Below, piece after piece: positions 1 through 64,000 of a DNA stretch of 64,000 bases (positions are counted from its first letter, which is position 1; each line of letters starts with the position of its first letter). Location of the stretch: positions 475,348 through 539,347 of the forward strand of contig NC_017946.1 of assembly GCF_000263735.1 (NCBI RefSeq), written 5' to 3'. A program made the position numbers and the translations under genes. Below the pieces are notes generated by a model. The model was not told the origin of the DNA and made no database searches. It saw nothing but the letters and a program-made list of their open reading frames with translations. The stretch is from Pyrococcus sp. ST04. Lineage in GTDB: Archaea; Methanobacteriota_B; Thermococci; Thermococcales; Thermococcaceae.

Positions 1-1
1 C

Positions 2-937
2 AATACGTATATGTTTACTGCAAATCCTTACATTAATCCAAAATTTGGATTTAGGGGATTCACTAAGATTGAAGATGTCCTTTTTATACCAAAAGGAAAA
101 TACAAACGGCTTATTTGGCACCTAGCAAAAAAATGGCCTTTAGATAAAGGTGCGAGCCACTTTATAAGTTCAATTTCAAAACTTGAAATATCACATGAGG
201 AACATTTTTTTATTTTTGCAAATTTGATGGAAGTTCACGAACCATATCTAGTGTTCGACAAGATGGGTTCGGAGTTCAAAATAAACCTAAAGACGAATAG
301 GATTAATCAACATTTAGTTCAAAAATGGAAGAAAAAATATCCCAAAGAGGTAGAGTATGTAACAAAGAAACTTATTGAACTGGTAAGAATTCTAAAAATC
401 AAAAACATATTTAATGACTCCCTCATTATCATCACAAGCGATCACGGTCAACTATTAGGGGAATATGGAAGAATAGGCCATGGAACATTCCTTTATGACG
501 AACTCCTGAAAGTCCCCCTCTTGGTAAAATATCCAAAAGGCTATGAAGTTGAACATGTTTGGAATAGGTCAAAATACATAAGCCTAGTGAAACTCAAGCC
601 GTTCATCCTTAAGATAATAGAAAACAAGCTCAGCGATGATAGTATTCTATACTCAGATATCGTATTTGCAGAATCTTACGGTGTGCATATAGACATCGAT
701 AATATCTCAAATGAGATCGAAAGAAAGAACATTGAACAACTCGACAAATACAGGATTGCTATTTATTACAAGAACTTCAAAGGAATTTTCAATGTTGAAG
801 AATGGAAGTTTGAAAGTATAATATCTTATGACTCAAAAACAGAAATTGATGGAAATGTCGTAAAACATATGAAAAAAGAAGTTTCAAAATTCTTAAAAAC
901 CGTAACAATAACAAAAGTTCTAAAAATAAAACCCTAA
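2..937 (+). CDS. Alkaline-phosphatase-superfamily (sulfatase-like) enzyme, 5' partial
   Basis: This is the C-terminal two thirds of a sulfatase/phosphoglycerol-transferase-like enzyme. The reading frame is open from the first bases, and the residues before the first ATG (NTYMFTANPY) align with an internal stretch of the full-length paralogue at 24780, so the true start lies outside the window. The metal-binding motif SDHGQLLGEYGRIGHG and the block NLMEVHEPYL are intact. It closely resembles the genes at 24780 and 28197. The neighbouring reverse gene ends 5 bp away, so the two converge. The substrate is unknown; glycan phosphate or sulfate chemistry is inferred from context. Confidence 0.85.
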   Translation, partial: NTYMFTANPYINPKFGFRGFTKIEDVLFIPKGKYKRLIWHLAKKWPLDKGASHFISSISKLEISHEEHFFIFANLMEVHEPYLVFDKMGSEFKINLKTNRINQHLVQKWKKKYPKEVEYVTKKLIELVRILKIKNIFNDSLIIITSDHGQLLGEYGRIGHGTFLYDELLKVPLLVKYPKGYEVEHVWNRSKYISLVKLKPFILKIIENKLSDDSILYSDIVFAESYGVHIDIDNISNEIERKNIEQLDKYRIAIYYKNFKGIFNVEEWKFESIISYDSKTEIDGNVVKHMKKEVSKFLKTVTITKVLKIKP

Positions 938-942
938 ACTTC

Positions 943-2346
943 CTATATTTTTAATCCCCTTAAGGTTTCTGCCAGTTTCTTTCTTTCATCTTCTCTTAGC
1001 ATCTTATTCAACTTGTCTACAAATATCGATGTAACTTCCTCATCCTTAATGGGGTGTTGCTCATATGGGTCTTTTTTGAGGTCAAAAAGCCATTGAACGT
1101 TGTCATCTGGAGAGTATATGAGCTTATATCTTCCTAAAATTAAAGCCTTTTTCTCATAACCATAACCAACAGCCTCAGAAAGCAAAGGTCTTTTCTTGTT
1201 TTTGACTTTAAATAAGTCTTGCCCATCGAAAGTTAAATTATGAGAAACACCTAACAAATTCAAAATTGTAGGAGTAATATCTGCAGAGCTAACCCTGTTT
1301 TTAACATAATCTCCGTGGCTCTTAACGGCACCATCAAGTAAAATAGGTACTTCAATAATTTCATTAAAAACGTTATGTCCATGTCCCACACCGTAGTACC
1401 CTCTGGGATCGTAGAAATTCTCAGCTTCTAATTTTGCATGTTCCCAAAATTCTTCTCCATGATCTGCTGTAATTACAAGAATTGTAGTGTCTAACAAGCC
1501 AGAATCTTCAAGGAAAGAATAAAACTGTTCTATTGCATAGTCAATATATTTAAGCGTATTGTCATAAAGCAACATTCTGTTTATCATATATTCATTAAAC
1601 TCTTTCCCCTTTTGTTCTTCGGGTCTTCTAAAATCCCAGCGTTCTAGATTTGGGATATTTTTTACTTTCCCAAAGTAGTTCCTAAATTTATTTGGTGGAA
1701 CTAATGGCTCGTGGATATCTCCAAGATGCAAGTATGCAAAAAATGGTCTTTTCCTTTTTAGTATCCATTTTTTTAAGTCATTTAATAACTTTTCAGCTGG
1801 GGTATCACTCTGGTAACGCTTATAAATAACTCTATTTCTCATAGAATATATTGCAACCTCAATTGCTGCACTAAAATATATGTCATAATCAAATGTAAAT
1901 AATATTTCAGGTAAAGTCAGTATACTGCTCCTAATGGGTTTAAATCTTTTGAAACTATCAAAATTTTTGAGTTTACCATAAATATATGCCCCATGGTTAT
2001 GAGGATGGAGCCCTGTTAAAATTGAGGCTACTGAAGGGTATGTCCAGGGAGCAGTTGAAACAGCTCTAAATTTTACTTTTAAAGAGTCTAAAAATGATGT
2101 TGTTTTTCTAGGGTATCCAGTGAATGATAAGTTAGAGTACCTAAGACAATCTATGACTAGGATAATGACATTCAAGTCGGGCTTATTCGAGGTGTCAACA
2201 TATTTATATATGATATTATTAATATTTTTAATTCTTGAGTAGAAGTTATCTTTAGCCTTTTTTTCTTCATATAAACTATAAAATCTAAATGCAACATTTT
2301 TAAGCATCTTGTTTTTATTTATGATGTTCCTTACTGGCCTGAACAT
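943..2346 (-). CDS. Alkaline-phosphatase-superfamily (sulfatase-like) enzyme
   Basis: A 467-residue member of the sulfatase/arylsulfatase branch of the alkaline phosphatase superfamily. Metal ligands are visible at D66 (IILVIDCLR) and in TADHGEEFWEH near residue 295, followed by GHGHNVFNE. At the position where true sulfatases have Cys or Ser (CxPSR) this protein has T102 in WTYPSVASILTG. It therefore probably does not use formylglycine and may act on phosphate rather than sulfate esters. No signal peptide is obvious. A strong AAGGAGGTG site precedes the ATG at 2346, only 23 bp after the flippase stop, so it is probably the last gene of the reverse sulfate/flippase operon. Confidence 0.85.
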   Translation of the reverse strand: MFRPVRNIINKNKMLKNVAFRFYSLYEEKKAKDNFYSRIKNINNIIYKYVDTSNKPDLNVIILVIDCLRYSNLSFTGYPRKTTSFLDSLKVKFRAVSTAPWTYPSVASILTGLHPHNHGAYIYGKLKNFDSFKRFKPIRSSILTLPEILFTFDYDIYFSAAIEVAIYSMRNRVIYKRYQSDTPAEKLLNDLKKWILKRKRPFFAYLHLGDIHEPLVPPNKFRNYFGKVKNIPNLERWDFRRPEEQKGKEFNEYMINRMLLYDNTLKYIDYAIEQFYSFLEDSGLLDTTILVITADHGEEFWEHAKLEAENFYDPRGYYGVGHGHNVFNEIIEVPILLDGAVKSHGDYVKNRVSSADITPTILNLLGVSHNLTFDGQDLFKVKNKKRPLLSEAVGYGYEKKALILGRYKLIYSPDDNVQWLFDLKKDPYEQHPIKDEEVTSIFVDKLNKMLREDERKKLAETLRGLKI

Positions 2347-2369
2347 TACGGCACCTCCTTGTTTAATCT

Positions 2370-3902
2370 CTAAAAAATAAATCTCCTTAAAATTTTCTTC
2401 ATTATCTTCAAATCAATTCCCAACTTCTTCTCTATTGCCAGCAATAGCTCAACATCTTCCCTATCAACACTTTTACTTAAAAGCACCAAGAAAAAGTAAA
2501 CTCCCAAAAACATTACCAAAATAGGAACAGCATGCCAAATGCTTGGCACTTTCAAGTGCAAACTCTGAATTAATCCCAGCAAGATAAAACTAATAGCTAA
2601 AGGCTTCACGTAGTTCCAGCTAAAGGGATGAATTTTTGTCTCTTGATATAGCCTTACTGAGTTTAGCACATTTCCTATAAAATAAGAAATCGCTGTTGCT
2701 ATAGCTGCCCCCTCAATGCTATATTTTGGAATTAGTAAAATATTCATAAAAATATTAAGAATTGTGGAGATCAAGTTGCTAATCATGATAAACCCACTCT
2801 CCCCAATAACTATTAAACTCAGTCCATTCAGTCCTAGGAATGTGTGGAACATGAAGCCCAAAGCTAAAATCCGGAGTGCTGAGGTAGCTGAAACATATTT
2901 ATTTCCAAAGAAGAATCTTATCGTGGCTTCGGGAAATAGAAACATTACGCTAAACACGGGGAGCGTTAATAGGAAAATCCACTTTGTAAGAATTTGATAG
3001 ACCCTTTTCATTTCACTAATCTTACCCTGAGCATAGAGCTGGGAAACAATCGCAGGATAAAGAAATGTGGCAGAGTTCAAGAATATTGGGATTAACCGTG
3101 CGAGTGGGGATGCGGCATTATAAATACCAACTATCTCAGAACCTTTATAATAGCCAAGCATTAAAGTATCTGTCCAGTTCATTACGAATGCCAAGATACC
3201 AGTAAAGAGCAGGGGTAGTGAAAATATTATCAGTTCTTTTCCAATCCTCAAGTTAAATGAGAGTTTAAAGTTAAGAAGTTTGATTCTATAAACTTCAGCC
3301 GTCAATGCTAAAAATGTCAATAATTGGGCAAGAAGGTACATATAGAAGGTTAAAGCAAACGAGAGATTAAAAAGGACAGAAAGTATAACTAGTATTAACC
3401 ATGAGGTTGGATAGACAATATTCTGGAAGTACACTTTTTCCCTAACTCTTCCAAAGCCCCGAGAGATTGAGATCATTGTTATTGTTAAAGCTGAAAATGG
3501 TAATGCAAGTGCCACTGTCCTTAAAGCATAATTCAATCTTGGTTCATTAAGGATCTGAGAAATCTTTCCAGCTCCAATAGTTAAGACAACTCCCCAAATC
3601 AGGCTGTTCAGAGAAACAATAATAAGAGCTGTGGAAATCAAATCCTTAATTCTTGAAGGCTCCTTCTCTCTATAAAAAGCAATTTCTCTTGGTAGTGCAT
3701 TCTGGAATCCGAGAGTAGCTATAACAACTCCAATATTTAGAACTGTTATTGCTAGATTAAACGTTCCATACTCAATAGGTGAAAAATGTCTTGCTATAAT
3801 AGTTCTGCTTAAAAACCCGAAGAACATTGAAATAAGTGTTCCGATAAAAACTATCCCAGTTCCTCTTGCAATTCTATGTAACGCTAAAGTAACGTCATCC
3901 AT
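2370..3902 (-). CDS. Oligosaccharide flippase (Wzx/MATE-like membrane protein)
   Basis: 510 residues with about 14 hydrophobic segments, typical in length for polysaccharide biosynthesis flippases of the MOP superfamily. The N-terminus (IARGTGIVFIGTLISMFFGF) and the block FSPIEYGTFNLA are characteristic. It would move lipid-linked oligosaccharides across the cytoplasmic membrane for the surface glycan made by neighbouring glycosyltransferases. GGAGGAATAAGG precedes the ATG at 3902. It follows APS kinase by 27 bp in the same direction. A wrecked second copy lies at 29590-29964. The lipid-linked substrate cannot be read from sequence. Confidence 0.88.
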   Translation of the reverse strand: MDDVTLALHRIARGTGIVFIGTLISMFFGFLSRTIIARHFSPIEYGTFNLAITVLNIGVVIATLGFQNALPREIAFYREKEPSRIKDLISTALIIVSLNSLIWGVVLTIGAGKISQILNEPRLNYALRTVALALPFSALTITMISISRGFGRVREKVYFQNIVYPTSWLILVILSVLFNLSFALTFYMYLLAQLLTFLALTAEVYRIKLLNFKLSFNLRIGKELIIFSLPLLFTGILAFVMNWTDTLMLGYYKGSEIVGIYNAASPLARLIPIFLNSATFLYPAIVSQLYAQGKISEMKRVYQILTKWIFLLTLPVFSVMFLFPEATIRFFFGNKYVSATSALRILALGFMFHTFLGLNGLSLIVIGESGFIMISNLISTILNIFMNILLIPKYSIEGAAIATAISYFIGNVLNSVRLYQETKIHPFSWNYVKPLAISFILLGLIQSLHLKVPSIWHAVPILVMFLGVYFFLVLLSKSVDREDVELLLAIEKKLGIDLKIMKKILRRFIF

Positions 3903-3929
3903 CCTTATTCCTCCATTTAAAGCTTAAAT

Positions 3930-4466
3930 TTACTCTAGATATCCAAGCTCTCTGGCTTTTCTTATGACCAGCTCTGCCTCCTCCTCGGGTGTCATCTTTG
4001 AGGAATCTACTATAACCTCAGGGTTTTCTGGTTCCTCGTAAACCCCATCGTAACCCGTCAACCCCTTTATTTCACCGCGCATTGCCTTCTTGTAGAGTCC
4101 CTTGGGATCCCTTTGTATCCTAACCTCCAGAGGAGCATAGACGTAGACTTCAATAAATCTCCCTATCTCCTTCCTAGCGTATTCCCTAATCCTCCTGTAT
4201 GGGGATATTAGTGAAACTATCGCTATAACACCATTCCTTGTGAGGAGCTTTGCCATGTGAATTACAATCCTATTGTGCATCTCCCTGGCTTCCTTAGAAA
4301 AACCGAGGTTTGGGTAGAGGGTCTTCCTTATCGTGTCCCCATCGAGGATCTCAACCCTGTACCCCATTTCCCTCAACATCTTTGCAAGCTTCACTGCCAA
4401 AGTAGTTTTCCCAGCACCACTGGGTCCGGTGAGCCATATTGTGAATCCTTGCTCTAGGCTTTTCAT
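3930..4466 (-). CDS. cysC: Adenylyl-sulfate (APS) kinase
   Basis: Phosphorylates APS to PAPS, the second step of sulfate activation. It is a 178-residue P-loop kinase with Walker A GPSGAGKTT at residues 14-22, DGDTIRKTLYPNLGFS following, and the family motif GLYKKAMRGEIKGLTGYDG. An in-frame ATG lies 6 bp upstream, but GGGATGG sits correctly for the ATG at 4466, and the second copy at 31090 starts at the same residue. It is about 94 percent identical in protein to that copy by eye. It has its own TATA-like element near 4500 although it lies within the sulfate operon. Confidence 0.93.
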   Translation of the reverse strand: MKSLEQGFTIWLTGPSGAGKTTLAVKLAKMLREMGYRVEILDGDTIRKTLYPNLGFSKEAREMHNRIVIHMAKLLTRNGVIAIVSLISPYRRIREYARKEIGRFIEVYVYAPLEVRIQRDPKGLYKKAMRGEIKGLTGYDGVYEEPENPEVIVDSSKMTPEEEAELVIRKARELGYLE

Positions 4467-4487
4467 GGCCATCCCATAAAAAGATAA

Positions 4488-4512
4488 GCTGACACTTTAA
4501 AACTTTAAAGGA
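4488..4512 (-). promoter_or_regulatory. Probable internal promoter for APS kinase
   Basis: On the reverse strand CTTTAAAGTTTTAAAG lies about 30-45 bp upstream of the cysC start, in the 50 bp between the phosphodiesterase stop and cysC. The second cysC copy has a comparable AT-rich TATA-like stretch (31655-31672) at a similar distance. Retention in both copies suggests a real internal promoter, but this is a motif call only. Confidence 0.45.
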
Positions 4513-4516
4513 AAGA

Positions 4517-5914
4517 CTAGAGAAGGCTCCTCCCCTTTAGGGGCTTTTCGATTCCAAACAACTTGAGGACGGTTGGTGCGAAGTCATATATTGTCAGGCT
4601 TGTAACTTTTGATTCCTCGATCCCCGGCAGGTAGAGGGAAAACACCCCGTATTCTGAGTGAACCGCGTCGTCTGGGCCTGTATCGTTCTCCCTTAGGTAG
4701 GGGGTTGGATAGCCTAGGGTTCCCGCCGCCCTCCAGTTGAGGTCGTCAAAGTACACCATCATATCCGGCCTATCTCCTTTGGCAACCGGATATATATCCT
4801 CTGGATAGAATACCCTGGTCTCCCACTTCTCCCCATCGGGCCCCCTGATTGACTTTATTCTCTCTGCAACTTCTTCTCTAACATCATCGAACTTGCTTGG
4901 TGGAACGGTTCCCTTTGGTTCCCTTCCCTTGACGTTTATGAATACCCTCGAGTAATATCCTCCCCATCCCCATGCCGTTGTTTCTTCCCACTTTACGTTC
5001 ACTTTATCTAGCCTTATTGGCCCTCCCTCCCTCGGCATGTCTTCAATCTTTAGGAGCCCTTCTTCGGCCATCCAGTGGTTTACGGCAAATGCTCCCTTCA
5101 TAGCTTTTATGCCGTGATCAGAGACTATTATGACCGCCGTTTCATCGAGATCTAGAAGCTTTAAAGTTTTGCCTATCTCCTTGTCTAGTAGTTTGTAGTA
5201 CTCGGGGATCACGTTCTCGTAAGGGTTGCCCTTGCCAGGGTAAAGATGGTGGTTCTCGTCGAAGAACTTCCAGAAGGCGTGGTGAACCCTGTCTAGGCCT
5301 ATCTCGACAAACTGGAAGTAATCCCAATCCTTCGCCTCGATCAAATACCTTATTACTTCAAACCTTTTTTTAGTCATCTCCCATATCTTGTCCCTAACTT
5401 CGTCCCTGTTCTCCTTTCTGAATACTACGTCGAATATGTACTCCCCAACTACTCTCTCTATCTCCCCCTTGAGCTCCTTGGGATACGTGTAATCAACCTC
5501 TGGACCAGGTGTTATGAAGCAACTTATTAGCCACCCGTTCACCTTCTTTGGAGGATAGCTCGGGGGTATTCCAATTAGGACTGACTTCTTTCCCTTTTCG
5601 GCGATATAATCCCACACTGCTTTTTCCTTTATCATTCTGCTGTTCGCTATCCAGATATCATTGTAGGTTCCTCTCTTCCTGTGCCTGAACCCATAAAGGC
5701 CGAGCTCTCCCGGCGTCTTTCCCGTAGCCATTGTCATCCACATGGGGATGGTTATCGCTGGTATTCCGGTTTTCATTGGGCCATATATTGACTTTTCCAA
5801 CAGCTTCTTTATGTGTGGCAGGTCATCTATAAACCTGTGGAAGAGCAGTTCGGGTGGCGCTGAATCTAGTCCGATAACGAAGACCTTCTTAACTTCCTCA
5901 AGGTTAAACTCCAT
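4517..5914 (-). CDS. Type I phosphodiesterase/nucleotide pyrophosphatase-family protein
   Basis: 465 residues of the alkaline phosphatase superfamily, nucleotide pyrophosphatase branch. D17 (VFVIGLDSAPPE) and T55 (AITIPMWMTMATGKTPGE) fit the first metal ligand and nucleophile, and VSDHGIKAMKG near residue 264 carries the second metal pair. The C-terminus DFAPTVLKLFGIEKPLKGRS is typical. There is no signal peptide, so it is likely cytosolic. Its start overlaps the DHH gene by 11 bp with GGAGGTG upstream, indicating translational coupling. Conserved position inside a sulfate-activation operon suggests a nucleotide or sulfated/phosphorylated substrate, but the substrate is unknown. Its C-terminal half recurs in the chimera at 32170-33573. 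Confidence 0.85.
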   Translation of the reverse strand: MEFNLEEVKKVFVIGLDSAPPELLFHRFIDDLPHIKKLLEKSIYGPMKTGIPAITIPMWMTMATGKTPGELGLYGFRHRKRGTYNDIWIANSRMIKEKAVWDYIAEKGKKSVLIGIPPSYPPKKVNGWLISCFITPGPEVDYTYPKELKGEIERVVGEYIFDVVFRKENRDEVRDKIWEMTKKRFEVIRYLIEAKDWDYFQFVEIGLDRVHHAFWKFFDENHHLYPGKGNPYENVIPEYYKLLDKEIGKTLKLLDLDETAVIIVSDHGIKAMKGAFAVNHWMAEEGLLKIEDMPREGGPIRLDKVNVKWEETTAWGWGGYYSRVFINVKGREPKGTVPPSKFDDVREEVAERIKSIRGPDGEKWETRVFYPEDIYPVAKGDRPDMMVYFDDLNWRAAGTLGYPTPYLRENDTGPDDAVHSEYGVFSLYLPGIEESKVTSLTIYDFAPTVLKLFGIEKPLKGRSLL

Positions 5915-6899
5915 TCCTTTTCACCTCCAAATAGCTCATTATCAAGTTGAGAACCCTTAACAGATTTTTCTTCTCGCATACGCATCCCAGGACGTCATTT
6001 TTGCCACCTGCATTCAGCCCCATGCTTATCAACTTTTCAATCAGCTCAGGAACGTTAACACTTCCCAACGCTCTGGGGGAAACCCTGAGGTAAACTTGAG
6101 AGATGCCGTGGAAGTCTTCGTTAACTACCAATGCAACATCATGCCCAAACTCCCACACGAGCTTTCTTCCCACTTTCGATATTATGTTCAGTGGACTTTT
6201 GAATCTAACAATTGCAAGTTTGCCCTTTAGAATAACTTTCCTCAAGGCTTTTTCAACTTCTCTCTCAATCCTCTCAACATTTTTTATCCATTGTTCGTAG
6301 TATAGTAGATCTTTCAACTCGTTGGAGAGAAGAACGTGGAGGGCTTCTTCAACGGCCCTTCTATCGACGAGTATGTAGTTTGAGTCGATTAGCTCAACTA
6401 ACCTTAGAGCATCTTTGCGTGAAAGTCCCTCGGCCTTCAGTAGCTCGTTGACAGTAGGAATTTCAAATGCCCTTTCCCCTAAGTCCCCTACCGCTCCAAT
6501 AGCACTCCATCCGTTCCATACATTGAAGTGTTCGGAAACGACAAACGATGCTGATGGACAGCTCTTTCCAGCCAAGGTTGGATTTATTTGAGTAACCCTT
6601 GGGTTCTTAATCCTTGGCTGAACGTGGTGATCTATGAAGAGCGTCTCCTTTGGAATTCTCTCAGCTTCCTGCGGCACGTTTAGGTCTAGCACGTAGACTC
6701 TCTCCGCTTCTTCAATTGCCCTCCAGATTCTATCATCGAAGCGGAACTCCCCTATTTGAGGGGTTACATTCTCAAAATCCTCAAGCTTTAGCGCCTTCAC
6801 CAATATGGCGGATGATGTGATGCCGTCCGTGTCCCAGTGATGGATTATCAGATGCATGTTATTAGGGCAACCTAACGGCTTATTAGCTTTGTTCCTCAT
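5904..6899 (-). CDS. DHH-family phosphoesterase, candidate PAP phosphatase
   Basis: 331 residues. The DHH-superfamily motifs are visible: HHWDTDG at residues 20-26, LDLN near 71-74 and DHH at 90-92. Family members include NrnA-like enzymes that remove the 3' phosphate from pAp. Adenosine 3',5'-bisphosphate is the by-product of PAPS-dependent sulfation, and this gene sits between the exporter and the APS kinase, so recycling of PAP is a reasonable inference. The ATG at 6899 follows the tauE stop by 2 bp and is preceded by GTGGTGGTC. A truncated version lacking the DTDG and DHH motifs forms the middle of the chimera at 32170-33573. Confidence 0.85.
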   Translation of the reverse strand: MRNKANKPLGCPNNMHLIIHHWDTDGITSSAILVKALKLEDFENVTPQIGEFRFDDRIWRAIEEAERVYVLDLNVPQEAERIPKETLFIDHHVQPRIKNPRVTQINPTLAGKSCPSASFVVSEHFNVWNGWSAIGAVGDLGERAFEIPTVNELLKAEGLSRKDALRLVELIDSNYILVDRRAVEEALHVLLSNELKDLLYYEQWIKNVERIEREVEKALRKVILKGKLAIVRFKSPLNIISKVGRKLVWEFGHDVALVVNEDFHGISQVYLRVSPRALGSVNVPELIEKLISMGLNAGGKNDVLGCVCEKKNLLRVLNLIMSYLEVKRNGV

Positions 6900-6901
6900 T
6901 T

Positions 6902-7636
6902 TCAGACCACCACTATTGCAACTCCAAGTACGAGTATTATGAAGTTAATTAACTTCCTCAGCTTCTCCTCATCCACCTTGCTGTTAACCTGAACACCAAC
7001 GTACACTCCAGGCAGGGAGCCGGCTATTAATGGTCCCACCATTCTCAAATTAACGAATCCCAGGTAGGCATAGTTAAGGAAGCTCAAAGCCGAAAGCATC
7101 AAGCCGTAGGCAATTGACACTCCTGCAACGTCTTTTGGACTTAGCCTGGCTAGGTTCACAAGGACGAACGTCACGACTACCCCAGCACCAACTGATGTAA
7201 ACTGCACGATTAAACCAACAACAAAACCAAGGAAGTATAATTGATAGGGCTTGATCTTTATTTTCGGATAAAGTCTCTCTTTGACGATGTTAAGGAAAGA
7301 GCTAGCTATCAAGGTTACTCCTAGAAATAGTGTTAGGTAGTGATTGAGGGTATCTTTGCTGAATGTTTTGAGTATTAGGAACCCTAGGCCCACTGCCGGC
7401 AGGCTGCCTAATAAAAGTCCGGCTACAAGGTTCCACTTAATTCTCCCTCTCTTCTGGTAGAGCACCAGACCAAACATCTTGGTTACACTTGCGAATAGAA
7501 GATCACTCCCTACAGCAACTAACGGCTCAACTCCCAAAAATATTAAGGAGGGCGTCATTAAGGCCCCGCCGCCTATTCCACTCAGCCCTACCAGAAACCC
7601 CACTACAAATCCAAGCAGTGGAAGCATCATTTTCAC
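6902..7636 (-). CDS. TauE/SafE-family sulfite/anion exporter
   Basis: About 244 residues with eight hydrophobic segments and the internal two-fold repeat of the family: GLSGIGGGALMTPSLIFLGVEP in the first half and FTSVGAGVVVTFVLV in the second. The family moves sulfite, sulfoacetate or related anions across the cytoplasmic membrane. It overlaps the end of sat by 4 bp and is followed directly by the DHH gene, so it belongs to the sulfate operon; sulfate uptake or export of a sulfur anion is inferred. The start could be GTG at 7636 or ATG at 7630. A diverged paralogue lies at 30343. Confidence 0.88.
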   Translation of the reverse strand: MKMMLPLLGFVVGFLVGLSGIGGGALMTPSLIFLGVEPLVAVGSDLLFASVTKMFGLVLYQKRGRIKWNLVAGLLLGSLPAVGLGFLILKTFSKDTLNHYLTLFLGVTLIASSFLNIVKERLYPKIKIKPYQLYFLGFVVGLIVQFTSVGAGVVVTFVLVNLARLSPKDVAGVSIAYGLMLSALSFLNYAYLGFVNLRMVGPLIAGSLPGVYVGVQVNSKVDEEKLRKLINFIILVLGVAIVVV

Positions 7637-8772
7637 TCTATGAACGGCTTCTCAAAGCTTCTTATAACCTCGTAAACCTCGGGCCTCATCATGTACTCTG
7701 GAGGCTTTTCTCCACTCATTATCATCTTTCTCAGCTTTGTTCCGCTTATTCTTACGTGGAACTCCTCGCTGTGAGGGCATATCTTCTCGTTGACCATGCC
7801 GCCACATTTCTTGCAGTAGAATGCTTCTCTTATGAACATTGGGGTTATTCCTAAATCGGGAAATTCATCGAAGAGATCCCAGGCCTCGTAGGGGCCGTAA
7901 TAGTTTCCTACCCCAGCGTGATCCCTCCCCACTATGAAGTGTGTTGCCCCAAAGTTCTTCCTCATTATGGCGTGGTGTATGGCCTCTCTTGGCCCAGCAT
8001 ACCTCATCTCATACCTCACAGTTGCGAGAACAGTAACGTTTTTCGGATAGTAGTGCTCGAAGAGAACTTCATAAGCCCTTATTATGACTTCATCCTTGTA
8101 ATCTCCCTTCTTCTTCTTTCCAAGTACTGGATTTATGAAGAGTCCGTCAACAAACGTCAATGCTGCCTTCTGGACATACTCATGGCCGAGATGTGGGACG
8201 TTTCTTGTCTGAAATGCAACTATCGTTTTCCAGCCTCTCTCTTTGAAGAGCACTCTGGTTTCAACAGGCCTTAGAGTGTACTTTGCGAACCTGTTGGGAA
8301 GCTCATTTAGAAGCTCTATCTCACCCCCAACCAACCACTCACCCATCGAGTACACCTTGGCAACCCCAGGATGGTTGGGATCATCGGTCTTGAAGACCTT
8401 TTTTGCAAATTCCTTTTTGTCGTATTTGTAAATCTCCTCCACATGCATTCTGGCTATGGGGAGGTCTTCGTAATACAGAAGAACTGCATCTCCCTCGTCA
8501 AATGTTTTCTCCTTAATATCAAGGACTATGGGAATTGTCCACGGAAGGTCATTGCTTAGTCTCATATTGTCAAGAACGCTTTGAAAGTCGTCACTTGTAA
8601 GGAATCCCTTAAGGGGGGAATACACACCGTGGGCTATGTTTTCTAGGTCTATGGCTCTTCCATGGTCTATTTGGACTCTAGGATACTCATGCTGTTCGCT
8701 AAGGATTCTTTCTCTAGTTCTCTCCGCAACGATTCTCCTAACGAGCTTTCCGCCGTGAGGCTTAGAGACCAT
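7633..8772 (-). CDS. sat: Sulfate adenylyltransferase (ATP sulfurylase)
   Basis: Forms APS and pyrophosphate from ATP and sulfate. 379 residues, the normal length for the monomeric archaeal/bacterial Sat type. The active-site motifs QTRN (178-181) and HLGH (184-187) are present, as is GRDHAGVGNYYGPYEA. A likely zinc-binding group CKKCGG...CPHSEEFH lies near residues 323-340. It is preceded by the small protein gene at 8799 (26 bp) and followed with a 4 bp overlap by tauE. Together with cysC it gives a full route from sulfate to PAPS. The first 70 residues are nearly duplicated in the chimera at 32170-33573. Confidence 0.95.
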   Translation of the reverse strand: MVSKPHGGKLVRRIVAERTRERILSEQHEYPRVQIDHGRAIDLENIAHGVYSPLKGFLTSDDFQSVLDNMRLSNDLPWTIPIVLDIKEKTFDEGDAVLLYYEDLPIARMHVEEIYKYDKKEFAKKVFKTDDPNHPGVAKVYSMGEWLVGGEIELLNELPNRFAKYTLRPVETRVLFKERGWKTIVAFQTRNVPHLGHEYVQKAALTFVDGLFINPVLGKKKKGDYKDEVIIRAYEVLFEHYYPKNVTVLATVRYEMRYAGPREAIHHAIMRKNFGATHFIVGRDHAGVGNYYGPYEAWDLFDEFPDLGITPMFIREAFYCKKCGGMVNEKICPHSEEFHVRISGTKLRKMIMSGEKPPEYMMRPEVYEVIRSFEKPFIE

Positions 8773-8798
8773 AATAAAACCTCCTAAGAAAAGAAAAA

Positions 8799-9020
8799 TC
8801 AGTCGAGATAACCAAGGGCCCTCAGCCTTTCCTTTATCTTCTCTTCTTCTTCCTCACTAAAGACTTCTTCTTCCTCTTCCTCCTCAAGGCTTGCCAGCAC
8901 TTCTCTAAGGACATAGGTTACGTACTCATCAACACTTTCAAATCCTGTCTCCTCAACTCTTTCCTTTATCCTATCGTATAAGCTCTTCGGAATTTTGACT
9001 TCAACGTATTCTTCCGGCAT
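8799..9020 (-). CDS. Small ribbon-helix-helix-like protein, putative operon regulator
   Basis: A 73-residue protein. The N-terminal part (YVEVKIPKSLYDRIKERVEE, then GFESVDEYVTYVLREVL) has the strand-helix-helix pattern of CopG/Arc-type DNA-binding proteins. The C-terminus is a very acidic Glu-rich tail ending RLRALGYLD. GGTGGT precedes the ATG at 9020; a GTG at 9032 is less likely. As first gene of the sulfate operon it could be its autoregulator, which is inference. A copy of only its C-terminal half survives at 33583-33701 beside the chimera, showing that the association with sat is shared by both copies. Confidence 0.7.
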   Translation of the reverse strand: MPEEYVEVKIPKSLYDRIKERVEETGFESVDEYVTYVLREVLASLEEEEEEEVFSEEEEEKIKERLRALGYLD

Positions 9021-9049
9021 CTTAACCACCACCGAGTCTCTTCTATTAT

Positions 9050-9068
9050 TAAGCCCTTTTAATGGTTT
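9050..9068 (-). promoter_or_regulatory. Probable promoter of the reverse sulfate operon
   Basis: Reverse-strand ACCATTAAAAGGGC is a TATA-like element centred about 38 bp upstream of the ATG at 9020. No other promoter-like element lies closer. Motif call only. Confidence 0.4.
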
Positions 9069-9404
9069 ATCCCAACATCAAACTTACCTTTAGCATCCTT
9101 AATCTAATAAACCAAATTGCAATGAGATGTCTTTCTATGTTTCTCCTAGATTATATACCATTCTGAGAAGAACAGTATAAAAATGATCCTGCCATTCTTT
9201 TCCTTAAAGAAGGTCCTTTACCCTAAAGCGTAGCCCTACATCTTCGCAACTTATATTATATTGAAAGGTTTATCGCTGATACTAAAGCCGAGGTAACACC
9301 AACATCAGAGGGAGGGTAAAGCCTTGCCGCAATGTTCAAAAAGATGGAAAACGTTTTCCTCAATTATCACTAACTCTCGAAGGCCCTTTTTGCCTAAAAC
9401 ACCG
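9069..9404. other. Non-coding interval
   Basis: About 340 bp, AT-rich and without a convincing reading frame on either strand. It separates the sulfate operon promoter from the remains of an AbiE system. Forward-strand codons around 9290-9390 give protein-like fragments broken by stops, so part of it may be decayed coding sequence, but I recognise nothing. Confidence 0.4.
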
Positions 9405-9916
9405 TTATTTAAAAAGTTCTTCTATTCTGAAGCGCAGGCTTTCAACGAGCTCTTCCCAGTTCGGACGTAGTGTCTTGGGAATAAAGTGGTTGGTTGACTT
9501 AACCTGTTAATCAATTCGCCCCCAAAATCTTCCTTGATATGGTAAAACTTTGTGGTAAGCTCCAAAGCTTTCAGGAATTTGTCCGTCTTAAACTCCACGT
9601 TAAGAGCATGAAAAGCATCATAGATGTCCTTGCCCTCCATGCGGTTGTATAAAGCAACAATCTTCTTTGCAAGTAGATCCTCTAAAGAATAAACCTTGAA
9701 CATCGTAGGGTAGCTATCTATATCCTCCGAGAATCTCGCCGCTCCAATCTTAGCTAAATAAACTCTGTTGAGGGCTGTTCCTCCTTTTAGAATTGACTTC
9801 TCACCAAAAATCTCCCACAGCTGGCTTAGGAGGAGCGAAATCTTTTCCTCCTTATCAACATAATTTAAGCCCAACACTGTCTTGGTAGCTATGTATCTGA
9901 GTATCCTCTCATCCAT
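9405..9916 (-). pseudogene. Decayed AbiEii-type nucleotidyltransferase toxin
   Basis: Retains the AbiEii nucleotidyltransferase signature LKGGTALNRVYLAKIGAARFSEDIDS and the downstream block YSLEDLLAKKIVALYNRMEGKDIYDAF, but these are almost adjacent, whereas the family normally has roughly 80-100 residues between them. Near the end a frameshift diverts the frame: after LFPRHYV the expected tail RPNWEELVESLRF is readable only in another frame, which runs to a TAA at 9405-9407. The in-frame product instead stops at 9422. The ATG at 9916 overlaps the AbiEi stop and is preceded by GGGTGGGCG. It is almost surely inactive. Confidence 0.75.
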
Positions 9917-10505
9917 ACGCCCACCCCAAAATCCTTTCCTTCCCGAAGTTGTCAATTAGCTTCCACTCCCTGATGCCTCTCCCTCTGGAGGGAAGCGTTG
10001 GAACCAACTTGGTCCATGTTTTAACCCTGCTCCTCAAGTACTCAATGACATCCTCCGGAACATTAACACCGAGATTTTTCACAAGCTCCAAGATGTAGCC
10101 CGTCCTTTGGCAGAGAGAATCACTAGCAAAGCGTTTAAAGTAGCTCAAGAACTCGTCCCAGTCTATTTTCTCAGCCTCGTAAAGTGCTTTTGTTACCTTG
10201 GAGTAGCTCCCACAGTACCCTGGTTTGTAAAAGCAGTCAAAGAAAGTTTTGGCTAGGGTAGATGTGTAGATTCCATTCTTGAGGGTCATTCCCGTTGCTT
10301 TTTCACCTAGGGCAACAGCTTTTATGGTGTACTCTCCAATTTCTTTTTCACCCGACTTTCTTGGAGTGGCCACGAATATCGTAAACGGTTCATACTCAAT
10401 AAGGCCATAGAGCCTCAGCGCCGAGGAGAATGCAATATAGCCTGGGAATAACACTAGTGCTATTTGATACGGATTTTTTATTAGAGGTTTTTCCCGGCTC
10501 CTCGT
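9909..10505 (-). pseudogene. N-terminally truncated AbiEi-type antitoxin
   Basis: Matches the core of AbiEi family antitoxins (GYIAFSSALRLYGLIEYEP, then TIFVATPRKSGE, and a helical C-terminus). The N-terminal winged-helix DNA-binding domain is missing. The first ATG in frame is at 10454, but codons upstream to about 10505 still read as family sequence (EKPLIKNPYQIALVLF), after which the similarity stops at a stop codon. The break lies 15 bp from the IS200/IS605-like scar at 10519-10554, so the element probably removed the 5' end. It overlaps the AbiEii remnant by 8 bp as intact abiE pairs do. Confidence 0.7.
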
Positions 10506-10517
10506 TTACTTTTCTTT

Positions 10518-10554
<37 letters not shown>

Positions 10555-10567
10555 ACAATGCATATAA

Positions 10568-10603
10568 GTATCGATACCGATACTAAGTATCGGGGGCGAT
10601 ACC
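10568..10603. promoter_or_regulatory. Palindromic operator-like element before the decayed ATPase
   Basis: GTATCGATAC (10568-10577) is a perfect 10 bp palindrome, followed directly by CGATACT-A-AGTATCG (10578-10592), a 15 bp palindrome with a central A, then GGGG and another CGATAC (10597-10602). The same layout with compensating base changes precedes the intact ATPase at 12134. This favours a protein-binding site, probably autoregulatory, or a short RNA hairpin at the transcript start. Confidence 0.6.
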
Positions 10604-11305
10604 TTGTTCTTCGATCCAAGGCCCAAAGAGAAAAGAGAGGATCTGTTTGGCAGAGAAAAGGAACTAACCGGGCTTATTACATCAATAATAAATATCCAAT
10701 AACCTTACTCCTTGGAATAAGGAGAACGGGAAAAGGTTCTTTTTTCTGGTTCTGAGGTAGGTTTATTGCATGACTTCCTAGGATTTGAAGACTCTAAGGC
10801 TCCCCTCTTTGGTAGGATATACAATGAGATAATCCTGGAGCCCTTTCCCAGGGATCTCTCCATTGAGTTTTTAAGGGAAGGCTTCAGGGAAGTTGGCCTT
10901 AATGTTCCCCAAGAGCATATAGAGAGGGCCGTCGATGAGCTTGACGGCATTCCCGGGTGGTTAGTTGAGTATGGTTACCACTATATGCACGCGAGAAACC
11001 ATAAGAAAGCCCTAGAGAAAACACTTCAAAACGCACTTTCTCTGATAAGATCGGAGCTCTCTGAGCTCGAGAGGAGGAGTGAGAGGTACGTAACACTCTT
11101 AAAGGCAATCTCCCTGGGAATTAACAGGTGGTCCAAGATAAAGGAGTACGTTGAGGTTAAGCATGGTTCAATAACTAATGCTAGACTCTCAGCTCTACTC
11201 AGGAACCTTGAGAAGGTGAGCTGGATAAGATCAGATCTCGAAAATGGGAAGAAGGTGTATAAAATAGTTGATCCGGTAGTTGAGAGAATTATTAAAAGTT
11301 TATGA
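10604..11305 (+). pseudogene. Decayed PF01637-type archaeal ATPase with internal deletion
   Basis: Aligns with both ends of the ATPase at 12134. The start (TTG at 10604, then LFFDPRPKEKREDLFGREKE in frame) and Walker A region LLLGIRRTGKGSF are present. The sequence then jumps, with a frame change, to SGSEVGLLHDFLGFEDSKAP, removing about 390 bp that hold the Walker B region. A stop in the first frame adds to the damage. From 10766 an open frame of 179 residues covers the C-terminal sensor and winged-helix part (IPGWLVEYGYHYMHA, RRSERYVTLLKAISLG). The C-terminal piece might still be translated but cannot be an ATPase. Confidence 0.8.
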
Positions 11306-11334
11306 GAAGGTGGAGGTAATTGTAGGGTGGTACT

Positions 11335-11541
11335 ATGAAGTTCAAAGTCATCTTGGAGCCTCAGCCAGAAGGAGGGTACGTGGCCTACGTCCCAGCACTC
11401 CCAGGGTGCGTAAGCCAAGGAGAAACCGAGGAGGAAGCACTTGAAAATATAAAAGAGGCAATAGAACTTTACCTTGAAGTTCTGGAAGAGAGGAGAAGGA
11501 GAAATACTGTGGGAAACTTTTTCACTTCCTCCTCACCTTGA
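11335..11541 (+). CDS. Orphan HicB-family antitoxin
   Basis: 68 residues. The first 50 are typical HicB: MKFKVILEPQPEGGYVAYVP, then ALPGCVSQGETEEEALENIK and EAIELYLEVLEE. The last dozen residues (NTVGNFFTSSSP) do not resemble the family, so the 3' end may be rearranged. HicB normally neutralises the mRNA interferase HicA, which is usually encoded next to it; no HicA-like frame is present on either side. It follows the ATPase remnant by 29 bp with a GGTGG site 6 bp before the ATG. It could act alone as a regulator or be a relic. Confidence 0.75.
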   Translation: MKFKVILEPQPEGGYVAYVPALPGCVSQGETEEEALENIKEAIELYLEVLEERRRRNTVGNFFTSSSP

Positions 11542-11577
11542 AGAACTGTTTCTACTTCTAACAAATTGATCAAAATG

Positions 11578-11619
11578 TTTATACATTATGCAATACGATA
11601 ACGTATTCAGGTATCGTAT
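11578..11619 (+). promoter_or_regulatory. Promoter and operator-like inverted repeat before the vapB-like gene
   Basis: TATA-like TTTATACA at 11578-11585 is followed by ATACGATA (11593-11600) and its exact complement TATCGTAT (11612-11619) separated by 11 bp, ending 1 bp before the ATG at 11621. The spacing covers the expected transcription start. Ribbon-helix-helix antitoxins usually repress their own operons through such repeats. Confidence 0.6.
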
Positions 11620-11620
11620 A

Positions 11621-11827
11621 ATGGAGGTTGTCAGCTTTGGGATTCCTTATGACCTCAAGAAGAAGATGAAAGAGGTTGATATCAACTGGAACGAGGAAGT
11701 CAGAAAATTAATTGGAGCTAAAGTTAGAGAGTACAGAAGAAAGAAAGCGTTGGGGAGATTGATGCAATGCTTGCGAACTCCTCTTCCTAATTCCATTCCA
11801 CACGGAAAGGGCTTCCAGAGTTATTAA
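11621..11827 (+). pseudogene. Frameshifted VapB-type antitoxin without toxin
   Basis: MEVVSFGIPYDLKKKMKEVD, then INWNEEVRKLIGAKVREYRR is a clear ribbon-helix-helix VapB of the Thermococcales type. After KKALG the expected continuation (IDAMLANSSS, stop at 11788-11790) is found in a different frame, so a single indel has altered the C-terminal toxin-binding segment. In the present frame it runs on to 11827. No PIN-domain VapC frame follows. The DNA-binding part and its operator-like repeat are intact, so repression could persist, but the pair is broken. Confidence 0.65.
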
Positions 11828-12030
11828 GCGGAAATAGATGCCCCTCGATCAAACTCAACTGCTTGCAGGTGATAGGGAGTCCTCTCTGAAATGGTTATGA
11901 ACCGGGCCAATATCTCGAGAACAATCCCCTTGTGGTTCTCACTCTCTTTCCTGGTGCCTACTATAATTTTCACGTAAGTTCCTGGAAAATGCAGGAATAT
12001 GCCTTGGTCTGTTATGTGTGAAAACATGCG
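11824..12030 (-). CDS. Short hypothetical protein or gene fragment
   Basis: An open frame of about 67 residues from the ATG at 12030 (MFSHITDQGIFLHFPGTYVK, then IIVGTRKESENHKGIVLEIL). Its composition looks protein-like, but I do not recognise a family and there is no clear ribosome binding site. It lies among broken toxin-antitoxin genes and ends overlapping the vapB remnant tail-to-tail, so it may be a remnant of a longer gene. Confidence 0.3.
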   Translation of the reverse strand, partial: RMFSHITDQGIFLHFPGTYVKIIVGTRKESENHKGIVLEILARFITISERTPYHLQAVEFDRGASISA

Positions 12031-12092
12031 CGTGCAAGAAAAATTCGTTGTATGATGAATAATGTTAGGTGGTAATAGGTGTTGCATAAGTC

Positions 12093-12130
12093 TTAAGTTA
12101 TGGTACCGTTACTTAGTAACGGGGGCGTTA
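12093..12130 (+). promoter_or_regulatory. Palindromic operator-like element before the intact ATPase
   Basis: CGTTACT-T-AGTAACG (12107-12121) is a perfect 15 bp palindrome with a central T, followed by GGGG and CGTTAC. It aligns base by base with the element at 10568-10603. Where A/T differ, both arms differ in a compensating way, so symmetry is conserved. AT-rich CTTAAGTTATGG just upstream (12092-12103) may be the TATA box, placing the palindrome over the transcription start a few bases before the ATG at 12134. Confidence 0.6.
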
Positions 12131-12133
12131 CTA

Positions 12134-13234
12134 ATGCTGTTTGATCCACGACCCAAAAATAGCAGGAAAGACCTGTTTGACAGAGAAGAAGAACTAGAAG
12201 AGCTAAAGAAAGCAGTTAGGAGGTATCCCATTGTTCTCCTTCTGGGAATAAGGAGGGTTGGAAAGTCATCCCTGCTGAAGGTAGCGCTGAACGAGCTCGA
12301 AAATGGAATCTACATCGATGTTAGAGAGCTCTACTTCTCCTCCGGCGGATGGATAACGGTAGATTCGCTGACCAACGCACTTGAAAGAGCACTAAACTCT
12401 TTGAAGCCAAGCTTCAGAAGGAAAATTACGGAAGCTTTGAGAAGCGTTAAAGGAGTTACCGTTGCCGGAGTAACATTGAAGTTCGAGAGCAGAGTTTCGC
12501 TTCCCGACGTTTTGAATGCCCTGAACGATGTGGGAGTGATTATGGCCTTTGATGAGGCCCAATACTTGAGATACTATGGAGCGAGAGGAGGCAAGGAATT
12601 CCTAGCTATGGTGGCCTATGCCTACGACAACCTCGAGAACATGAGGTTCGTGTTCTCCGGCTCCGAGGTTGGATCACTGCACGATTTCTTGGGCACGGCG
12701 AATTATGACTCCCCGCTATATGGCAGGGTTTATGGGGAGATAACAGTCAAGCCCTTTTCAAGGGAACTGTCCAGGGAGTTTTTTAGGAGGGGATTCGAGG
12801 AGGCGGGAATGAAAGTGGAGGAGAAGCTAATCGAGAGGACTGTGGAACTCCTGGATGGCATTCCCGGCTGGCTCGTGGAGTTCGGTTACAACTACATAGA
12901 AACGAGGGACTTTGACAGGGCGATGGAGAGTGTAATTCTCAAGGCTGAGAAGTTTATGGAGGGTGAACTGAGAGAGCTCGCCAGGAGGAGTGAGAGGTAC
13001 ATACTAATATTAAAGGCTATAGCAATGGGTTTTGACAGGTGGGAGCTGATTAAGGATTACCTAGAAGCGCGGAGCGGTAAGATACCCAATCCAAGATTGG
13101 CTAACCTCCTCAGAAACCTGGAAAAGATGAGCTGGATAAGGAAAGTCTATCGTGACGGTACAAAAAGGTACGAGATCGTTGATCCGGTAGTGGCAAGGAT
13201 ATTGAGGAAGTTCTCACGACAGGCGGGTTTATGA
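12134..13234 (+). CDS. Archaeal PF01637-type STAND/AAA-like ATPase
   Basis: 366 residues from the ATG at 12134 (MLFDPRPKNSRKDLFDREEE). A longer frame opens at 12062 but would run through the operator, and homology starts with the second methionine. Walker A is GIRRVGKSS near residues 36-44; Walker B-like MAFDEAQYL follows near residue 138; then SGSEVGSLHDFLG and a C-terminal winged-helix region. These ATPases are abundant in Thermococcales and their cellular role is unknown; defence or mobile-element association has been suggested. A deleted relative lies 1.5 kb upstream and a different subfamily member immediately downstream. Confidence 0.85.
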   Translation: MLFDPRPKNSRKDLFDREEELEELKKAVRRYPIVLLLGIRRVGKSSLLKVALNELENGIYIDVRELYFSSGGWITVDSLTNALERALNSLKPSFRRKITEALRSVKGVTVAGVTLKFESRVSLPDVLNALNDVGVIMAFDEAQYLRYYGARGGKEFLAMVAYAYDNLENMRFVFSGSEVGSLHDFLGTANYDSPLYGRVYGEITVKPFSRELSREFFRRGFEEAGMKVEEKLIERTVELLDGIPGWLVEFGYNYIETRDFDRAMESVILKAEKFMEGELRELARRSERYILILKAIAMGFDRWELIKDYLEARSGKIPNPRLANLLRNLEKMSWIRKVYRDGTKRYEIVDPVVARILRKFSRQAGL

Positions 13235-13268
13235 GCAATAAACCTTATAAGCAACTATTCCTGCTTTA

Positions 13269-13287
13269 GAGTATGATACTCATGAGT
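13269..13287. promoter_or_regulatory. Palindrome spanning the start codon of the second ATPase
   Basis: GAGTAT-G-ATACTC (13269-13281) is a 13 bp palindrome that contains the ATG at 13273, and ACTCATGAGT (13278-13287) is a second overlapping 10 bp palindrome containing the alternative ATG at 13282. The half-site AGTAT/ATACT resembles the AGTATC/GATAC half-sites upstream of the ATPase remnant at 10604. Confidence 0.45.
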
Positions 13288-14685
13288 AGGTTTATTGACA
13301 GGGAGGAGGAGCTTGAGTTCCTTAGGAGGAAGTGGAGTTCTGAAAAGCCCGAGCTTGTAATCATTTACGGCAGGAGGAGAATTGGAAAGACGTACCTTTT
13401 ACAAAAATTTTTATCTGAGGTAGGTGGCCTCTATCTGCTGGCGGAGGAGAGTGAAACGGTTTTGGAAGATTTCTCGGAGAGGCTTGCCGAGCACTTCAAT
13501 GATCGCCTCCTCAGAGAAAATCCGCTGAGAAGCTGGGGAGCTTTCTTCACGTATCTCGCCGAAAAGAGTTCAGAGAGGCTGGTAGTGGTGATAGATGAGG
13601 TTCAGTACATAGCGAAATCGCAGAAGGATTTCCTCAGCACGTTGCAGAAATACTGGGATCTGTATCTCTCAAAGACGAAGATCATGCTAATCCTTTGTGG
13701 CTCCTTAGTTTCATTCATGGAAGGAGTACTCTCGGCGAAGTCTCCCATATATGGGAGGAGAACGGGAGTCTGGAAGGTTGAGGAGATGGACTTTTTCAAC
13801 GCTTGGAAATTCCACGATGTTGATGCCGAAACCGCAGTGCTCATATACTCCGTCTTCGGTGGAGTTCCCCAGTATTTGGCCGATTACAACCCAGAACTTA
13901 GCTTTTGGAACAATCTCAGGGAATTATTACTATCAAAGGGGGCGAAATACTATGATGAGCCGAAATTCCTTCTCAAACAAGAACTGAGGGATGTTTCTAG
14001 GTACTTCTCAATCCTCAGGGCAATAGCTTTGGGTTATACCCGCTTTGGCCAGATCGCAGACAAGGCCAAAATCGATACGAAATCCCTCGCAAAATACCTA
14101 CACGTATTGGGCGAAATGGGCTACATAACTGAAGAAAATCCTGTAATTGGAAAGGGGAAAACCCTCTACAAAATCAACGACAACCTCTTTGCCTTCTGGT
14201 TCCGCTTCGTTTATCCGCGAAAGAGTGAGATCGAGATGGGTCTCGACGTCATTGAAGACATAAAAGCGGAATTTAACGACTACCTCGGTAAGGCATTTGA
14301 AGAGATTGCCAAACAATTTTTGGTGAGGCTGAACTTGACTGGAAGTCTTCCCTTTAAGTTTACAAGAATTGGAAGGTGGTGGCATAAAGGGGAAGAGATT
14401 GATGTAGTGGCGATAAACGAGCGCGAAAGGAAGATTATGCTTGTTGAAGTTAAGTGGAAGGAGCTCAGCAAAAAAGATGCAAAGAATATCTTAAGAGAGC
14501 TGAAAAGGAAGGCTAAGCTTATTAAATTGGAAGACTGGGAGGAGCATTATGGTATTATTGCAAAGAAAATCATAGAAAAAGAGGAGCTAAGGGAAGGTGG
14601 CCTCCTTGTTTGGGATCTTAAGGATTTTGAAGAACTGCGAGGTCAAGATAATGTTCCTAAGGAAAGCCGAAATCCCACTTCATAA
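13273..14685 (+). CDS. PF01637-type ATPase with C-terminal DUF234 nuclease-like domain
   Basis: 470 residues. The N-terminal ATPase has Walker A YGRRRIGKTYLL near residues 32-43 and Walker B VVVIDEVQYI near residue 107. The C-terminus carries the DUF234 region, with GRWWHKGEEIDVVAINERE and LVEVKWKEL near residues 370-400, a PD-(D/E)xK-like pattern (E-I-D then E-V-K). This combination suggests an ATPase coupled to a nuclease fold. Start is ATG 13273 or 13282. It ends 44 bp before rmlA. It is a different subfamily from the ATPase at 12134, so the pair is not a recent duplication. Cellular function unknown. Confidence 0.85.
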   Translation: MILMSRFIDREEELEFLRRKWSSEKPELVIIYGRRRIGKTYLLQKFLSEVGGLYLLAEESETVLEDFSERLAEHFNDRLLRENPLRSWGAFFTYLAEKSSERLVVVIDEVQYIAKSQKDFLSTLQKYWDLYLSKTKIMLILCGSLVSFMEGVLSAKSPIYGRRTGVWKVEEMDFFNAWKFHDVDAETAVLIYSVFGGVPQYLADYNPELSFWNNLRELLLSKGAKYYDEPKFLLKQELRDVSRYFSILRAIALGYTRFGQIADKAKIDTKSLAKYLHVLGEMGYITEENPVIGKGKTLYKINDNLFAFWFRFVYPRKSEIEMGLDVIEDIKAEFNDYLGKAFEEIAKQFLVRLNLTGSLPFKFTRIGRWWHKGEEIDVVAINERERKIMLVEVKWKELSKKDAKNILRELKRKAKLIKLEDWEEHYGIIAKKIIEKEELREGGLLVWDLKDFEELRGQDNVPKESRNPTS

Positions 14686-14700
14686 ACCTTAAGTCCTTGA

Positions 14701-14709
14701 TTAAAAATA
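14701..14709 (+). promoter_or_regulatory. Likely TATA box of the rml operon
   Basis: TTAAAAATA lies 21-29 bp before the rmlA ATG at 14730, which is preceded by GGGTGG at 14719-14724. The transcript would have a very short leader. Confidence 0.45.
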
Positions 14710-14729
14710 ATGTATCTTGGGTGGAATGC

Positions 14730-15788
14730 ATGAAAGCTTTAATACTCTCTGGCGGCCACGGCACTAGGTTAAGGCCCCTGACGTACTCCCAGCAGAAGCA
14801 ACTTATTCCAGTAGCAAACAAGCCTGTCCTGTTTTATGCTATAGAAGATGTCATTGAGGCAGGCATAAGAGAGATAGGTATCATCGTTGGGCCAAATGCT
14901 GAACTCGTGAAGAAAACAGTCCTAAGTGTTGACTGGGATGCCGAGATAGAGTTCATCTACCAAGGAGAGCCCAAAGGTTTGGCACATGCCATACTCGTTG
15001 CAAGGGATTACCTTGGCGATGATGACTTCGTGATGTATCTGGGGGACAACATATTAAGAGAGGGGATAGTCCGGCATAAAGAAAAGTTCGAGAAAAGTGA
15101 CTATGATGCCAGCATTCTTCTCTGTGAAGTTCCTAACCCACAGCAGTTTGGAGTAGCTGAGCTTAGTGAAGATGGGAAAACAATAAAGAGGCTTGTTGAG
15201 AAGCCAAAGCATCCGCCGAGTAATCTGGCCTTAGTGGGTATATACTTCTTCAGACCGATAATCCATGAAGCCGTGAGGCACATAAAACCCTCATGGAGGA
15301 ACGAGCTTGAGATAACAGACGCGATCCAGTGGCTGATAGACAACGGTTACAAAGTGGGATGGACAAAGGTTACGGGGTGGTGGAAGGATACTGGGAAACC
15401 AGAAGACCTGCTTGAAGCTAATAGGCTTGTCTTGGATGAAATTGAAAGGGATGTGAAGATAGACACGAAGGCTAAGATAATTGGAAGGGTTAAGATTGAG
15501 GAGGGAGCTCAAATAGATGAGAACACCGTCATAAAGGGGCCCGCAATAATAGGGAAGAACGCCGTGATAAGGAACGCCTACATCGGCCCCTACACGAGTG
15601 TAGGAAACAACGTGGTCATAGAAGATACTGAAATTGAAGACTCGATAATCATGGATGGGAGCGTTATAATAGGGGCTGGAAGGATAATAGAAAGCATCAT
15701 AGGTAGGGATGTGAGGATAGTAAGGAGTGATGGACACCCTTCGGGCAGAAGGCTAATAGTGGGCGACAAATCCCAGCTCATCTTGTGA
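14730..15788 (+). CDS. rmlA: Glucose-1-phosphate thymidylyltransferase
   Basis: Makes dTDP-glucose from dTTP and glucose 1-phosphate, the first step to dTDP-rhamnose. 352 residues from the ATG at 14730; an upstream in-frame ATG at 14697 lacks homology and ribosome binding site. The nucleotidyltransferase motif ALILSGGHGTRLRPLTYS starts at residue 3 and QKQLIPVANKP follows. Residues after about 245 form a left-handed beta-helix of hexapeptide repeats (IIGRVKIEEGAQIDENTVI, IIGKNAVI), which marks the long RmlA type common in archaea. It is followed after 9 bp by rmlB. Confidence 0.93.
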   Translation: MKALILSGGHGTRLRPLTYSQQKQLIPVANKPVLFYAIEDVIEAGIREIGIIVGPNAELVKKTVLSVDWDAEIEFIYQGEPKGLAHAILVARDYLGDDDFVMYLGDNILREGIVRHKEKFEKSDYDASILLCEVPNPQQFGVAELSEDGKTIKRLVEKPKHPPSNLALVGIYFFRPIIHEAVRHIKPSWRNELEITDAIQWLIDNGYKVGWTKVTGWWKDTGKPEDLLEANRLVLDEIERDVKIDTKAKIIGRVKIEEGAQIDENTVIKGPAIIGKNAVIRNAYIGPYTSVGNNVVIEDTEIEDSIIMDGSVIIGAGRIIESIIGRDVRIVRSDGHPSGRRLIVGDKSQLIL

Positions 15789-15797
15789 GGTGAAAAC

Positions 15798-17888
15798 ATG
15801 CGTGTTTTGGTAACGGGTGGGATGGGGTTCATAGGGAGCAACTTCATACGATATATACTCAAGAAGCACAAGGACTGGGAGGTAGTAAATGTTGACAACC
15901 TAAGCTACGGGTCAAACCCAACAAATTTAAAGGACATTGAAAGAGATCCACGCTATACTTTTATTAAAGGCGACATAGCTGACTTTGAGCTTGTTAAGGG
16001 GCTTGTGAAGAAGGTAGACGCTGTAGTTAACTTTGCGGCGGAAAGCGTTGCAGAAAATGAACTTGTAGCGGTTTACAGAAATGGCAGAATCAGCCTCGTA
16101 ACGTTTGGTGAATTGTTTAACCAGCTAAGTAAAACCAATAAGGTAATAAGAGACGGGAAGCATGAAATAATTGACGTTTCGGGCAGGAACATAAAAGTGC
16201 TATCCTTTTATAATGGGTATGGGGCATGGTTTCCACTAAAAAAAGTCATTCGACATTATTATAAAGGAAAACTCTTATGTTTGCGTCAAAAATGGGGAGA
16301 AATTTGTGTGACCCCAAATCACTCCGTATACGATGTTTTTGGAAACCTCGTTAGTGCAGATTCAAACCCAGAGCTTTTGGCAATTAGAAGAATAAACTAT
16401 TATCCCCATGAACATAAGTTCAGGAACACTGCTAAGGTTCGTGCTGAGGGAAATGGTCACTTAAGGGTAGTCCTCGACAAGGTTTATACTGAAGAGAAGC
16501 TAGAAGCACTTCTAAGACTGCTCGCAGCGTATATTTCAGAGGGTAATGCCACTTATAACAAAGCAAACGGCTCTTATACTGTAGTTATAAGTAGCGGTAA
16601 TAAAGAGTGGTTAGAGAGACTCGCGAAGGATTACAAATTGATTTCAAATGGCTCATATTCAATTACAAAACGAAAAAACGGGGTCTATCAGCTGGAATTA
16701 AACAGTAAAGAGTTTCATCAAATGTGTGTAAAACTCTGCGGCAAAAATGCTTCAGAAAAAAGGCTTCCAGATTTTGTATATGGGTTGGACAGGAAATATC
16801 AGGAGTTATTCTGGAAAACGCTATTAGAAGGAGATGGAACGTATAGGCAGTGGGAAAGGAATAAAACTGCTGAGTACACAACGGTCTCAAGAAGATTGGC
16901 GGCTGGACTAGGCTTGCTTCTAGCAGTTATGGGCATTGATTACACTTATTACATAAGTAAGCCGAGAAACGGTAACCACACCTCATATACCATTAGAACA
17001 AGGCTATTTTACAACGTCTCTACTGGAAAAAGGGAGATAATTGAAATCGAGTATGAGGGTTATGTCTATGACTTAGAAGTCGAAAAATCCCACAACTTTA
17101 TAGCGGGCGTTGGGAATATAGTAGCCCATAATACTCACGTTGATAGGAGTATCTCAAATCCATATCTATTCGTTAAGAGCAACATTCTTGGTGTTTACAC
17201 GCTTTTAGAAGCAATTAGAAAGGAGAATCCTGAGGTTAGGTTCGTCCACATAAGCACCGACGAGGTTTATGGAGACATACTCAAGGGCTCCTTCACGGAG
17301 GAGGACAGGCTTATGCCTTCCTCGCCTTACTCTGCCACCAAAGCGGCGGGTGATATGCTTGTACTCGGCTGGGCCAGAACCTACGGCTTGAATGCCTCCA
17401 TAACGCGGTGCACCAATAACTACGGCCCCTACCAGTTCCCTGAGAAGCTCATACCCAAGACTATCATCAGGGCGAAGCTCGGTTTAAAGGTTCCCATATA
17501 TGGAAGCGGGCAGAACGTTAGGGACTGGCTTTACGTCGAGGATCACGTGCGGGCGGTTGAGGCGGTTCTGCTAAGGGGGGAGGCAAGGGAAGTTTACAAC
17601 ATCTCAGCAGGGGAAGAAAGGACGAACCTTGATGTTGTTAGGACGATATTAAGGATTATGGACAAGGATGAGTCTCTTATAGAGTTCGTTGAGGACAGGC
17701 CGGGCCATGACTTACGCTATTCACTCGATTCTTGGAAGATCATGAGAGAGCTCAAGTGGAGACCCAAGTACCGGTTCGAGGAAGGCATTAAGAAGACCGT
17801 CGAATGGTACCTTGAAAACGAGTGGTGGTGGAGGCCATTGGTAGACGAAAAAGTCCTCCACCCAACTCCATGGAAGCTGGAGTGGTAG
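15798..17888 (+). CDS. rmlB: dTDP-glucose 4,6-dehydratase containing an intein
   Basis: The 696-residue precursor is an RmlB of about 333 residues split by a 363-residue intein. The N-extein has the Rossmann motif GGMGFIGSNFIRY and ends FAAE at residue 82; the C-extein resumes THVDRSISNPYLF. Joined, they give FAAETHVDRSI, the conserved RmlB sequence beside the NAD site. The C-extein carries STDEVYGD and YSATKAA (Tyr-xxx-Lys catalytic pair). The enzyme dehydrates dTDP-glucose to the 4-keto-6-deoxy sugar and should be active only after splicing. GAGGTG precedes the ATG. rmlC follows after 52 bp. Confidence 0.95.
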   Translation: MRVLVTGGMGFIGSNFIRYILKKHKDWEVVNVDNLSYGSNPTNLKDIERDPRYTFIKGDIADFELVKGLVKKVDAVVNFAAESVAENELVAVYRNGRISLVTFGELFNQLSKTNKVIRDGKHEIIDVSGRNIKVLSFYNGYGAWFPLKKVIRHYYKGKLLCLRQKWGEICVTPNHSVYDVFGNLVSADSNPELLAIRRINYYPHEHKFRNTAKVRAEGNGHLRVVLDKVYTEEKLEALLRLLAAYISEGNATYNKANGSYTVVISSGNKEWLERLAKDYKLISNGSYSITKRKNGVYQLELNSKEFHQMCVKLCGKNASEKRLPDFVYGLDRKYQELFWKTLLEGDGTYRQWERNKTAEYTTVSRRLAAGLGLLLAVMGIDYTYYISKPRNGNHTSYTIRTRLFYNVSTGKREIIEIEYEGYVYDLEVEKSHNFIAGVGNIVAHNTHVDRSISNPYLFVKSNILGVYTLLEAIRKENPEVRFVHISTDEVYGDILKGSFTEEDRLMPSSPYSATKAAGDMLVLGWARTYGLNASITRCTNNYGPYQFPEKLIPKTIIRAKLGLKVPIYGSGQNVRDWLYVEDHVRAVEAVLLRGEAREVYNISAGEERTNLDVVRTILRIMDKDESLIEFVEDRPGHDLRYSLDSWKIMRELKWRPKYRFEEGIKKTVEWYLENEWWWRPLVDEKVLHPTPWKLEW
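16044..17132 (+). other. Intein in RmlB with LAGLIDADG homing endonuclease domain
   Basis: Intein residue 1 is Ser (AGC at 16044), starting SVAENELV. Block B is VTPNHSV with TxxH at intein residues 90-93. Two dodecapeptide endonuclease motifs are seen: LLRLLAAYISEGN near residues 158-170 and LFWKTLLEGDGTY near 255-267. Block F is VYDLEVEKSHNFIAG and block G is NIVAHN followed by Thr as the +1 extein residue. All splice-site residues of a class 1 intein are therefore present (Ser1, TxxH, His-Asn, Thr+1). Both endonuclease motifs retain an acidic residue, so homing activity may persist. Base composition resembles the host genes. Confidence 0.95.
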
Positions 17889-17940
17889 CTGACTTCCCTG
17901 GCTTGGAGAACGAGACAAGTCCGTAAATGAGGTGATCGAA

Positions 17941-18498
17941 ATGCCCTTCGAGTTCATTCCTCTTGAAATACCGGGTGTCATCCTAATAAAGCCTAAGGTT
18001 TTCGAAGATGAGAGAGGCTTTTTTATGGAGACATACAAGAGGTCGGACTTTGAGAAGGCCGGCATTAAGGGGGAATTTGTCCAGGATAACCACTCCCGCT
18101 CGAAATACGGTGTCCTCAGGGGCCTGCACTTCCAGAGGGAGCCCTACGCACAGGCCAAGATAGTGAGGGTTGTGAGGGGGGTCATCTTCGATGTGGCCGT
18201 GGATCTCAGGCGGAACTCTCCTACCTTTGGGAAGTGGGTTGGTGTGATACTCTCGGAGTTCAACAAATGGCAATTGTACATTCCGAGAGGTTTTGCACAC
18301 GGCTTCGTTGTCCTTAGCGACGTCGCTGAAGTAGTGTACAAGGTTGACAGCGTCTATGCGCCCGATCACGAGGCAGGTATAATCTGGAACGATCCAGATA
18401 TAGGGATAAAATGGCCGATAGACAATCCAGTACTCTCAGAGAAAGACAAGAAATGGCCAACCCTCAAAGAGGCCATCAAGAAGGGGTGGGTGTTCTAG
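17941..18498 (+). CDS. rmlC: dTDP-4-dehydrorhamnose 3,5-epimerase
   Basis: 185 residues, the usual length. It inverts C3 and C5 of the 4-keto-6-deoxy sugar. Family motifs: GVIVIKP-like GVILIKPKVFEDERGFFMET at the N-terminus, VQDNHSRSKYGVLRGLHFQ (the active-site His region) and PRGFAHGFVVLSD. GAGGTGATC sits 6 bp before the ATG at 17941; a GTG at 17932 is part of that binding site and is rejected as start. A toxin-antitoxin remnant separates it from rmlD. Confidence 0.93.
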   Translation: MPFEFIPLEIPGVILIKPKVFEDERGFFMETYKRSDFEKAGIKGEFVQDNHSRSKYGVLRGLHFQREPYAQAKIVRVVRGVIFDVAVDLRRNSPTFGKWVGVILSEFNKWQLYIPRGFAHGFVVLSDVAEVVYKVDSVYAPDHEAGIIWNDPDIGIKWPIDNPVLSEKDKKWPTLKEAIKKGWVF

Positions 18499-18542
18499 TC
18501 TTTACTAAAACATTTTATATTGCCATTGGCAAACACATATTG

Positions 18543-18737
18543 ATGGTGGGGAATACGGGAAAAATTTCCATCGAGCTTAATATTCCTGACGAGATACTGA
18601 AGACAATTAACATTAAGAGAGTAAAACGAATCTTTGAGAGAGAAATTGTTATAGAGTATAGCGTTCAGAAACTTCACGGGAAGTTCAAGGGCATAAATCT
18701 CAAAGAAATACTCAGAGAGGTTGGAAAGGATAGCTGA
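18543..18737 (+). CDS. VapB-like antitoxin without functional toxin
   Basis: A 64-residue protein from the ATG at 18543 (MVGNTGKISIELNIPDEILK). The C-terminal half, LHGKFKGINLKEILREVGKD, resembles Thermococcales VapB-type antitoxins whose LFGKFKG motif inserts into the PIN-domain partner. It is directly followed by a fragment of the C-terminus of such a PIN toxin, which confirms the assignment. It lies between rmlC and rmlD in the same direction, so it is probably co-transcribed with them. Confidence 0.6.
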   Translation: MVGNTGKISIELNIPDEILKTINIKRVKRIFEREIVIEYSVQKLHGKFKGINLKEILREVGKDS

Positions 18738-18751
18738 TTTAACGATCTTTT

Positions 18752-18838
18752 TCGTTTGATAGTGATTTTGTTGAGGAGAAGGGAATACACCTCCTAAATT
18801 CTCCCGAAGAGGGAACCAATGTAGGTGATGTCCCGTGA
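18752..18838 (+). pseudogene. C-terminal fragment of a VapC (PIN-domain) toxin
   Basis: The 28 codons read SFDSDFVEEKGIHLLNSPEE and end at the TGA at 18836-18838. The Asp-containing FDSDF followed by a short strand and NSPE is how PIN-domain VapC toxins end. The first hundred or so codons, including the other catalytic acids, are missing. The stop overlaps the rmlD start. Confidence 0.6.
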
Positions 18839-19701
18839 AGGTTGCTGTTATCGGCGCCACTGGCCAGCTGGGGAGCGACATAGTTGAGGTATTCTCTAAG
18901 GATCTGACCTTTGAAGTCATCCCATTATCTCATAGAGACGTAGATGTAACAGTATTAGAGAGCCTCAAGGTGCTCGAAAGGATCAAGCCGGATGTAGTAA
19001 TAAATACCGCCGCTTATGTTAGGGTTGATGATGCAGAACTTCATCCCGAGGAGGCCTTCCGCGTCAATGCGATTGGAGCTTTAAACGTTGCAAAAATAGC
19101 GGAGAAAATTAACGCTATAAACGTCTACATAAGCACGGACTATGTTTTTGACGGTGAGAAGGGGAAGCCTTATACTGAAGACGACATCCCAAATCCAATA
19201 AACGTCTATGGGGTGAGTAAGTACGTTGGCGAAATTTTCACGCGGAACTATTCAAGTAGGCACTACATAATAAGGGTGGCCAGTCTCTACGGAAAAAAGG
19301 GAGCAAGAGGCAAAGGTGGGAACTTCGTTGAGTGGGTAATAGAGAGGGCAAAGAAGGAGGAAAAGCTCAGGGTAGTAAGTGACCAGTTCATGAGCCCAAC
19401 TTATACGAAAGATGTTGCAGCAGGTTTGGCCAAGTTTCTCAAAATCATGCCCGAATATGGAGTTTATCATATGACCAACGATGGCTTCTGCTCGTGGTAT
19501 GAGTTCACAAGGGCTATCTTTGAAATCCTTGGCTGGGACGTTGAGGTAGAACCCATAAGCTCCACAGAACTGAATAGACTGGCAAAAAGGCCGAAGTTCT
19601 CGGCGCTGAGCGTTAAAAAGCTCGGGAACATTGGTATTAAGATGAGGCACTGGAAAGAAGCCCTCAAGGACTACCTTGCTGAGAAAAAATATATATCATA
19701 G
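18835..19701 (+). CDS. rmlD: dTDP-4-dehydrorhamnose reductase
   Basis: 288 residues, a short-chain dehydrogenase that performs the last NAD(P)H-dependent step to dTDP-L-rhamnose. The nucleotide-binding motif GATGQLGSDI is at the N-terminus, STDYVFDGEKGKPYTE and YGVSKYVGE (catalytic Tyr-xxx-Lys) follow, and the sugar-binding part is C-terminal. The start is GTG at 18835 with GGTGATG about 6 bp upstream; the start overlaps the vapC fragment stop. It completes the rmlABCD set. Confidence 0.93.
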   Translation: MKVAVIGATGQLGSDIVEVFSKDLTFEVIPLSHRDVDVTVLESLKVLERIKPDVVINTAAYVRVDDAELHPEEAFRVNAIGALNVAKIAEKINAINVYISTDYVFDGEKGKPYTEDDIPNPINVYGVSKYVGEIFTRNYSSRHYIIRVASLYGKKGARGKGGNFVEWVIERAKKEEKLRVVSDQFMSPTYTKDVAAGLAKFLKIMPEYGVYHMTNDGFCSWYEFTRAIFEILGWDVEVEPISSTELNRLAKRPKFSALSVKKLGNIGIKMRHWKEALKDYLAEKKYIS

Positions 19702-19712
19702 AAGCATTAAGT

Positions 19713-19726
19713 CGCCTTTTAAGGCG
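19713..19726. terminator. Short hairpin downstream of rmlD
   Basis: CGCCTT-TT-AAGGCG is a perfect 6 bp stem located 11 bp after the rmlD stop, in the convergent gap before the reverse glycosyltransferase. It may help end the rml transcript, although no strong T-run follows. Confidence 0.3.
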
Positions 19727-19893
19727 GATCAGTGTTTGGAAACCCTTTCCTACCTCTACAGGGAACCATTATGAGCCCAAAAAATTTATGCAGTTTAGTA
19801 CACATTTTCTGGTTTATGCTTCCATTCACTCAAAGCCGAAAGCATCATTTTGACATACAGAAGTTTGAGTCATTAACCTTAGAGAGACTCACT
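19727..19893. other. Non-coding convergent gap
   Basis: About 170 bp between rmlD and the reverse glycosyltransferase. An open frame here (from 19732) is antisense to the glycosyltransferase for much of its length and lacks protein-like features. I see no other gene. Confidence 0.4.
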
Positions 19894-20793
19894 CTAGGTG
19901 TGTTTGAGTATCTTTCTAACGTACTCCATCGATCGAGAGTCAAGAGCGAGCTCCAGGAGCTTACGGTAATTCTCGAGGTTTAGTGGGGCTATTGCGACCG
20001 ATTTGGCCAAATATTTTAGTCCCTTTTTGGGGTTTCCTCCTAATATAAGAATCAAACCTATCTGGCTGAGATGAATGCTAAGCACTTTTGGATTCTTGTA
20101 TATATCCAAGTGCTTCCTTATGAAGCGCTCCCTACCCGGAATGTACTTTCTTATGTTGAAGGTTATCTGCCTTCCGTGGACGTAGTACTTGGCAACGATC
20201 TCGGGCACGTAGTCAAACTCGTAGTACTTAGATATCCTTAACCACATGTCCCAGTCCTGGGAGCTCTTGAGCTTTGGGTCAAAGAGCCCAACCTTTTTGA
20301 AGCACTCCCTCTTTATTAGAAGTGTTGGACTTCCAACAAAATTTTCTTTGAGGAGATGTCCGTATACATACCCTCGATGCTTAGGCAAGCGTCTTCCTAT
20401 TATTTTTCCTGTGTCTTGAGAAACATAGTAGAAACCCCCGTATATTACGCCTACGTTCTTATCAACTTCTTCCATCCTCTTAACTTGGAGTTCCAACCTT
20501 CTAGGTAACCACTCATCATCATCGTCTAGTAATGCAATGTATTTACCCCTTGCTCTCTTTATTCCAGTGTTTCTTGCAACAGGTCCTCCTGAGTTTCTTT
20601 CCAGTCTGATATACCTTATTCTACTGTCCTTTATCTTCTCAACAACTTTAGGTGTATCGTCGATGGAAGCATCATCCACAACTATTAGTTCGAAATCCTC
20701 AAAAGTTTGGTTGAGCACACTACGAATGGCTCTTACCAACATATGGGCTCTATTGTGAGTGGGTATTATTACAGATACTGTTGGCCTACTCAT
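19894..20793 (-). CDS. Family 2 glycosyltransferase
   Basis: 299 residues of the GT-A type. SVIIPTHNRAHMLVRAIRSV and VNQTFEDFELIVVDDAS-like residues mark the nucleotide-sugar site, and ALLDDDDEWLPRRLE carries the metal-binding DxD. SSQDWDMWLRISKYYEF is the acceptor/catalytic region. No membrane segment is evident. Its start overlaps galU by 8 bp, so it is the third gene of a ugd-galU-GT operon and probably uses a sugar derived from UDP-glucose or UDP-glucuronate; the exact donor is not readable. Confidence 0.87.
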   Translation of the reverse strand: MSRPTVSVIIPTHNRAHMLVRAIRSVLNQTFEDFELIVVDDASIDDTPKVVEKIKDSRIRYIRLERNSGGPVARNTGIKRARGKYIALLDDDDEWLPRRLELQVKRMEEVDKNVGVIYGGFYYVSQDTGKIIGRRLPKHRGYVYGHLLKENFVGSPTLLIKRECFKKVGLFDPKLKSSQDWDMWLRISKYYEFDYVPEIVAKYYVHGRQITFNIRKYIPGRERFIRKHLDIYKNPKVLSIHLSQIGLILILGGNPKKGLKYLAKSVAIAPLNLENYRKLLELALDSRSMEYVRKILKHT

Positions 20794-21673
20794 TTTTGCT
20801 CTCTCCTAATGTTAGTCTTTTTAAGTACTCCAGAATAGGTTTACGAACGTCCCCCCTCAACAAACCTAGCTCAACGTTGGCTATTATGAATCCCACTTTA
20901 TCGCCAACATCGTACCTCTTTCCTTCAATTCTCTTCGCAAGAAGATCCCTATCTTTCAGTAAGAGCCTGAGGGCATCTGTGAGCTGTATCTCCCCGTCTT
21001 TTCCTGGAGGTGTTTCTCTCAATGCATCAAAGATGTCTGGAGGCAGGATATACCTTCCGATTATTGCGATGTTGCTGGGGGCTTCCTCGGGGAGAGGCTT
21101 CTCTACGAGATCCTCCACCTTGTAGAGGTATTTTCCGATTTCCTTACCCTTTACTATCCCGTACCTGCTTACCCTCTCCCACGGGATCTTCTCAACGCCT
21201 ATAACGGGGGCGTTCTTCTCCTCCGCAACTTCCATGAGTTGTCCTATGGCCGGCTTCTCGGCTATTATGATGTCATCGCCAAGTAGCACGGCGAACGGCT
21301 CTCCGTTAACGTGCTTCTCCGCGTGTAATATCGCATCTCCTAACCCCAGCGGCCTCTTCTGCCTCACGTAGTATATGTCCACCATCTCAGCAATCTCCTC
21401 CACCTGCCTTAGCTCCCTAAGCTTCCCCCGCTCCCTTAGGTAATACTCCAGCTCGAAGCTCCTGTCGAAGTAGTCCTCAATCGCCCTCTTGCCTTTCCCA
21501 GTGATTATCAAGATATCGTCTATTCCAACCCTTATGGCCTCCTCTACCACGTAATGGATTACGGGCCTATCTACGATGGGAAGCATCTCCTTGGGCATCG
21601 ACTTCGTTATGGGAAGCATCCTGGTTCCTAGGCCGGCCGCGGGGATCACCGCCTTCTTTATCTTCACCAGCAC
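20786..21673 (-). CDS. galU: UTP--glucose-1-phosphate uridylyltransferase
   Basis: 295 residues. Makes UDP-glucose from UTP and glucose 1-phosphate. The signature AVIPAAGLGTRMLPITKSMP and KEMLPIVDRPVIHYVVEEA at the N-terminus, and the later LVEKPLPEEAPSN, are those of bacterial-type GalU, also found in Thermococcales. It overlaps ugd by 10 bp and the glycosyltransferase by 8 bp, so the three are translationally coupled. Confidence 0.93.
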   Translation of the reverse strand: MLVKIKKAVIPAAGLGTRMLPITKSMPKEMLPIVDRPVIHYVVEEAIRVGIDDILIITGKGKRAIEDYFDRSFELEYYLRERGKLRELRQVEEIAEMVDIYYVRQKRPLGLGDAILHAEKHVNGEPFAVLLGDDIIIAEKPAIGQLMEVAEEKNAPVIGVEKIPWERVSRYGIVKGKEIGKYLYKVEDLVEKPLPEEAPSNIAIIGRYILPPDIFDALRETPPGKDGEIQLTDALRLLLKDRDLLAKRIEGKRYDVGDKVGFIIANVELGLLRGDVRKPILEYLKRLTLGESKNE

Positions 21674-22950
21674 ACCCCCTCGTACACCTTCGCGGTCTTT
21701 TCGGCGGCCCTCACTCTTCTTCCATCAATGACGATCTTTCCGGAGTAGTCGAGCCCCTCGAACTCCGGCCATTCCGTCAGTATGAGTATTACGTCAGTAA
21801 CTTCAAGCACCTCCCTAGCGGAGCCCGCATACTTTATCTTCGTCCCGACGTCGGGATACATGTGCTTGAAGTTCTCCATGGCCTTGGGATCGTAGGCGAT
21901 CACGATAGCCCCTTCCTCGAGGAGCCTCCTAATTATGGGATATGCCCTCGTCTCCCTGACGTCGTCGGTGTTGGGTTTGAAGGCCAGACCCAGCACTCCG
22001 ATGGTCCTTCCCTTTAGCTCGGAAACGTGCTTTTTCAGTAGCTCGATGAGCCTGAACGGTTGCTTCTCGTTGACCTTTAGAACGGCCTCCAGAATCAGCG
22101 GTTCTTCCCCGATTTCCCTGGCCTTGCTAATTAGAGCTCTGATGTCCTTTGGAAAACACGAGCCCCCGAAGCCGATGCCGGAGCGGAAGAAATGAGGACT
22201 AATCCTGTGGTCTAGGCCGACACCCTCGAAGACTTTCCAAGAATCTATGCCAAGCTTCTTGCAGATGTTTCCTATCTCGTTCGCGAAGCTTATCTTGGTG
22301 GCTAGGAACGCGTTCGAAGCATATTTAATCATCTCTGCGGTTTTGATGTCCACTACGAGCTTGGGCGCGTCTATCGGGGCGTAGAGCTCTTCAAGGACCT
22401 TTCTTGTCCTTTCGTCCTGAACTCCGATGACTATCCTATCCGGGTTCAGAAAATCCCTTAGGGCCACGCCTTCCCTCAGGAATTCAGGATTCATGGCGAG
22501 ACCAAAATCCCTGAAGGCCCTTTTGCCCGAGTGTTTCTCCAGGATGGGCCTTACAATTCCCTCCGTCGTTCCGGGTAAGACGGTGCTCTTGACGACTACG
22601 ACGTGATACTCGTCCTTCTTCTTTAGGACTTTGCCGATGTTTTCAGCGGCACTTTTCACGTACTTAAGATCGATTGAGCCATCTTCGAGAGAGGGGGTTC
22701 CAACACAGATGAAAGTAACGTCAGAGTTCAAGATGGCCTCTTCATAATCTCTCGTGGCATAATACCTGCCTCTGAGCTCGTCCATGAGCTCTTCAAGACC
22801 TTCTTCATAGATTGGAGGGATTCCTTGGTTGATCAGCTCAATTTTTCTTTCATCGACGTCAACGAATGTGACCTCATTCCCAAGCTTTGCGAATCCTATA
22901 CCCGTGACAAGGCCTACATAACCGGAACCTATAATTGAGATATTCACCAT
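21664..22950 (-). CDS. ugd: UDP-glucose 6-dehydrogenase
   Basis: 428 residues of the UDP-glucose/GDP-mannose dehydrogenase family. It oxidises UDP-glucose to UDP-glucuronate with two NAD+. The N-terminal GSGYVGLVTGIGFAKLGNEV binds NAD; GFGGSCFPKDIRALI near residues 253-267 holds the catalytic cysteine; the C-terminal domain GVLGLAFKPNTDDVRETRAY is typical. Substrate choice (glucose rather than mannose) is inferred from coupling to galU. It is the first gene of the reverse operon, diverging from the glycosyltransferase operon at 23014. Confidence 0.9.
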   Translation of the reverse strand: MVNISIIGSGYVGLVTGIGFAKLGNEVTFVDVDERKIELINQGIPPIYEEGLEELMDELRGRYYATRDYEEAILNSDVTFICVGTPSLEDGSIDLKYVKSAAENIGKVLKKKDEYHVVVVKSTVLPGTTEGIVRPILEKHSGKRAFRDFGLAMNPEFLREGVALRDFLNPDRIVIGVQDERTRKVLEELYAPIDAPKLVVDIKTAEMIKYASNAFLATKISFANEIGNICKKLGIDSWKVFEGVGLDHRISPHFFRSGIGFGGSCFPKDIRALISKAREIGEEPLILEAVLKVNEKQPFRLIELLKKHVSELKGRTIGVLGLAFKPNTDDVRETRAYPIIRRLLEEGAIVIAYDPKAMENFKHMYPDVGTKIKYAGSAREVLEVTDVILILTEWPEFEGLDYSGKIVIDGRRVRAAEKTAKVYEGVCW

Positions 22951-22954
22951 TTTT

Positions 22955-23005
22955 CACCGATATATATTTAAGTGGATCCCCCACTTATAAAATCCACGGG
23001 TGTAA
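22955..23005. promoter_or_regulatory. Divergent promoter region between ugd and the glycosyltransferase operon
   Basis: Forward TATA-like CTTATAAAAT (22983-22992) lies about 25-30 bp before the ATG at 23014. On the reverse strand TTAAATATATATCGG lies directly upstream of the ugd ATG at 22950. AAGTG and CACTT form a short inverted repeat between them (22970-22986), a possible operator site. Confidence 0.5.
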
Positions 23006-23013
23006 GATAAAAT

Positions 23014-23922
23014 ATGAGGAGTATGAAAACTAAGAGATATATTTTAGTAACCCCTGCAAAAAATGAAGAAAAAACGCTACCTTTACTTGCTAAAAGTGTT
23101 ATTAATCAAAGCATTAAGCCAAGTTTATGGGTTATTGTGAATGATAATAGTGTTGACAAAACTGAAAAGATTATTAGAGACTTATCTAAAAAACACAGTT
23201 GGATTATAGGGTATGAGCTCAAGGATGGAGTTTTTGATTATGATCCCACATATAGGTATTCTATTGTCGTTAGAGAAGGATTTAGGGTAGTCAGGAAAAT
23301 TGCACATGAAATGGGAATACCCTATGGGTTCATTGGACTTGTAGATGCTGACTTTATTTTAGAACGTAAATTTTTTGAAAAAATCCTAAAGGAATTTAAA
23401 AATGACCCACAATTGGGGATCGCTAGTGGAGGGGTTTATATATTAACTGAAAAAAAAAAATTAGTTTGGGAACGTACTAACCCTCAATTTGCCAGAGGGA
23501 GTCCTCGTGTTTTTAGAAGAGAGTGCTTCAACGATATTGGAGGATACAAACAATTTTATGCCCCTGATGTTTTTTCAAATTATATGGCCAGAATAAAAGG
23601 ATGGAAGGTAAAACAAATTGTTAATGCCATTGCAGTTCAAATGAGACCAACACAAGAAAGGTATGGATATTATAAGTCCTCTATAAAACGAGGATATGTT
23701 AACTATTATTTGGGAACACCAGTGCTATCAGTTTTTGCGTGGATTATGTATATGGCAATAATTGATAGTCCAATAAAAGCTTCTGGGTTTCTCAAGGGAT
23801 ATTTGGAGAAATTAGAGAAGAAAGAGAGGAGAGTTGATAATAAATGGATCGTCGAATTCGTAGAACATGATATGAACTTAAAAAATAATCTTATTAAAGT
23901 GCTTCTAATGAGGGGAGTGTGA
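23014..23922 (+). CDS. Family 2 glycosyltransferase
   Basis: 302 residues, GT-A fold. YILVTPAKNEEKTLPLLAKS and VNDNSVDKTEKIIRDLSKK form the nucleotide-sugar region; GLVDADFILE is the metal-binding DxD equivalent. First gene of the forward operon at 23014-29567; the next gene follows after 1 bp. The start is ATG 23014 or ATG 23023. The gene is noticeably AT-rich compared with rml and ugd, suggesting it joined the locus separately. Donor and acceptor unknown. Confidence 0.85.
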   Translation: MRSMKTKRYILVTPAKNEEKTLPLLAKSVINQSIKPSLWVIVNDNSVDKTEKIIRDLSKKHSWIIGYELKDGVFDYDPTYRYSIVVREGFRVVRKIAHEMGIPYGFIGLVDADFILERKFFEKILKEFKNDPQLGIASGGVYILTEKKKLVWERTNPQFARGSPRVFRRECFNDIGGYKQFYAPDVFSNYMARIKGWKVKQIVNAIAVQMRPTQERYGYYKSSIKRGYVNYYLGTPVLSVFAWIMYMAIIDSPIKASGFLKGYLEKLEKKERRVDNKWIVEFVEHDMNLKNNLIKVLLMRGV

Positions 23923-23923
23923 T

Positions 23924-24787
23924 ATGGATGGGCATAAGAATATTTCAGTTATAATATGTACTAAAAATAGCGAAGAAACACTTAAAGAAACATTAGAATC
24001 TATAAAAACAGCTAAGCCATTTGAGGTAATAATCATAGATGGAGGATCTAATGACAATACCCTGAATATTGCAAGAAACTTCACTAAAAGGATTTACCAC
24101 GATAATGGACGAGGATTAGGATATGCCCGATTTTTGGGTGCAATCTTAGCCAAAGGGGAGTACGTTGCATACATAGATTCGGACGTAATAATACCTGCAG
24201 AAGATTTTTTTGATGTCCTAATTGAAGAGATGAATAGAAATTGTTGGGTCGGAATTCACGCTCAGATAAAAACCTCCAAGCTCAGGAATTATTGGGAAAG
24301 GGGTATGGATTTTTATTTCCGAAATAAGTTCAATATTCCCGGTGAAAAAACTGAACTTCCTATGATGGCCTGTGTTATAAAACGCGAGATTATCATTGAC
24401 ATTGGATTTGACGTTCATTTTAAAGGTGCTGGTGAAGACCAAGATTTCTGGAGAAGGGTACATATGAAGGGATATAAGTTTGGAGTCTCCTATAGAAGGT
24501 GGGTATTTCACCATCACAGGTCCTCATTTAAAGAATTCATAAAACAGAGGATCTGGTATGGAAAAGGAAACATTATGTTATTTTCGAAGTATCATGACTG
24601 GAAGAAATTGATGAGCCCCATCGGAGCGGTAGTCGGTGGAATTCTTTTAATTCTCAGACACAAAGAATTTAAATTTCTCCCATTTTTTTTCTTGTGGGGA
24701 GTGAGTGTTGGGATTGGAGAGATCATTGGTATTCTTGAATTGATAACTAAATCTGTGCGCCTGAGGAGGGGAAGGAATCATGGATAA
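23924..24787 (+). CDS. Family 2 glycosyltransferase with C-terminal membrane segments
   Basis: 287 residues. ISVIICTKNSEETLKETLES and EVIIIDGGSNDNTLNIA form the N-terminal GT-A domain; YIDSDVIIPAEDF is the DxD region and GAGEDQDFWRRVHMKGYKFG is the conserved ED motif. The last 60 residues contain one or two hydrophobic segments (GAVVGGILLILRH, LPFFFLWGVSVGIGEIIG), so it is probably attached to the cytoplasmic membrane. It overlaps the next gene by 8 bp. Confidence 0.83.
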   Translation: MDGHKNISVIICTKNSEETLKETLESIKTAKPFEVIIIDGGSNDNTLNIARNFTKRIYHDNGRGLGYARFLGAILAKGEYVAYIDSDVIIPAEDFFDVLIEEMNRNCWVGIHAQIKTSKLRNYWERGMDFYFRNKFNIPGEKTELPMMACVIKREIIIDIGFDVHFKGAGEDQDFWRRVHMKGYKFGVSYRRWVFHHHRSSFKEFIKQRIWYGKGNIMLFSKYHDWKKLMSPIGAVVGGILLILRHKEFKFLPFFFLWGVSVGIGEIIGILELITKSVRLRRGRNHG

Positions 24788-26129
24788 CATTAATGTCATT
24801 GTAATTGTGCTGGATACTCTCAGAAGGGATTACGGGCTGTTTTTAAAGAATTCTATGGAGCAATTAGGTTTTGTATACTATGACAATGCCATTTCAACCT
24901 CTTCGTGGACATTGCCCTCACATGCATCTATTTTTACTGGGTTGTATCCTGCTTTCCATGGTGTTCACGGTGGAACCAATAAGGATATCACTTCCCTACG
25001 TCTTGGAAAATCATTACCCTTACTATCTCGTGATCTCTTTGAGTTAGGCTATGAAACTATCCTTGTGAGTGCTAATCCATTTATAACGCCGAATTTTGGA
25101 TTTAGATATTTTAATAAGTTTCATAACATATATCGGACTCTGGGATGGCTATCTGAAAATGAGAAAAATGAACTACACAGGCTAAAGTTGAAATATAAGG
25201 TTCAGTCAAGGGTTGACTTAATCCATGCTCTTCTTAGTACTGGTCATGTGCGTATCCTGTTAAAATTGATCGTTTCCTATTCTCTTAACAGAATAGGCAT
25301 TATAGATAGAGATTGGCCGTTGGACAAGGGAGTGAAAAAAGCATTATCTGTTTTTAAGTCTATGAGACCTTCAAAAATTCCAAGGTTTATTTTTGTTAAT
25401 CTTATGGAAGCTCATGAGCCTTATCTCAAAAATGATCCTTTCAAGCAAGTTCGAAAGCATAATCTAAAAACTAATTCGAAGTTGCCTGAGAAGTACTTGT
25501 CCCTATGGAGGCATGCCTACAGAATGGAGGTCCAATACTTAAAAAATAAATTGCTTGAGATCCTGAGAATGCTGAAGAGTAATGATCTTTTTGACTCTTC
25601 GTTGATTATCATTACCAGCGATCATGGCCAACTCCTTGGAGAATATAACCGTATAGGTCATGGAGTATTCCTGTATGACGAACTCATTAGAGTCCCACTC
25701 TTTATTCATTATCCCATTGAGCAGTTAGATGTAGAATTTGACAAAGGTTCTCGTTTTGATATGACTAAGTATTTTAGTCTTATTAAATTACGGAAGTTAA
25801 TACTCGATGCTGTTAAACATGGATACGTTGATGAAGCTACTCTTTTCACCGATACTGTCTTCTCGGAGAATTATGGATCATCTATAAATGAACCCCCTAA
25901 GACAGAGGAGGAAAAAAGAAATCTGGAACAGCTTAATAAATATCGGATTGCTATTTACTATAATGGTTTTAAAGGCATATTTAACGTCAATGATTGGAAG
26001 TTTGAAGAAGTAAATAATATGGCATCTCTGGATATTTCTTATGATGAGGCACTTAAGGGTATGAGAAAGGCTGTCCTTAACTTCCTCAAGCTTTCCATTG
26101 CCAACAAAAAGATCAAAAAGCTAGAGTAA
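24780..26129 (+). CDS. Alkaline-phosphatase-superfamily (sulfatase-like) enzyme
   Basis: 449 residues, full-length paralogue of the partial gene at 2-937 and of 28197. D12 (VIVIVLDTLRRDYG) is the first metal ligand, T44 in SSWTLPSHASIFTGLYP is at the nucleophile position, and ITSDHGQLLGEYNRIGHG near residue 280 binds the second metal. Thr instead of Cys/Ser argues against formylglycine sulfatase chemistry; phosphohydrolase or phospho-transfer (for example of a glycan substituent) is at least as likely. There is no signal peptide. It is embedded in a glycosyltransferase operon with 8 bp overlap upstream and 15 bp spacing downstream. Confidence 0.85.
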   Translation: MDNINVIVIVLDTLRRDYGLFLKNSMEQLGFVYYDNAISTSSWTLPSHASIFTGLYPAFHGVHGGTNKDITSLRLGKSLPLLSRDLFELGYETILVSANPFITPNFGFRYFNKFHNIYRTLGWLSENEKNELHRLKLKYKVQSRVDLIHALLSTGHVRILLKLIVSYSLNRIGIIDRDWPLDKGVKKALSVFKSMRPSKIPRFIFVNLMEAHEPYLKNDPFKQVRKHNLKTNSKLPEKYLSLWRHAYRMEVQYLKNKLLEILRMLKSNDLFDSSLIIITSDHGQLLGEYNRIGHGVFLYDELIRVPLFIHYPIEQLDVEFDKGSRFDMTKYFSLIKLRKLILDAVKHGYVDEATLFTDTVFSENYGSSINEPPKTEEEKRNLEQLNKYRIAIYYNGFKGIFNVNDWKFEEVNNMASLDISYDEALKGMRKAVLNFLKLSIANKKIKKLE

Positions 26130-26144
26130 CTGAAGGGTGATTGT

Positions 26145-27152
26145 ATGCGGAGAGAACATCTTAGTGGAGTCTCAGTAATTATCCCCACGTATAACCGGGC
26201 TCATGATCTCAAAAGGTGCTTAGAGTCACTTTTAGCCCAGACTCTTAAGCCCCTTGAGGTTATCATAGTCGATGACAGTTCCAATGATGATACATTAAAC
26301 TTGGTTGCCCAGATGAGGGGAAGTTTTCATAGGAGAGGGATTCCATTAAAATACATAAAAACAAGGAGCAAATTTAAGAGTTTGACTAGAGCTAGGAATA
26401 TTGGTTCAAAGCTAGCTAAGGGTGATATACTGCTGTTTTTGGATGATGATGTTGTCCTCTCTAGCAACTACATTGCAGAAATCCATCGTTCATTTGAAAA
26501 ATGTCCCCAAGCTATGGCTGCTATTGGATTTATAACTAATATCCATATGAGTACCTTAAACAACCTTCTTAACAGGTTCTTTTGGCTTTTCCATACATCT
26601 CAGAACAAGGCAAAACTCTTAGTTTCTCTCGATAGTGTTTATCCAACTGCTGATTCGTCTGTGGAATATCTAAAATGTGACCTTTTAACTGGTAATAACA
26701 TGGCAATAAGGAAGAAGGTATTTAAAGAAGGATTGAAATTTGATGAGAAGCTATTAAGGTACAGTTGGAGGGAGGATCACGATTTTGCCCTTTCCCTCAA
26801 GGAGCGTTATGGGGCGAATCCCGTATGTCTGGCAATGAACGCCCGGCTTCTCCACTTAAGATCTTCCGCTGGAAGAATACCTTCCGAGAAGTTTATTTTA
26901 ATTCGGGAAGCTTACCAACTGTATGTTTTCTATAAACATGGGCTTGACAAAAAAGCCTTAAACAACTTTATTTACTGGTGGAGTAGGTTTGGCTTTCTTA
27001 TAATGCTTGTTATTGGAGGGATTAAAGGAAATATAAGGAATAGATTTAAGGAAGCAGCTCTCACGTTAAAAGCATTAAGATATGTAATCTCCGAAAGGAA
27101 CAAAATAAAGCGTCGTGATCTAGGGGAAATAAACAAAGTATTTACGGGGTGA
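26145..27152 (+). CDS. Family 2 glycosyltransferase
   Basis: 335 residues. GVSVIIPTYNRAHDLKRCLE with VIIVDDSSNDDT is the donor-binding half; ILLFLDDDVVLSSNYI holds the metal-binding Asp cluster and YSWREDHDFALSLKERYG the ED motif. A hydrophobic stretch (FGFLIMLVIGGIKG) near residue 285 may touch the membrane. GGTGATTGT precedes the ATG. The stop overlaps the next gene by 4 bp. Confidence 0.85.
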   Translation: MRREHLSGVSVIIPTYNRAHDLKRCLESLLAQTLKPLEVIIVDDSSNDDTLNLVAQMRGSFHRRGIPLKYIKTRSKFKSLTRARNIGSKLAKGDILLFLDDDVVLSSNYIAEIHRSFEKCPQAMAAIGFITNIHMSTLNNLLNRFFWLFHTSQNKAKLLVSLDSVYPTADSSVEYLKCDLLTGNNMAIRKKVFKEGLKFDEKLLRYSWREDHDFALSLKERYGANPVCLAMNARLLHLRSSAGRIPSEKFILIREAYQLYVFYKHGLDKKALNNFIYWWSRFGFLIMLVIGGIKGNIRNRFKEAALTLKALRYVISERNKIKRRDLGEINKVFTG

Positions 27153-28267
27153 GAACTTTGAGCGTTATCTTAAATATTATTAGGAGTTTGGTTGGTATAC
27201 TGAAATACACAAATAATCCTATTGAGTGTATTCTTAATTACATAGGAGCAAAACAAACGTTGAAGTTATCCTGTAAATCAGGACTGCGTATTAGTAGCTT
27301 GTCTAAGTCTGACTACCGTTGGCTTGGAACATTGTCTAACGTTTGTCTTCTTGATAAGATGGGATATATTAGCCATCTTAGTGAGGATACTATTGTTGTA
27401 AATGGTATAAAAATCCCAATAAGAGATATGTGGATTGTTAATACTTACTTCTTGCTTATAACCAAGTTACGTGGCAATATTGGAGTAAATCCTGAAACTA
27501 ATCGTCCGTATGTGGAGTTTCACTTTAAAGATAGGCTTGTTCATTTTGATCTTCCTGACTATAGAAACGGATGGGGAGTTTTAGTGGATACTTATATCAA
27601 TCAAGATTATAATGTCTTTGATGTATCTAACAAGACAGTTGTAGACGTTGGAGCTTATATTGGGGACACTGCAGTGTTCTTTGCTCTCAATGGAGCAAAA
27701 AGAGTATACAGCTTTGAACCCCATCCAATCTTATATCAAATAGCCCAATATAACATCAAGATTAATAAGTTGAGTAACGTTGTTAGACTCAAGAATGCAG
27801 GTGTGGGAGGGCATACTGGTCAGATGTTGTTAGAAACAGATGAAGCTCATCTTGACTCTTCTGGATATGTATCTAAATTTTATCTGCCAAACACTAAACA
27901 CTTTAATGTTCCACTTTTTGATATCGCGGAACTCTTTGATGTGTTGGACTCCGTTGATATTCTTAAGGTAGATTGTGAAGGATGTGAGTTTGAAGTACTA
28001 AGAAGATTGTATTCGACAGGCAAACTCGAGGATATTAACGACGGACTTGTTATGGAGGTTCATGAAGGTGAGGGTCTAGGGAGTATTAGTGAAATATTGG
28101 ATATCTTGAGTAAAGCAGGATTTAGATGTAAAATTTATAAATCCTTTAGAAATGGTGCTCTAAACCTGTACTTAATTAAAGCATGGAGGGGGTGGGATGA
28201 GTACTCTTCCCAATATTGTGCTGATAGTACTAGATACTCTTCGAGAGGACTACTCTACGTCACTTGA
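27149..28267 (+). CDS. FkbM-family SAM-dependent methyltransferase
   Basis: About 370 residues. The SAM-binding motif VVDVGAYIGDTAVFFALNGA near residues 166-185 is followed by VYSFEPHPILY (acidic ribose-binding residue) and ILKVDCEGCEFEVL, which is diagnostic of FkbM-type sugar O-methyltransferases. The start may be GTG at 27149 or, with GGGGTGAG as binding site, TTG at 27158. The final 24 residues overlap the next gene by 71 bp and look poorly constrained, so the natural stop may have been lost when the downstream gene was joined. Probable role: methylating a sugar of the surface glycan. Confidence 0.8.
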   Translation: MRTLSVILNIIRSLVGILKYTNNPIECILNYIGAKQTLKLSCKSGLRISSLSKSDYRWLGTLSNVCLLDKMGYISHLSEDTIVVNGIKIPIRDMWIVNTYFLLITKLRGNIGVNPETNRPYVEFHFKDRLVHFDLPDYRNGWGVLVDTYINQDYNVFDVSNKTVVDVGAYIGDTAVFFALNGAKRVYSFEPHPILYQIAQYNIKINKLSNVVRLKNAGVGGHTGQMLLETDEAHLDSSGYVSKFYLPNTKHFNVPLFDIAELFDVLDSVDILKVDCEGCEFEVLRRLYSTGKLEDINDGLVMEVHEGEGLGSISEILDILSKAGFRCKIYKSFRNGALNLYLIKAWRGWDEYSSQYCADSTRYSSRGLLYVT

Positions 28268-29567
28268 TAGTATCTTAGTAAAAGAAGGATTCTGTAAATT
28301 GCCTAATTGCATCTCTCCTTCCCCATGGACAATTCCTTCTCATGTTTCAATGCTTTCAGGGGAATATCCAAGTGTTCATGGCACACACGAAACTCCAGTA
28401 AAAAAAGCAGATGAGGTGCGTGTTTTACAGAGAATAAAGTTACTAAACTATGTTCTTAAAAAGAAGGGATACAGAACTTATTTGTTTACTTCTAATCCAT
28501 ATGTACATCCTCTTTTTGGTTTTTCTCCCTTTGATATAGTGATTGAGAGGTTTTTAGGTAATAAAAAAGATATCCTAACAATCTCAGAAAGGGCAGTTAT
28601 AAAAGATCTACGACATTCATATGGAAAAGTTAGAACATTTGTTAAGTTACTCAAACAGGGACACTTTTCAATACTTATGAAGCTTCCAATCCATTACTTA
28701 TTGCATGCGTTTTATACCCTCTACAAGATATCCCCTTTTTATGCGATTGACATGGGTACTAGAAAGCTAATTAGGGATATTTCCAAAGTATCGTTAAATC
28801 CTCCCTTCTTTTTATTGGTCAATATTATGGAGATGCATGAACCTTACTTAAAAGATCAAAATAAAGACATTAATCTTAAAAATCTTCGTGCCAACTTTAT
28901 TCCTGAAATGCTTAATAACATTGATCTTGATAGCATTAGGGATGAGTACTTAAGACGTTCTAAACAACTTGGGGAGTACATAAGTCAATTGTTAGGTATC
29001 CTCAAAGAAAAGATGTTATTTGACAATTCAGTAATTATAATTACGAGTGATCATGGGCAACTCTTGGGGGAATATGGTAAGATTGGACATGGCACGTTTT
29101 TATATGATGAACTTTTAAAGGTACCATTTTTTATAAAAATCCCTGGCTGGGACTGCACAATAAACTTAGAACAGAACAAATGGCTGAGCCTAACCAGGGT
29201 ATGGGATATTGTGACTACTTTAGTCTACTTTCAGAATATGAACAATATAGATATTGAAAAGTTTATATTTGGGTTATATTCTGATGTCGTTTTCTCAGAA
29301 TCTTTCGGAATAGCCCAAAACATTAGCAATATTCCTGAAGCTGATAAAGTAAGAATGGAAAAACATCGTATTGCAATTTATCACGGGCCTTACAAGGGTA
29401 TATACAACGTGGATGATAATGTTCTTGAATTTATTAAGCCTTATGACCCTAATGCTGAGATAACTGAAGACGTCAAGATAATGCTCATTAAGGATGCAAA
29501 AAAATTCCTAAAACAGGCAAAACTAAAAAGTGCAATAAGAAAGATAAATATTAGAAAAAACTTCTGA
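28197..29567 (+). CDS. Alkaline-phosphatase-superfamily (sulfatase-like) enzyme
   Basis: 456 residues, paralogue of 24780. D13 (IVLIVLDTLREDYS), T45 (SPWTIPSHVSMLSGEYP) and ITSDHGQLLGEYGKIGHG near residue 285 give the metal site and nucleophile. The C-terminal half is especially similar to the partial gene at the window start. GGGGGTGGG precedes the ATG. It is the last gene of the forward glycan operon; the next sequence is a decayed reverse flippase, the same junction seen at 937/943-2370. Confidence 0.85.
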   Translation: MSTLPNIVLIVLDTLREDYSTSLDSILVKEGFCKLPNCISPSPWTIPSHVSMLSGEYPSVHGTHETPVKKADEVRVLQRIKLLNYVLKKKGYRTYLFTSNPYVHPLFGFSPFDIVIERFLGNKKDILTISERAVIKDLRHSYGKVRTFVKLLKQGHFSILMKLPIHYLLHAFYTLYKISPFYAIDMGTRKLIRDISKVSLNPPFFLLVNIMEMHEPYLKDQNKDINLKNLRANFIPEMLNNIDLDSIRDEYLRRSKQLGEYISQLLGILKEKMLFDNSVIIITSDHGQLLGEYGKIGHGTFLYDELLKVPFFIKIPGWDCTINLEQNKWLSLTRVWDIVTTLVYFQNMNNIDIEKFIFGLYSDVVFSESFGIAQNISNIPEADKVRMEKHRIAIYHGPYKGIYNVDDNVLEFIKPYDPNAEITEDVKIMLIKDAKKFLKQAKLKSAIRKINIRKNF

Positions 29568-29589
29568 GTTCAAAGGAACTTTTTCACTG

Positions 29590-29964
29590 TATTTTTATCA
29601 ATTTTAAGTTTATTCCCAACTTTTTTTCCATTCCATTAGCAGCTCAATATACTCTCTATCTATACTTTACTAACCAGAAAAACAAGCAGAAAGTAAATTC
29701 CCAAAATGCCATCAGAACTGGCACTGTATACCAGATATTGGTTAGCCTTAAATTCAATGCTTTTAACCCTCCTAACAAGACAAAACTAATAGCTAAAGGC
29801 TTCATATAGTTCCAGCTAACAGGGATGAATTTCGGTTTTTGAATAGAGCATAGAGCTGGGAAAACAATTGTCGGATAAAGAAACGCGGCAGAGTTCAAGA
29901 ATATTGGGATTAACCGTGCAAGTGGTGCTGCGGCATTATAGCTTGCCTCACCCATAGGGCTCAC
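29590..29964 (-). pseudogene. Decayed second copy of the flippase
   Basis: Reads as two pieces of the flippase at 2370-3902. NAAAPLARLIPIFLNSAAFL with YPTIV matches the middle (NAASPLARLIPIFLNSATFL), then a deletion of about 140 codons jumps to PVSWNYMKPLAISFVLLGGL near the C-terminus. The last 25 codons (matching DREDVELLLAIEKKLGID of the intact copy) are shifted out of frame. It cannot make a transporter. Confidence 0.85.
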
Positions 29965-30074
29965 CTTTTTGCATCACTTATCAGAATATCTCTCCCAACA
30001 AGTCCGCTTAAATCTTTGATGTTCTCTTTTGGCTTTATCATTGCATAAATGAAAACGTTGTCGTCAATTCCGCG
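29961..30074 (-). pseudogene. C-terminal fragment of an unrecognised gene
   Basis: About 37 protein-like codons (RGIDDNVFIYAMIKPKENIK, then DLSGLVGRDILISDAKR) end at the TGA at 29961-29963, with a stop directly upstream of the first codon. It looks like the tail of a real protein, perhaps a small regulator or antitoxin, but I do not recognise the family. Confidence 0.35.
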
Positions 30075-30122
30075 AACTTATTTCGAAAAGTTGGAGAAAA
30101 CTTTTGCATTAGATAAAAGCAA

Positions 30123-30136
30123 AGGTTTATATAGTT
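30123..30136 (+). promoter_or_regulatory. TATA box of the candidate structured RNA
   Basis: GGTTTATATAGTT is one of the best archaeal TATA boxes in the window. Its centre at about 30130 predicts transcription to begin near 30155, exactly where the 15 bp terminal helix of the candidate RNA starts. Confidence 0.6.
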
Positions 30137-30154
30137 GAAGCACCAAATAGTATA

Positions 30155-30315
30155 TGAGGAGCGTCGTGCAGGGGAGGTTGAAGCGGAAGCTTTACCCCGA
30201 GCAAGTCTAACTCAGGAGCAGTTCTATGACCCGTGAGGGAAGTAGGGCTGTGATCTGGGACAAGGTTTGCGAGGAGTGAAGCTTCACATCTGCCTCTTCC
30301 GTGCGGCGCTCCTCA
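30155..30315 (+). ncRNA. Candidate structured non-coding RNA, about 161 nt
   Basis: No protein frame fits this GC-rich segment. Bases 30155-30169 pair with 30301-30315 in an unbroken 15 bp helix with three G-U pairs, which indicates RNA folding rather than a DNA palindrome. Inside, AAGC-GGAA-GCTT (30181-30192) is a hairpin with a GNRA tetraloop enclosed by GGGG (30171-30174) and CCCC (30195-30198). A second arm around CCC-GTGA-GGG (30230-30239, another GNRA loop) is extended by about ten further pairs, several of them G-U, between CAGTTCTAT and AGTAGGGCTG. GTGAAGCTTCAC adds a third hairpin. A TATA box is correctly placed. I cannot assign it to a known family. Confidence 0.65.
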
Positions 30316-30325
30316 CCATTCTAAT

Positions 30326-30341
30326 GCAAGTAAAATCTTGC
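30326..30341. terminator. Hairpin between the candidate RNA and tauE
   Basis: GCAAG-TAAAAT-CTTGC followed by TTTATC lies just after the RNA and just after the convergent tauE stop. It could end transcription from both sides. Confidence 0.35.
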
Positions 30342-30342
30342 T

Positions 30343-31080
30343 TTATCTCCCGTTTAAAAGCGTAAACAGGCCGATGAGTAGGATAATGAAGTTTATAACC
30401 TTCTTCAGCCGCTCCTTATCAGCTCTTGCGTTCACATGGGTTCCAAAATAAACGCCCGGAACCGTTCCCAAAATAAGCGCCCCCGCCAGTTGATAGTCAA
30501 CGCTTCCCATGCTCGCGTAACTTAGGAAACTGAGGGCGGAAAGCGCTAGGCCGTAGAAAATAGTCGTCCCCACAACATTCCGCGGGTTTATCTTGGCCAC
30601 ATTCATCAGGGAGAAGCTTATGATAACTCCAGCACCAACGGATGTGAAATGGACAGTCAGGCCGACGATGAAGCCGAGCAGGTAAACGTAGGCCCACCTC
30701 GGCCTTACTGGAATGCTAATTTCACCCCTCAGAAGGCTCAGCGTCGCCGTAACGATAAGAATGATCCCGAGGACGAGTGTTAGATGCCGATTGAGCAGCT
30801 CCTTCGGCAGGTGCCTCACGATGTAGCCCCCCACAAGCACGGCAGGCACACTCCCGGCCAGGAGGCGGAATGCTATGTCCGTCCTCACGTGTCCCCGCCT
30901 GCCATGGAAGAAAACCCCAAAAACCCTCGTCACCGTGGCGTATAGCAAATCGGTTCCTACCGCGGTCAGCGGCTCAACGCCCAAGAATATGAGGGCGGGC
31001 GTCATCAAAGCTCCTCCACCCACTCCGGTAAGGCCAACCAAAAATCCCACGACGAAGCCAAGGAGGATAAAGGCTAGCAT
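30343..31080 (-). CDS. TauE/SafE-family anion exporter, second copy
   Basis: 245 residues with the same eight-helix, two-repeat layout as the gene at 6902 (GLTGVGGGALMTPALIFLGV and FTSVGAGVIISFSLM), but clearly diverged from it in protein sequence. Codon use is much more GC-rich than in the first copy. It lies directly behind the second APS kinase (9 bp), whereas in the first cluster tauE follows sat. The frame is intact and it is probably functional. The anion transported is not known. Confidence 0.87.
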   Translation of the reverse strand: MLAFILLGFVVGFLVGLTGVGGGALMTPALIFLGVEPLTAVGTDLLYATVTRVFGVFFHGRRGHVRTDIAFRLLAGSVPAVLVGGYIVRHLPKELLNRHLTLVLGIILIVTATLSLLRGEISIPVRPRWAYVYLLGFIVGLTVHFTSVGAGVIISFSLMNVAKINPRNVVGTTIFYGLALSALSFLSYASMGSVDYQLAGALILGTVPGVYFGTHVNARADKERLKKVINFIILLIGLFTLLNGR

Positions 31081-31089
31081 GCTCCTCCC

Positions 31090-31626
31090 TCACGGTAGGT
31101 AGCCGAGCTCCTTGGCCTTCTGAATGACAAGCTCCGCCTCCTCCTCGGGCGTCATCTTTGAAGAGTCCACCACAACCTCAGGATTTTCGGGCTCCTCATA
31201 GACGCCGTCGTATCCGGTTAATCCCTTTATCTCGCCACGCATGGCCTTCTTGTAGAGACCCTTCGGGTCCCGCTGAATCCTGACCTCGAGCGGCGCATAG
31301 ACGTAAACCTCGATGAAGCGGCCTATCTCTTTTCGGGCGTACTCCCTGACGGCCCTGTAGGGAGAAATCAGGGACACTATGGCTATAACGCCGTTCCTGC
31401 TCAGGAGCTTGGCCATATGTATAACGACGCGGTTGTGCATCTCCCTGGCCTCTTTTGAAAAGCCAAGGTTCTGGTAGAGGGTCTTCCTTATCGTGTCGCC
31501 ATCAAGAACCTCCACGCGGTATCCCATCTCCCTGAGCTTCTTGGCGAGCTTTACAGCCAAAGTCGTCTTTCCAGCACCGCTCGGCCCCGTGAGCCATATA
31601 GTGAACCCCTGCTCCAGGCTCTTCAT
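31090..31626 (-). CDS. cysC: APS kinase, second copy
   Basis: 178 residues with Walker A GPSGAGKTT at residues 14-22 and all family motifs intact. Only about 11 residues differ from the copy at 3930, yet synonymous positions are strongly shifted to G/C. This suggests transfer from a relative with a more GC-rich genome rather than a recent duplication within this chromosome. GAGGTC precedes the ATG. No complete sat accompanies it here, so it would have to use APS from the first cluster. Confidence 0.92.
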   Translation of the reverse strand: MKSLEQGFTIWLTGPSGAGKTTLAVKLAKKLREMGYRVEVLDGDTIRKTLYQNLGFSKEAREMHNRVVIHMAKLLSRNGVIAIVSLISPYRAVREYARKEIGRFIEVYVYAPLEVRIQRDPKGLYKKAMRGEIKGLTGYDGVYEEPENPEVVVDSSKMTPEEEAELVIQKAKELGYLP

Positions 31627-31654
31627 CTTGACCTCTTCCAGGAAAGGCCGCCGT

Positions 31655-31672
31655 TGAGTTTTAAAATTTTGG
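31655..31672 (-). promoter_or_regulatory. Likely promoter of cysC copy 2
   Basis: On the reverse strand CCAAAATTTTAAAACTC is a TATA-like stretch 30-45 bp before the ATG at 31626, in a position matching the AT-rich element before the first cysC. Confidence 0.45.
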
Positions 31673-31781
31673 TCACAGAGGCAGAAAAACCTTGCCCATC
31701 AGGATGCGGAAACCCGCAACCCCCGAATTATATGATGGTGGACAGAACGGATTTAATCAGATAAGCACAATTTCCTTATCC

Positions 31782-31856
31782 TCATCGCAGGCACGCTCTC
31801 CCAACCGTTTTCTCGAAGGAGAACCTTTGAGAAGGAGATGCGTCAATGACTATCAC
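31782..31856 (-). pseudogene. VapC toxin remnant
   Basis: Starts at GTG 31856 with VIVIDAS, the N-terminal strand and first catalytic Asp of a PIN-domain toxin, then runs into unrelated residues and stops after 24 codons. The GTGA overlap with the vapB stop is the normal vapBC arrangement. Most of the toxin is deleted. Confidence 0.6.
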
Positions 31857-31998
31857 GATCCTCCCTCACGAGCCTTTTTGCCCTCCCCTCGGGAACCCCT
31901 GGGAGTGTCTTAACGACTTCTATGAATCTTTCGAGGGCTTTTCGCTTCTTTTCCTCCTCTTTATAATCTATGTGAACGCTGATAACAGTCGAGCTCAT
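31843..31998 (-). pseudogene. VapB antitoxin with deleted DNA-binding domain
   Basis: A 51-residue frame from the ATG at 31998: MSSTVISVHIDYKEEEKKRK, then ALERFIEVVKTLPGVPEG and REDRDSH. The first strand and the C-terminal toxin-binding tail (LPxVPxG...REDRDSH) match Thermococcales VapB, but the two helices of the ribbon-helix-helix fold between them are missing. It overlaps the vapC remnant at the stop codon as intact pairs do. Confidence 0.6.
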
Positions 31999-32047
31999 GT
32001 AGTTCACCCATACGAACATAGTTTTTAAGTCTCTCCCTAAAACATCA

Positions 32048-32106
32048 TAACGATGATGATCCCACCCTTGGCTGATGTTATGATGAGGTCTCGTGGTTCT
32101 GACTCG
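32048..32106 (+). ncRNA. C/D box sRNA (2'-O-methylation guide)
   Basis: All four boxes are perfect and correctly spaced: C box ATGATGA (32053-32059), 12 nt guide TCCCACCCTTGG, D' box CTGA (32072-32075), 4 nt spacer, C' box ATGATGA (32080-32086), 12 nt guide GGTCTCGTGGTT, D box CTGA (32099-32102). Such RNAs direct 2'-O-methylation through L7Ae, Nop5 and fibrillarin. By the box+5 rule the targets would be the fifth base of CCAAGGGTGGGA (D' guide) and of AACCACGAGACC (D guide); I cannot locate these in rRNA or tRNA from memory. A TTTTTAAGT TATA-like element lies about 30 bp upstream. Confidence 0.82.
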
Positions 32107-32169
32107 CCTCCACTCCTCCACAACCATCTTAAACCTCGTCGCATCCCTCAAAAAAGATTAAGGAGTAAA

Positions 32170-33573
32170 TTAAACGATGCTCCTTCCCCTGAGTGGCTTC
32201 CTCATCCCGAAGAGCTTCAGCACCGTCGGTGCGAAGTCGTATATCGTCAGCTGTATCCTTTTTGCCTCGTCCATACCGGGCAGGTATAGGGAGAACACGC
32301 CGTATTCCGCATGCACGGCATCATCTGGTCCAGTGTCGTTCTCCTGAAGATACGGTGTCTCATAACCTAATGTCCCGGCAGCCCTCCAGTTCAGATCATC
32401 GAGGTAGACTATCATATCTGGCTTGTCGCCCTTGGCGACGGGATATATCTCCTCCGGATAGAACACCTTAGTATCCCACTTCTCGCCGTTCGGACCCCTG
32501 ATGCTCTTTATAAGCTCCGCAACCTCATCTCTGACCTCCTGGAACTTCTCGGGCGGAACTACACCGTGCGGCTCCCTCCCCTTGACGTTGATGAACACAC
32601 GGGAGTAGTAGCCGCCCCAAGCCCATGCAATCGTCTCGTTCCACTTCACTTTCACCTTGTCGAGCCTTACTGGCCCTTCCCTCGGCGGGTTCTCGACCTT
32701 AAGGAGTCCCTCCTCGATGAGCCACTGGTTTATGGCAAAGGCACCCTTCATGGCCTTTATCCCGTGGTCCCTCAGCTTCTTGATTATGGTCGGGACACTT
32801 ATCCTATCGGTTTCCTTCGGTGAGACCCGGAAGTAGAGCTGGGCCTTTCCGTGGAAGTTGTGGTTCACGACGACCGCACCCCGGTAGCCCTTCTCCCAGA
32901 CGAGCTTTCTGGCAACTTTTGAGATTATGTTGAAGGGGCTCTCGAACTCGACTATAGCGAAGCCGTTTCTCTCCTCAACGCTCGATATGGCTTCTTCAAT
33001 GGTCTCCTTTGTTGCCTCCACCTTCCTGACCCACGGTTCGTATTCGAGCAATTCTTTGGGCTCATGGCCGAGGAGGACGTGAAGGGCTTCCTCAACTGCC
33101 TTTCTATCCATCACAATGTAGTTCGAGTCAATCAGCTCGATGAGCCTCAAGGTGTCTTCCCTTGAAAGTCCCTCCGCCTTTAGAAGCTCCTCGACGCGGG
33201 GTACCTCGAGGGCCCTCTTACTCATGTCCCCCATGGCACCGAGGGCGCTCCAGGCATTCCAGATGCCGAAATACTCCGAGACGACCAGGGAGGCTGAAGG
33301 GTAATGCTTTCCTTCAAGGGCTGGATTTACCTGCCTAACCTTCAGGTTCTTAATCCTCGGCTGCATATTATCTAAAACGCTCTGGAAGTCGTCGCTCGTT
33401 AGAAAGCCTTTTAGGGGCGAATAGACTCCGTGGGCTATGTTTTCAAGGTCTATGGCTCTGCCATGGTCTATCTGAACGGACGGATATTCGTGCCGCTCGC
33501 TAAGTATCCTCTCGCGGGTTCGCTCGACCACTATCCGGCGTATAAGCTTGCCGCCGTGGGGCTTTGAGACCAT
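32170..33573 (-). pseudogene. Chimeric open frame: Sat N-terminus + DHH middle + phosphodiesterase C-terminus
   Basis: A single uninterrupted 467-codon frame made of three gene pieces. Residues 1-70 match Sat 1-70, nearly identical to the first copy up to SVLDNM. Residues 71 to about 268 match the DHH phosphoesterase from QPRIKN onward. Residues from about 269 (DHGIKAMKGA) match the C-terminal 200 residues of the phosphodiesterase. Lost are the Sat QTRN/HLGH active site, the DHH DTDG and DHH motifs, and the phosphodiesterase nucleophile region. The joins lie near 33363 and 32769. No known activity can survive, yet there is no stop. Codon use is GC-rich like the adjacent cysC and tauE copies. 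Confidence 0.85.
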
Positions 33574-33582
33574 GACACCACC

Positions 33583-33701
33583 TCAGTCGAGGTAGCTGAG
33601 GGCCCTGAGCCTCTCCTTGACCTTCTCTTCCTCCTCCTCGCTGAAGACCTCTTCCTCCTCTTCCTCTTCGAGGCTTGCTAGGACCTCCCTAAGGACGTCG
33701 T
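33583..33701 (-). pseudogene. C-terminal fragment of the small ribbon-helix-helix-like protein
   Basis: DVLREVLASLEEEEEEEVFS and EEEEEKVKERLRALSYLD match the second half of the protein at 8799-9020. The N-terminal DNA-binding part is absent; the open frame upstream to 33828 is antisense to a different gene fragment and should not be read as its N-terminus. It lies 9 bp before the chimera, as its counterpart precedes sat. Confidence 0.75.
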
Positions 33702-33882
33702 TTACTCGATTCATCTTGTCAAGCCGGAGGTCAGGCGTTTCATAGAGGCCTTCGTTAGGGACAACGGCTTCCTGATAACCCACAGGCTGACAATGTGGCT
33801 CGAGATTCCTGCCCAGTTCTTTTTCCATAGGAAGAGGCTAGCTAGGATTGCCGTGGACATTTACCGCTTTGTGAGGGCCTGA
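33700..33882 (+). pseudogene. C-terminal fragment of an unrecognised gene
   Basis: The forward frame VYSIHLVKPEVRRFIEAFVR, then DNGFLITHRLTMWLEIPAQF and FFHRKRLARIAVDIYRFVRA, ends at the TGA at 33880-33882. It looks like the end of a real protein, is GC-rich, and begins exactly where the ribbon-helix-helix fragment ends. It marks a rearrangement breakpoint. I do not recognise the family. Confidence 0.45.
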
Positions 33883-34046
33883 ACAACATAATGATATTAC
33901 CAAATCTGACGAACCGTCTCCGCTACCGATCGCTTTTGTGGCAATCGGTATGGTCGGTTGGCATTGGAATCGCCGGTTGCATTGGGCGACCCAAACCAAA
34001 AATCTCCAAAAAGGGTAGGAAAGATAGCCCAAAAGAACTAGGAATG
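33883..34046. other. Non-coding convergent gap
   Basis: About 160 bp between the rearranged segment and the mechanosensitive channel. The bases around 33920-33990 form repeated ATCGG/GGTTG/GATCG-type words, but no gene or clear hairpin is seen. It marks the return to ordinary chromosome. Confidence 0.35.
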
Positions 34047-35066
34047 TCAATCCCTTTCCACCTTCACCCTCAACTCCTCTGCAAACCAGTTCACCCTCTG
34101 CGGGAACGGGATCTCTATTCCTTCCCTATCAAGTGCCTCCTTGATGCTTTGCAGAACTTGAACCCTCACATCGAACCACTTCTCGCTGGGAGCCCAGGCC
34201 CTAACCGCAAGGTTGACGCTACTGTCCCCAAGCTCCTCAACGAACACCATCGGCTCTGGCTCGGCCAGCACGTAAGGAATTTCATCCAGCGTCCTCTTAA
34301 TCACCTCAATCGCCTTCTCCACGTCCTCCTTGTAGGCTATACCCACAACAACGTCAACTCTTCTAGCTGGGTACTTCGCGAGGTTCTTTATCTCGCTGTT
34401 GAACAGCTTTTCATTTGGAATCCTAACCAGAAGGCCGTCCCACGTCCTTATCCTCGTCGAGAGTATCCTTATGTCGTGGACTATCCCAGAATACCCTCCG
34501 ACCTCTACTGGATCGCCTATCTTGAGGGGCTTATCAAAGTACATGAATATTCCGGAGATGAAGTTGGCAACAACTGTCTGTGCCGAGAAACCAAGGACTA
34601 TTCCAGTTATCCCTGCAGCAGCTATTATCGTTGTCAGCCTACCGCTGAAGCCTGCAACGTTCAAAGCCAGGAAGAATGCTAGGGTTATCAGCAGGTAGTA
34701 GAAGACCTTCGCCTTTATTTGGGCCTCTGCCCCTCCTCTCATCACCCAGTACTCCTGGGCCTTCTTCCCTATTAGATAGGATATGTAGAATAGGAGGAAC
34801 CCTGCTATTATGCCACTCAGCTTCGTTCCGAAGACGGTTACGTTGAGTATTCCAACTCTGTCAAGGGCTGAGAGAATTGACGCTATTATCACGAAGTTCC
34901 TGAGTAGCTTAGCCGTATCCTCGTTAAATATCCAGACGTACTTTGAGCTCTTCGAGAGGCTAACTATCCACCTGTAGAGGATCTCCGCTATAGCAAAGCC
35001 CAGGGCAATTGTCAGGATCGCTGAAGCAAGATCCTTCAGCGAGATGGATATAGCTGGAATGTCCAT
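34047..35066 (-). CDS. MscS-family mechanosensitive ion channel
   Basis: 339 residues. Three to four hydrophobic segments in the first 170 residues are followed by the conserved MscS pore/beta domain: GFSAQTVVANFISGIFMYFD, then KPLKIGDPVEVGGYSGIVHD and IPNEKLFNSEIKNLAKYPAR. It should release osmolytes under hypo-osmotic shock. The gene follows the DUF432 gene by 1 bp in the same direction, a pairing I know from other Thermococcales. Confidence 0.93.
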   Translation of the reverse strand: MDIPAISISLKDLASAILTIALGFAIAEILYRWIVSLSKSSKYVWIFNEDTAKLLRNFVIIASILSALDRVGILNVTVFGTKLSGIIAGFLLFYISYLIGKKAQEYWVMRGGAEAQIKAKVFYYLLITLAFFLALNVAGFSGRLTTIIAAAGITGIVLGFSAQTVVANFISGIFMYFDKPLKIGDPVEVGGYSGIVHDIRILSTRIRTWDGLLVRIPNEKLFNSEIKNLAKYPARRVDVVVGIAYKEDVEKAIEVIKRTLDEIPYVLAEPEPMVFVEELGDSSVNLAVRAWAPSEKWFDVRVQVLQSIKEALDREGIEIPFPQRVNWFAEELRVKVERD

Positions 35067-35067
35067 G

Positions 35068-35694
35068 CTACCACCTCATCTTAAAGGCTATCTCCTTCCT
35101 CTCCCCAACGACTTCAAGTCCCTTCATAGGGGGCTCTCCGGTGTTTATAACATCAACACCCTTGTTTATCCTCACCCTTATTAAGGGATAAAACGCCTTC
35201 TCTCTCGAATAGTACATTACATTGAGGAGGGGAAACACTATCCTCTCCACCAGGCCCCACGAGCTCCCACTGTTCTCTATGAGAACCTTAACATTTCCAA
35301 CTGCCTTTGCCTCGCTCTCGAGCCTTGCCCTCGCATACCTAACTATAACCCCACTTTCGAGGGTTCCGTAGAGCGCATACTTCTCCCTACCAACTGAAAA
35401 TCTGTCTATCTCAACATCCCCAACCCTCACCGATACCTCAATGGGAACGCTCAAGAAGCCCTCAACCCTCTTTCCAGGAGAAACTGCAACGGGTCTGTCG
35501 AGTCTAATCATCATGAGCTTTACGCCGTATCCCTTGGCGGGGGCTGGGAGTATGTTCAGTTCTTCTCCAATAATCTCGACTTCCCTCTCTCCCCTAACGT
35601 AGAGGAAGCTTCCATCTTTTCTCTCCACCCTTATCTTCTCATCCCCTAGGTTGACCTCAACTTCTTCCTCGAGCCTGAGCCTTCCGAACATCAC
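35068..35694 (-). CDS. DUF432-like protein
   Basis: 208 residues, mostly predicted beta strands, soluble. Sequence features such as KGYGVKLMMIRLDRPVAVSP and YALYGTLESGVIVRYARARL agree with the archaeal DUF432 family, and the tight coupling to an mscS gene supports this. Function unknown; a role in gating or assembling the channel is only suggested by position. Start ATG at 35694 or the next ATG at 35691. Confidence 0.65.
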   Translation of the reverse strand: MMFGRLRLEEEVEVNLGDEKIRVERKDGSFLYVRGEREVEIIGEELNILPAPAKGYGVKLMMIRLDRPVAVSPGKRVEGFLSVPIEVSVRVGDVEIDRFSVGREKYALYGTLESGVIVRYARARLESEAKAVGNVKVLIENSGSSWGLVERIVFPLLNVMYYSREKAFYPLIRVRINKGVDVINTGEPPMKGLEVVGERKEIAFKMRW

Positions 35695-35742
35695 TCAAAC
35701 TTCGTGGGTAGGATTTATTAGGGTTGTTGCCCAAGCTAAGAA

Positions 35743-36243
35743 GTGTGGGTTGATATCCTAACTTACAGCATTCTGAATCCGCCCAAGTTCCCCAGATTCA
35801 GGAGGGCGAGCTTCAGGATAGAGGGTAAAAGGTTAGTCTTCTATGTGAGGCCCAAGGGGGAAGTTTCCTTCAACCTTGAGGCTCTTGAGGGCGTTGAACC
35901 TCTTGAGCTTCAGTTTTTTAAGCCTCCAAGGAAGGCTATCAGGCTTAGGTTCTCTGGGGGATTCGAGGTCATCGTTACTGTTGGCAGGAATCCCCTAGCA
36001 TACGACAGGAGGAATTTGATAAACTTCGTTACCTCCCTTTACTCCTTCCTCCTCAACGGCGCTATTGCCAGGGTTGATGGTGGGGTTGGGGTTCTGAAGG
36101 TTGTTGGGGATGAGCTGGCGGTTATAAGGGATGGAAGGGTGGAGAAGATAACTAGGGATAAAAAGGTTGAGGGAGAGGTTAAGGATAGAGTGGAGGAGTT
36201 TCTAACCCTCATGGAGTTTCTTAATGAGGGCGAGGAGAGTTAG
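35743..36243 (+). CDS. Hypothetical protein
   Basis: 166 residues, soluble, with basic N-terminal half (FPRFRRASFRIEGKRLVFYV) and acidic C-terminal tail. I do not recognise a family. It is divergent from the DUF432/mscS pair and its last 42 bp overlap the convergent beta-propeller gene. The start appears to be GTG at 35743. Confidence 0.6.
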   Translation: MWVDILTYSILNPPKFPRFRRASFRIEGKRLVFYVRPKGEVSFNLEALEGVEPLELQFFKPPRKAIRLRFSGGFEVIVTVGRNPLAYDRRNLINFVTSLYSFLLNGAIARVDGGVGVLKVVGDELAVIRDGRVEKITRDKKVEGEVKDRVEEFLTLMEFLNEGEES

Positions 36244-37398
36244 GAGGAGCATAACCCCCAGCCCGCATGTTGACCTTGGAACTATCTCTTCCTTCGTTAG
36301 AACCAGAAGTTCGTTGCTACCGGTTCCTATGACAACTTCCCCATCTCCTACAGCTAAGCTCCTCACGTAGCCCGTTGGAATCTCGTTAACTATCTTTCCG
36401 TTCTCTTTGTTTAGAACGTAGAGAGTTCCAACGCTGTAAACAGTCTCGTTCTTTGTCTTGAACTCTCCAGTCCCTACTAGAAGCTTTCCGTTGAACTCTT
36501 TAATTACCTTCGCCCTGTAAGGTAGAGGAACCTCCCAGAGAACCTTTCCGCTCTTTAGGTCAACGGCGGCCACCTTCTTATAGCCGGCCACGTATGCTTT
36601 TTCCCCGTCAATTGTTATGTCCTCAACGTAGAAGAGGGTGACGTTGAGCTTTACGTTGCCATCGGCATCTATAACGTAGAGGTGGCCAGTGTTGTTGTAG
36701 CCAGTTCCAACTACTGCCATTCCATTCCAGACCTCCAAATCTCGAACCCACTCCTCAAGGTTGACCTTCCATAAGATCTTCCCGTTCTTTGATATTCCGT
36801 AGAGGCTTCCGAACCTTAACTTTCCGGCGAAGCCTGAGGGATAACCTGTTCCTACGTAAACTATATCGCCAACCCTAACCCTGTCCGCCATTTCCGTTAA
36901 GTTTACCGACCACACCTTCTCCATCGTGTTGAGGTTAACCTTTGCAACTTCTCCTCTGCTGTAATTTATGAAAACATCACCGCTGGCGAGGTAGGCGTAG
37001 TTCCCATCTATGACGAAATCGTATAGTTTATACTTCGTGAGAAATCTGCCCGTATAGTTTCCACTTGAATTAACCTTCAGTAATCCTCCCATGCTTCCCA
37101 TCAGAAGATAATCCTTCCAAGTCGAGAGCTTGGTTACGAAGCCTGAATCTATTTCCCAAAGCCTTGTTCCATTGGCTGAGAACGCTCCCGTTGTTCCAAG
37201 GTAATAAACCGCTATCATTCCCGAGGAGTTCGCTAGCATTCTGTAGGAGCAGGAGGCGTAGATTGTTGAGTTTTCGATTGCGACGGCCTCTATGCTTTTC
37301 TGGTATTTTACATTCTCGCATAGCGTTCCTTTCCAAGCTAAAACCGGGGTGACTAGGAGGAGTATCATTAACAACACGATCTTTTTCATCCTGACCAC
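36202..37398 (-). CDS. Secreted PQQ-like beta-propeller protein with C-terminal anchor
   Basis: 398 residues. An N-terminal signal peptide (KKIVLLMILLLVTPVLAW) is followed by repeated blades containing YVIDADGNV-, VAAVDLKSGKVLWEVPLP- and YVLNKENGKIVNEIPTGYV-type motifs, as in pyrroloquinoline-quinone-like propellers. The end RSTCGLGVMLLLTLLALIKK is a Cys-Gly hydrophobic tail that resembles the CGP-CTERM sorting tail of Thermococcales. It is therefore likely displayed on the cell surface. Ligand and role unknown. It follows the membrane protein gene by 2 bp. Confidence 0.8.
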   Translation of the reverse strand: MVRMKKIVLLMILLLVTPVLAWKGTLCENVKYQKSIEAVAIENSTIYASCSYRMLANSSGMIAVYYLGTTGAFSANGTRLWEIDSGFVTKLSTWKDYLLMGSMGGLLKVNSSGNYTGRFLTKYKLYDFVIDGNYAYLASGDVFINYSRGEVAKVNLNTMEKVWSVNLTEMADRVRVGDIVYVGTGYPSGFAGKLRFGSLYGISKNGKILWKVNLEEWVRDLEVWNGMAVVGTGYNNTGHLYVIDADGNVKLNVTLFYVEDITIDGEKAYVAGYKKVAAVDLKSGKVLWEVPLPYRAKVIKEFNGKLLVGTGEFKTKNETVYSVGTLYVLNKENGKIVNEIPTGYVRSLAVGDGEVVIGTGSNELLVLTKEEIVPRSTCGLGVMLLLTLLALIKKLHEG

Positions 37399-37400
37399 CT

Positions 37401-38234
37401 CTAGATTTTTATCATCTCCTCGTTTGAGTAAACGATGATTCTTTTTCCTCTTTCGGAAAAGTCCATCACTTTCTTCAGGGGAGTTTTTATCCCCTTAACC
37501 TCTATGTAGGCTTCGTATTTGCCCTTAAATTCTTCCACCTTAACCTCCCTTGGCCCAGACTTTGGGATCACTATTATCTTTCCATTTTCAACTCTGAACT
37601 CAGTGTTGACGGGAACGTTCACCTTTACCACGGTAACAACATCTTTTGTCCTTCCGTAGGCCAGTAAGTAGAAGCTTAGGGCTAAGATCAATATTAGGAC
37701 TGGATAGTATTCTCCTGGAATTTGAGTTAGCCTTGGAACACGCTCTTTAAAAATATCAAAGACTAAAACACCGATCCCTATTGGAATTAAAGAGTATAAA
37801 AATCCTATAGAAGAGTCTTCCCACTTCAGACCGGCATCCTCGTACTTGGAGTAAATGTCAACGATGAAGGCTACCATCAGAAGGAGCACGCTGGTTATCA
37901 CTTTAGTTCCCCACTCCTCCTCTGGAAGGAACGCTTGAAATATGCTAACTATTGTGGGGAAGTTTTCTCTCATTATTGGACTGTTTAGGAGCCAGAGAAA
38001 TGAGTTCAGCATAAAAAGGGTTGAGGCCAAACTTTGGAGGGACTTTTCGGAGAGAGCAAAGCCTACGGCGAGGAGAATCGTAAGGAGCAGGAAGAACTCA
38101 TCGGTGCTTAGAGGTATTCCGAGTATTTGGAGGCCGAGCCCTATTAAGTTTTCAACTTCCCTCACGCTTTTAACGATGTTCACTATCTCGTAGAGGAAGT
38201 AAAACCCCAACGCAACCCTAACGAGCTTCATCAT
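37401..38234 (-). CDS. Multi-pass membrane protein of unknown function
   Basis: 277 residues from the ATG at 38234 (MMKLVRVALGFYFLYEIVNI). A longer frame opens at 38291 but lies inside the DUF58 gene. Six or so hydrophobic segments occupy the first 200 residues, followed by a soluble beta-rich tail (VKVNVPVNTEFRVENGKIIV). It overlaps the DUF58 stop with ATGA-type coupling, placing it in the MoxR/DUF58/transglutaminase operon. No family recognised. Confidence 0.65.
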   Translation of the reverse strand: MMKLVRVALGFYFLYEIVNIVKSVREVENLIGLGLQILGIPLSTDEFFLLLTILLAVGFALSEKSLQSLASTLFMLNSFLWLLNSPIMRENFPTIVSIFQAFLPEEEWGTKVITSVLLLMVAFIVDIYSKYEDAGLKWEDSSIGFLYSLIPIGIGVLVFDIFKERVPRLTQIPGEYYPVLILILALSFYLLAYGRTKDVVTVVKVNVPVNTEFRVENGKIIVIPKSGPREVKVEEFKGKYEAYIEVKGIKTPLKKVMDFSERGKRIIVYSNEEMIKI

Positions 38235-39430
38235 GCACTCCTCACCACCCTTATCAGCGCTTTCCTGGCGTCCTCCTTGGAAACATCCCAAAGAATTGCC
38301 GGAATGCCGATTTCCTTGTGGATAGCCCTTTTCTTAACGTTGATCAAGGGCCTTAGGTTCTCTTCAAACTTTCCATAGATTGAAACGTCAACTATCATGG
38401 CCTTCCTGTATTTGATGTTTTTAAGCTCTCTAGCTTTTTCCTCGTCGACGTTCGTTATTATAATAACCGTTGGGGAGAACCTAGTTAGGACGCTCTTAGC
38501 CTTCTTAAACGCCTCCTCAAATGTCTCATCTGTGGTTTTGACGGCCCCGAGAAGGGCCTTCAGTATAGTTTCCCTGTGTGAGGAGGAGGATGAGGGTGTC
38601 ACAATCTTTTCCTGGCCGACCACGTAGAGGCCGACGTTGTTGCCTATGGATAAGTGGAATTCTGCCAGTGCATAGGCGAGGGTTATTGCATATTCGAGCG
38701 GGTTCTCAACGTAGCTTCCAACTTCTTCTATCCTTGCATCTAGGAATATCATCACACTCCTCTTACCCTCTCTCTCGAACTCATTGACGAGTAGCTTCCC
38801 ACTCCTAGCGGTGGCCTTCCAATTTATGAACTTGAATGGGTCTCCCGGGGAGTACTCCCTTATCTCCTTGAAGTCGGTTGTTATTGATCCAGTCAACGAG
38901 TATAGGGTGACGGGGAATCCCTTGGTGAGTATTCTTCTTAGTCTAGCACTTCTGCCGACTTGTAGTGGAGGTAACACTAAGACCTCTACCTCCTCTCCCT
39001 CAAGGCTCCACCTCATTGGATGAACCCTTAGGAAGTGGAAGGAGAGAACTTCAACCCCTTTAAGCGTGAACTTTCCCCTCTTTAGGGGCTTAAGCCTATA
39101 GAATATCTCAACTTCTCTCTTTAAAGGGTGGATAAAGGAGAACTTTGAGGTTGATCCAGCCACCTTGAAGGGAGCAGGGACAAGGTCTCTCACGAAAACG
39201 GGGCCGATTCCATTGAACTTAATCTTAACCCTTACTTCAACTTCCTCTCCAATTCTAATCCTCACCTTCTTGATCTCTCTTCTAACATCAACAACTTGAG
39301 GTGATGGAATGAGAAAGGCTATTATCAAAACGGTGAGAGGAATAAGGGCTATCTCAGCTGGAGTTCCAAATAGGAGGGCCATCAGTATGAACCACAGGAA
39401 GAGGGATATAAAGAAATGGGCCCCTTTCAT
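38231..39430 (-). CDS. DUF58-domain protein
   Basis: 399 residues. Two hydrophobic segments at the N-terminus are followed by a beta domain and the DUF58 core with DFKEIREYSPGDPFKFINWK and ATARSGKLLVNEFEREGKRS. The core resembles a von Willebrand A fold (FLDARIEEVG). DUF58 proteins are regularly encoded behind MoxR ATPases, here 2 bp after it, and are thought to be their substrates or adaptors. A second homologue begins at 63487. Confidence 0.88.
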   Translation of the reverse strand: MKGAHFFISLFLWFILMALLFGTPAEIALIPLTVLIIAFLIPSPQVVDVRREIKKVRIRIGEEVEVRVKIKFNGIGPVFVRDLVPAPFKVAGSTSKFSFIHPLKREVEIFYRLKPLKRGKFTLKGVEVLSFHFLRVHPMRWSLEGEEVEVLVLPPLQVGRSARLRRILTKGFPVTLYSLTGSITTDFKEIREYSPGDPFKFINWKATARSGKLLVNEFEREGKRSVMIFLDARIEEVGSYVENPLEYAITLAYALAEFHLSIGNNVGLYVVGQEKIVTPSSSSSHRETILKALLGAVKTTDETFEEAFKKAKSVLTRFSPTVIIITNVDEEKARELKNIKYRKAMIVDVSIYGKFEENLRPLINVKKRAIHKEIGIPAILWDVSKEDARKALIRVVRSA

Positions 39431-39432
39431 GG

Positions 39433-40395
39433 TTAATACCTCAGATTCTTCGGGACTGGAACCTTTTCCAGTGCCTCCTTAACAATCTCAACCTCTATTC
39501 CCTTCTCTAGGGAGTACTCGGGCTTCAGCACCAGCCTGTGGGCTAGGGCTTCAATGGCATACTCCTTCACGTCGTCCGGAATTACGTAATTTCTGCCTTC
39601 TATGTATGCATTAGCCTTGGCCAGCTTCATTAAGGCCAGCCCTCCCCTTGGGCTCGGGCCCGCCTCAACCCTTTCATCCTCCCTTATTGCCCTCACTATC
39701 CTAACTATGTACCTAAGGACATCCTCGTGGATCCTAACATTGTTCTCCACCTCATCTTGCATCTTTATGAACTCCTCCCTGCTTATTACCGCATTCAAAT
39801 CAACCGTGGGATCATCCTTCCTCCACCTCAGCCTGGCCTTTAGTATCTCAACTTCCTCATCCTCGCTCTTTGGGTAGCCTATACTCATCCTAACCAAGAA
39901 CCTATCAAGCTGAGCCTCTGGGAGGGGATACGTTCCCTCGAACTCCAGTGGATTCTGGGTCGCAAGAACGAAGAACGGCCTTTCCAGCTTGAAGGTTTCC
40001 CCCTCTATGGTTACTTGCCTCTCCTCCATGGCCTCCAATAATGCTGATTGTGTCTTTGGAGGAGCCCTGTTTATCTCATCGGCGAGCAGAACGTTTGTAA
40101 ATATCGGTCCTTTCACCACCTCAAATATTCCCTTTTCCTGTCTCCACACTTTAGTCCCGATGATGTCAGAGGGTAGAAGATCTGGAGTGAACTGAACCCT
40201 CCTGTACTCTAGTCCCAGAACCCTCGCGAATGCCTTGGCAAGCAGAGTTTTGCCGAGTCCAGGGTTGTCCTCAAATAAAACGTTTCCATTGGCTAGTGCC
40301 GCCGCGAGAACCTTCTTAACCACATCCTCATGACCAACGAATGCTAGCCCTATCTCTTCAATTATGGTCTTGATCTTTTCATGCATACCTATCAA
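39433..40395 (-). CDS. MoxR-family AAA+ ATPase
   Basis: 320 residues. Walker A is DNPGLGKTLLAKAFA near residues 43-57, Walker B LLADEINRAPPKTQSALLEA near 104-123, and sensor/arginine regions ATQNPLEFEGTYPLPEAQLD and GPSPRGGLALMKLAKA follow. MoxR ATPases act as chaperone-like activators of VWA-domain proteins. It overlaps the preceding membrane protein by 17 bp and is followed by DUF58 after 2 bp. A paralogue is at 62561. Confidence 0.93.
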   Translation of the reverse strand: MIGMHEKIKTIIEEIGLAFVGHEDVVKKVLAAALANGNVLFEDNPGLGKTLLAKAFARVLGLEYRRVQFTPDLLPSDIIGTKVWRQEKGIFEVVKGPIFTNVLLADEINRAPPKTQSALLEAMEERQVTIEGETFKLERPFFVLATQNPLEFEGTYPLPEAQLDRFLVRMSIGYPKSEDEEVEILKARLRWRKDDPTVDLNAVISREEFIKMQDEVENNVRIHEDVLRYIVRIVRAIREDERVEAGPSPRGGLALMKLAKANAYIEGRNYVIPDDVKEYAIEALAHRLVLKPEYSLEKGIEVEIVKEALEKVPVPKNLRY

Positions 40396-41371
40396 GCCTC
40401 CTCATGACTTCATCAACTATTTTCTTCCTCTTTTCAACTTCTCTCTTTTCCATTCTATTTATCCACCACTTTGGAGCAAATATTGAGTATCTTTTCTTGC
40501 TGTAGTTTACTATGGGGCCTATAATCTCCTCAAGAGCCTCCTCTCCGATTCCGGCTTTTGCCGCGTTCAAGGCTATGTAAGCTATTATCCTCTCCTTTCT
40601 GCCCTCGAGAACAAAAGATTTTAGGATGTCTTCGGCTCTCTCTATAAACTCATCCTTAGCAAGCTCTTCTAGTTCGCTCTTGACTTCTTTGGGGATTCCC
40701 TCTATGTCTTTCCTTTGAGATGGAATTTGGGAGGCAACGTAAGCTGAGAATCCAAGTGCCAGGATGAGTGATGAGATCCTAATTAGGAACTCAACCAGTG
40801 GTGGAATACCGGGGATTGTTATGAAGTAAATTCCGAGAAGTAACCCGATGAGAGATATTCCAACGGCGTTTTGTCTGAACACTTCTCCTCCCAAGATGTT
40901 GAACGCTTCTAGGGTGGCGAGGCTATACCCAACTAACGTGAAAGTTGCACCAAGCTTGAGCATTGGAGAAAGCTGGGGTAAGAATGCAGAAAGATAGTAG
41001 AGGACTAGGGCTATGCCAGCCCCCCTAACGAGAAACGCAATTCTCTCTGGGAGCTTTGGGGATATGAAGGAGAGGATTGCTCCTAAGGCTAGCAAGGACA
41101 CTTCCGTTCTGGGAAGGGGAAGAGGAGAGAAGTAGAAGAAAAATGGAACTCCGAGAGACGATATAAGGGCTTTCACATGCTTCTTGCCAGTTATTAGCAT
41201 GGTGACTTCTCCAGCAATTAGAAAGGCTACTATCCACAGGGTGCCTGTTTTAAATTCGCCTATGATTTCAATTTTTGGGAAAGTGTACGCTACTATTGCA
41301 CCTACAATTGAATATATGATTATGTTTTGAAGGCTATTCTTTACTCTCCCCTCCACGAGAGCACCTCCCAC
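40379..41371 (-). CDS. Multi-pass membrane protein of unknown function
   Basis: 330 residues. About nine hydrophobic segments in the first 215 residues precede a charged helical cytoplasmic part (PSQRKDIEGIPKEVKSELEE to the end). It overlaps the transglutaminase gene upstream by 38 bp and MoxR downstream by 17 bp, so it is translationally coupled to both. Position in a MoxR/DUF58/transglutaminase operon resembles that of DUF4129-type partners, but I cannot confirm that domain here. Confidence 0.7.
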   Translation of the reverse strand: MGGALVEGRVKNSLQNIIIYSIVGAIVAYTFPKIEIIGEFKTGTLWIVAFLIAGEVTMLITGKKHVKALISSLGVPFFFYFSPLPLPRTEVSLLALGAILSFISPKLPERIAFLVRGAGIALVLYYLSAFLPQLSPMLKLGATFTLVGYSLATLEAFNILGGEVFRQNAVGISLIGLLLGIYFITIPGIPPLVEFLIRISSLILALGFSAYVASQIPSQRKDIEGIPKEVKSELEELAKDEFIERAEDILKSFVLEGRKERIIAYIALNAAKAGIGEEALEEIIGPIVNYSKKRYSIFAPKWWINRMEKREVEKRKKIVDEVMRRLDRYA

Positions 41372-44192
41372 TAATGTCTCTCAGAAATTCTAGGAACTCG
41401 GAATTCTTTATTCCCTCCAAGCTGTACCTAGCCTTTTCAAATATCTCAACTATCCTATTCACTCCAAACAGCTCCCTTGCAGTCTTGTTGGGCCTTCCAT
41501 CTAAGCATTCGTTGAATATCTTAACAGCGACTTTGCTGGGATCTTCAAAGACGTAAACGTTAATCCGTGAGCTGAATATCATTTTCTTCGCAGAGATTTC
41601 ATGCTTTCCAGGTGGGAGTTTTAGCCTAAACTCCTTTCCCTTGCCAACATCTTTTCCGTCAACACTTAGGCTTGCCCTTTTATTCACATTCACGAGAATT
41701 TCCTCTTGATTATAATATACTGGTGGATCCCTGTCGAGGGATATCTTCGGGGTCAGCAACATTGACGCAACTTTAAAGGAGCCTAAGCTGAGAGCTAGGC
41801 TAAGTATTATGGTTAGGGCATAAACATATGGAGGACGGGAATAGACCTTGACGGTTATATCTTCAATTCTGAAATGATCATAAACTGGATACATAATGTA
41901 ACCTTCGTATTTCCCCTTTTCCTTCGGAGCAAGAACAGTGAATGAAGAAACTCCCCTTTCATTAGTTCTATTAATTAGCACTTTCCCAAACACCATGAGA
42001 GTCACTGGAACGTTCTTCACGGGAGTTCCATTCGAGTACCTTAAGAATACGGTTATTTCACCCTCCTTACCCGCCACCATTCCGAGGCCCTCAACTTTGG
42101 CAATTACATCCTGTCTTACCCAAATGCTACCTTTGGCAAGGGACGTTCCATTGTACTTGAGAGTGAAGTTATAAAGGCCGTTCATGCTTTCATCGGCCTT
42201 TAACTTTATTGAAAACTTGCCTGGCTTTATAGTCCTATACCCAAAATCTCCCTCAAGAACTATCTTCCCCTCCTGAATTCCGAGAATTGTCCCGTTTATG
42301 TAAAATTCCCGGCCTGCAAAAACCTCCCTGGGGTACCTTAAGCTCACGCTGACCGAGATTATTAAAAGGGATTTAGTGGTTCCCTCAACCCATTCGTTTC
42401 CTTCATAAACTAATGTTATATTGTGCCTCCCTGGGTTTGGAAGGATCAAGTTAAGGAAAAATGAGCCATCCTCTTTCGTTATGACCGTTGAGTACTCCCT
42501 TCCGTCTACCAGCACTTTTATCGGCTCACTCTTCAGTACTACACCATTGGCAGTTCCGAGGAATCCAGAAATCCTGGCAACTCTTCCTACAACAAGCTTC
42601 TGTTGTGACTGAATGTATATCTCTGCCTTATCGACTATCTTTATGGTGGGATCGCTCGTTGAGGGGTAGTATATGTCGTATCCCCTATAAACCGCCACAA
42701 CGTGGAACTCTCCTACAATCCTTGGAGCCTTGCATTTGATAGAGAACCTTCCATCGGTGACGTTGCCCCTTCCGATTATAACCCCTTTCTCGTTCTTGTT
42801 TCTTCTAAGCTCAATGACAACCTCCCCAGCTGGAACTGGCAACCCTTCTTGCGTTTTTACGGTTCCCTCAACTACGAACGCCTCCCCTGGAGTTACGGTA
42901 TCGGGAAGGCTTAGAATGTCGGTTTTGGTTCTGTAGGCTACGGTTACGAGAAGAGTAAGAGGAACTTCTCCTTTGGCACACTTTGCAAGCAGGTTTATTT
43001 TATAATGCCCCACATCGACCCCTTCAACCCTTACCGTTTTGTTGATTATCTTTACAGGGAGAGGAGATGATTCTACCTCAACTTTGACCGGTTGGTTGGA
43101 GATTATCCTAGCCTCTCCAGAATTTCCTACTGGGATTACCAGTGTCCTTGGATTTAACGAAACTATGCACAGTTCCTTGCTCTCGTTCGTAGGTATAGGA
43201 AGTTGAGGGCTTTCACTCCCAGTAGAAGGGATGTTGAGGTGTTGGGGAGGTGTTGCATCAAAAATTACCCACCCAACATCCTTAAAATAGACCTCGGCCC
43301 AGGCATGGGCCTGGTTTAGCCTAACTTCTTGCTTTCCCTGCCTTGGCTCAACATGAAAGCCGGTAACCAGCCTAGCTGGGATCCCATTGAGTCTAGCCAA
43401 GATGACAAACGCTGTGTTGAAGTCAAGACACACTCCCTTCCTTGAGTAGAAGAGGAACCACGTGACCGGATCTATTCCAGGGGGGGCTGGAGGAGCGTTT
43501 AGGTCGTACTCATAGTTCTTTTTCAGGTACTCCTCTATTGCCTTCGCCTTTTCAAATGGGCTCTCCTTTCCCTCTGTTATGTTGAGGGCAAGTTCCTTCA
43601 CCCTCTCATCCAGCTTTGGGACTTGGAGATACTTTTCGATTTTCTCAACGCTCGCATTTTTAAGAACATCTTCAGGAAATCCGTATTTAATAACACTAAA
43701 CTCGTACTCCTTTACTGGATAATCCTTAGGCCTGAAAAGATTGTACTCAGGATTATAAAGGAAGGGTATTGAAACTCTCTCAGTATAGAGGGCCGTGTAA
43801 AGATTGCCTGCCACTAAGGGTTTCAACATCTTCACCCTAACGAGGTCCCTAGAAACGTTGTGGGGAACAAGAGGAACGTTTATCATTGGAGGAACTGGAG
43901 CAAATCCTTCCTCATCCGACACCCACTTCCCATCCATATATGTGGAATACACATTGCTCCTGAGGTATTCAACATTGCCTCTCTCTTCCCAGACTATCAT
44001 TACGGTAGTGTTTCCGGTGTTCTGAGCTCTGTAGAGGTTCTCCCTTAGATCCAGGGACTTGGGAGTTGCCTGAAAGTTCGTCTGGGAAATCTTAACCGGG
44101 GGCTTTAGGGATGTAATCAAAGGGGTTGCCGAGGAAATTAGCATAAATCCTATGATCGCTAGTATGACTGCGGCTATAACGTTTCTCATCAT
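41334..44192 (-). CDS. Membrane-anchored transglutaminase-like protein with Ig-like domains
   Basis: 952 residues. An N-terminal hydrophobic segment (VIAAVILAIIGFMLISSATP) is followed by an extracellular transglutaminase-like domain: Cys in RKGVCLDFNTAFVILARLNG, His in NQAHAWAEVYF and Asp in WVIFDATPP, all near residues 245-310. Residues 350-790 contain several Ig/carboxypeptidase-regulatory-like beta repeats (KTQEGLPVPAGEVVIELR, RTNERGVSSFTVLAP). A transmembrane helix near 797-815 precedes a cytoplasmic PEGA-like beta domain and a helical tail. First gene of the reverse operon ending at 36202. Likely a surface protein under MoxR control; substrate unknown. Confidence 0.85.
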   Translation of the reverse strand: MMRNVIAAVILAIIGFMLISSATPLITSLKPPVKISQTNFQATPKSLDLRENLYRAQNTGNTTVMIVWEERGNVEYLRSNVYSTYMDGKWVSDEEGFAPVPPMINVPLVPHNVSRDLVRVKMLKPLVAGNLYTALYTERVSIPFLYNPEYNLFRPKDYPVKEYEFSVIKYGFPEDVLKNASVEKIEKYLQVPKLDERVKELALNITEGKESPFEKAKAIEEYLKKNYEYDLNAPPAPPGIDPVTWFLFYSRKGVCLDFNTAFVILARLNGIPARLVTGFHVEPRQGKQEVRLNQAHAWAEVYFKDVGWVIFDATPPQHLNIPSTGSESPQLPIPTNESKELCIVSLNPRTLVIPVGNSGEARIISNQPVKVEVESSPLPVKIINKTVRVEGVDVGHYKINLLAKCAKGEVPLTLLVTVAYRTKTDILSLPDTVTPGEAFVVEGTVKTQEGLPVPAGEVVIELRRNKNEKGVIIGRGNVTDGRFSIKCKAPRIVGEFHVVAVYRGYDIYYPSTSDPTIKIVDKAEIYIQSQQKLVVGRVARISGFLGTANGVVLKSEPIKVLVDGREYSTVITKEDGSFFLNLILPNPGRHNITLVYEGNEWVEGTTKSLLIISVSVSLRYPREVFAGREFYINGTILGIQEGKIVLEGDFGYRTIKPGKFSIKLKADESMNGLYNFTLKYNGTSLAKGSIWVRQDVIAKVEGLGMVAGKEGEITVFLRYSNGTPVKNVPVTLMVFGKVLINRTNERGVSSFTVLAPKEKGKYEGYIMYPVYDHFRIEDITVKVYSRPPYVYALTIILSLALSLGSFKVASMLLTPKISLDRDPPVYYNQEEILVNVNKRASLSVDGKDVGKGKEFRLKLPPGKHEISAKKMIFSSRINVYVFEDPSKVAVKIFNECLDGRPNKTARELFGVNRIVEIFEKARYSLEGIKNSEFLEFLRDISGRCSRGGESKE

Positions 44193-44196
44193 TCTA

Positions 44197-45288
44197 TCAT
44201 AACCCCGAAACGTTGAAGAGTGTTTCCATCAGATGCCCGAAGAGGTAACTCAAGAACGCCGCGCCTAGGCCAGTAGCAACCATCTCGGCGACCTTTTTCC
44301 TAACGGATATTCCAGATATGAGGGCAACAGAGGTTGCAACTATGGAGAGGGCTAGTCCAGCAAGAACTATTGAGACGGGAAGTGCGGTTAAGGAGCTTGA
44401 AGCCAGGAAGTATGGTGTCACTGGAAATGCAACCCCTATTAGATATGCTAATCCAGTGTAGAGTGCTGCCCTAAATTCATTCTGCTCCTCTTCCTCAGTC
44501 AAAAGCCTTACAACTGCCTCACCTTTCTCTCCAAGCTTCCCCGCAACATCTCTAGCCAGCTCTTCCGGAAGGCCACCCTCTAACAGCTTTTCATAGATTT
44601 CATCCTTGGCCTTATCGGGGGAAACTTTGAAGAGAACTTTTGTTCTCTCTCTTATGGCCTCGTTAACCTGTCTCTGGCTCCTTACCGAGATTAAGGCTCC
44701 TATTGCCATCGACAAGGCCCCTGCCACACCGACTATTAGGCCACTTATCCCCACGAGCTTCGGAGAGTGCGGATAGACGGCAGATAGTCCAGTTACTGCT
44801 CCAAGAATTTCAACAAGCCCATCGTTCATTCCCAGCACGAAGTCTCTCACGTTCTCAACGTGGAACCTTCTCTTGCTTTCGTAGAAGAACTTCTCATGCT
44901 CAAGCTCGTCCACTATTATCCTTTTGAGCTCTTCCATCTCTTCCTCAGAGAACTCGTCGGAGTATTTGGTCAGAAACTTGAAATACTTTTGAATAGCACT
45001 GTTCTCGCCCATCTCCAGAATTGATGCCACAACACCTGGGCCTAGCATTTTCCTCAGTAGTTTAACTACAAAAATCGTGAAGCCTTTGACCTTTGGTTTC
45101 CTTGGCTTCACTCCCCTTTTCCTCAGGAATTCGTGCCAGAACTTTGCATGTCCAGATTCCATCTTGGATAGCCTAAGGAATTCTTTCTTTATCCTCTCGT
45201 CCTTCTCCATCTTGGCAAGTTCTGCGTAAAGCACGGCATCAGAGTACTCATCGTTGTAAAACTCCTCGGCAAGTTTAACTATCTCCAT
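44197..45288 (-). CDS. Ferritin-like domain fused to VIT1/CCC1-type iron/manganese transporter
   Basis: 363 residues from the ATG at 45288. Residues 1-135 are a rubrerythrin-like four-helix bundle with metal-type residues (EEFYNDEYSDAVLYAELAKM, MESGHAKFWHEFL, VDELEHEKFFYESKRR). Residues from about 140 carry the CCC1/VIT1 signature FVLGMNDGLVEILGAVTGLS and five membrane helices. The fusion is known in prokaryotes as a membrane ferritin (MbfA-like) and should export or store Fe/Mn. The ATG at 45309 is less likely. It is transcribed separately from its own promoter. Confidence 0.88.
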   Translation of the reverse strand: MEIVKLAEEFYNDEYSDAVLYAELAKMEKDERIKKEFLRLSKMESGHAKFWHEFLRKRGVKPRKPKVKGFTIFVVKLLRKMLGPGVVASILEMGENSAIQKYFKFLTKYSDEFSEEEMEELKRIIVDELEHEKFFYESKRRFHVENVRDFVLGMNDGLVEILGAVTGLSAVYPHSPKLVGISGLIVGVAGALSMAIGALISVRSQRQVNEAIRERTKVLFKVSPDKAKDEIYEKLLEGGLPEELARDVAGKLGEKGEAVVRLLTEEEEQNEFRAALYTGLAYLIGVAFPVTPYFLASSSLTALPVSIVLAGLALSIVATSVALISGISVRKKVAEMVATGLGAAFLSYLFGHLMETLFNVSGL

Positions 45289-45312
45289 ACCATCCCCTAG
45301 AGATTCCATTAA

Positions 45313-45336
45313 TTTCTGGGTTAATAAATTAAGTGG
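45313..45336 (-). promoter_or_regulatory. Likely promoter of the ferritin-like/VIT1 gene
   Basis: Reverse-strand CTTAATTTATTAACCC is TATA-like and centred about 35-40 bp before the ATG at 45288, in the 40 bp gap after purP. Confidence 0.45.
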
Positions 45337-45348
45337 AGAGAAAAAGGG

Positions 45349-46491
45349 CTATGTAACGATTTTCTCGAGCTCGTCCAGCTCGATTGCTCTCCTAATCTCT
45401 AAGGCTATCCTTCTTCCGGTACTCATAGGCTTCCTCCAGAGGGAGTTACCGTAGGGATGGCCCATGGCCATGTGAATGTTCGTTCCTCCGCCCGTTCTCG
45501 GTGCAACGTCGTAGATGTAAAAGTTCAAATCCTTGTCAACGGCCGTCTGGAGCGTAAACGGACCTATGATGCCTGGAGGATAGTACTTCTTCGTAGCCTC
45601 CACGTACTTCTCGGCCATTGCAAAGACCTTCTCAAGCAGGGACTCCCTAAGCGTTGAGGAAGCGTGGCCACAGACGGTGTATTCTGGCTCAAACTGCCAC
45701 TCGGGAAGGGTGAGCTGTTGGGCAGCAGGCAGTCTTACATGACCATCAAGACTGGTTTCAAACCTCCAGTCGATTCCGAGCAGCTCTATCTCCTCGTCAA
45801 TCGGGGAGTAGAAGAAGTCAAAGTTGAAAACAGGCCCTATTATGTATCTCTCTATTCTCGCTTTCTCTAAATCCTCCCTTGTTATGACGCCCAGCTTTAT
45901 GAGCTTCTCACTCTTCTCTTTGAACTCCTTGTAGGAGGCGGCAGTGAAAAATCCTCTCTCGAGCCTCTTCTTCGCGTGGGGAAGTTTAACTATGACCAAG
46001 CCAACTTCATCGATTTCTTCCGGACTAACGGGCTCTGGATAGGGGAGGCCAGCCTTTTCAAGCAACCAGTAATAGCTCTTCTCTTCACTCCTCTCCTCAC
46101 TCCTCAAGAGGTTCCTACTCCCAAACATAGGCACTAAGAATTCATTCTCAACTCTGTCTATCCCAGTATAGACGACAAAAGACCTGTTTGGAATGAATAT
46201 GACGTTTCTTTTCCTTAGTTCTTCTTGAATGTCAATTATCTGGGCAAATTTCTCAAGGATTATAACTTCATCTATGAAGCCCTTGACGAGACCATCCTTC
46301 GTCTTTCTGAGCTTAAAGTACTCAGCGTACGTTCTGTGTCTTCCCTTCTGGGCAACCACGAGAGTAGGGAAGCCCTCCTCCTTGGCACCATCCGCAATGT
46401 CAAGTGCCGAGTGGCTCCCAATGACGCCTATAGTTATCTTGCTCTTGTCATATCCCTCAAGAATTTCCAAAATCTGCTCCCTACTTATCAT
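45349..46491 (-). CDS. purP: FAICAR synthetase (formate-dependent AICAR formyltransferase)
   Basis: 380 residues. An ATP-grasp enzyme that formylates AICAR with formate and ATP, replacing the folate-dependent PurH step in archaea. ITIGVIGSHSALDIADGAKE and EGFPTLVVAQKGRHRTYAEY at the N-terminus and VAPRTGGGTNIHMAMGHPYG at the C-terminus are diagnostic. It follows purD by 9 bp in the same direction. Thermococcales can carry a second PurP-like gene elsewhere, so this could be either paralogue, but position among pur genes supports the biosynthetic one. Confidence 0.88.
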   Translation of the reverse strand: MISREQILEILEGYDKSKITIGVIGSHSALDIADGAKEEGFPTLVVAQKGRHRTYAEYFKLRKTKDGLVKGFIDEVIILEKFAQIIDIQEELRKRNVIFIPNRSFVVYTGIDRVENEFLVPMFGSRNLLRSEERSEEKSYYWLLEKAGLPYPEPVSPEEIDEVGLVIVKLPHAKKRLERGFFTAASYKEFKEKSEKLIKLGVITREDLEKARIERYIIGPVFNFDFFYSPIDEEIELLGIDWRFETSLDGHVRLPAAQQLTLPEWQFEPEYTVCGHASSTLRESLLEKVFAMAEKYVEATKKYYPPGIIGPFTLQTAVDKDLNFYIYDVAPRTGGGTNIHMAMGHPYGNSLWRKPMSTGRRIALEIRRAIELDELEKIVT

Positions 46492-46500
46492 ATTATCACC

Positions 46501-47817
46501 TCAGCATATGTTTGGTTCAAAATCCTTACCAAGCTCTCTCATAATCTGGATCCTCTTCTCAATGCTCCCCCTAGTCCCTACATCTCTCCTATAGAATATC
46601 GGCCCTCTAATGTGCTTTATTGCACTCTGAGCAATTTTCTCGGCTTCCTCAATGTTGTCTCCAACACCAACAATGGCCAGGGCCCTTGAACCGAGTAGAG
46701 TATAGTTTTCATCTATTGAGGCGAATATTAACTTCGCACCTTCCCTAGCAACTGCTTTTTCATTAACTTCAACTTTCACTCCCCTAACGGGGTTTACGGG
46801 ATATCCCTCGGGGGCTATGTACTTAACGACGGTGGCCTTGTTCTCGAACCTTGCGCTCCTGAGGTTGCCGTCAATTATTCCCTGGGCTATCTCAACGAGA
46901 TTGTCATCTAGGATTGCAAGGACGTTTATAGCCTCGGGATCGCCGAACCTGGCGTTGTATTCTATTATTACTGGTCCATCTCTGCTCAGCATAAACTGAC
47001 CGTAGAGGATCCCCTTGTATGGGTATCCTTCCTTTTTCATAGCCTCAACAGTCCTCTGAAGTGTTTCTAAGGCTTTTTCCCAGTCTTCCTTGGTCACGAA
47101 TGGTAGTAAATGGTTTGGGCATGAATACGATCCCATTCCGCCAGTTATTGGGCCAACATCACCCTCATAGGCGTGGGGGTAATCCTGGGCTAGTGGCATT
47201 GGATAAACCTTTTCCCCATCGCTGAAAACTTGGAACGTGAATTCTACCCCATCTGTCCTTTCCTCAATTAGAACCTTCCCATCCTTTCTGATCAGTTGCT
47301 CAGCGTAGGCTTTCGCCTCCTCGTTGTCCCTAAGCTGATAGCCCACTACCTTAACTCCCTTCCCACCTGTAAGGCCAAGAGGTTTAACGACCACGGGCTT
47401 CCCATAGCTATCTATCCAAGCTTTCATCTCCTCAACGTCATCAAAAACCTTGAACATTTTTCTTCCAGGTATCTTGTTCCTCTCCATGAACTCTCTTGCC
47501 CATGCTTTGTTTGTTTCGAGCCTCGCGGCTTCTTTCGTTGGTCCCACGGCTGGAATTCCTTCTTCTTCAAGTGCATTAACAATCCCAGCCTCAAGCGGAG
47601 CCTCTGGCCCTATGAATGCGAAGTCAACGGCCCACTTCTTTGCGAACTCGACAACCTTGGAAACGTCGGTTTCTTTGGCAAGTCCGTATTCTTTGGCTAT
47701 TCTGGCGAGACCAGGATTTTTATGTTTCGAGACCACGTAGAGCTCAGCTCCACCCTTTACGAGGGCCTCTCCTATCGCGTGCTCTCTTCCGCCACCACCC
47801 ACGAGAAGAACCCTCAT
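46501..47817 (-). CDS. purD: Phosphoribosylamine--glycine ligase
   Basis: 438 residues, ATP-grasp fold. Makes GAR from phosphoribosylamine, glycine and ATP. VLLVGGGGREHAIGEALVKG at the N-terminus, KPLGLTGGKGVKVVGYQ and YNARFGDPEAINVLAILDDN are family motifs. First gene of a purD-purP pair. A perfect inverted repeat lies 11-32 bp upstream of the ATG. Confidence 0.95.
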   Translation of the reverse strand: MRVLLVGGGGREHAIGEALVKGGAELYVVSKHKNPGLARIAKEYGLAKETDVSKVVEFAKKWAVDFAFIGPEAPLEAGIVNALEEEGIPAVGPTKEAARLETNKAWAREFMERNKIPGRKMFKVFDDVEEMKAWIDSYGKPVVVKPLGLTGGKGVKVVGYQLRDNEEAKAYAEQLIRKDGKVLIEERTDGVEFTFQVFSDGEKVYPMPLAQDYPHAYEGDVGPITGGMGSYSCPNHLLPFVTKEDWEKALETLQRTVEAMKKEGYPYKGILYGQFMLSRDGPVIIEYNARFGDPEAINVLAILDDNLVEIAQGIIDGNLRSARFENKATVVKYIAPEGYPVNPVRGVKVEVNEKAVAREGAKLIFASIDENYTLLGSRALAIVGVGDNIEEAEKIAQSAIKHIRGPIFYRRDVGTRGSIEKRIQIMRELGKDFEPNIC

Positions 47818-47827
47818 AATTATTTCA

Positions 47828-47849
47828 CCAAATTTACGTCAAAATTTGG
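47828..47849. promoter_or_regulatory. Inverted repeat upstream of purD
   Basis: CCAAATTT-ACGTCA-AAATTTGG: 8 bp arms, 6 bp spacer, ending 11 bp before the purD ATG on the reverse strand. It is a plausible operator for a purine regulator, or a hairpin in the leader. Confidence 0.5.
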
Positions 47850-47972
47850 CGATATTAATGGTTTTCGTTTACATGAATTTGTTAAAAATAAGTTCTTTCC
47901 CCGTTTTACTTTTTTGTATAGTAATTACCTACACAAAATTAATTTATATTTCCGATTTGTAAAATAAACCAG

Positions 47973-48647
47973 GTGGGCCTTATGCTTACAATAGAAGATG
48001 TAATAAATCTAATTCCAGAGAGAGGGATAATGTCAATAATTCAAAGAGATTTAGAAGCAAATGGAGACAAATACGCGCTCCTAATAATGAGACATCTCCT
48101 TGAAAATAATAACCAAGTATTCTTATTTCTCTACGAACCATTTTCAATTCTCTCGAGGAACCTCAGGGCAATGAACCTAGATGTTACAAAGTACCTCAAT
48201 AAAAACCTGATTATATTCGACGTCTTTGGTAGCATGAATAAGATAGAAAGGAATACTCCAGGAGTATATACGCTCTCGGGTTATTTAGATGACGTTATAT
48301 TCATAAGTAAAATGAAGGAGTGGGGGAGAAGTATAATAAAGAAATTCAGCACTGACGTTGAGAAGATCTGGCTGATGACTTACTTAACTTCAGGAGTTTG
48401 CAAGCTTTTCCACAACCCAATCTCGACATACAAGATGATATGGCTTATGAGGGAGGATGTTCTGAAGGATAAGTCTCCAAAAACGATAATAACGTACTCT
48501 CCGGTTGAGTGTCCACTTCTGGAAGACATAGTTTACTTCGTTTCAGACATTGTTATAGAGACCAAGGTGTTAAAGGGGAAGAAAGTTGGGATAATAGCAA
48601 AGGGTGGAGAAGAAAATACTATCTTTGAGCTCTTTGAGGAGGTGTGA
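47973..48647 (+). CDS. DUF257-like protein
   Basis: 224 residues. IVDVF-like strands and helices (NLIIFDVFGSMNKIERNTPG, SPVECPLLEDIVYFVSDIVI, KGKKVGIIAKGG) resemble RecA/KaiC-like folds without a P-loop, in agreement with the Thermococcales family DUF257. Function unknown. TATA-like TTTATATTTCC lies about 25 bp upstream. It is followed after 2 bp by a related gene; the two lie between purD and purK but are not known purine genes. Confidence 0.6.
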   Translation: MGLMLTIEDVINLIPERGIMSIIQRDLEANGDKYALLIMRHLLENNNQVFLFLYEPFSILSRNLRAMNLDVTKYLNKNLIIFDVFGSMNKIERNTPGVYTLSGYLDDVIFISKMKEWGRSIIKKFSTDVEKIWLMTYLTSGVCKLFHNPISTYKMIWLMREDVLKDKSPKTIITYSPVECPLLEDIVYFVSDIVIETKVLKGKKVGIIAKGGEENTIFELFEEV

Positions 48648-48649
48648 GT

Positions 48650-49420
48650 ATGGAATACGTTTCTTGGGAGATTAAGGCTCTTGACAAGGAGCTCGACGGT
48701 ATAAGAAAATACTCTCTCGTTTTGATCCACCAAGAGGATCCCCTCTCCCGTGGGGTTGATCTACTTTATTACATACTTACCGAAAAGCTCAAGCAGGACA
48801 ACTTAATAGGGTACTTCAACATCTCCTATCCCCTCCCTTTAGTGCTCAGAGCATTAAGAAGGTTTAATATCGATCCAATAGAGGCCCTCAAGTCATTGAG
48901 GTTGGCAATAATAGATACATTTGGAAGCTTCTATGGTGTCAAGTCAAACCTCCCAAGTGTTTGGGTTCTTGAGGGGATGCTGTCTTCGGAAACCCTTCCT
49001 GCAAAGTATGCTAGGGTTATAGAAGAACACAAATCCGTTTGGGCTAAAGAAGGCCTATTCGAAGGTAGAGATATTTACGGCTTTGCCGTTGCCATATCCT
49101 CTTATATGGAGCTCTTTAACAGTTCGGAGGAGACCTTGAGGTATCTTGAGCTGTCCTCAGAAATTATGAGTATTCATCCGGCTTACAAGAAGTATCCAAG
49201 GGGGACGAACTTCTGGCTCTGGCTTGGGAAGGGACATAAGGAAGTATTTGCATCCGTGTACAGGAGAGCAGACTATGTTCTAAGGACGAGGAGTTACTTT
49301 ACTGACGATGGCATAAAGAGAGAACTCATAATACTCAAAACTCCGGAGTTCGAGGATGAGGTTATCAAGTTTGAGTATGAGTTCGAAGAGGGTGAGATAA
49401 AGTTCACGAGAATTTACTGA
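48650..49420 (+). CDS. DUF257-like protein
   Basis: 256 residues from the ATG at 48650, with GGAGGTG 6 bp upstream (a GTG at 48644 is part of that region). YSLVLIHQEDPLSRGVDLLY, YFNISYPLPLVLRALRRFNI and LAIIDTFGSFYGVK show a RecA-like alternation of strands and helices similar to the preceding protein. Probably a tandem pair of the same Thermococcales-specific family. No catalytic motif recognised. Confidence 0.6.
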   Translation: MEYVSWEIKALDKELDGIRKYSLVLIHQEDPLSRGVDLLYYILTEKLKQDNLIGYFNISYPLPLVLRALRRFNIDPIEALKSLRLAIIDTFGSFYGVKSNLPSVWVLEGMLSSETLPAKYARVIEEHKSVWAKEGLFEGRDIYGFAVAISSYMELFNSSEETLRYLELSSEIMSIHPAYKKYPRGTNFWLWLGKGHKEVFASVYRRADYVLRTRSYFTDDGIKRELIILKTPEFEDEVIKFEYEFEEGEIKFTRIY

Positions 49421-49447
49421 TTCTTGTCAATTTTTTGGTAGAAAACT

Positions 49448-49473
49448 ATTTATATTTAACAAGCTTTTGTTAA
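49448..49473 (+). promoter_or_regulatory. purK promoter with overlapping palindrome
   Basis: TATA-like ATTTATATTTAA at 49448-49459 overlaps the palindrome TTAACAA-GCTT-TTGTTAA (49456-49473), which sits between the TATA box and the ATG at 49487. A repressor bound there would block initiation. It may be a purine-regulon operator, although the sequence differs from the repeat at purD. Confidence 0.5.
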
Positions 49474-49486
49474 TTTAGGGTCAGCC

Positions 49487-50611
49487 ATGCTCACGATAGG
49501 CATAGTCGGTGGGGGACAGTTAGCGAAGATGATGGCTCAGGAGGCCAGAAAGCTTGGCTTCGGGATAGCTGTTCTAGATCCTCAAGAAAGCTGTCCCGCC
49601 TGCGGACTTGCCGATTACAAAATAAATGCGAGCTTCATGGACGGTGAGAAAATAAAGGAGCTCGCTGAAGTATCCGACGTTTTAACGTATGATATAGAGC
49701 ACATAAACGTTCAAGCATTGAAAGAAGTTGAGAAGGAAGGAACCCCAGTCTACCCCTCCCCGAGGATTCTAGAAATAATCCAAGACAAGCTAGTCCAAAT
49801 GGAAACAATGAAGAGAGCAGGAGTGCCAGTTCCAAAGTTCATAAGAGCTGATAAAGAAGAGCTCCTAGAGAAAGCAGAGAAATTTGGATTTCCCTTGGTC
49901 CAGAAAACGAGGAGAGGAGGATACGACGGAAAGGGAGTTGCAGTCATAAGGAGCGAGGAAGAGTTAAGTAAGCTCATCCCCGCCGACTCCATGATACAAG
50001 AGTTCGTGAACATTGAGAAAGAGATCGCCGTCATTGTTGCCAGGGATGAATACGGAGAAGTTGAAGTGTACCCAGTCGTTGAGATGGTATTCAATGAGGC
50101 AAACATCCTCGACTTCCTGGTGGCCCCGGCAAGGATAGATGAGGACAAGGCCAAAGAAGCCCAAGAGATTGCGATAAAAGCTGTTGAGGCCCTTAACGGT
50201 GTTGGAGTATTCGGAGTAGAGATGTTCCTAGACAGGGAAGGCAGAATCCTCCTGAACGAGATAGCCCCAAGGCCTCACAACTCGGGCCATTACACAATAG
50301 AGGCTTGCATGACAAGTCAATTCGAGCAACACATAAGGGCAATAACCGGCCTTCCCCTTGGAAACTCAGAGCTAATTCTCCCCGCAGTCATGTTTAACCT
50401 CCTTGGAGAAGGAAGTGGGAAGCCAAAGGTTTTGGGGCTTAGAGAGGCCCTCAGATATCCCGGCGTTTATGTTCATATTTATGGAAAACCCGTTGTCAGG
50501 CCCCTGAGGAAGATGGGGCATGTTACCGTTGTTAATAGAGACTTAAATAAAGCCCTCGAGATAGCGGAAAAGGTTAAGAGAATTATTAAGGTGGTGGGAG
50601 ATGGCTCCTAA
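49487..50611 (+). CDS. purK: N5-carboxyaminoimidazole ribonucleotide synthase
   Basis: 374 residues, ATP-grasp fold. [20 protein letters not shown] at the N-terminus, [16 protein letters not shown] and [20 protein letters not shown] are PurK signatures. Converts AIR, bicarbonate and ATP to N5-CAIR, the substrate of PurE, whose start overlaps its stop by 11 bp. Confidence 0.95.
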
Positions 50612-51122
50612 AGTTGGGATAATAATGGGAAGCGACTCCGACCTCCCCGTTATGAAGGAAGCTGCCAAAGTTCTAGAGGAGTTCGGGGTTGAGTACGAGA
50701 TAACTATAGTTTCTGCCCACAGGACACCTGAGAGGATGTATGAATATGCAAAGAAAGCAAGAGAGAGGGGAATAGAAGTTATAATCGCAGGAGCTGGAGG
50801 AGCAGCCCACCTTCCGGGAATGACGGCATCGATAACGACGCTTCCAGTTATAGGAGTACCCGTCAAGAGCAGAGCCCTCAACGGTTTAGATTCCCTGCTA
50901 TCAATAGTCCAAATGCCGGCTGGAGTTCCGGTGGCAACGGTGGCAATAAACAATGCAAAGAACGCTGCTCTCCTAGCACTGAGGATACTCTCAATAAAAT
51001 ATCCAGAAATAGCGGAAAAGCTCGAAAAATACAGAGAAGACATGAGAAAGACCGTAGAGGAAAAGGCCAAAAAGCTTGAAGAGGTTGGATGGGAAAAATA
51101 CCTCTCAGAAAATCAAAAATAG
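50601..51122 (+). CDS. purE: N5-CAIR mutase, class I PurE
   Basis: 173 residues. [36 protein letters not shown] and [16 protein letters not shown] are the class I PurE motifs, with the active-site His in SAHR. Paired with purK it gives the two-enzyme route to CAIR. GGTGGTGGGAG precedes the ATG inside purK. It converges with purT, whose stop is 2 bp away. Confidence 0.95.
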
Positions 51123-51124
51123 AA

Positions 51125-52411
51125 TTAGAGGAGGTGCTTCCTCTTTTCATAATCTTGTGAATGCCAATCGGAAGAGCGTGTTCTGAGTTCTATCATATGA
51201 GCAACCTTCTCCGCCCTCTTCTTTGCTTCTTGAACGTCCCTATCCCATGCGAGAACTACTCCAAGCCTCCTTCCAGGATATGCCTCGGGCTTTCCGAAGA
51301 GCCTAACCGTTGCGTTTGGAATGCTGAGGGCCTTTGCAAGTCCTCGGAACCTTGGAGAATATCCAGATACCTTAGCCTTTATGACGTGAGTCGCTGCTGG
51401 GATTAGCATTGGGAACAGCCTGTAGCCTTCTACCCACTCTCCTGGGATTGGGAGCCCAAGAACAGCCCTCAGGTGAAGGCCAAACTCCGAAAACCCAGTT
51501 GGGTGAGAGGCCAATGTGACCATTCCCGTGTCGTGGGGTCTTGGGGAGACCTCATTGGCCCAGACCTTATCCCCCTTCACGAACATTTCAACCCCAAAGA
51601 GACCAAGACCTCCAAGGACATCGGTTATCCTCTTCGCAATTCTATAAACCTCCCTTTCAGCCTTTTCGCTTATCTCAGCCGGTTGCCAGCTAGCGTGGTA
51701 GTCACCATCAATCTGATAGTGACCCACAGGCTTCGGGAATGTCGTGACTATCTCACCGTTCTCATCATAATGCCTAACGGCCAGCTCGGTTATCTCAATG
51801 TCGAAGTCTATGTGCTCCTCGACTATTATCTTCTCCGCACTTCCCCTGGCCTTTGTTTTTGCCTCCTCCCACGCCTTTGGAATGTCTTCAGGCCCTTTAA
51901 CAAAGTAAGATCCCTTTCCAGATGAGCTCATTATTGCCTTTGTGTGGCAGGGATAGCCTATCTTCTCGCAAGCCTCATACAACTCATCCAAGGTTGTGGC
52001 GTACATATATCTGGAGGTAGGAACCTTTGCCTCTTTAACAAGGGTCTCTCTCAGCCTTTCCCTGTGCATCGCTATCCAAGTTGCCCTAGCATTTGGGACG
52101 ACAAAGTAGCCATCCTCCTCAAACTCAAACAGCGCGTCGAGGTTAATGGCCTCTATCTCGGGGATTATCGCATCTGGCTTTTCCCTCTCAACAACGCTCC
52201 AGAGAAAGTCCTTATCCATCATGTTGCCAACGTAACTTCTATGGGCAACTTGCATAGCGGGGGCGTTTGCATACCTGTCAACAGCAACAACCTCAACACC
52301 AAGCCTCTGAGCCTCAATCGCTATCTCCTTACCAAGTTCACCGCTACCAAGGAGAAGGATCTTTTGGGCTGAATCTGTTGTGGCGGTTCCCAACTCGTCC
52401 CTCAGCTTTAT
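51125..52411 (-). CDS. purT: Formate-dependent GAR transformylase
   Basis: 428 residues from a GTG at 52411 (an upstream GTG at 52423 is part of the GGTGG binding site). ATP-grasp enzyme forming FGAR from GAR, formate and ATP. ILLLGSGELGKEIAIEAQRL, SSSGKGSYFVKGPEDIP and NEVSPRPHDTGMVTL are diagnostic. With PurP it means both one-carbon steps use free formate instead of folate. Divergent from purM. Confidence 0.95.
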   Translation of the reverse strand: MKLRDELGTATTDSAQKILLLGSGELGKEIAIEAQRLGVEVVAVDRYANAPAMQVAHRSYVGNMMDKDFLWSVVEREKPDAIIPEIEAINLDALFEFEEDGYFVVPNARATWIAMHRERLRETLVKEAKVPTSRYMYATTLDELYEACEKIGYPCHTKAIMSSSGKGSYFVKGPEDIPKAWEEAKTKARGSAEKIIVEEHIDFDIEITELAVRHYDENGEIVTTFPKPVGHYQIDGDYHASWQPAEISEKAEREVYRIAKRITDVLGGLGLFGVEMFVKGDKVWANEVSPRPHDTGMVTLASHPTGFSEFGLHLRAVLGLPIPGEWVEGYRLFPMLIPAATHVIKAKVSGYSPRFRGLAKALSIPNATVRLFGKPEAYPGRRLGVVLAWDRDVQEAKKRAEKVAHMIELRTRSSDWHSQDYEKRKHLL

Positions 52412-52423
52412 CACAATAACCAC

Positions 52424-52537
52424 CCCACGTATATATTGACGTGTATATGTTAAAATTATCAGGATATTTAAGATTTTTTAAGCATATAAATGGCAAACCT
52501 TTTAAGGTTATCACTTCACCATCTCTCGGTGGTGTTC
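52424..52537. promoter_or_regulatory. Divergent purT/purM promoter region
   Basis: AT-rich gap. CACGT-ATATATTG-ACGTG (about 52427-52444) is an inverted repeat close to the purT start. TTTTAACATATACAC on the reverse strand is a TATA candidate for purT; GCATATAAATGG near 52483 is one for purM. The repeat could let one regulator control both genes. Confidence 0.4.
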
Positions 52538-53539
52538 ATGCTCACCTATGCCCAAGCTGGAGTCGACGAAGAGAAAACTTCAAGGGCATTGAAGGCAATC
52601 ATAGAAGTTGCAAAGAGAACTTTTTCCTTTAGACAGGGAAAACTTGGTGAACCCGGGGATATAGGACACTACGCGGCTCTCCTAGACTTTGGAGACTTTT
52701 ACCTGGCAATGACAACCGATGGTGTTGGTACAAAGGTTCTGGTTGCAGAAGCAGTCGGGAGGTTTGACACGATAGGGATTGACATGATAGCGATGAACGT
52801 GAACGATCTACTTTGCATCGGTGCCGAGCCCATAGCCCTCGTGGATTACTTCGCAATTAGGGAACCCAAAGAAGAAATCTTTGAACAGGTTGCCAAGGGC
52901 CTTTATGAGGGAGCAAAACAGGCTGGAATAGCTATAGTTGGCGGTGAAACTGCTGTTATGCCTGATTTAGTGAACGGCTACGACCTCGCTGGGACGGCCA
53001 TAGGCGTTGTTAAGAAAGATGAAGTTGTCACTGGTGAAAAGATAAAACCCGGAGATGCCGTTATAGGGATTTCAAGCTCTGGAATACACTCCAATGGTCT
53101 GACACTAGCCAGAAAGCTTCTAATCCCAAAGTATGGGCTGGAATATGAGTACGAAGGAAGAAAGCTTTGGGAGTGGCTTCTCGAACCAACGAGGATATAC
53201 GTTGAACCAATACTTGAACTCTTAAAGAGCGTTGAAGTTCATGGTCTAGCCCACATAACGGGTGGAGGTCTGCTCAACCTCAAAAGACTAACAGCTTACG
53301 GCTTTGACATAGAAATGCCCCCACTGGAAGGAATATTCAAGCTAATTCACAAAAATGGGGTTCCCCTGGATGAGATGTTCAGAGTGTTCAATATGGGAGT
53401 CGGATTCATGGTAGTAGTTCCAGAGGAAGAAAAAGAAGAGGCCCTCGAAATACTGAACAGGTACTATAGGAGCTGGATTCTTGGAAGCGTCGTCAAGGAG
53501 AAAGGGATAAGGATCAGGAACTACAATATAAAACTTTAG
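52538..53539 (+). CDS. purM: Phosphoribosylformylglycinamidine cyclo-ligase
   Basis: 333 residues from the ATG at 52538, preceded by GGTGGTG; the longer frame from 52490 lacks homology at its start. [36 protein letters not shown] and [20 protein letters not shown] are PurM motifs. Converts FGAM to AIR with ATP, feeding PurK/PurE. A hairpin follows the stop. Confidence 0.95.
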
Positions 53540-53569
53540 AGTATTAACCTTTACTACTGTTTTTCAAAC

Positions 53570-53591
53570 AATTTGAGCCTTTTCTCAAATT
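53570..53591 (+). terminator. Hairpin downstream of purM
   Basis: AATTTGAG-CCTTTT-CTCAAATT is a perfect 8 bp stem with a 6 nt loop, 30 bp after the purM stop, followed by ATTTTAAAC. A plausible transcription end or RNA-stabilising hairpin. Confidence 0.45.
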
Positions 53592-53616
53592 ATTTTAAAC
53601 ACCTCCATCAAGAAAT

Positions 53617-53655
53617 TATCAAACTTCAAGTTTGATAGAAAAAGCTTATAAATTA
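53617..53655. promoter_or_regulatory. 21 bp perfect palindrome and TATA box
   Basis: TATCAAACTT-C-AAGTTTGATA (53617-53637) has 10 bp arms around one central base. It is followed 7 bp later by GCTTATAAATTATA (53644-53657), a good TATA box for the gene at 53751. Position directly upstream of the TATA box suits an activator or a repressor site. Confidence 0.6.
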
Positions 53656-53750
53656 TAGATCCTATAAAATTATGCTAGTACATTAGTAATAGGAGTTCCA
53701 TAGTATGGAAGAAACATGAGAAAAAGCATTCGGGCGTGAGGGTAATGAGG

Positions 53751-54707
53751 ATGAAGAATGTTTTCATTTTAGTTCTTTTCATAATCCTGATTTTTGTTAT
53801 TGGGTATGCTTTTCAAAATACCCAGAAATCTATCAACAACTGCTTCTTACTTCTTCCCGCCAATGTCAAGGAGGAAAACTTAGATGTCGTTGCACACTTC
53901 GATAACGTGACTGTTTTAAGAGTCGTTGAGAGCAAGGGGCTTTATACAAGGATTGGGAATTACATTATCAGGAAGAACGGGAAGATGTATATGATAAATT
54001 CTTCCCAAGCATACTTCTTTCCATGGGGTTTCATAGCCTCCATTCAGAGATCAAAGACATTGAACGTGCAACTAATCATAATGAACTTGAGTCAACCCAA
54101 GGTTAACGTAACCGTCCAAAATAAAGAAACAACTGTTAGAGTGAAGCAACTTGTCGCATGTAGTTATGATAGAAAGCTACTGTGGGAGTATGAAGCTGGA
54201 GTTCCTTACCACTGGATTATCCATTATGGGGAAGAGATGCCGAGCAGAGAAGGAGTGAGTTACCCCTCCATTTTGACTTCGAGCACAGAAAGCTACCTCT
54301 TCCTAGTTGAGATTCACTCAGCTCCCCGAGAGGTTCCCTCTATAAGGCGTTGGGTGGGTGAGGATTGGGTCTATATATTTGGCAAAAATGGCCTCGTCAA
54401 GAAGTTGAGTCTCGGAAAGGATTCCTGGCCCAAGAGGAATGTTTTCATATCCTCAGCTGGAAATTACACAATTCTAGGGTTCGAACAGCCTCAAGAGGAT
54501 GGCTCCCCAGCGTATGGTAGGGTTTTAATATTCAAAGGGGCAGAGGTCATCTTCAACAAAACGTTCTCCTATAAGTCAGGATGTCTGTGCTATATCATTC
54601 CAGGCTGGGGGAACATTGACGAGAACGGATACGCAACCTTTGGACTGTACACAGGCATTGGAATCTACAATGCTACAAGTGGCAAGTTCACGTACAAAGA
54701 GTCCTGA
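53751..54707 (+). CDS. Membrane-anchored hypothetical protein
   Basis: About 318 residues from the ATG at 53751 (MKNVFILVLFIILIFVIGYA); GTG 53736 and ATG 53745 are in-frame alternatives. A single N-terminal hydrophobic segment is followed by an extracellular beta-rich domain with many NVTV/NYT-type sites. WEYEAGVPYHWIIHYGEEMP and IFGKNGLVKKLSLGKDSW suggest propeller-like strands, but no family is clear. Expressed alone from the promoter with the 21 bp palindrome. Function unknown. Confidence 0.6.
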   Translation: MKNVFILVLFIILIFVIGYAFQNTQKSINNCFLLLPANVKEENLDVVAHFDNVTVLRVVESKGLYTRIGNYIIRKNGKMYMINSSQAYFFPWGFIASIQRSKTLNVQLIIMNLSQPKVNVTVQNKETTVRVKQLVACSYDRKLLWEYEAGVPYHWIIHYGEEMPSREGVSYPSILTSSTESYLFLVEIHSAPREVPSIRRWVGEDWVYIFGKNGLVKKLSLGKDSWPKRNVFISSAGNYTILGFEQPQEDGSPAYGRVLIFKGAEVIFNKTFSYKSGCLCYIIPGWGNIDENGYATFGLYTGIGIYNATSGKFTYKES

Positions 54708-54945
54708 TTTTTACTCTCTTTTAAGTAGTTGCACTAGTGGGAAGGCAAATCTATGACTAATAATGCTTTTAACCCCTCACCCCTCACTATATCTTATCCC
54801 TCTCTGTGGGTTGCCTATAAGAATTGCATGATCTAGCGTCAAATTTTTTATTATGATTATGGCTTATTGACGAATTCTGAATGGGCAAGATATTTTAGGG
54901 CGGGGTATAACTTATTTGGTGCTGATACTCGTACAGGAATTTTGC
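54708..54945. other. Non-coding interval
   Basis: About 240 bp upstream of the ribonucleotide reductase promoter. AT-rich, no open frame of note, no strong hairpin seen. Confidence 0.35.
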
Positions 54946-57683
<2,738 letters not shown>

Positions 57684-57737
57684 TTCCTCTTCTTAACATT
57701 TTTAAGCCCCATACTCTCTTTTCCCTTGGGACATAAA

Positions 57738-58718
57738 ATGAGGAAGTACTGGGATCTAATAATTGTGATTGCCCTTTCATTGATTTTAGACCTGGTAATA
57801 TTTATAGCTCCTGAGAGCATAATAAGGAAGGCCCTTGGCCTAATTTTTGTCCTTTTTCTTCCTGGTTATGTTTTCATAACTGCTCTCTTCCCTGAGAGGA
57901 AAGAGCTGGACAACCTCGAAAGGTTGGCCTTGAGCTTTGGTCTAAGCATAGCTATAGTTCCACTAATAGGTTTGGCCCTAAACTACACTCCCTGGGGAAT
58001 AAGGCTTAAACCGATCCTTGTGTCGTTAACTGTATTCAATGTAGCCTTCTCCATCATCGCGATTTATAGGAGGGCTAATGCAATTAACCCTTGGATTCCC
58101 TGGATAAGCATAGAGGATCTAAAAAGGGAACTCGAATGGGAAAAGGCGAGCAAGCTGGATAAGGCCCTAACGGTGATTTTGCTGATATCAATTATAGTTT
58201 CTATTGGAGTTTTAATTTATGTTGTAACACATCCGAAGCCTGGAGAGGCATTTACCGAGTTCTACATTTTAGGGCCGAAAGGGAAAGCTGCAGATTATCC
58301 TACAAAACTTTTCGTGAATGAGACGGGGAGGGTTATTATTGGGATAGTTAATCACGAGCATAGGAATGTTACATATTACGTTGAGATATGGCTCGTCAAT
58401 TTAACTTACAATTTCACTACCAACGAAACCATAATCCATGAGATGTACTTGATGAACAGGTTTAACGTGACACTCCCTTCAATTCCCGTGAATATAGAGG
58501 GCAACTGGACGCCTCAATTTGAGATGAACTATACGTTCAAAATAGATAAACCAGGGAAGTGGCAGATTTGGTTCCTCCTATTCAAAGACAAAGAACCTCC
58601 AATTCCTAAAGAGTGTTTAATGGGTGCAAATTGTTTAAGTGAGAAATGGAGAATTATAGAAGCTATAAATGGAACTATACAATCGTTAAAGTTAAACGTT
58701 AGGGTTATAGAGATTTAG
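57738..58718 (+). CDS. DUF1616-like membrane protein
   Basis: 326 residues from the ATG at 57738. Four N-terminal membrane segments (LIIVIALSLILDLVIFIAP, ALGLIFVLFLPGYVFITALF, FGLSIAIVPLIGLALNYTPW, VFNVAFSIIAIYR) give way after another helix near 155-172 to an extracellular domain with many N-x-T/S sequons. The LFLPGYVFITALFPE block is the mark of DUF1616. Function unknown, linked in other archaea to surface protein or glycan loci. Its stop overlaps the convergent small gene by 4 bp. Confidence 0.8.
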   Translation: MRKYWDLIIVIALSLILDLVIFIAPESIIRKALGLIFVLFLPGYVFITALFPERKELDNLERLALSFGLSIAIVPLIGLALNYTPWGIRLKPILVSLTVFNVAFSIIAIYRRANAINPWIPWISIEDLKRELEWEKASKLDKALTVILLISIIVSIGVLIYVVTHPKPGEAFTEFYILGPKGKAADYPTKLFVNETGRVIIGIVNHEHRNVTYYVEIWLVNLTYNFTTNETIIHEMYLMNRFNVTLPSIPVNIEGNWTPQFEMNYTFKIDKPGKWQIWFLLFKDKEPPIPKECLMGANCLSEKWRIIEAINGTIQSLKLNVRVIEI

Positions 58719-58957
58719 TGGCTTAAGACTTCGTACACCTTTTTGGCGACTATTATTGAAAAAACTATCAAGAGAACCTCTATTAAGGGTTTGAGATTTT
58801 CTTTCTGATCCTTTGATAAGAAAAGAGATCCAACTTCTAAGGTTATTAGCAGGCCTATAAGAGCTAACGTCAGAAATACGTCGATACTCTCTGTAGCCAG
58901 CGCTGAAATTAGGAACCATGCGGACAGAAATATTATTGCATAGTCCTCTACATCCAT
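58715..58957 (-). CDS. Small two- to three-helix membrane protein
   Basis: 80 residues, nearly all hydrophobic: AIIFLSAWFLISALATE, IDVFLTLALIGLLITLEVGS and LIEVLLIVFSIIVAKKVYEV. It overlaps the stop of the preceding reverse gene by 10 bp, so it is co-transcribed. No family recognised. Confidence 0.55.
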   Translation of the reverse strand: MDVEDYAIIFLSAWFLISALATESIDVFLTLALIGLLITLEVGSLFLSKDQKENLKPLIEVLLIVFSIIVAKKVYEVLSH

Positions 58958-59706
58958 CTTTCGACTCCCCCTAACTTCCGGGCAGTTATTTTCACTCTCC
59001 CTCTCTCAAATGTGAAATTCTCGCTAACTATTACTTCCCCTGTTCCCTTGCTTAGACCCAAGAGGATTGAAGAGCATATTGGACAAGCTACTTGGGAGCA
59101 ATCTTCTATGTTACTTCTGCAGAATTTAATTTGCCTTGGCTTTACATAAATCGTGTAAACATCATCTCCCTCTTCAATGTAGACTTCATCGGCAAGCCCT
59201 AAAGATTTCAAAACAGAACCGGCAACACTCTCAACTCCTCCAACCCCTATCCCATTCAGACTTCCCTCTAAGTGTTCTTCAAACTTTTTAACTAAGTGAA
59301 GACCAGTTGGTTTGAGGAGAATTCCCATTTGTCTCTCGCTTGGCGCTGAGCTTAGGAAGACAACGTCCTCACCAAGTCTTCCTAGATCAAGATCAAAATC
59401 CCTACTTAAGGGAATAAAGACTCCACCCTCGGGGAGGTTCTCGTAAGGGGGAATGTAGATTGCATTCCCCTCAAGCCCAAGATCCCTAACTATGCTTTTT
59501 AGGGTTAAATGGTATGAAGAGAGGGTTGATGAGAGGGCATCTGCCTTTACGTATTCTCCAGATTTCAAGGCTAGGATAGTTGCCCCAATGAATACCCCCG
59601 CAAATCCTAGGTTTATCATCTTAGGAGTCTGAGTTATAACCCCGATTATTACGATTATTCCACCAATTATTCCAGCCACGATTCCGGTTATTATTTGGAT
59701 TCTCAT
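58948..59706 (-). CDS. Membrane-anchored hypothetical protein
   Basis: 252 residues from the ATG at 59706, which follows GGTGGTTGTGAG; the frame open to 59769 would run over the divergent promoter. Two N-terminal membrane helices (IITGIVAGIIGGIIVIIGVI, MINLGFAGVFIGATILAL) precede a soluble domain. A Cys cluster (FCRSNIEDCSQVACPICSS) near residues 201-219 may bind metal. Divergent from the gene at 59768. I do not recognise the family. Confidence 0.65.
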   Translation of the reverse strand: MRIQIITGIVAGIIGGIIVIIGVITQTPKMINLGFAGVFIGATILALKSGEYVKADALSSTLSSYHLTLKSIVRDLGLEGNAIYIPPYENLPEGGVFIPLSRDFDLDLGRLGEDVVFLSSAPSERQMGILLKPTGLHLVKKFEEHLEGSLNGIGVGGVESVAGSVLKSLGLADEVYIEEGDDVYTIYVKPRQIKFCRSNIEDCSQVACPICSSILLGLSKGTGEVIVSENFTFERGRVKITARKLGGVERWM

Positions 59707-59767
59707 CGCTCTCACAACCACCGTTAATTTTAATAAATCTTTTCTTTTTCTTAGCTGGGGAAAGAGC

Positions 59768-61552
59768 ATGAAAAAAGTACTTCTCCTTGTGTTGATGTTT
59801 CTGATTCTTTCCCCAGTTGGGGCCGTTGAAAGGCAGCTTAGGTATGAAGATGTTAAATCGAACGATGAGGGGGTATATATATTCTTTTCTTCGTTGGCTA
59901 AGCTCTCAAATGAGGTGTTGGAATTAGTAGTTGAGGAAGGGAATGCAACTTCAAAGTTTGAACTGCTAGATACAATAGTTAATAAGACGCTTTGGGAGTT
60001 ACCATATTATAGGAGTATAGGTGTTGGAGCAAGAATTGAGAAGTTCTTGAAGCCCTTCATAAAGATGAGAGACGGATTAAGGGATGTTAAAACAGGTCAA
60101 GCTGAGTTCTTTAGATGGTACAATGTTTTGAAAAAGAGTAGAAGTTTCTCCGCCTATTCTAAGGCAGCCTCTGCTTTGATTCTTATGAAAAATGGGAGAG
60201 ATACTATAGTTGAGGCAAGTAAGGAGATAAAAAGTCTGAACTTTATTATGGAAAATGGTAGCGTGAAAAGAATTGATGTAAATTTTGAAGACAATATAGA
60301 GAGATTAGACAGGCTTATTGATTACTATTCAAGGCTTCTTGAGAGACTTAAGGTTCCAGAGGGTTTTTTTGTCAACGTTTCTAAGCTGAATCCCTATGCG
60401 ACAGAGCCAGTTATAATATATGGAGCAGGAGAGGGGCTGAAAAATATAATCCTTTATGTTGGAAATGAAAGTTTTGATGTGGGATCTCCATTCTCGATAA
60501 CTTATTCATTTCCTCGTCCGGGTGTTTACGAGGTTTATGCAACGGCAGTCAACGGTTCAAGGCTCGTAAAGTCAAACATCATTGTTGTAAACGTAACAAA
60601 GATGCCAACGAAGATTGTTGTTGAAAAAAGGGTTTATGGGTATGTTTCCACTCCTTTGGTTCTTTCTGGTTCTTTGGTTGATGCTCTCTCAAGGCCATTG
60701 GCGAATAGAACCCTCTTAGTAATTTCTTCGGGAGAGGAGACCTATGTTATTACAGATGTCAATGGTGTCTTTAGAAAGATTTACTCTCTGGATTCCCTCG
60801 GAACTATCAACGTTAGGATTCTTTTTGAAGGAGACGATGTCTATGAAAATTCATCGGCGAGCGTTACCCTTGTCTTTCTGAGATTACCAGTAACGTTGAA
60901 AATAGAGGGTGAGGAGAAGGCTAGAATTGGGAGTACTTACAGAGTTTATGGGGAAGCTTTGGGCCTTAGAAATGGTACCCTTTTAATTTATGTTGACAAT
61001 AGGACTCATGGAAGTGTTAATGTTAGGAATTCTAAGTTCACATTCAACTTAACATTTGAGGTACCAGGTACTCACGAGATATTTGTTGCATTTCCTGGGG
61101 ATAATACTCACGCTCCTGCAAAGTCTAATGTCTTGGTCGTTAAGGTGTATGTTCCCCCGTATGCGGAAGTTGCTGGTTTTATCTTACTTTTAATTCTAAT
61201 GTATGCAGTTTTTAGAATAACCAAACGCAAAAGAAGTAAGAAAAAGATAACATTGCATGATATTATCGCGGGAGTTGAAGAAAGAGAGGAAGAGAAGAGA
61301 AGTGTAAGGGAGGCGTATAGGTGGCTTTATAAGAGACTTATTTCTCAATATGGCCTGAAGCCTTCGATAACCCCCAGGGAACTATACAGGTTTCTATCCA
61401 AGGAGAGATTTGCCCCATACCTAAGGAAAGTCACTGCTATACATGAGGTTCACGTGTACGGAATGAGACGATTACCCTCTAAGACAGTTAAGGACTTCTT
61501 TAGGAGTCTCTCTGTCCTCATAATTTCAAAGATCATAGGTGAGGAGTTATGA
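59768..61552 (+). CDS. Membrane-anchored Ig-like protein with DUF4129-like tail
   Basis: 594 residues. Signal peptide KKVLLLVLMFLILSPVGAVE, a helical extracellular part (residues 25-200), several Ig-like beta repeats (VNVTKMPTKIVVEKRVYGYV; LVDALSRPLANRTLLVISS; VNVRNSKFTFNLTFEVPG) and a transmembrane helix AGFILLLILMYAVFRITKR near residue 475. The cytoplasmic tail REAYRWLYKRLISQYGLKPS and ITPRELYRFL matches DUF4129, usual beside transglutaminase/MoxR genes. It couples by 4 bp to the next gene. Beta repeats resemble those of the 952-residue protein at 41334. Confidence 0.75.
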   Translation: MKKVLLLVLMFLILSPVGAVERQLRYEDVKSNDEGVYIFFSSLAKLSNEVLELVVEEGNATSKFELLDTIVNKTLWELPYYRSIGVGARIEKFLKPFIKMRDGLRDVKTGQAEFFRWYNVLKKSRSFSAYSKAASALILMKNGRDTIVEASKEIKSLNFIMENGSVKRIDVNFEDNIERLDRLIDYYSRLLERLKVPEGFFVNVSKLNPYATEPVIIYGAGEGLKNIILYVGNESFDVGSPFSITYSFPRPGVYEVYATAVNGSRLVKSNIIVVNVTKMPTKIVVEKRVYGYVSTPLVLSGSLVDALSRPLANRTLLVISSGEETYVITDVNGVFRKIYSLDSLGTINVRILFEGDDVYENSSASVTLVFLRLPVTLKIEGEEKARIGSTYRVYGEALGLRNGTLLIYVDNRTHGSVNVRNSKFTFNLTFEVPGTHEIFVAFPGDNTHAPAKSNVLVVKVYVPPYAEVAGFILLLILMYAVFRITKRKRSKKKITLHDIIAGVEEREEEKRSVREAYRWLYKRLISQYGLKPSITPRELYRFLSKERFAPYLRKVTAIHEVHVYGMRRLPSKTVKDFFRSLSVLIISKIIGEEL

Positions 61553-62583
61553 GAAGGGCCTTGTATATTACACTAATGATATTTGGAATTATGATAATTA
61601 TAATGCCCATCTCCTTACCCGTATTCACAACGACATCCGATTTTAGCGTTTTCAATCCATCTTGGATTGGAGTCTCTCAGTTTGGTAAGATGCTCTTTGC
61701 TGGGGGGAAGGTTTACCCAGTATTAGTACCTTTTAATTCCTTCAACCTAAGGGAGAAGGAGGGAACTCTGATAATCATTGCCCCAGATCTCAGTTATTCT
61801 TCATTTGAAATTGAGGAAATTAAGGAGTTCGTTAGGGGGGGAAATACACTGATTCTTATGGATGACTTTGGAACGGGAAATGAAATCCTCGAGGGGCTAA
61901 ACCTCAGCGTGAGGTTTTCTAGGAAAATGCCGGTTGATATCTTCTATATGAAGGACTATCACTTCCCCGTTGTCGTGAAGATAAATGATGAGAGGTTATC
62001 TGCTGGAGTTAGGGGTATACTTCTGAACGTTCCTTCCGTAATAGAATATCCCAATGGAACAGCATTAACTAGCTCTGTATCTATGCTGGGAAGAAACTTT
62101 AAGGAGTACCCAATTCTCGTGACGTTGAAGTATGGAAATGGTAATATCGTGTTATTCTCAGATCCAAGCGTCTTTACAAATGAGATGATAAAATACAACA
62201 GAAGGTTTGTTGAGAACTTCATAAAGGCATATGTTAAGTATCCCGTTTATATAGATGAGGCTCACCACTCAAACTTTAATCTTGTCCAGATGGGAACCGT
62301 AGTGATAAGGAGGAACGTTAACAAGATAACAATATTTTATATTATAGCTTCGATATCTTTTCTAGCCCTTTTCATAGAGTCTGGTTTGGCATATAAAATC
62401 CTTGCAAAAGCTTTATCACTGGTATTTGGATGGCTCTTTAAGAAGGAAAAGGAAGATATTAGGAGTATAGTTGGGAGACTTAAGAAGGAGGGCTATGACG
62501 AAAATGTGCTCCTTAGAATAATCAATGGAATAGAGAAAGCCAGAAGGTTGGGTGGTGGATATGGACGGAAAGAAGTTTCTTAA
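61549..62583 (+). CDS. DUF4350-like membrane protein
   Basis: 344 residues. An N-terminal transmembrane helix (YITLMIFGIMIIIMPISLPV) is followed by a flavodoxin/GATase-like domain with GTLIIIAPDLSYSSFEIEEI, KEFVRGGNTLILMDDFGTGN and VLFSDPSVFTNEMI, then YIDEAHHSNF and a second helix FYIIASISFLALFIESGLAY. This is the DUF4350 layout found in MoxR/DUF58 operons. Function unknown. It overlaps the MoxR gene by 23 bp. Confidence 0.75.
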   Translation: MRRALYITLMIFGIMIIIMPISLPVFTTTSDFSVFNPSWIGVSQFGKMLFAGGKVYPVLVPFNSFNLREKEGTLIIIAPDLSYSSFEIEEIKEFVRGGNTLILMDDFGTGNEILEGLNLSVRFSRKMPVDIFYMKDYHFPVVVKINDERLSAGVRGILLNVPSVIEYPNGTALTSSVSMLGRNFKEYPILVTLKYGNGNIVLFSDPSVFTNEMIKYNRRFVENFIKAYVKYPVYIDEAHHSNFNLVQMGTVVIRRNVNKITIFYIIASISFLALFIESGLAYKILAKALSLVFGWLFKKEKEDIRSIVGRLKKEGYDENVLLRIINGIEKARRLGGGYGRKEVS

Positions 62584-63490
62584 TATGCTAAAGAGGGAAA
62601 TTCATAAGGCCGTCGTTGGAAAGGATGATGTTATAGAACTCTTGGCGGTTGCTTTACTTGCTGAAGGTCACGTTATAATAGAGGGAATCCCTGGGGTAGC
62701 AAAGACAACAATAGCCAAGAGTTTTGCTCAAGTTCTGGGCCTTAAATTTTCTAGAATCCAACTAACTCCCGACTTACTACCAGCTGATATTCTTGGAACA
62801 GTATACTATGACCAAGTCGAAGGGGTTTGGAAGATCAAGAAGGGGCCAATATTTGCGAACATAGTTCTTGCCGATGAGATTAACAGAGCCCAGCCCAAGA
62901 CCCAGTCCGCGCTATTAGAGGCAATGCAGGAGGTTCAGGTAACGATTGAGGGAAAGACATTTCAGCTCGAAAGGCCTTTCCTTGTAATAGCAACTAAGAA
63001 TCCCTTAGAGTTTGAAGGTGTTTACAATCTTCCAGAGGCTCAGATAGATAGATTCCTTCTTGAGATAAAGATAGGGTATCCTAGTGAGGATGAGGAAATC
63101 GAGATGCTGAAGAGGAAGGATAGGGGAGAGTTCTCTGAAGTTAAGAGAATATTTTCCAGGGAGCAGATACTGGCACTAATAAAGAGTGTAAAAAAAGTTA
63201 AAACGAGTGAAGAAGTTATCAAGTATCTCCACTCCATAATAAAGGAGACGAGAATAGACGATAGGCTTTTAATAGGAGCTTCCCCGAGAGCAGCAGAACA
63301 CCTCCTATATGCGGCAAAGGCAAAGGCCTTTCTTGAAGGTAGGGATTACGTCATTCCTGACGACGTAAAACAACTAGCAATCCCCGTTTTGGCTCATAGA
63401 CTTATAGTTAAGCCCGAATATGAGGTGGAAGGTGTAAAGGGAGAGAGCGTTGTCAAGGATATCATTGAAAAAGTTGAGGTGCCGATATGA
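62561..63490 (+). CDS. MoxR-family AAA+ ATPase, second copy
   Basis: 309 residues from the ATG at 62561 (GGTGGTGG upstream; a GTG at 62552 is less likely). Walker A GIPGVAKTTIAKSFA near residues 41-55, Walker B VLADEINRAQPKTQSALLEA near residue 104, ATKNPLEFEGVYNLPEAQID and GASPRAAEHLLYAAKAKA follow. Clearly diverged from the paralogue at 39433, so the two operons are old duplicates. It shares an ATGA overlap with the DUF58 gene downstream. Confidence 0.93.
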   Translation: MDGKKFLNMLKREIHKAVVGKDDVIELLAVALLAEGHVIIEGIPGVAKTTIAKSFAQVLGLKFSRIQLTPDLLPADILGTVYYDQVEGVWKIKKGPIFANIVLADEINRAQPKTQSALLEAMQEVQVTIEGKTFQLERPFLVIATKNPLEFEGVYNLPEAQIDRFLLEIKIGYPSEDEEIEMLKRKDRGEFSEVKRIFSREQILALIKSVKKVKTSEEVIKYLHSIIKETRIDDRLLIGASPRAAEHLLYAAKAKAFLEGRDYVIPDDVKQLAIPVLAHRLIVKPEYEVEGVKGESVVKDIIEKVEVPI

Positions 63491-64000
63491 AAAGAGAGGA
63501 CGTCCTCATTATCCTTGCAGTTATGGGGATAGTGCATGGCTTCCTCTCGGGTAGTGTGAGTGGGCCTATTTTTAGCATTGGAGTACTCTCATATTTGATG
63601 CTGGCTAGGAACAGTTTTCTTCCAGATTTAACGGTGAAAGTTGAAGGACATACTGAGATGGAAGAGGAGAAAGAGTACGAGTTTACACTTTTCTTAAAAA
63701 ATAAGGGTTCTGCAGCTTTAGTAAAGCCTAGGGTAGAAGGGCCCCCTGAGCTAACAGTTAAAAAGCCTAGAGTTGTTCTTATCCCCCACAATGGAGAAAA
63801 GGTCGTTAGAATAAAAATTAAGCCCATAGCAAAAGGAGAGTACACTGTAAAGCTCTTTCTAGATGTGGAGGATATTTTTGGAATAAACTCAACTACGATA
63901 CCCGTGAGTACGATGAAGCTAAGTGTTGTGCCTTCGGTAGATTCAATCAGAGAGGCTATGGAAAATGTAAGGAACATTAGGCTCAAAGAGGCCTATAAGA
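63487..64000 (+). CDS. DUF58-type protein, 3' partial
   Basis: The frame starts at ATG 63487 (ATGA overlap with MoxR) and is open to the window end, 171 codons. Two short hydrophobic segments (DVLIILAVMGIVHGFLSGSV, IFSIGVLSYLMLARN) precede a beta domain, LTVKVEGHTEMEEEKEYEF and VVRIKIKPIAKGEYTVKL, the same layout as the N-terminal part of the DUF58 protein at 38231. The DUF58 core itself lies beyond the window, so the name rests on this and on position behind moxR. Confidence 0.75.
   Translation, partial: MKREDVLIILAVMGIVHGFLSGSVSGPIFSIGVLSYLMLARNSFLPDLTVKVEGHTEMEEEKEYEFTLFLKNKGSAALVKPRVEGPPELTVKKPRVVLIPHNGEKVVRIKIKPIAKGEYTVKLFLDVEDIFGINSTTIPVSTMKLSVVPSVDSIREAMENVRNIRLKEAYK

Follow-up and report, generated by a model that had tools for sequence, protein, structure and literature searches.

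A Ser1-type LAGLIDADG intein in RmlB of Pyrococcus sp. ST04 and its probable homing between archaeal rmlB genes

The dTDP-glucose 4,6-dehydratase (RmlB) gene of Pyrococcus sp. ST04 carries an in-frame insert, here termed RmlB-a, which we hold with high confidence to be a Ser1-type, LAGLIDADG-bearing mobile intein at a defined RmlB site, in a precursor presumed to be self-splicing, with homing between archaeal rmlB genes. The gene lies in the window, i.e., the whole stretch of 64,000 nucleotides that was analyzed. The carriers of RmlB-a are scattered in the RmlB tree and include one contig from outside the Thermococcales, and a second, dissimilar intein occupies another site of the same enzyme in other archaea.

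Anatomy of the host gene and the intein

A single stop-free open reading frame (15798–17888; 696 codons, 696 aa) encodes RmlB with the intein inserted in frame. The host assignment is based on the equivalog model TIGR01181 (dTDP-glucose 4,6-dehydratase), matched at 515.7 bits (cut-off 365.1), and on the adjacent rmlA, rmlC, and rmlD. The two flanks of the insert align collinearly over their whole length with P. horikoshii RmlB (2hun), which has no insert. Joined, the N- and C-exteins come to 333 residues, which is the usual length of intein-free Thermococcales RmlB and agrees with the product of about 333 residues that an earlier note on this DNA had predicted. The same note had placed a 363-residue intein with a LAGLIDADG endonuclease inside RmlB at 16044–17132, and these coordinates are exact. 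The features of the locus are as follows.

14733–15788, + strand: rmlA-like glucose-1-phosphate thymidylyltransferase (Pfam NTP_transferase and Hexapep)
15798–16043, + strand: N-extein of RmlB, residues 1–82, ending in NFAAE (TIGR01181, which matches the host in two stretches; 2hun residues 4–86)
16044–17132, + strand: intein RmlB-a, 363 aa, Ser1 to Asn363 (Pfam and NCBIfam intein models above cut-off; four close same-site homologues; fold match to PI-PkoII and TliVMA)
16044–16334, + strand: N-terminal splicing region, with block A at Ser1 (SVAENELV) and block B CVTPNHSVY (T90-x-x-H93), from a 15-intein alignment
16479–16973, + strand: LAGLIDADG homing endonuclease domain, intein residues about 146–310 (LAGLIDADG_3; 2cw7 residues 275–415; I-DmoI fold matches)
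16518–16544, + strand: first LAGLIDADG motif LLAAYISEG, catalytic acid E166 (PI-PkoII alignment)
16821–16838, + strand: second LAGLIDADG motif LLEGDG, catalytic acid D264 (PI-PkoII alignment)
17061–17132, + strand: C-terminal splicing region, with block F YVYDLEVEKSHNF and block G NIVAHN (TIGR01443 above cut-off)
17133–17888, + strand: C-extein of RmlB from the +1 Thr (THVDRS...), with the stop codon (TIGR01181; 2hun)
17941–18498, + strand: rmlC, dTDP-4-dehydrorhamnose 3,5-epimerase (Pfam dTDP_sugar_isom, 262 bits)
18835–19701, + strand: rmlD, dTDP-4-dehydrorhamnose reductase (Pfam RmlD_sub_bind, 291 bits)

The insertion separates Glu82 from residue 83; the AGC codon of Ser1 begins at 16044, and the AAT codon of Asn363 ends at 17132. 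In Pfam, the insert matches Intein_splicing (PF14890) at 45.6 bits (cut-off 35.8) and LAGLIDADG_3 at 39.4 (22.5), and in NCBIfam it matches the intein C-terminus model TIGR01443 at 34.0 (15.6) and the intein N-terminus model TIGR01445 at 28.9 (24.5). The insert hence passes the intein cut-offs of both collections; judged by these scores, a chance match to the intein models is excluded. Among 15 aligned inteins, T90, H93, Y342, D343, and N363 are invariant, and S1 occurs in every sequence that reaches the first column. All five RmlB-a copies, including one from a metagenome-assembled genome (MAG) described below, retain S1, T90/H93, H362–N363, and the +1 Thr. D264 is likewise present in all five, and position 166 is Glu in the four Thermococcales copies and Val in the MAG copy.

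An AlphaFold run limited to the five close copies yielded a poor model (pLDDT 45.7) and was repeated with the 15-intein alignment, for which pLDDT reached 83.3 and pTM 0.85. Searched with Foldseek, the whole modeled intein matched 2cw7 (E 1e-22), TliVMA (7qsu; TM 0.71 over both lengths), PhoVMA, PI-PfuI, PI-SceI, 5o9i, and 4e2t, while its endonuclease part matched I-DmoI. The fold of the model is that of a HINT domain plus a LAGLIDADG endonuclease, and splicing and DNA cutting by RmlB-a are predicted from these features of sequence and model. The precursor would self-splice through an acyl shift at Ser1, transfer to Thr+1, and cyclization of Asn363, which would yield the 333-aa RmlB required for dTDP-rhamnose synthesis. 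Automatic annotation would report a 696-aa RmlB, whereas the predicted active form has 333 residues.

Among characterized inteins, PI-PkoII (Thermococcus kodakarensis DNA polymerase intein 2; 2cw7/2cw8) shares the three-part collinear anatomy of RmlB-a (phmmer E 3.8e-22); it is the top fold match, and the catalytic acids of both motifs align. However, it resides in a DNA polymerase, is about 30% identical, and has 537 aa as opposed to 363, the extra segments being missing in RmlB-a. TliVMA and PhoVMA (7qsu, 7qst) resemble RmlB-a in size and overall fold (TM 0.66–0.71) but differ in their VMA host, in Cys1 (the solved forms are C1A mutants) in place of Ser1, and in sequence (18–21% identity). 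The nearest sequence relatives found outside RmlB are polymerase-type inteins of Thermococcales and Thermoproteota (L053–L057, L066–L069; 27–32% aa identity), which have the same block order. Their type was judged by flanks of the KILAN|S and YSD|TDS kind, which indicate other hosts and other insertion sites. No relative more than 40% identical to RmlB-a was found outside RmlB. The window genome itself contains a polymerase-type intein (flank KILAN; L005, G000:C1, about 378–380 kb) whose LAGLIDADG motifs are damaged (HYVREG and YL--NGN), whereas the endonuclease in RmlB is intact.

Distribution and movement of RmlB-a

The precursor was searched against 94 Thermococcales genomes, with true rmlB defined by at least 74% identity. 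Such a gene occurs in 42 of them, the others having only relatives of 32–37% identity, which bears out the earlier description of the locus as accessory. RmlB-a occupies the identical site in four Thermococcales genomes, namely the window genome, G021, G086, and G089 (86–88% aa), and 35 of the 42 rmlB-bearing genomes have no RmlB intein at all. In the comparison of orthologues that had been suggested earlier, 29 intein-free Thermococcales copies and 2hun are all continuous across the site. A scan of one genome per GTDB species, which is not exhaustive as G021, G086, and G089 are absent from its listing, returned one further RmlB-a at the same site, in the contig JALTTZ010000057.1, titled Nitrososphaeria archaeon (76% aa; the MAG copy). 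When 400 genomes of the MAG's class were searched with a profile, no second close RmlB-a came up, the next best match scoring 85 bits vs 773. No viral carrier of RmlB-a or of the second RmlB intein was found in IMG/VR, none turned up in phage records, and no plasmid record covered 80% of the precursor.

In all ten carrier pairs, the inteins are more identical than the exteins, in protein as well as in DNA; examples are the window–MAG pair (intein 76.0% vs extein 67.9% aa) and G086–G089 (94.3% vs 85.9% nt). As the extein is a conserved enzyme, shared ancestry does not readily account for an intein that is more alike than its extein. The tree of 63 exteins splits Thermococcales RmlB from Thermoproteota RmlB with full support. 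The window copy and intein-free G004 are sisters (99/93), as are G021 and intein-free G043 (100/100), while G086 and G089 lie at the base of the Thermococcales and the MAG within the Thermoproteota (96/92). The carrier label requires four changes on this tree, and constraining the carriers to one clade is rejected, with p 1.6e-5 when the four Thermococcales are held together and 6e-6 when the MAG is included. The G+C content of the intein is below that of the extein in all five carriers (0.393 vs 0.485 in the window). These scattered hosts, together with an intein identity that exceeds extein identity in every pair, argue that RmlB-a has moved horizontally.

The possibility that the MAG contig is a Thermococcales contaminant was considered and rejected, given that its extein groups with Thermoproteota, that it is 71.4% identical to its nearest neighbor vs 67.9% for the best Thermococcales copy, and that its rml order differs. 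Its nearest neighbor is the intein-free gene of G628, with which the C-extein alone shares 75% identity; since the extein is nearest to Thermoproteota genomes, the rmlB gene of the MAG appears native, while its intein does not.

Transfer of the whole rmlB gene, or of the rml cluster, together with its intein, as opposed to homing into resident genes, is an unlikely account overall. The rml clusters are accessory and exchanged, and intein-bearing genes occur in separate genera, as such transfer would predict; however, the gene closest to each carrier extein is intein-free and never that of another carrier (window–G004 87.4% aa, G021–G043 94.9%, as well as the MAG and G628), and the cluster order is rmlC-B-D-A in the MAG vs rmlA-B-C-D in the window. 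Whole-gene transfer may still hold for G086 and G089, in which both intein and extein are alike.

It is also quite unlikely that the intein is kept as a conditional switch, gating RmlB activity under stress, be it thermal, redox, or other. The insertion interrupts a conserved motif, so the unspliced precursor should be inactive, and the window genome has no other high-identity RmlB-like gene. Splicing-dependent control is, moreover, said to have been proposed for Thermococcales RadA by Liman et al. in 2024. Against this stand the 35 rmlB-bearing genomes that dispense with any RmlB intein, and an intein-free second copy in G089, which would bypass the gate. In that genome (L112, contig 13; L044), intein-bearing and intein-free rmlB genes occur together, with exteins about 87% identical in nucleotides. 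This vacant copy runs against an active endonuclease, which might be expected to fill it; possible explanations are that the site does not match, that the assembly is mixed, or that the nuclease is inactive.

The timing of the movement differs between carriers. The earlier note had spoken of recent homing or transfer, of which horizontal transfer is upheld by the scattered carriers and the excess of intein identity, but 'recent' is not supported for the window copy, which differs from its nearest known intein by a dS of about 1.5, near saturation, with 51% identity at 4-fold sites. The only pair that looks recent is G086/G089, with a dS of 0.23 for the intein vs 0.92 for the extein. Vertical inheritance of RmlB-a from before the split of Thermococcales and Thermoproteota, with loss in most lineages, is very improbable, for although every carrier pair is well diverged, the count of four changes alone cannot separate gain from loss, and precise intein losses are known (PMC10643990), this history would require about 38 independent precise losses or replacements among the 42 rmlB-bearing Thermococcales genomes and conflicts with the rejected carrier clade, with inteins more alike than the surrounding enzyme in every pair, and with the dS values of G086/G089.

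Horizontal movement by homing, in which the endonuclease would cut vacant rmlB alleles and repair would copy the intein gene in, sometimes with the +1 Thr codon, also bears on the residue that follows the intein. FAAE/THVDRS had been described earlier as a conserved host segment; the site is indeed conserved, but Thr at +1 is not the norm of the Thermococcales enzyme, as intein-free Thermococcales read AAE-S-HVDRS in 28 of 29 copies. Most Thermoproteota copies have Thr, as do all carriers. Among Thermococcales, the +1 Thr is found in all four carriers vs one of the 29 non-carriers (Fisher p 1e-4, or 8e-4 with the carriers counted as three lineages). The simplest reading is that RmlB-a came from a Thr-type gene and that the +1 codon was carried along in repair, i.e., by flank co-conversion. 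The Thr of the carriers could also have arisen by single-base mutation plus selection, since one base change turns Ser AGC/TCN into Thr ACN. When co-conversion tracts were sought as dips of extein identity near the insertion, with 271 control pairs, the signal was weak: window/G004 fell in the lowest 2–4% before correction, and the other pairs did not. Among the intein-free rmlB genes of Thermococcales, only that of G073 (L015; ASE-T-HVDRS) has Thr where the intein would insert; this is possibly a footprint of precise intein loss, although one base change also explains it.

The dN/dS of the endonuclease is 0.03–0.09 where dS can be estimated, by which measure the domain is under purifying selection. 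The MAG endonuclease, with E166V (codon GTA), is probably dead, though the substitution could be a sequencing error, as the contig title gives a coverage of about 2. At their shared site, TliVMA and PhoVMA present one active and one degenerate endonuclease (PMC8966425), and active beside degenerate copies of RmlB-a would fit this prediction of the homing cycle (PMC8966425). With rmlB patchy and exchanged, vacant targets would keep arising, and the endonuclease would be kept under selection.

A second insertion site and RmlB as an intein host

A second intein, RmlB-b, precedes the TDEVYG segment of RmlB in two Thermococcales genomes and one Thermoproteota genome; the Thr-Asp-Glu motif of that segment is catalytic in RmlB. 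The flanks of the site have the general form HxS|...HN|TDEVYG. The copies and a related pseudogene are located as follows.

L039, 4659–6176, + strand: RmlB-b, before the catalytic TDEVYG
L040, 555–2069, - strand: RmlB-b, same site
L109, 1913–3466, - strand: RmlB-b, same site
L041, about 5570–7000, - strand: rmlB pseudogene of G010, from the same genus as the window

In G068 and G052, RmlB-b has 505–506 aa at HIS|SVTGD...HN|TDEVYG, and in the Thermoproteota genome G726 it has 518 aa and is 53% identical. The pseudogene of G010 retains the C-terminal half of RmlB-b, the N-extein and the N-terminal part of the intein being gone, and contains several stops and a later frameshift. Since RmlB-b is only 27.5% identical to RmlB-a, it represents an independent invasion of rmlB. 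Across phyla, its intein identity (53–56%) is about equal to that of the extein (54–55%), values that carry no sign of recent cross-phylum transfer. The earlier note was silent on this second site, on the cross-phylum copy of RmlB-a, and on the Ser-to-Thr difference at +1. The idea that insertion falls at the most conserved DNA was not sustained: by Thermococcales–Thermoproteota identity, site a ranks 25th and site b 121st among the 326 windows compared, so only site a fits, and loosely.

Tentatively, and with somewhat less than even confidence, we propose that hyperthermophilic archaea have repeatedly acquired inteins in RmlB. Two inteins unrelated to each other, at AAE[S/T]HVDRS and at the catalytic TDE, would each have crossed the Thermococcales/Thermoproteota boundary, RmlB-a bringing a Thermoproteota-type +1 Thr into Ser-type genes, and an exchanged accessory glycan gene would serve as the reservoir that keeps a homing endonuclease active. 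A sugar-nucleotide host has a precedent in the Methanocaldococcus UDP-glucose dehydrogenase intein listed in InBase. The earlier remark that RmlB is not a common intein host is in line with the literature, in which our search, with many journals outside its coverage, found no paper pairing an intein with dTDP-glucose; the one paper it returned that mentions both intein and RmlB concerns flagellin glycosylation in Geobacillus. As far as could be checked, RmlB is a new intein host with two new insertion sites for a known kind of element.

Reviews put about 67% of archaeal inteins in replication, recombination, and repair proteins, a concentration that has been called unexplained (PMC5874633). 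That RmlB-a, with an endonuclease under purifying selection, occupies one of two used sites in a dispensable and patchily distributed sugar gene and is shared between phyla speaks to the question of whether inteins need essential hosts at all or only a constant supply of vacant alleles. The haloarchaeal MCM-a and MCM-d inteins (PMC10643990) resemble those of RmlB in the use of several insertion sites in one gene, in horizontal movement, and in co-conversion at +1 (Pro to Ser for MCM-d; Ser to Thr, by inference, for RmlB). They differ in that MCM is an essential replicative helicase for which homing was shown in vivo (PMC10643990), whereas RmlB is accessory and the homing of RmlB-a is a prediction. 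With carriers that have close intein-free relatives, the RmlB system opens gain, loss, and co-conversion to study in a genetically tractable order.

Elsewhere in the window, two copies of a cassette comprising APS kinase, a permease, ATP-sulfurylase, and a phosphodiesterase-family gene lie on the - strand at 3930–8772 and 30343–33573. In the second copy, a deletion of the middle part would account for the frame 32170–33573, in which the start of the ATP-sulfurylase (PUA_2) runs on into the end of the phosphodiesterase.

Follow-up and report, generated by a model that had tools for sequence, protein, structure and literature searches.

Structured ncRNA classes of archaea beyond the guide RNAs, RNase P, and SRP RNA are few and mostly blank with regard to function. 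Closest to the RNA analyzed here are the Hgc RNAs (HgcC, HgcF, HgcG) and SscA (= sRk33), likewise GC-rich stand-alone ncRNAs of Thermococcales, whose function is mostly unknown. These families have been reported in several Thermococcales (PMC3124441, PMC5316973, PMC4247193). Also structured thermococcal ncRNAs are sRk48/sRk52 and sRkB/sRkC of P. abyssi, which are about 130-340 nt long, mostly carry a promoter consensus, and are repetitive and related to OrfB (IS200/605, IS607) sequences (PMC3124441).

The window, that is, the whole stretch of 64,000 nt of Pyrococcus sp. ST04 that was analyzed, contains a 161-nt segment (Table 1) that is almost certainly a member of a structured RNA family. Judged by sequence comparison, this family matches no known family and is new; its general kind is that of the small structured ncRNAs.

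Table 1. Coordinates of the RNA gene, its predicted elements, and the adjoining gene in the window.
Feature	Position	Strand	Remark
Upstream conserved block ATTTCGAA	30080..30087	+	Outer part of the conserved promoter region; consensus ATTTC.A (45 aligned upstream regions)
RNA-gene-specific upstream element TTTTGCATTAGATAAAAGCAAA, imperfect palindrome	30102..30123	+	Probable regulator/activator site (predicted)
TATA box TTTATATAG	30126..30134	+	Starts 29 nt before the first paired base
ncRNA gene, 161 nt	30155..30315	+	Transcription start probably G30156 or T30155, from TATA spacing
P1 closing helix, 5' strand	30155..30169	+	First five bases UGAGG nearly invariant
P1 closing helix, 3' strand	30301..30315	+	CCUCA nearly invariant
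P1b 5' strand, continues P1	30171..30177	+	Consensus helix 2
P1b 3' strand	30292..30299	+	Consensus helix 2
Arm A, UGAAGC-GGAA-GCUUUA, GNRA tetraloop (GAAA in most relatives)	30179..30194	+	Helix 3, 95.5% of cells paired
Arm B, long with internal loops, tip CCC-GUGA-GGG in the window copy	30201..30270	+	Helices 4-6
Arm C hairpin GAGUGAAGCUUCACAUC; relatives GAGYGRAACUUCACUC	30274..30290	+	Helix 7
Pyrimidine/T-rich tract CCATTCTAA directly 3' of the RNA; relatives CTATTCT	30316..30324	+	Candidate termination region
TauE/SafE sulfite exporter family gene, convergent with the RNA	30343..31080	-	Stop codon 28 nt from the RNA 3' end; context only

Fold of the segment

The fold energy of the segment was -96.3 kcal/mol, compared with a mean of -56.5 kcal/mol (sd 4.45) for dinucleotide shuffles (z = -8.94), and none of 200 shuffles folded as low. 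The preliminary description, made from the sequence alone, had reported 15 closing pairs, three of them G-U, two arms with GGAA and GTGA loops, and a third hairpin in a segment without a reading frame, and all of these features are present (GTGA loop, 30233-30236). No ORF of at least 60 aa lies inside the segment. The sole short frame in the window copy has 18 codons, is leaderless, and begins 1 base before the RNA; we rejected it as a coding sequence, because such frames range from 5 to 59 codons across the copies, keep neither start codon nor frame, and differ in reading frame between clades.

Homologues and distribution

The window's own genome holds one copy of the RNA. In blastn searches, ten further Thermococcaceae genomes yielded relatives with 67-72% identity, almost all of which were full length. 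A first covariance model, built from these relatives, found copies in all six Thermococcaceae genera, and a second model, built on 44 copies, found the RNA in 40 of 94 Thermococcaceae genomes (~40%; E 1e-9 to 3e-38). The genomes split sharply into those with and those without the RNA; one of the 40 carriers (G063) has a shortened copy, and a single weak hit beyond the 40 (G080) turned out to be a remnant. Within the window's own genus, only one of nine genomes carries the RNA when searched to E 10, and the covariance-model search was negative in all 21 other genomes of the phylum. As far as tested by these sequence searches, the family is confined to Thermococcaceae. Most carriers have one copy, and the length ranges from about 155 to 181 nt.

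In cmscan searches against Rfam 15, the window segment had no match, either at the gathering threshold or with E relaxed to 10, and no match fell on the RNA in 14 homologue loci at E up to 5. This agrees with the preliminary description, which could not place the segment among RNase P, SRP, C/D, or H/ACA RNAs. It had left a choice between a known GC-rich Thermococcales ncRNA and a new one; since the RNA lies outside Rfam, the second half of that choice was right and the first did not hold. A C/D box sRNA (RUGAUGA and CUGA boxes) was rejected for want of any Rfam C/D hit on the RNA. We likewise rejected an H/ACA sRNA (3' ANA), as the 3' end CUCCUCA is paired in P1 and no Rfam H/ACA hit was obtained. 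The window's only Rfam hit above threshold was an sR48 (RF01132) C/D RNA at 32046-32104 on the + strand (48.3 bits). A literature search found no paper describing the RNA; its scope did not extend to the supplementary tables of the Thermococcus transcriptomes PMC4247193 and PMC5316973, the latter including the T. onnurineus ncRNA lists, in which the RNA may already stand as an unnamed intergenic transcript.

Conserved structure

Homologues with compensating changes, which the preliminary description had proposed to look for, are plentiful. When 45 copies were aligned with the covariance model, 39 of the 57 base pairs changed on both sides, a number equaled by none of 500 shuffles, and there were 329 double-change cells compared with 126 in shuffles; kinship can inflate such shuffle-based counts, but the slid controls, which preserve kinship, were still far below, with 40-46% of cells paired compared with 86.9%. 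Double-side changes occurred in ten pairs of P1 and in 14 of the 15 pairs of upper arm B. In a MAFFT alignment that was not fitted to structure, the four-arm consensus had 88.7% of its cells paired, and 30 of 48 pairs changed on both sides (shuffles, 20.5; slid controls, 11-18); the counts from either alignment include a central part that is uncertain between clades. Across the 45 copies, G-U cells far outnumbered A-C cells (404 vs 112 overall; 139 vs 21 in P1), which assigns the functional RNA to the + strand.

P1 forms a helix of 15-18 bp across the family and holds the invariant ends. The GNRA loop of arm A is kept in most copies, and one copy swaps a stem G-C for C-G. Arms A and C, the core, can alternatively pair arm-to-arm as a rod, and in most copies the rod and the branched fold differ little in energy. 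As an outlier, the window copy favors the rod: at 37°C, folding it to minimum energy gives one irregular rod, which beats the branched fold by 10.5 kcal/mol (by 2.6 kcal/mol at 85°C). The branched fold, as drawn in the preliminary description, is the one preferred by the majority of homologues, and about 96% of cells are paired in arm A compared with about 87% in the competing rod helix. In terms of these modeled energies, the alternative may reflect genuine switching or simply follow from arms that are nearly palindromic. We inspected the RNA by eye for a kink-turn or K-loop as bound by L7Ae and saw no clear consensus kink-turn.

One reading of this conservation is a trans antisense regulator that acts on mRNAs of the glycan/sulfate islands described below, for example via the terminal CUCCUCA or the loop of arm C. 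The RNA 3' end resembles an anti-Shine-Dalgarno sequence, hardly any variation is seen in the terminal UGAGG/CCUCA or in much of arm C, and many described archaeal sRNAs act by pairing. However, the invariant ends are locked in the P1 helix, and unpaired stretches are few and short; we regard antisense action as unlikely. Nearly all conserved residues are found at the ends of helices, in the GNRA loop, or in short loops, both internal and hairpin. Because of this placement, the lack of any long unpaired stretch, and the differing neighbors, we favor an RNA that acts in trans with a bound protein, a reading to which we give an even chance from the sequence evidence.

Promoter and upstream element

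By automatic matching, a TATA box starts 28-29 nt before the RNA in 42 of the 45 copies. The exceptions are L022 (27 nt), L061, where a different site was matched, and L065, which has no TATA box. The last copy (L065:8009-8165, G026) also has a broken terminal pair and is probably a recent pseudogene. The preliminary description had noted the TATA box of the window copy correctly, but at a distance of about 25 bp, whereas we found 29 nt. The upstream DNA is conserved along with the RNA (45 upstream regions aligned), and this co-conservation and the fixed TATA spacing support the earlier view that the RNA is independently promoted. A T-rich tract 3' of the RNA was seen across the copies.

For the window copy and most copies from the largest genus, the element TTTTGCNNTAAATAAAAGCAAA is found 23 bp upstream of the TATA box. 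Most of the remaining copies with a recognizable element carry its left part 33-34 bp upstream of this box. This shift of 10 bp is one helical turn and would leave the element on the same DNA face, as expected for a protein site. The full upstream element, allowing up to two mismatches, had 26 matches in the 94 genomes, of which 22 were at RNA copies and none were in genomes without the RNA. We therefore rejected a regulon shared through this element, which is almost private to the RNA gene. That the RNA gene has a promoter to itself, including an upstream element specific to this gene, is a well-supported prediction from these comparisons.

Genomic neighborhood

Pfam searches of the window identified TauE, APS kinase, glycosyltransferases, sulfatase-fold proteins, and an FkbM methyltransferase beside the RNA. 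Within the island upstream of the RNA, two sulfatase-fold (PF00884) proteins (24780-26129 and 28197-29567, + strand) are interspersed among the glycosyltransferases. The immediate upstream neighbor is a 102-aa fragment related to polysaccharide flippases (29656-29964, - strand; cluster c11), which is probably a remnant. On the other side, a 467-aa ORF (32170-33573, - strand) has the look of a chimera that deletions in a sulfate locus have produced: its start matches the PUA-like domain of ATP sulfurylase, its middle is similar to the DHH-family protein, and its end is a phosphodiesterase C-terminus. The window also holds an intact PAPS locus (3930-8772) with an intact sat gene (7633-8772). The earlier phrase 'rearranged sulfate locus' thus describes the window genome correctly, and family-wide the home of the RNA is glycan/sulfation islands. 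Surface-glycan and sulfate-activation genes surround most copies of the family. The glycan-related neighbors are an AglB-type oligosaccharyltransferase (18 loci), a sugar nucleotidyltransferase (26), and an NDP-sugar epimerase (23), and the sulfate-related or other neighbors are ATP sulfurylase (21), a DHH-family protein (22), a phosphodiesterase family protein (19), APS kinase (13), and TauE (11); the names AglB, nucleotidyltransferase, epimerase, and DHH are our reading of the sequences, and Pfam confirms sat.

The end of a neighboring gene lies within about 65 nt of the RNA in most loci, which would suit a cis-acting leader, attenuator, or terminator for that gene. However, this gene is usually convergent with the RNA, which then does not belong to the leader, and it is not always the same gene (epimerase, nucleotidyltransferase, ATPase, TauE, or oxidoreductase). 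Because of both facts, the RNA is not a leader of its neighbor. It also has its own TATA box at fixed spacing, and a cis element, including a riboswitch, is very improbable. A stand-alone RNA gene is well supported by the sequence comparisons, which predict a + strand transcript with boundaries joined by P1, a four-arm fold, its own promoter, and a home in glycan islands.

ATP sulfurylase (sat, PF01747) is present in 38 of the 40 RNA carriers and in 21 of the 54 non-carriers (Fisher p = 6e-9; 2e-5 in high-quality genomes). Stratification by genus (CMH) gave p of about 1e-7, and 3e-4 in high-quality genomes. The exceptions are two genomes with the RNA and without sat (G036, G078) and 21 with sat and without the RNA. 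In about ten genomes, the RNA is more than 100 kb from sat; these genomes are not independent of each other, because the distances are mostly similar. In the same genome comparison, AglB-like proteins showed no association with the presence of the RNA, and AglB was rejected as a correlated gene. The sat association is a lead rather than proof, because the RNA and sat often share an island and the species are not independent; shared island loss alone may explain it.

In a rival reading, the RNA, though structured, would have some accessory role of no relevance to glycans and would be a passenger in their islands, found there only through a co-inherited neighborhood. It persists where sat has been lost (G036 and G078), the flanking genes vary on both sides, and the RNA is dispensable and was repeatedly lost, as described below. 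Against this, the RNA remains in glycan islands despite rearrangements and at varying positions relative to AglB, and its co-occurrence with sat extends to genomes in which they are not linked. We consider such a passenger role rather unlikely. The reading that we prefer, a role in surface-glycan/sulfation physiology, is suggested by the neighborhood and the co-occurrence; the narrower link of the RNA to glycan sulfation is tentative, and on this genomic evidence we would sooner doubt than assert it.

Inheritance, loss, and duplication

In G016, which has no RNA, the gene order is the same and the AglB and nucleotidyltransferase genes are only about 10 bp apart. G021 retains, at that same junction, the promoter together with a 3' portion of the RNA. 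Truncated or deleted copies were also found in G060, G080, and G063. Since remnants and empty junctions sit at the same positions, we infer that the family is old in Thermococcaceae and was repeatedly lost, and since several lineages carry only decayed remnants, that the RNA is dispensable. In the RNA tree, the largest genus and the window copy are mostly apart from the other genera; the window copy branches inside the largest genus in this tree, which has no support values. As judged from the sequences, transfer of the RNA into the window genome is possible.

Several genomes carry duplicates. The two copies of G042 (L021:7928-8086 and L022:7925-8083), 28 kb apart, are identical over 159 nt and have clearly different promoters and flanks; the sequences suggest a gene conversion limited to the RNA gene. 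L019, L020, and L024 (G025, G038, G040) contain a tandem diverged pair at ~7920-8402, each copy with its own promoter, and the upstream copies of these pairs form their own subfamily. On the G025 chromosome, the pair occupies C1:1723922-1724084 and 1724242-1724397 (minus strand). L049 (G028) looks like a fusion of such a pair, with the promoter of one copy and the body of the other.

The identical copies with different flanks in G042, the tandem copies in three genomes, and the conserved complementary ends would fit a miniature inverted-repeat mobile element (MITE) or transposon end, with P1 as the terminal inverted repeats. However, most genomes have a single copy, compensating changes run all along the arms, and the RNA is absent from viral and plasmid collections at the sensitivity used. 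Moreover, the promoter is co-conserved, the RNA tree largely follows the genera, and remnants occupy orthologous positions. The mobile-element reading is largely refuted, and its probability is minimal. The preliminary description had asked whether the segment might be a piece of a protein gene or a transposon end, and we found neither. A TnpB/OrfB-associated RNA was also rejected: an OrfB-like cluster (c30) is near few copies only, on the strand opposite to the RNA in L017, and most copies have no adjoining OrfB.

Proposed function

The best explanation of the whole is a stand-alone, non-essential RNA that acts in trans, is probably protein-bound, and belongs to surface-glycan/sulfation physiology, and we judge this combined reading to be evenly balanced between right and wrong. 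The RNA would be transcribed from its dedicated promoter as an independent, stable ncRNA, which a factor binding the upstream element would switch on or off. Bound by a protein, the RNA would then act in trans and serve surface-glycan/sulfation physiology. In a more speculative and quite improbable form of this model, the RNA core would switch between the branched and rod folds and, with its protein and a dedicated transcription factor, control the sulfation or variation of the glycan coat. If true, this would be the first ncRNA tied to the control of archaeal N-glycans or their sulfation within the literature searched. With ~45 copies, strong covariation, a recognizable promoter element, and a consistent neighborhood, the family offers a lead on RNA in archaeal cell-surface biology.

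Comparison with known RNAs

Like the RNA described here, C/D and H/ACA guides are small structured RNAs of Thermococcales and often intergenic; unlike them, this RNA has a long closing helix and four arms, and no Rfam guide model matches it. Riboswitches and leaders of sulfur metabolism resemble it in their position near sulfate-assimilation genes, their multi-arm fold, and their GNRA loop, whereas this RNA has its own promoter, is mostly convergent with the next gene, and lies outside any leader. Unlike the Hgc RNAs and SscA, it is missing in all eight further genomes of the window's genus and has no Rfam match. In contrast to the repetitive sRk48/sRk52 and sRkB/sRkC group, it has one copy in most genomes and is associated with glycan islands.
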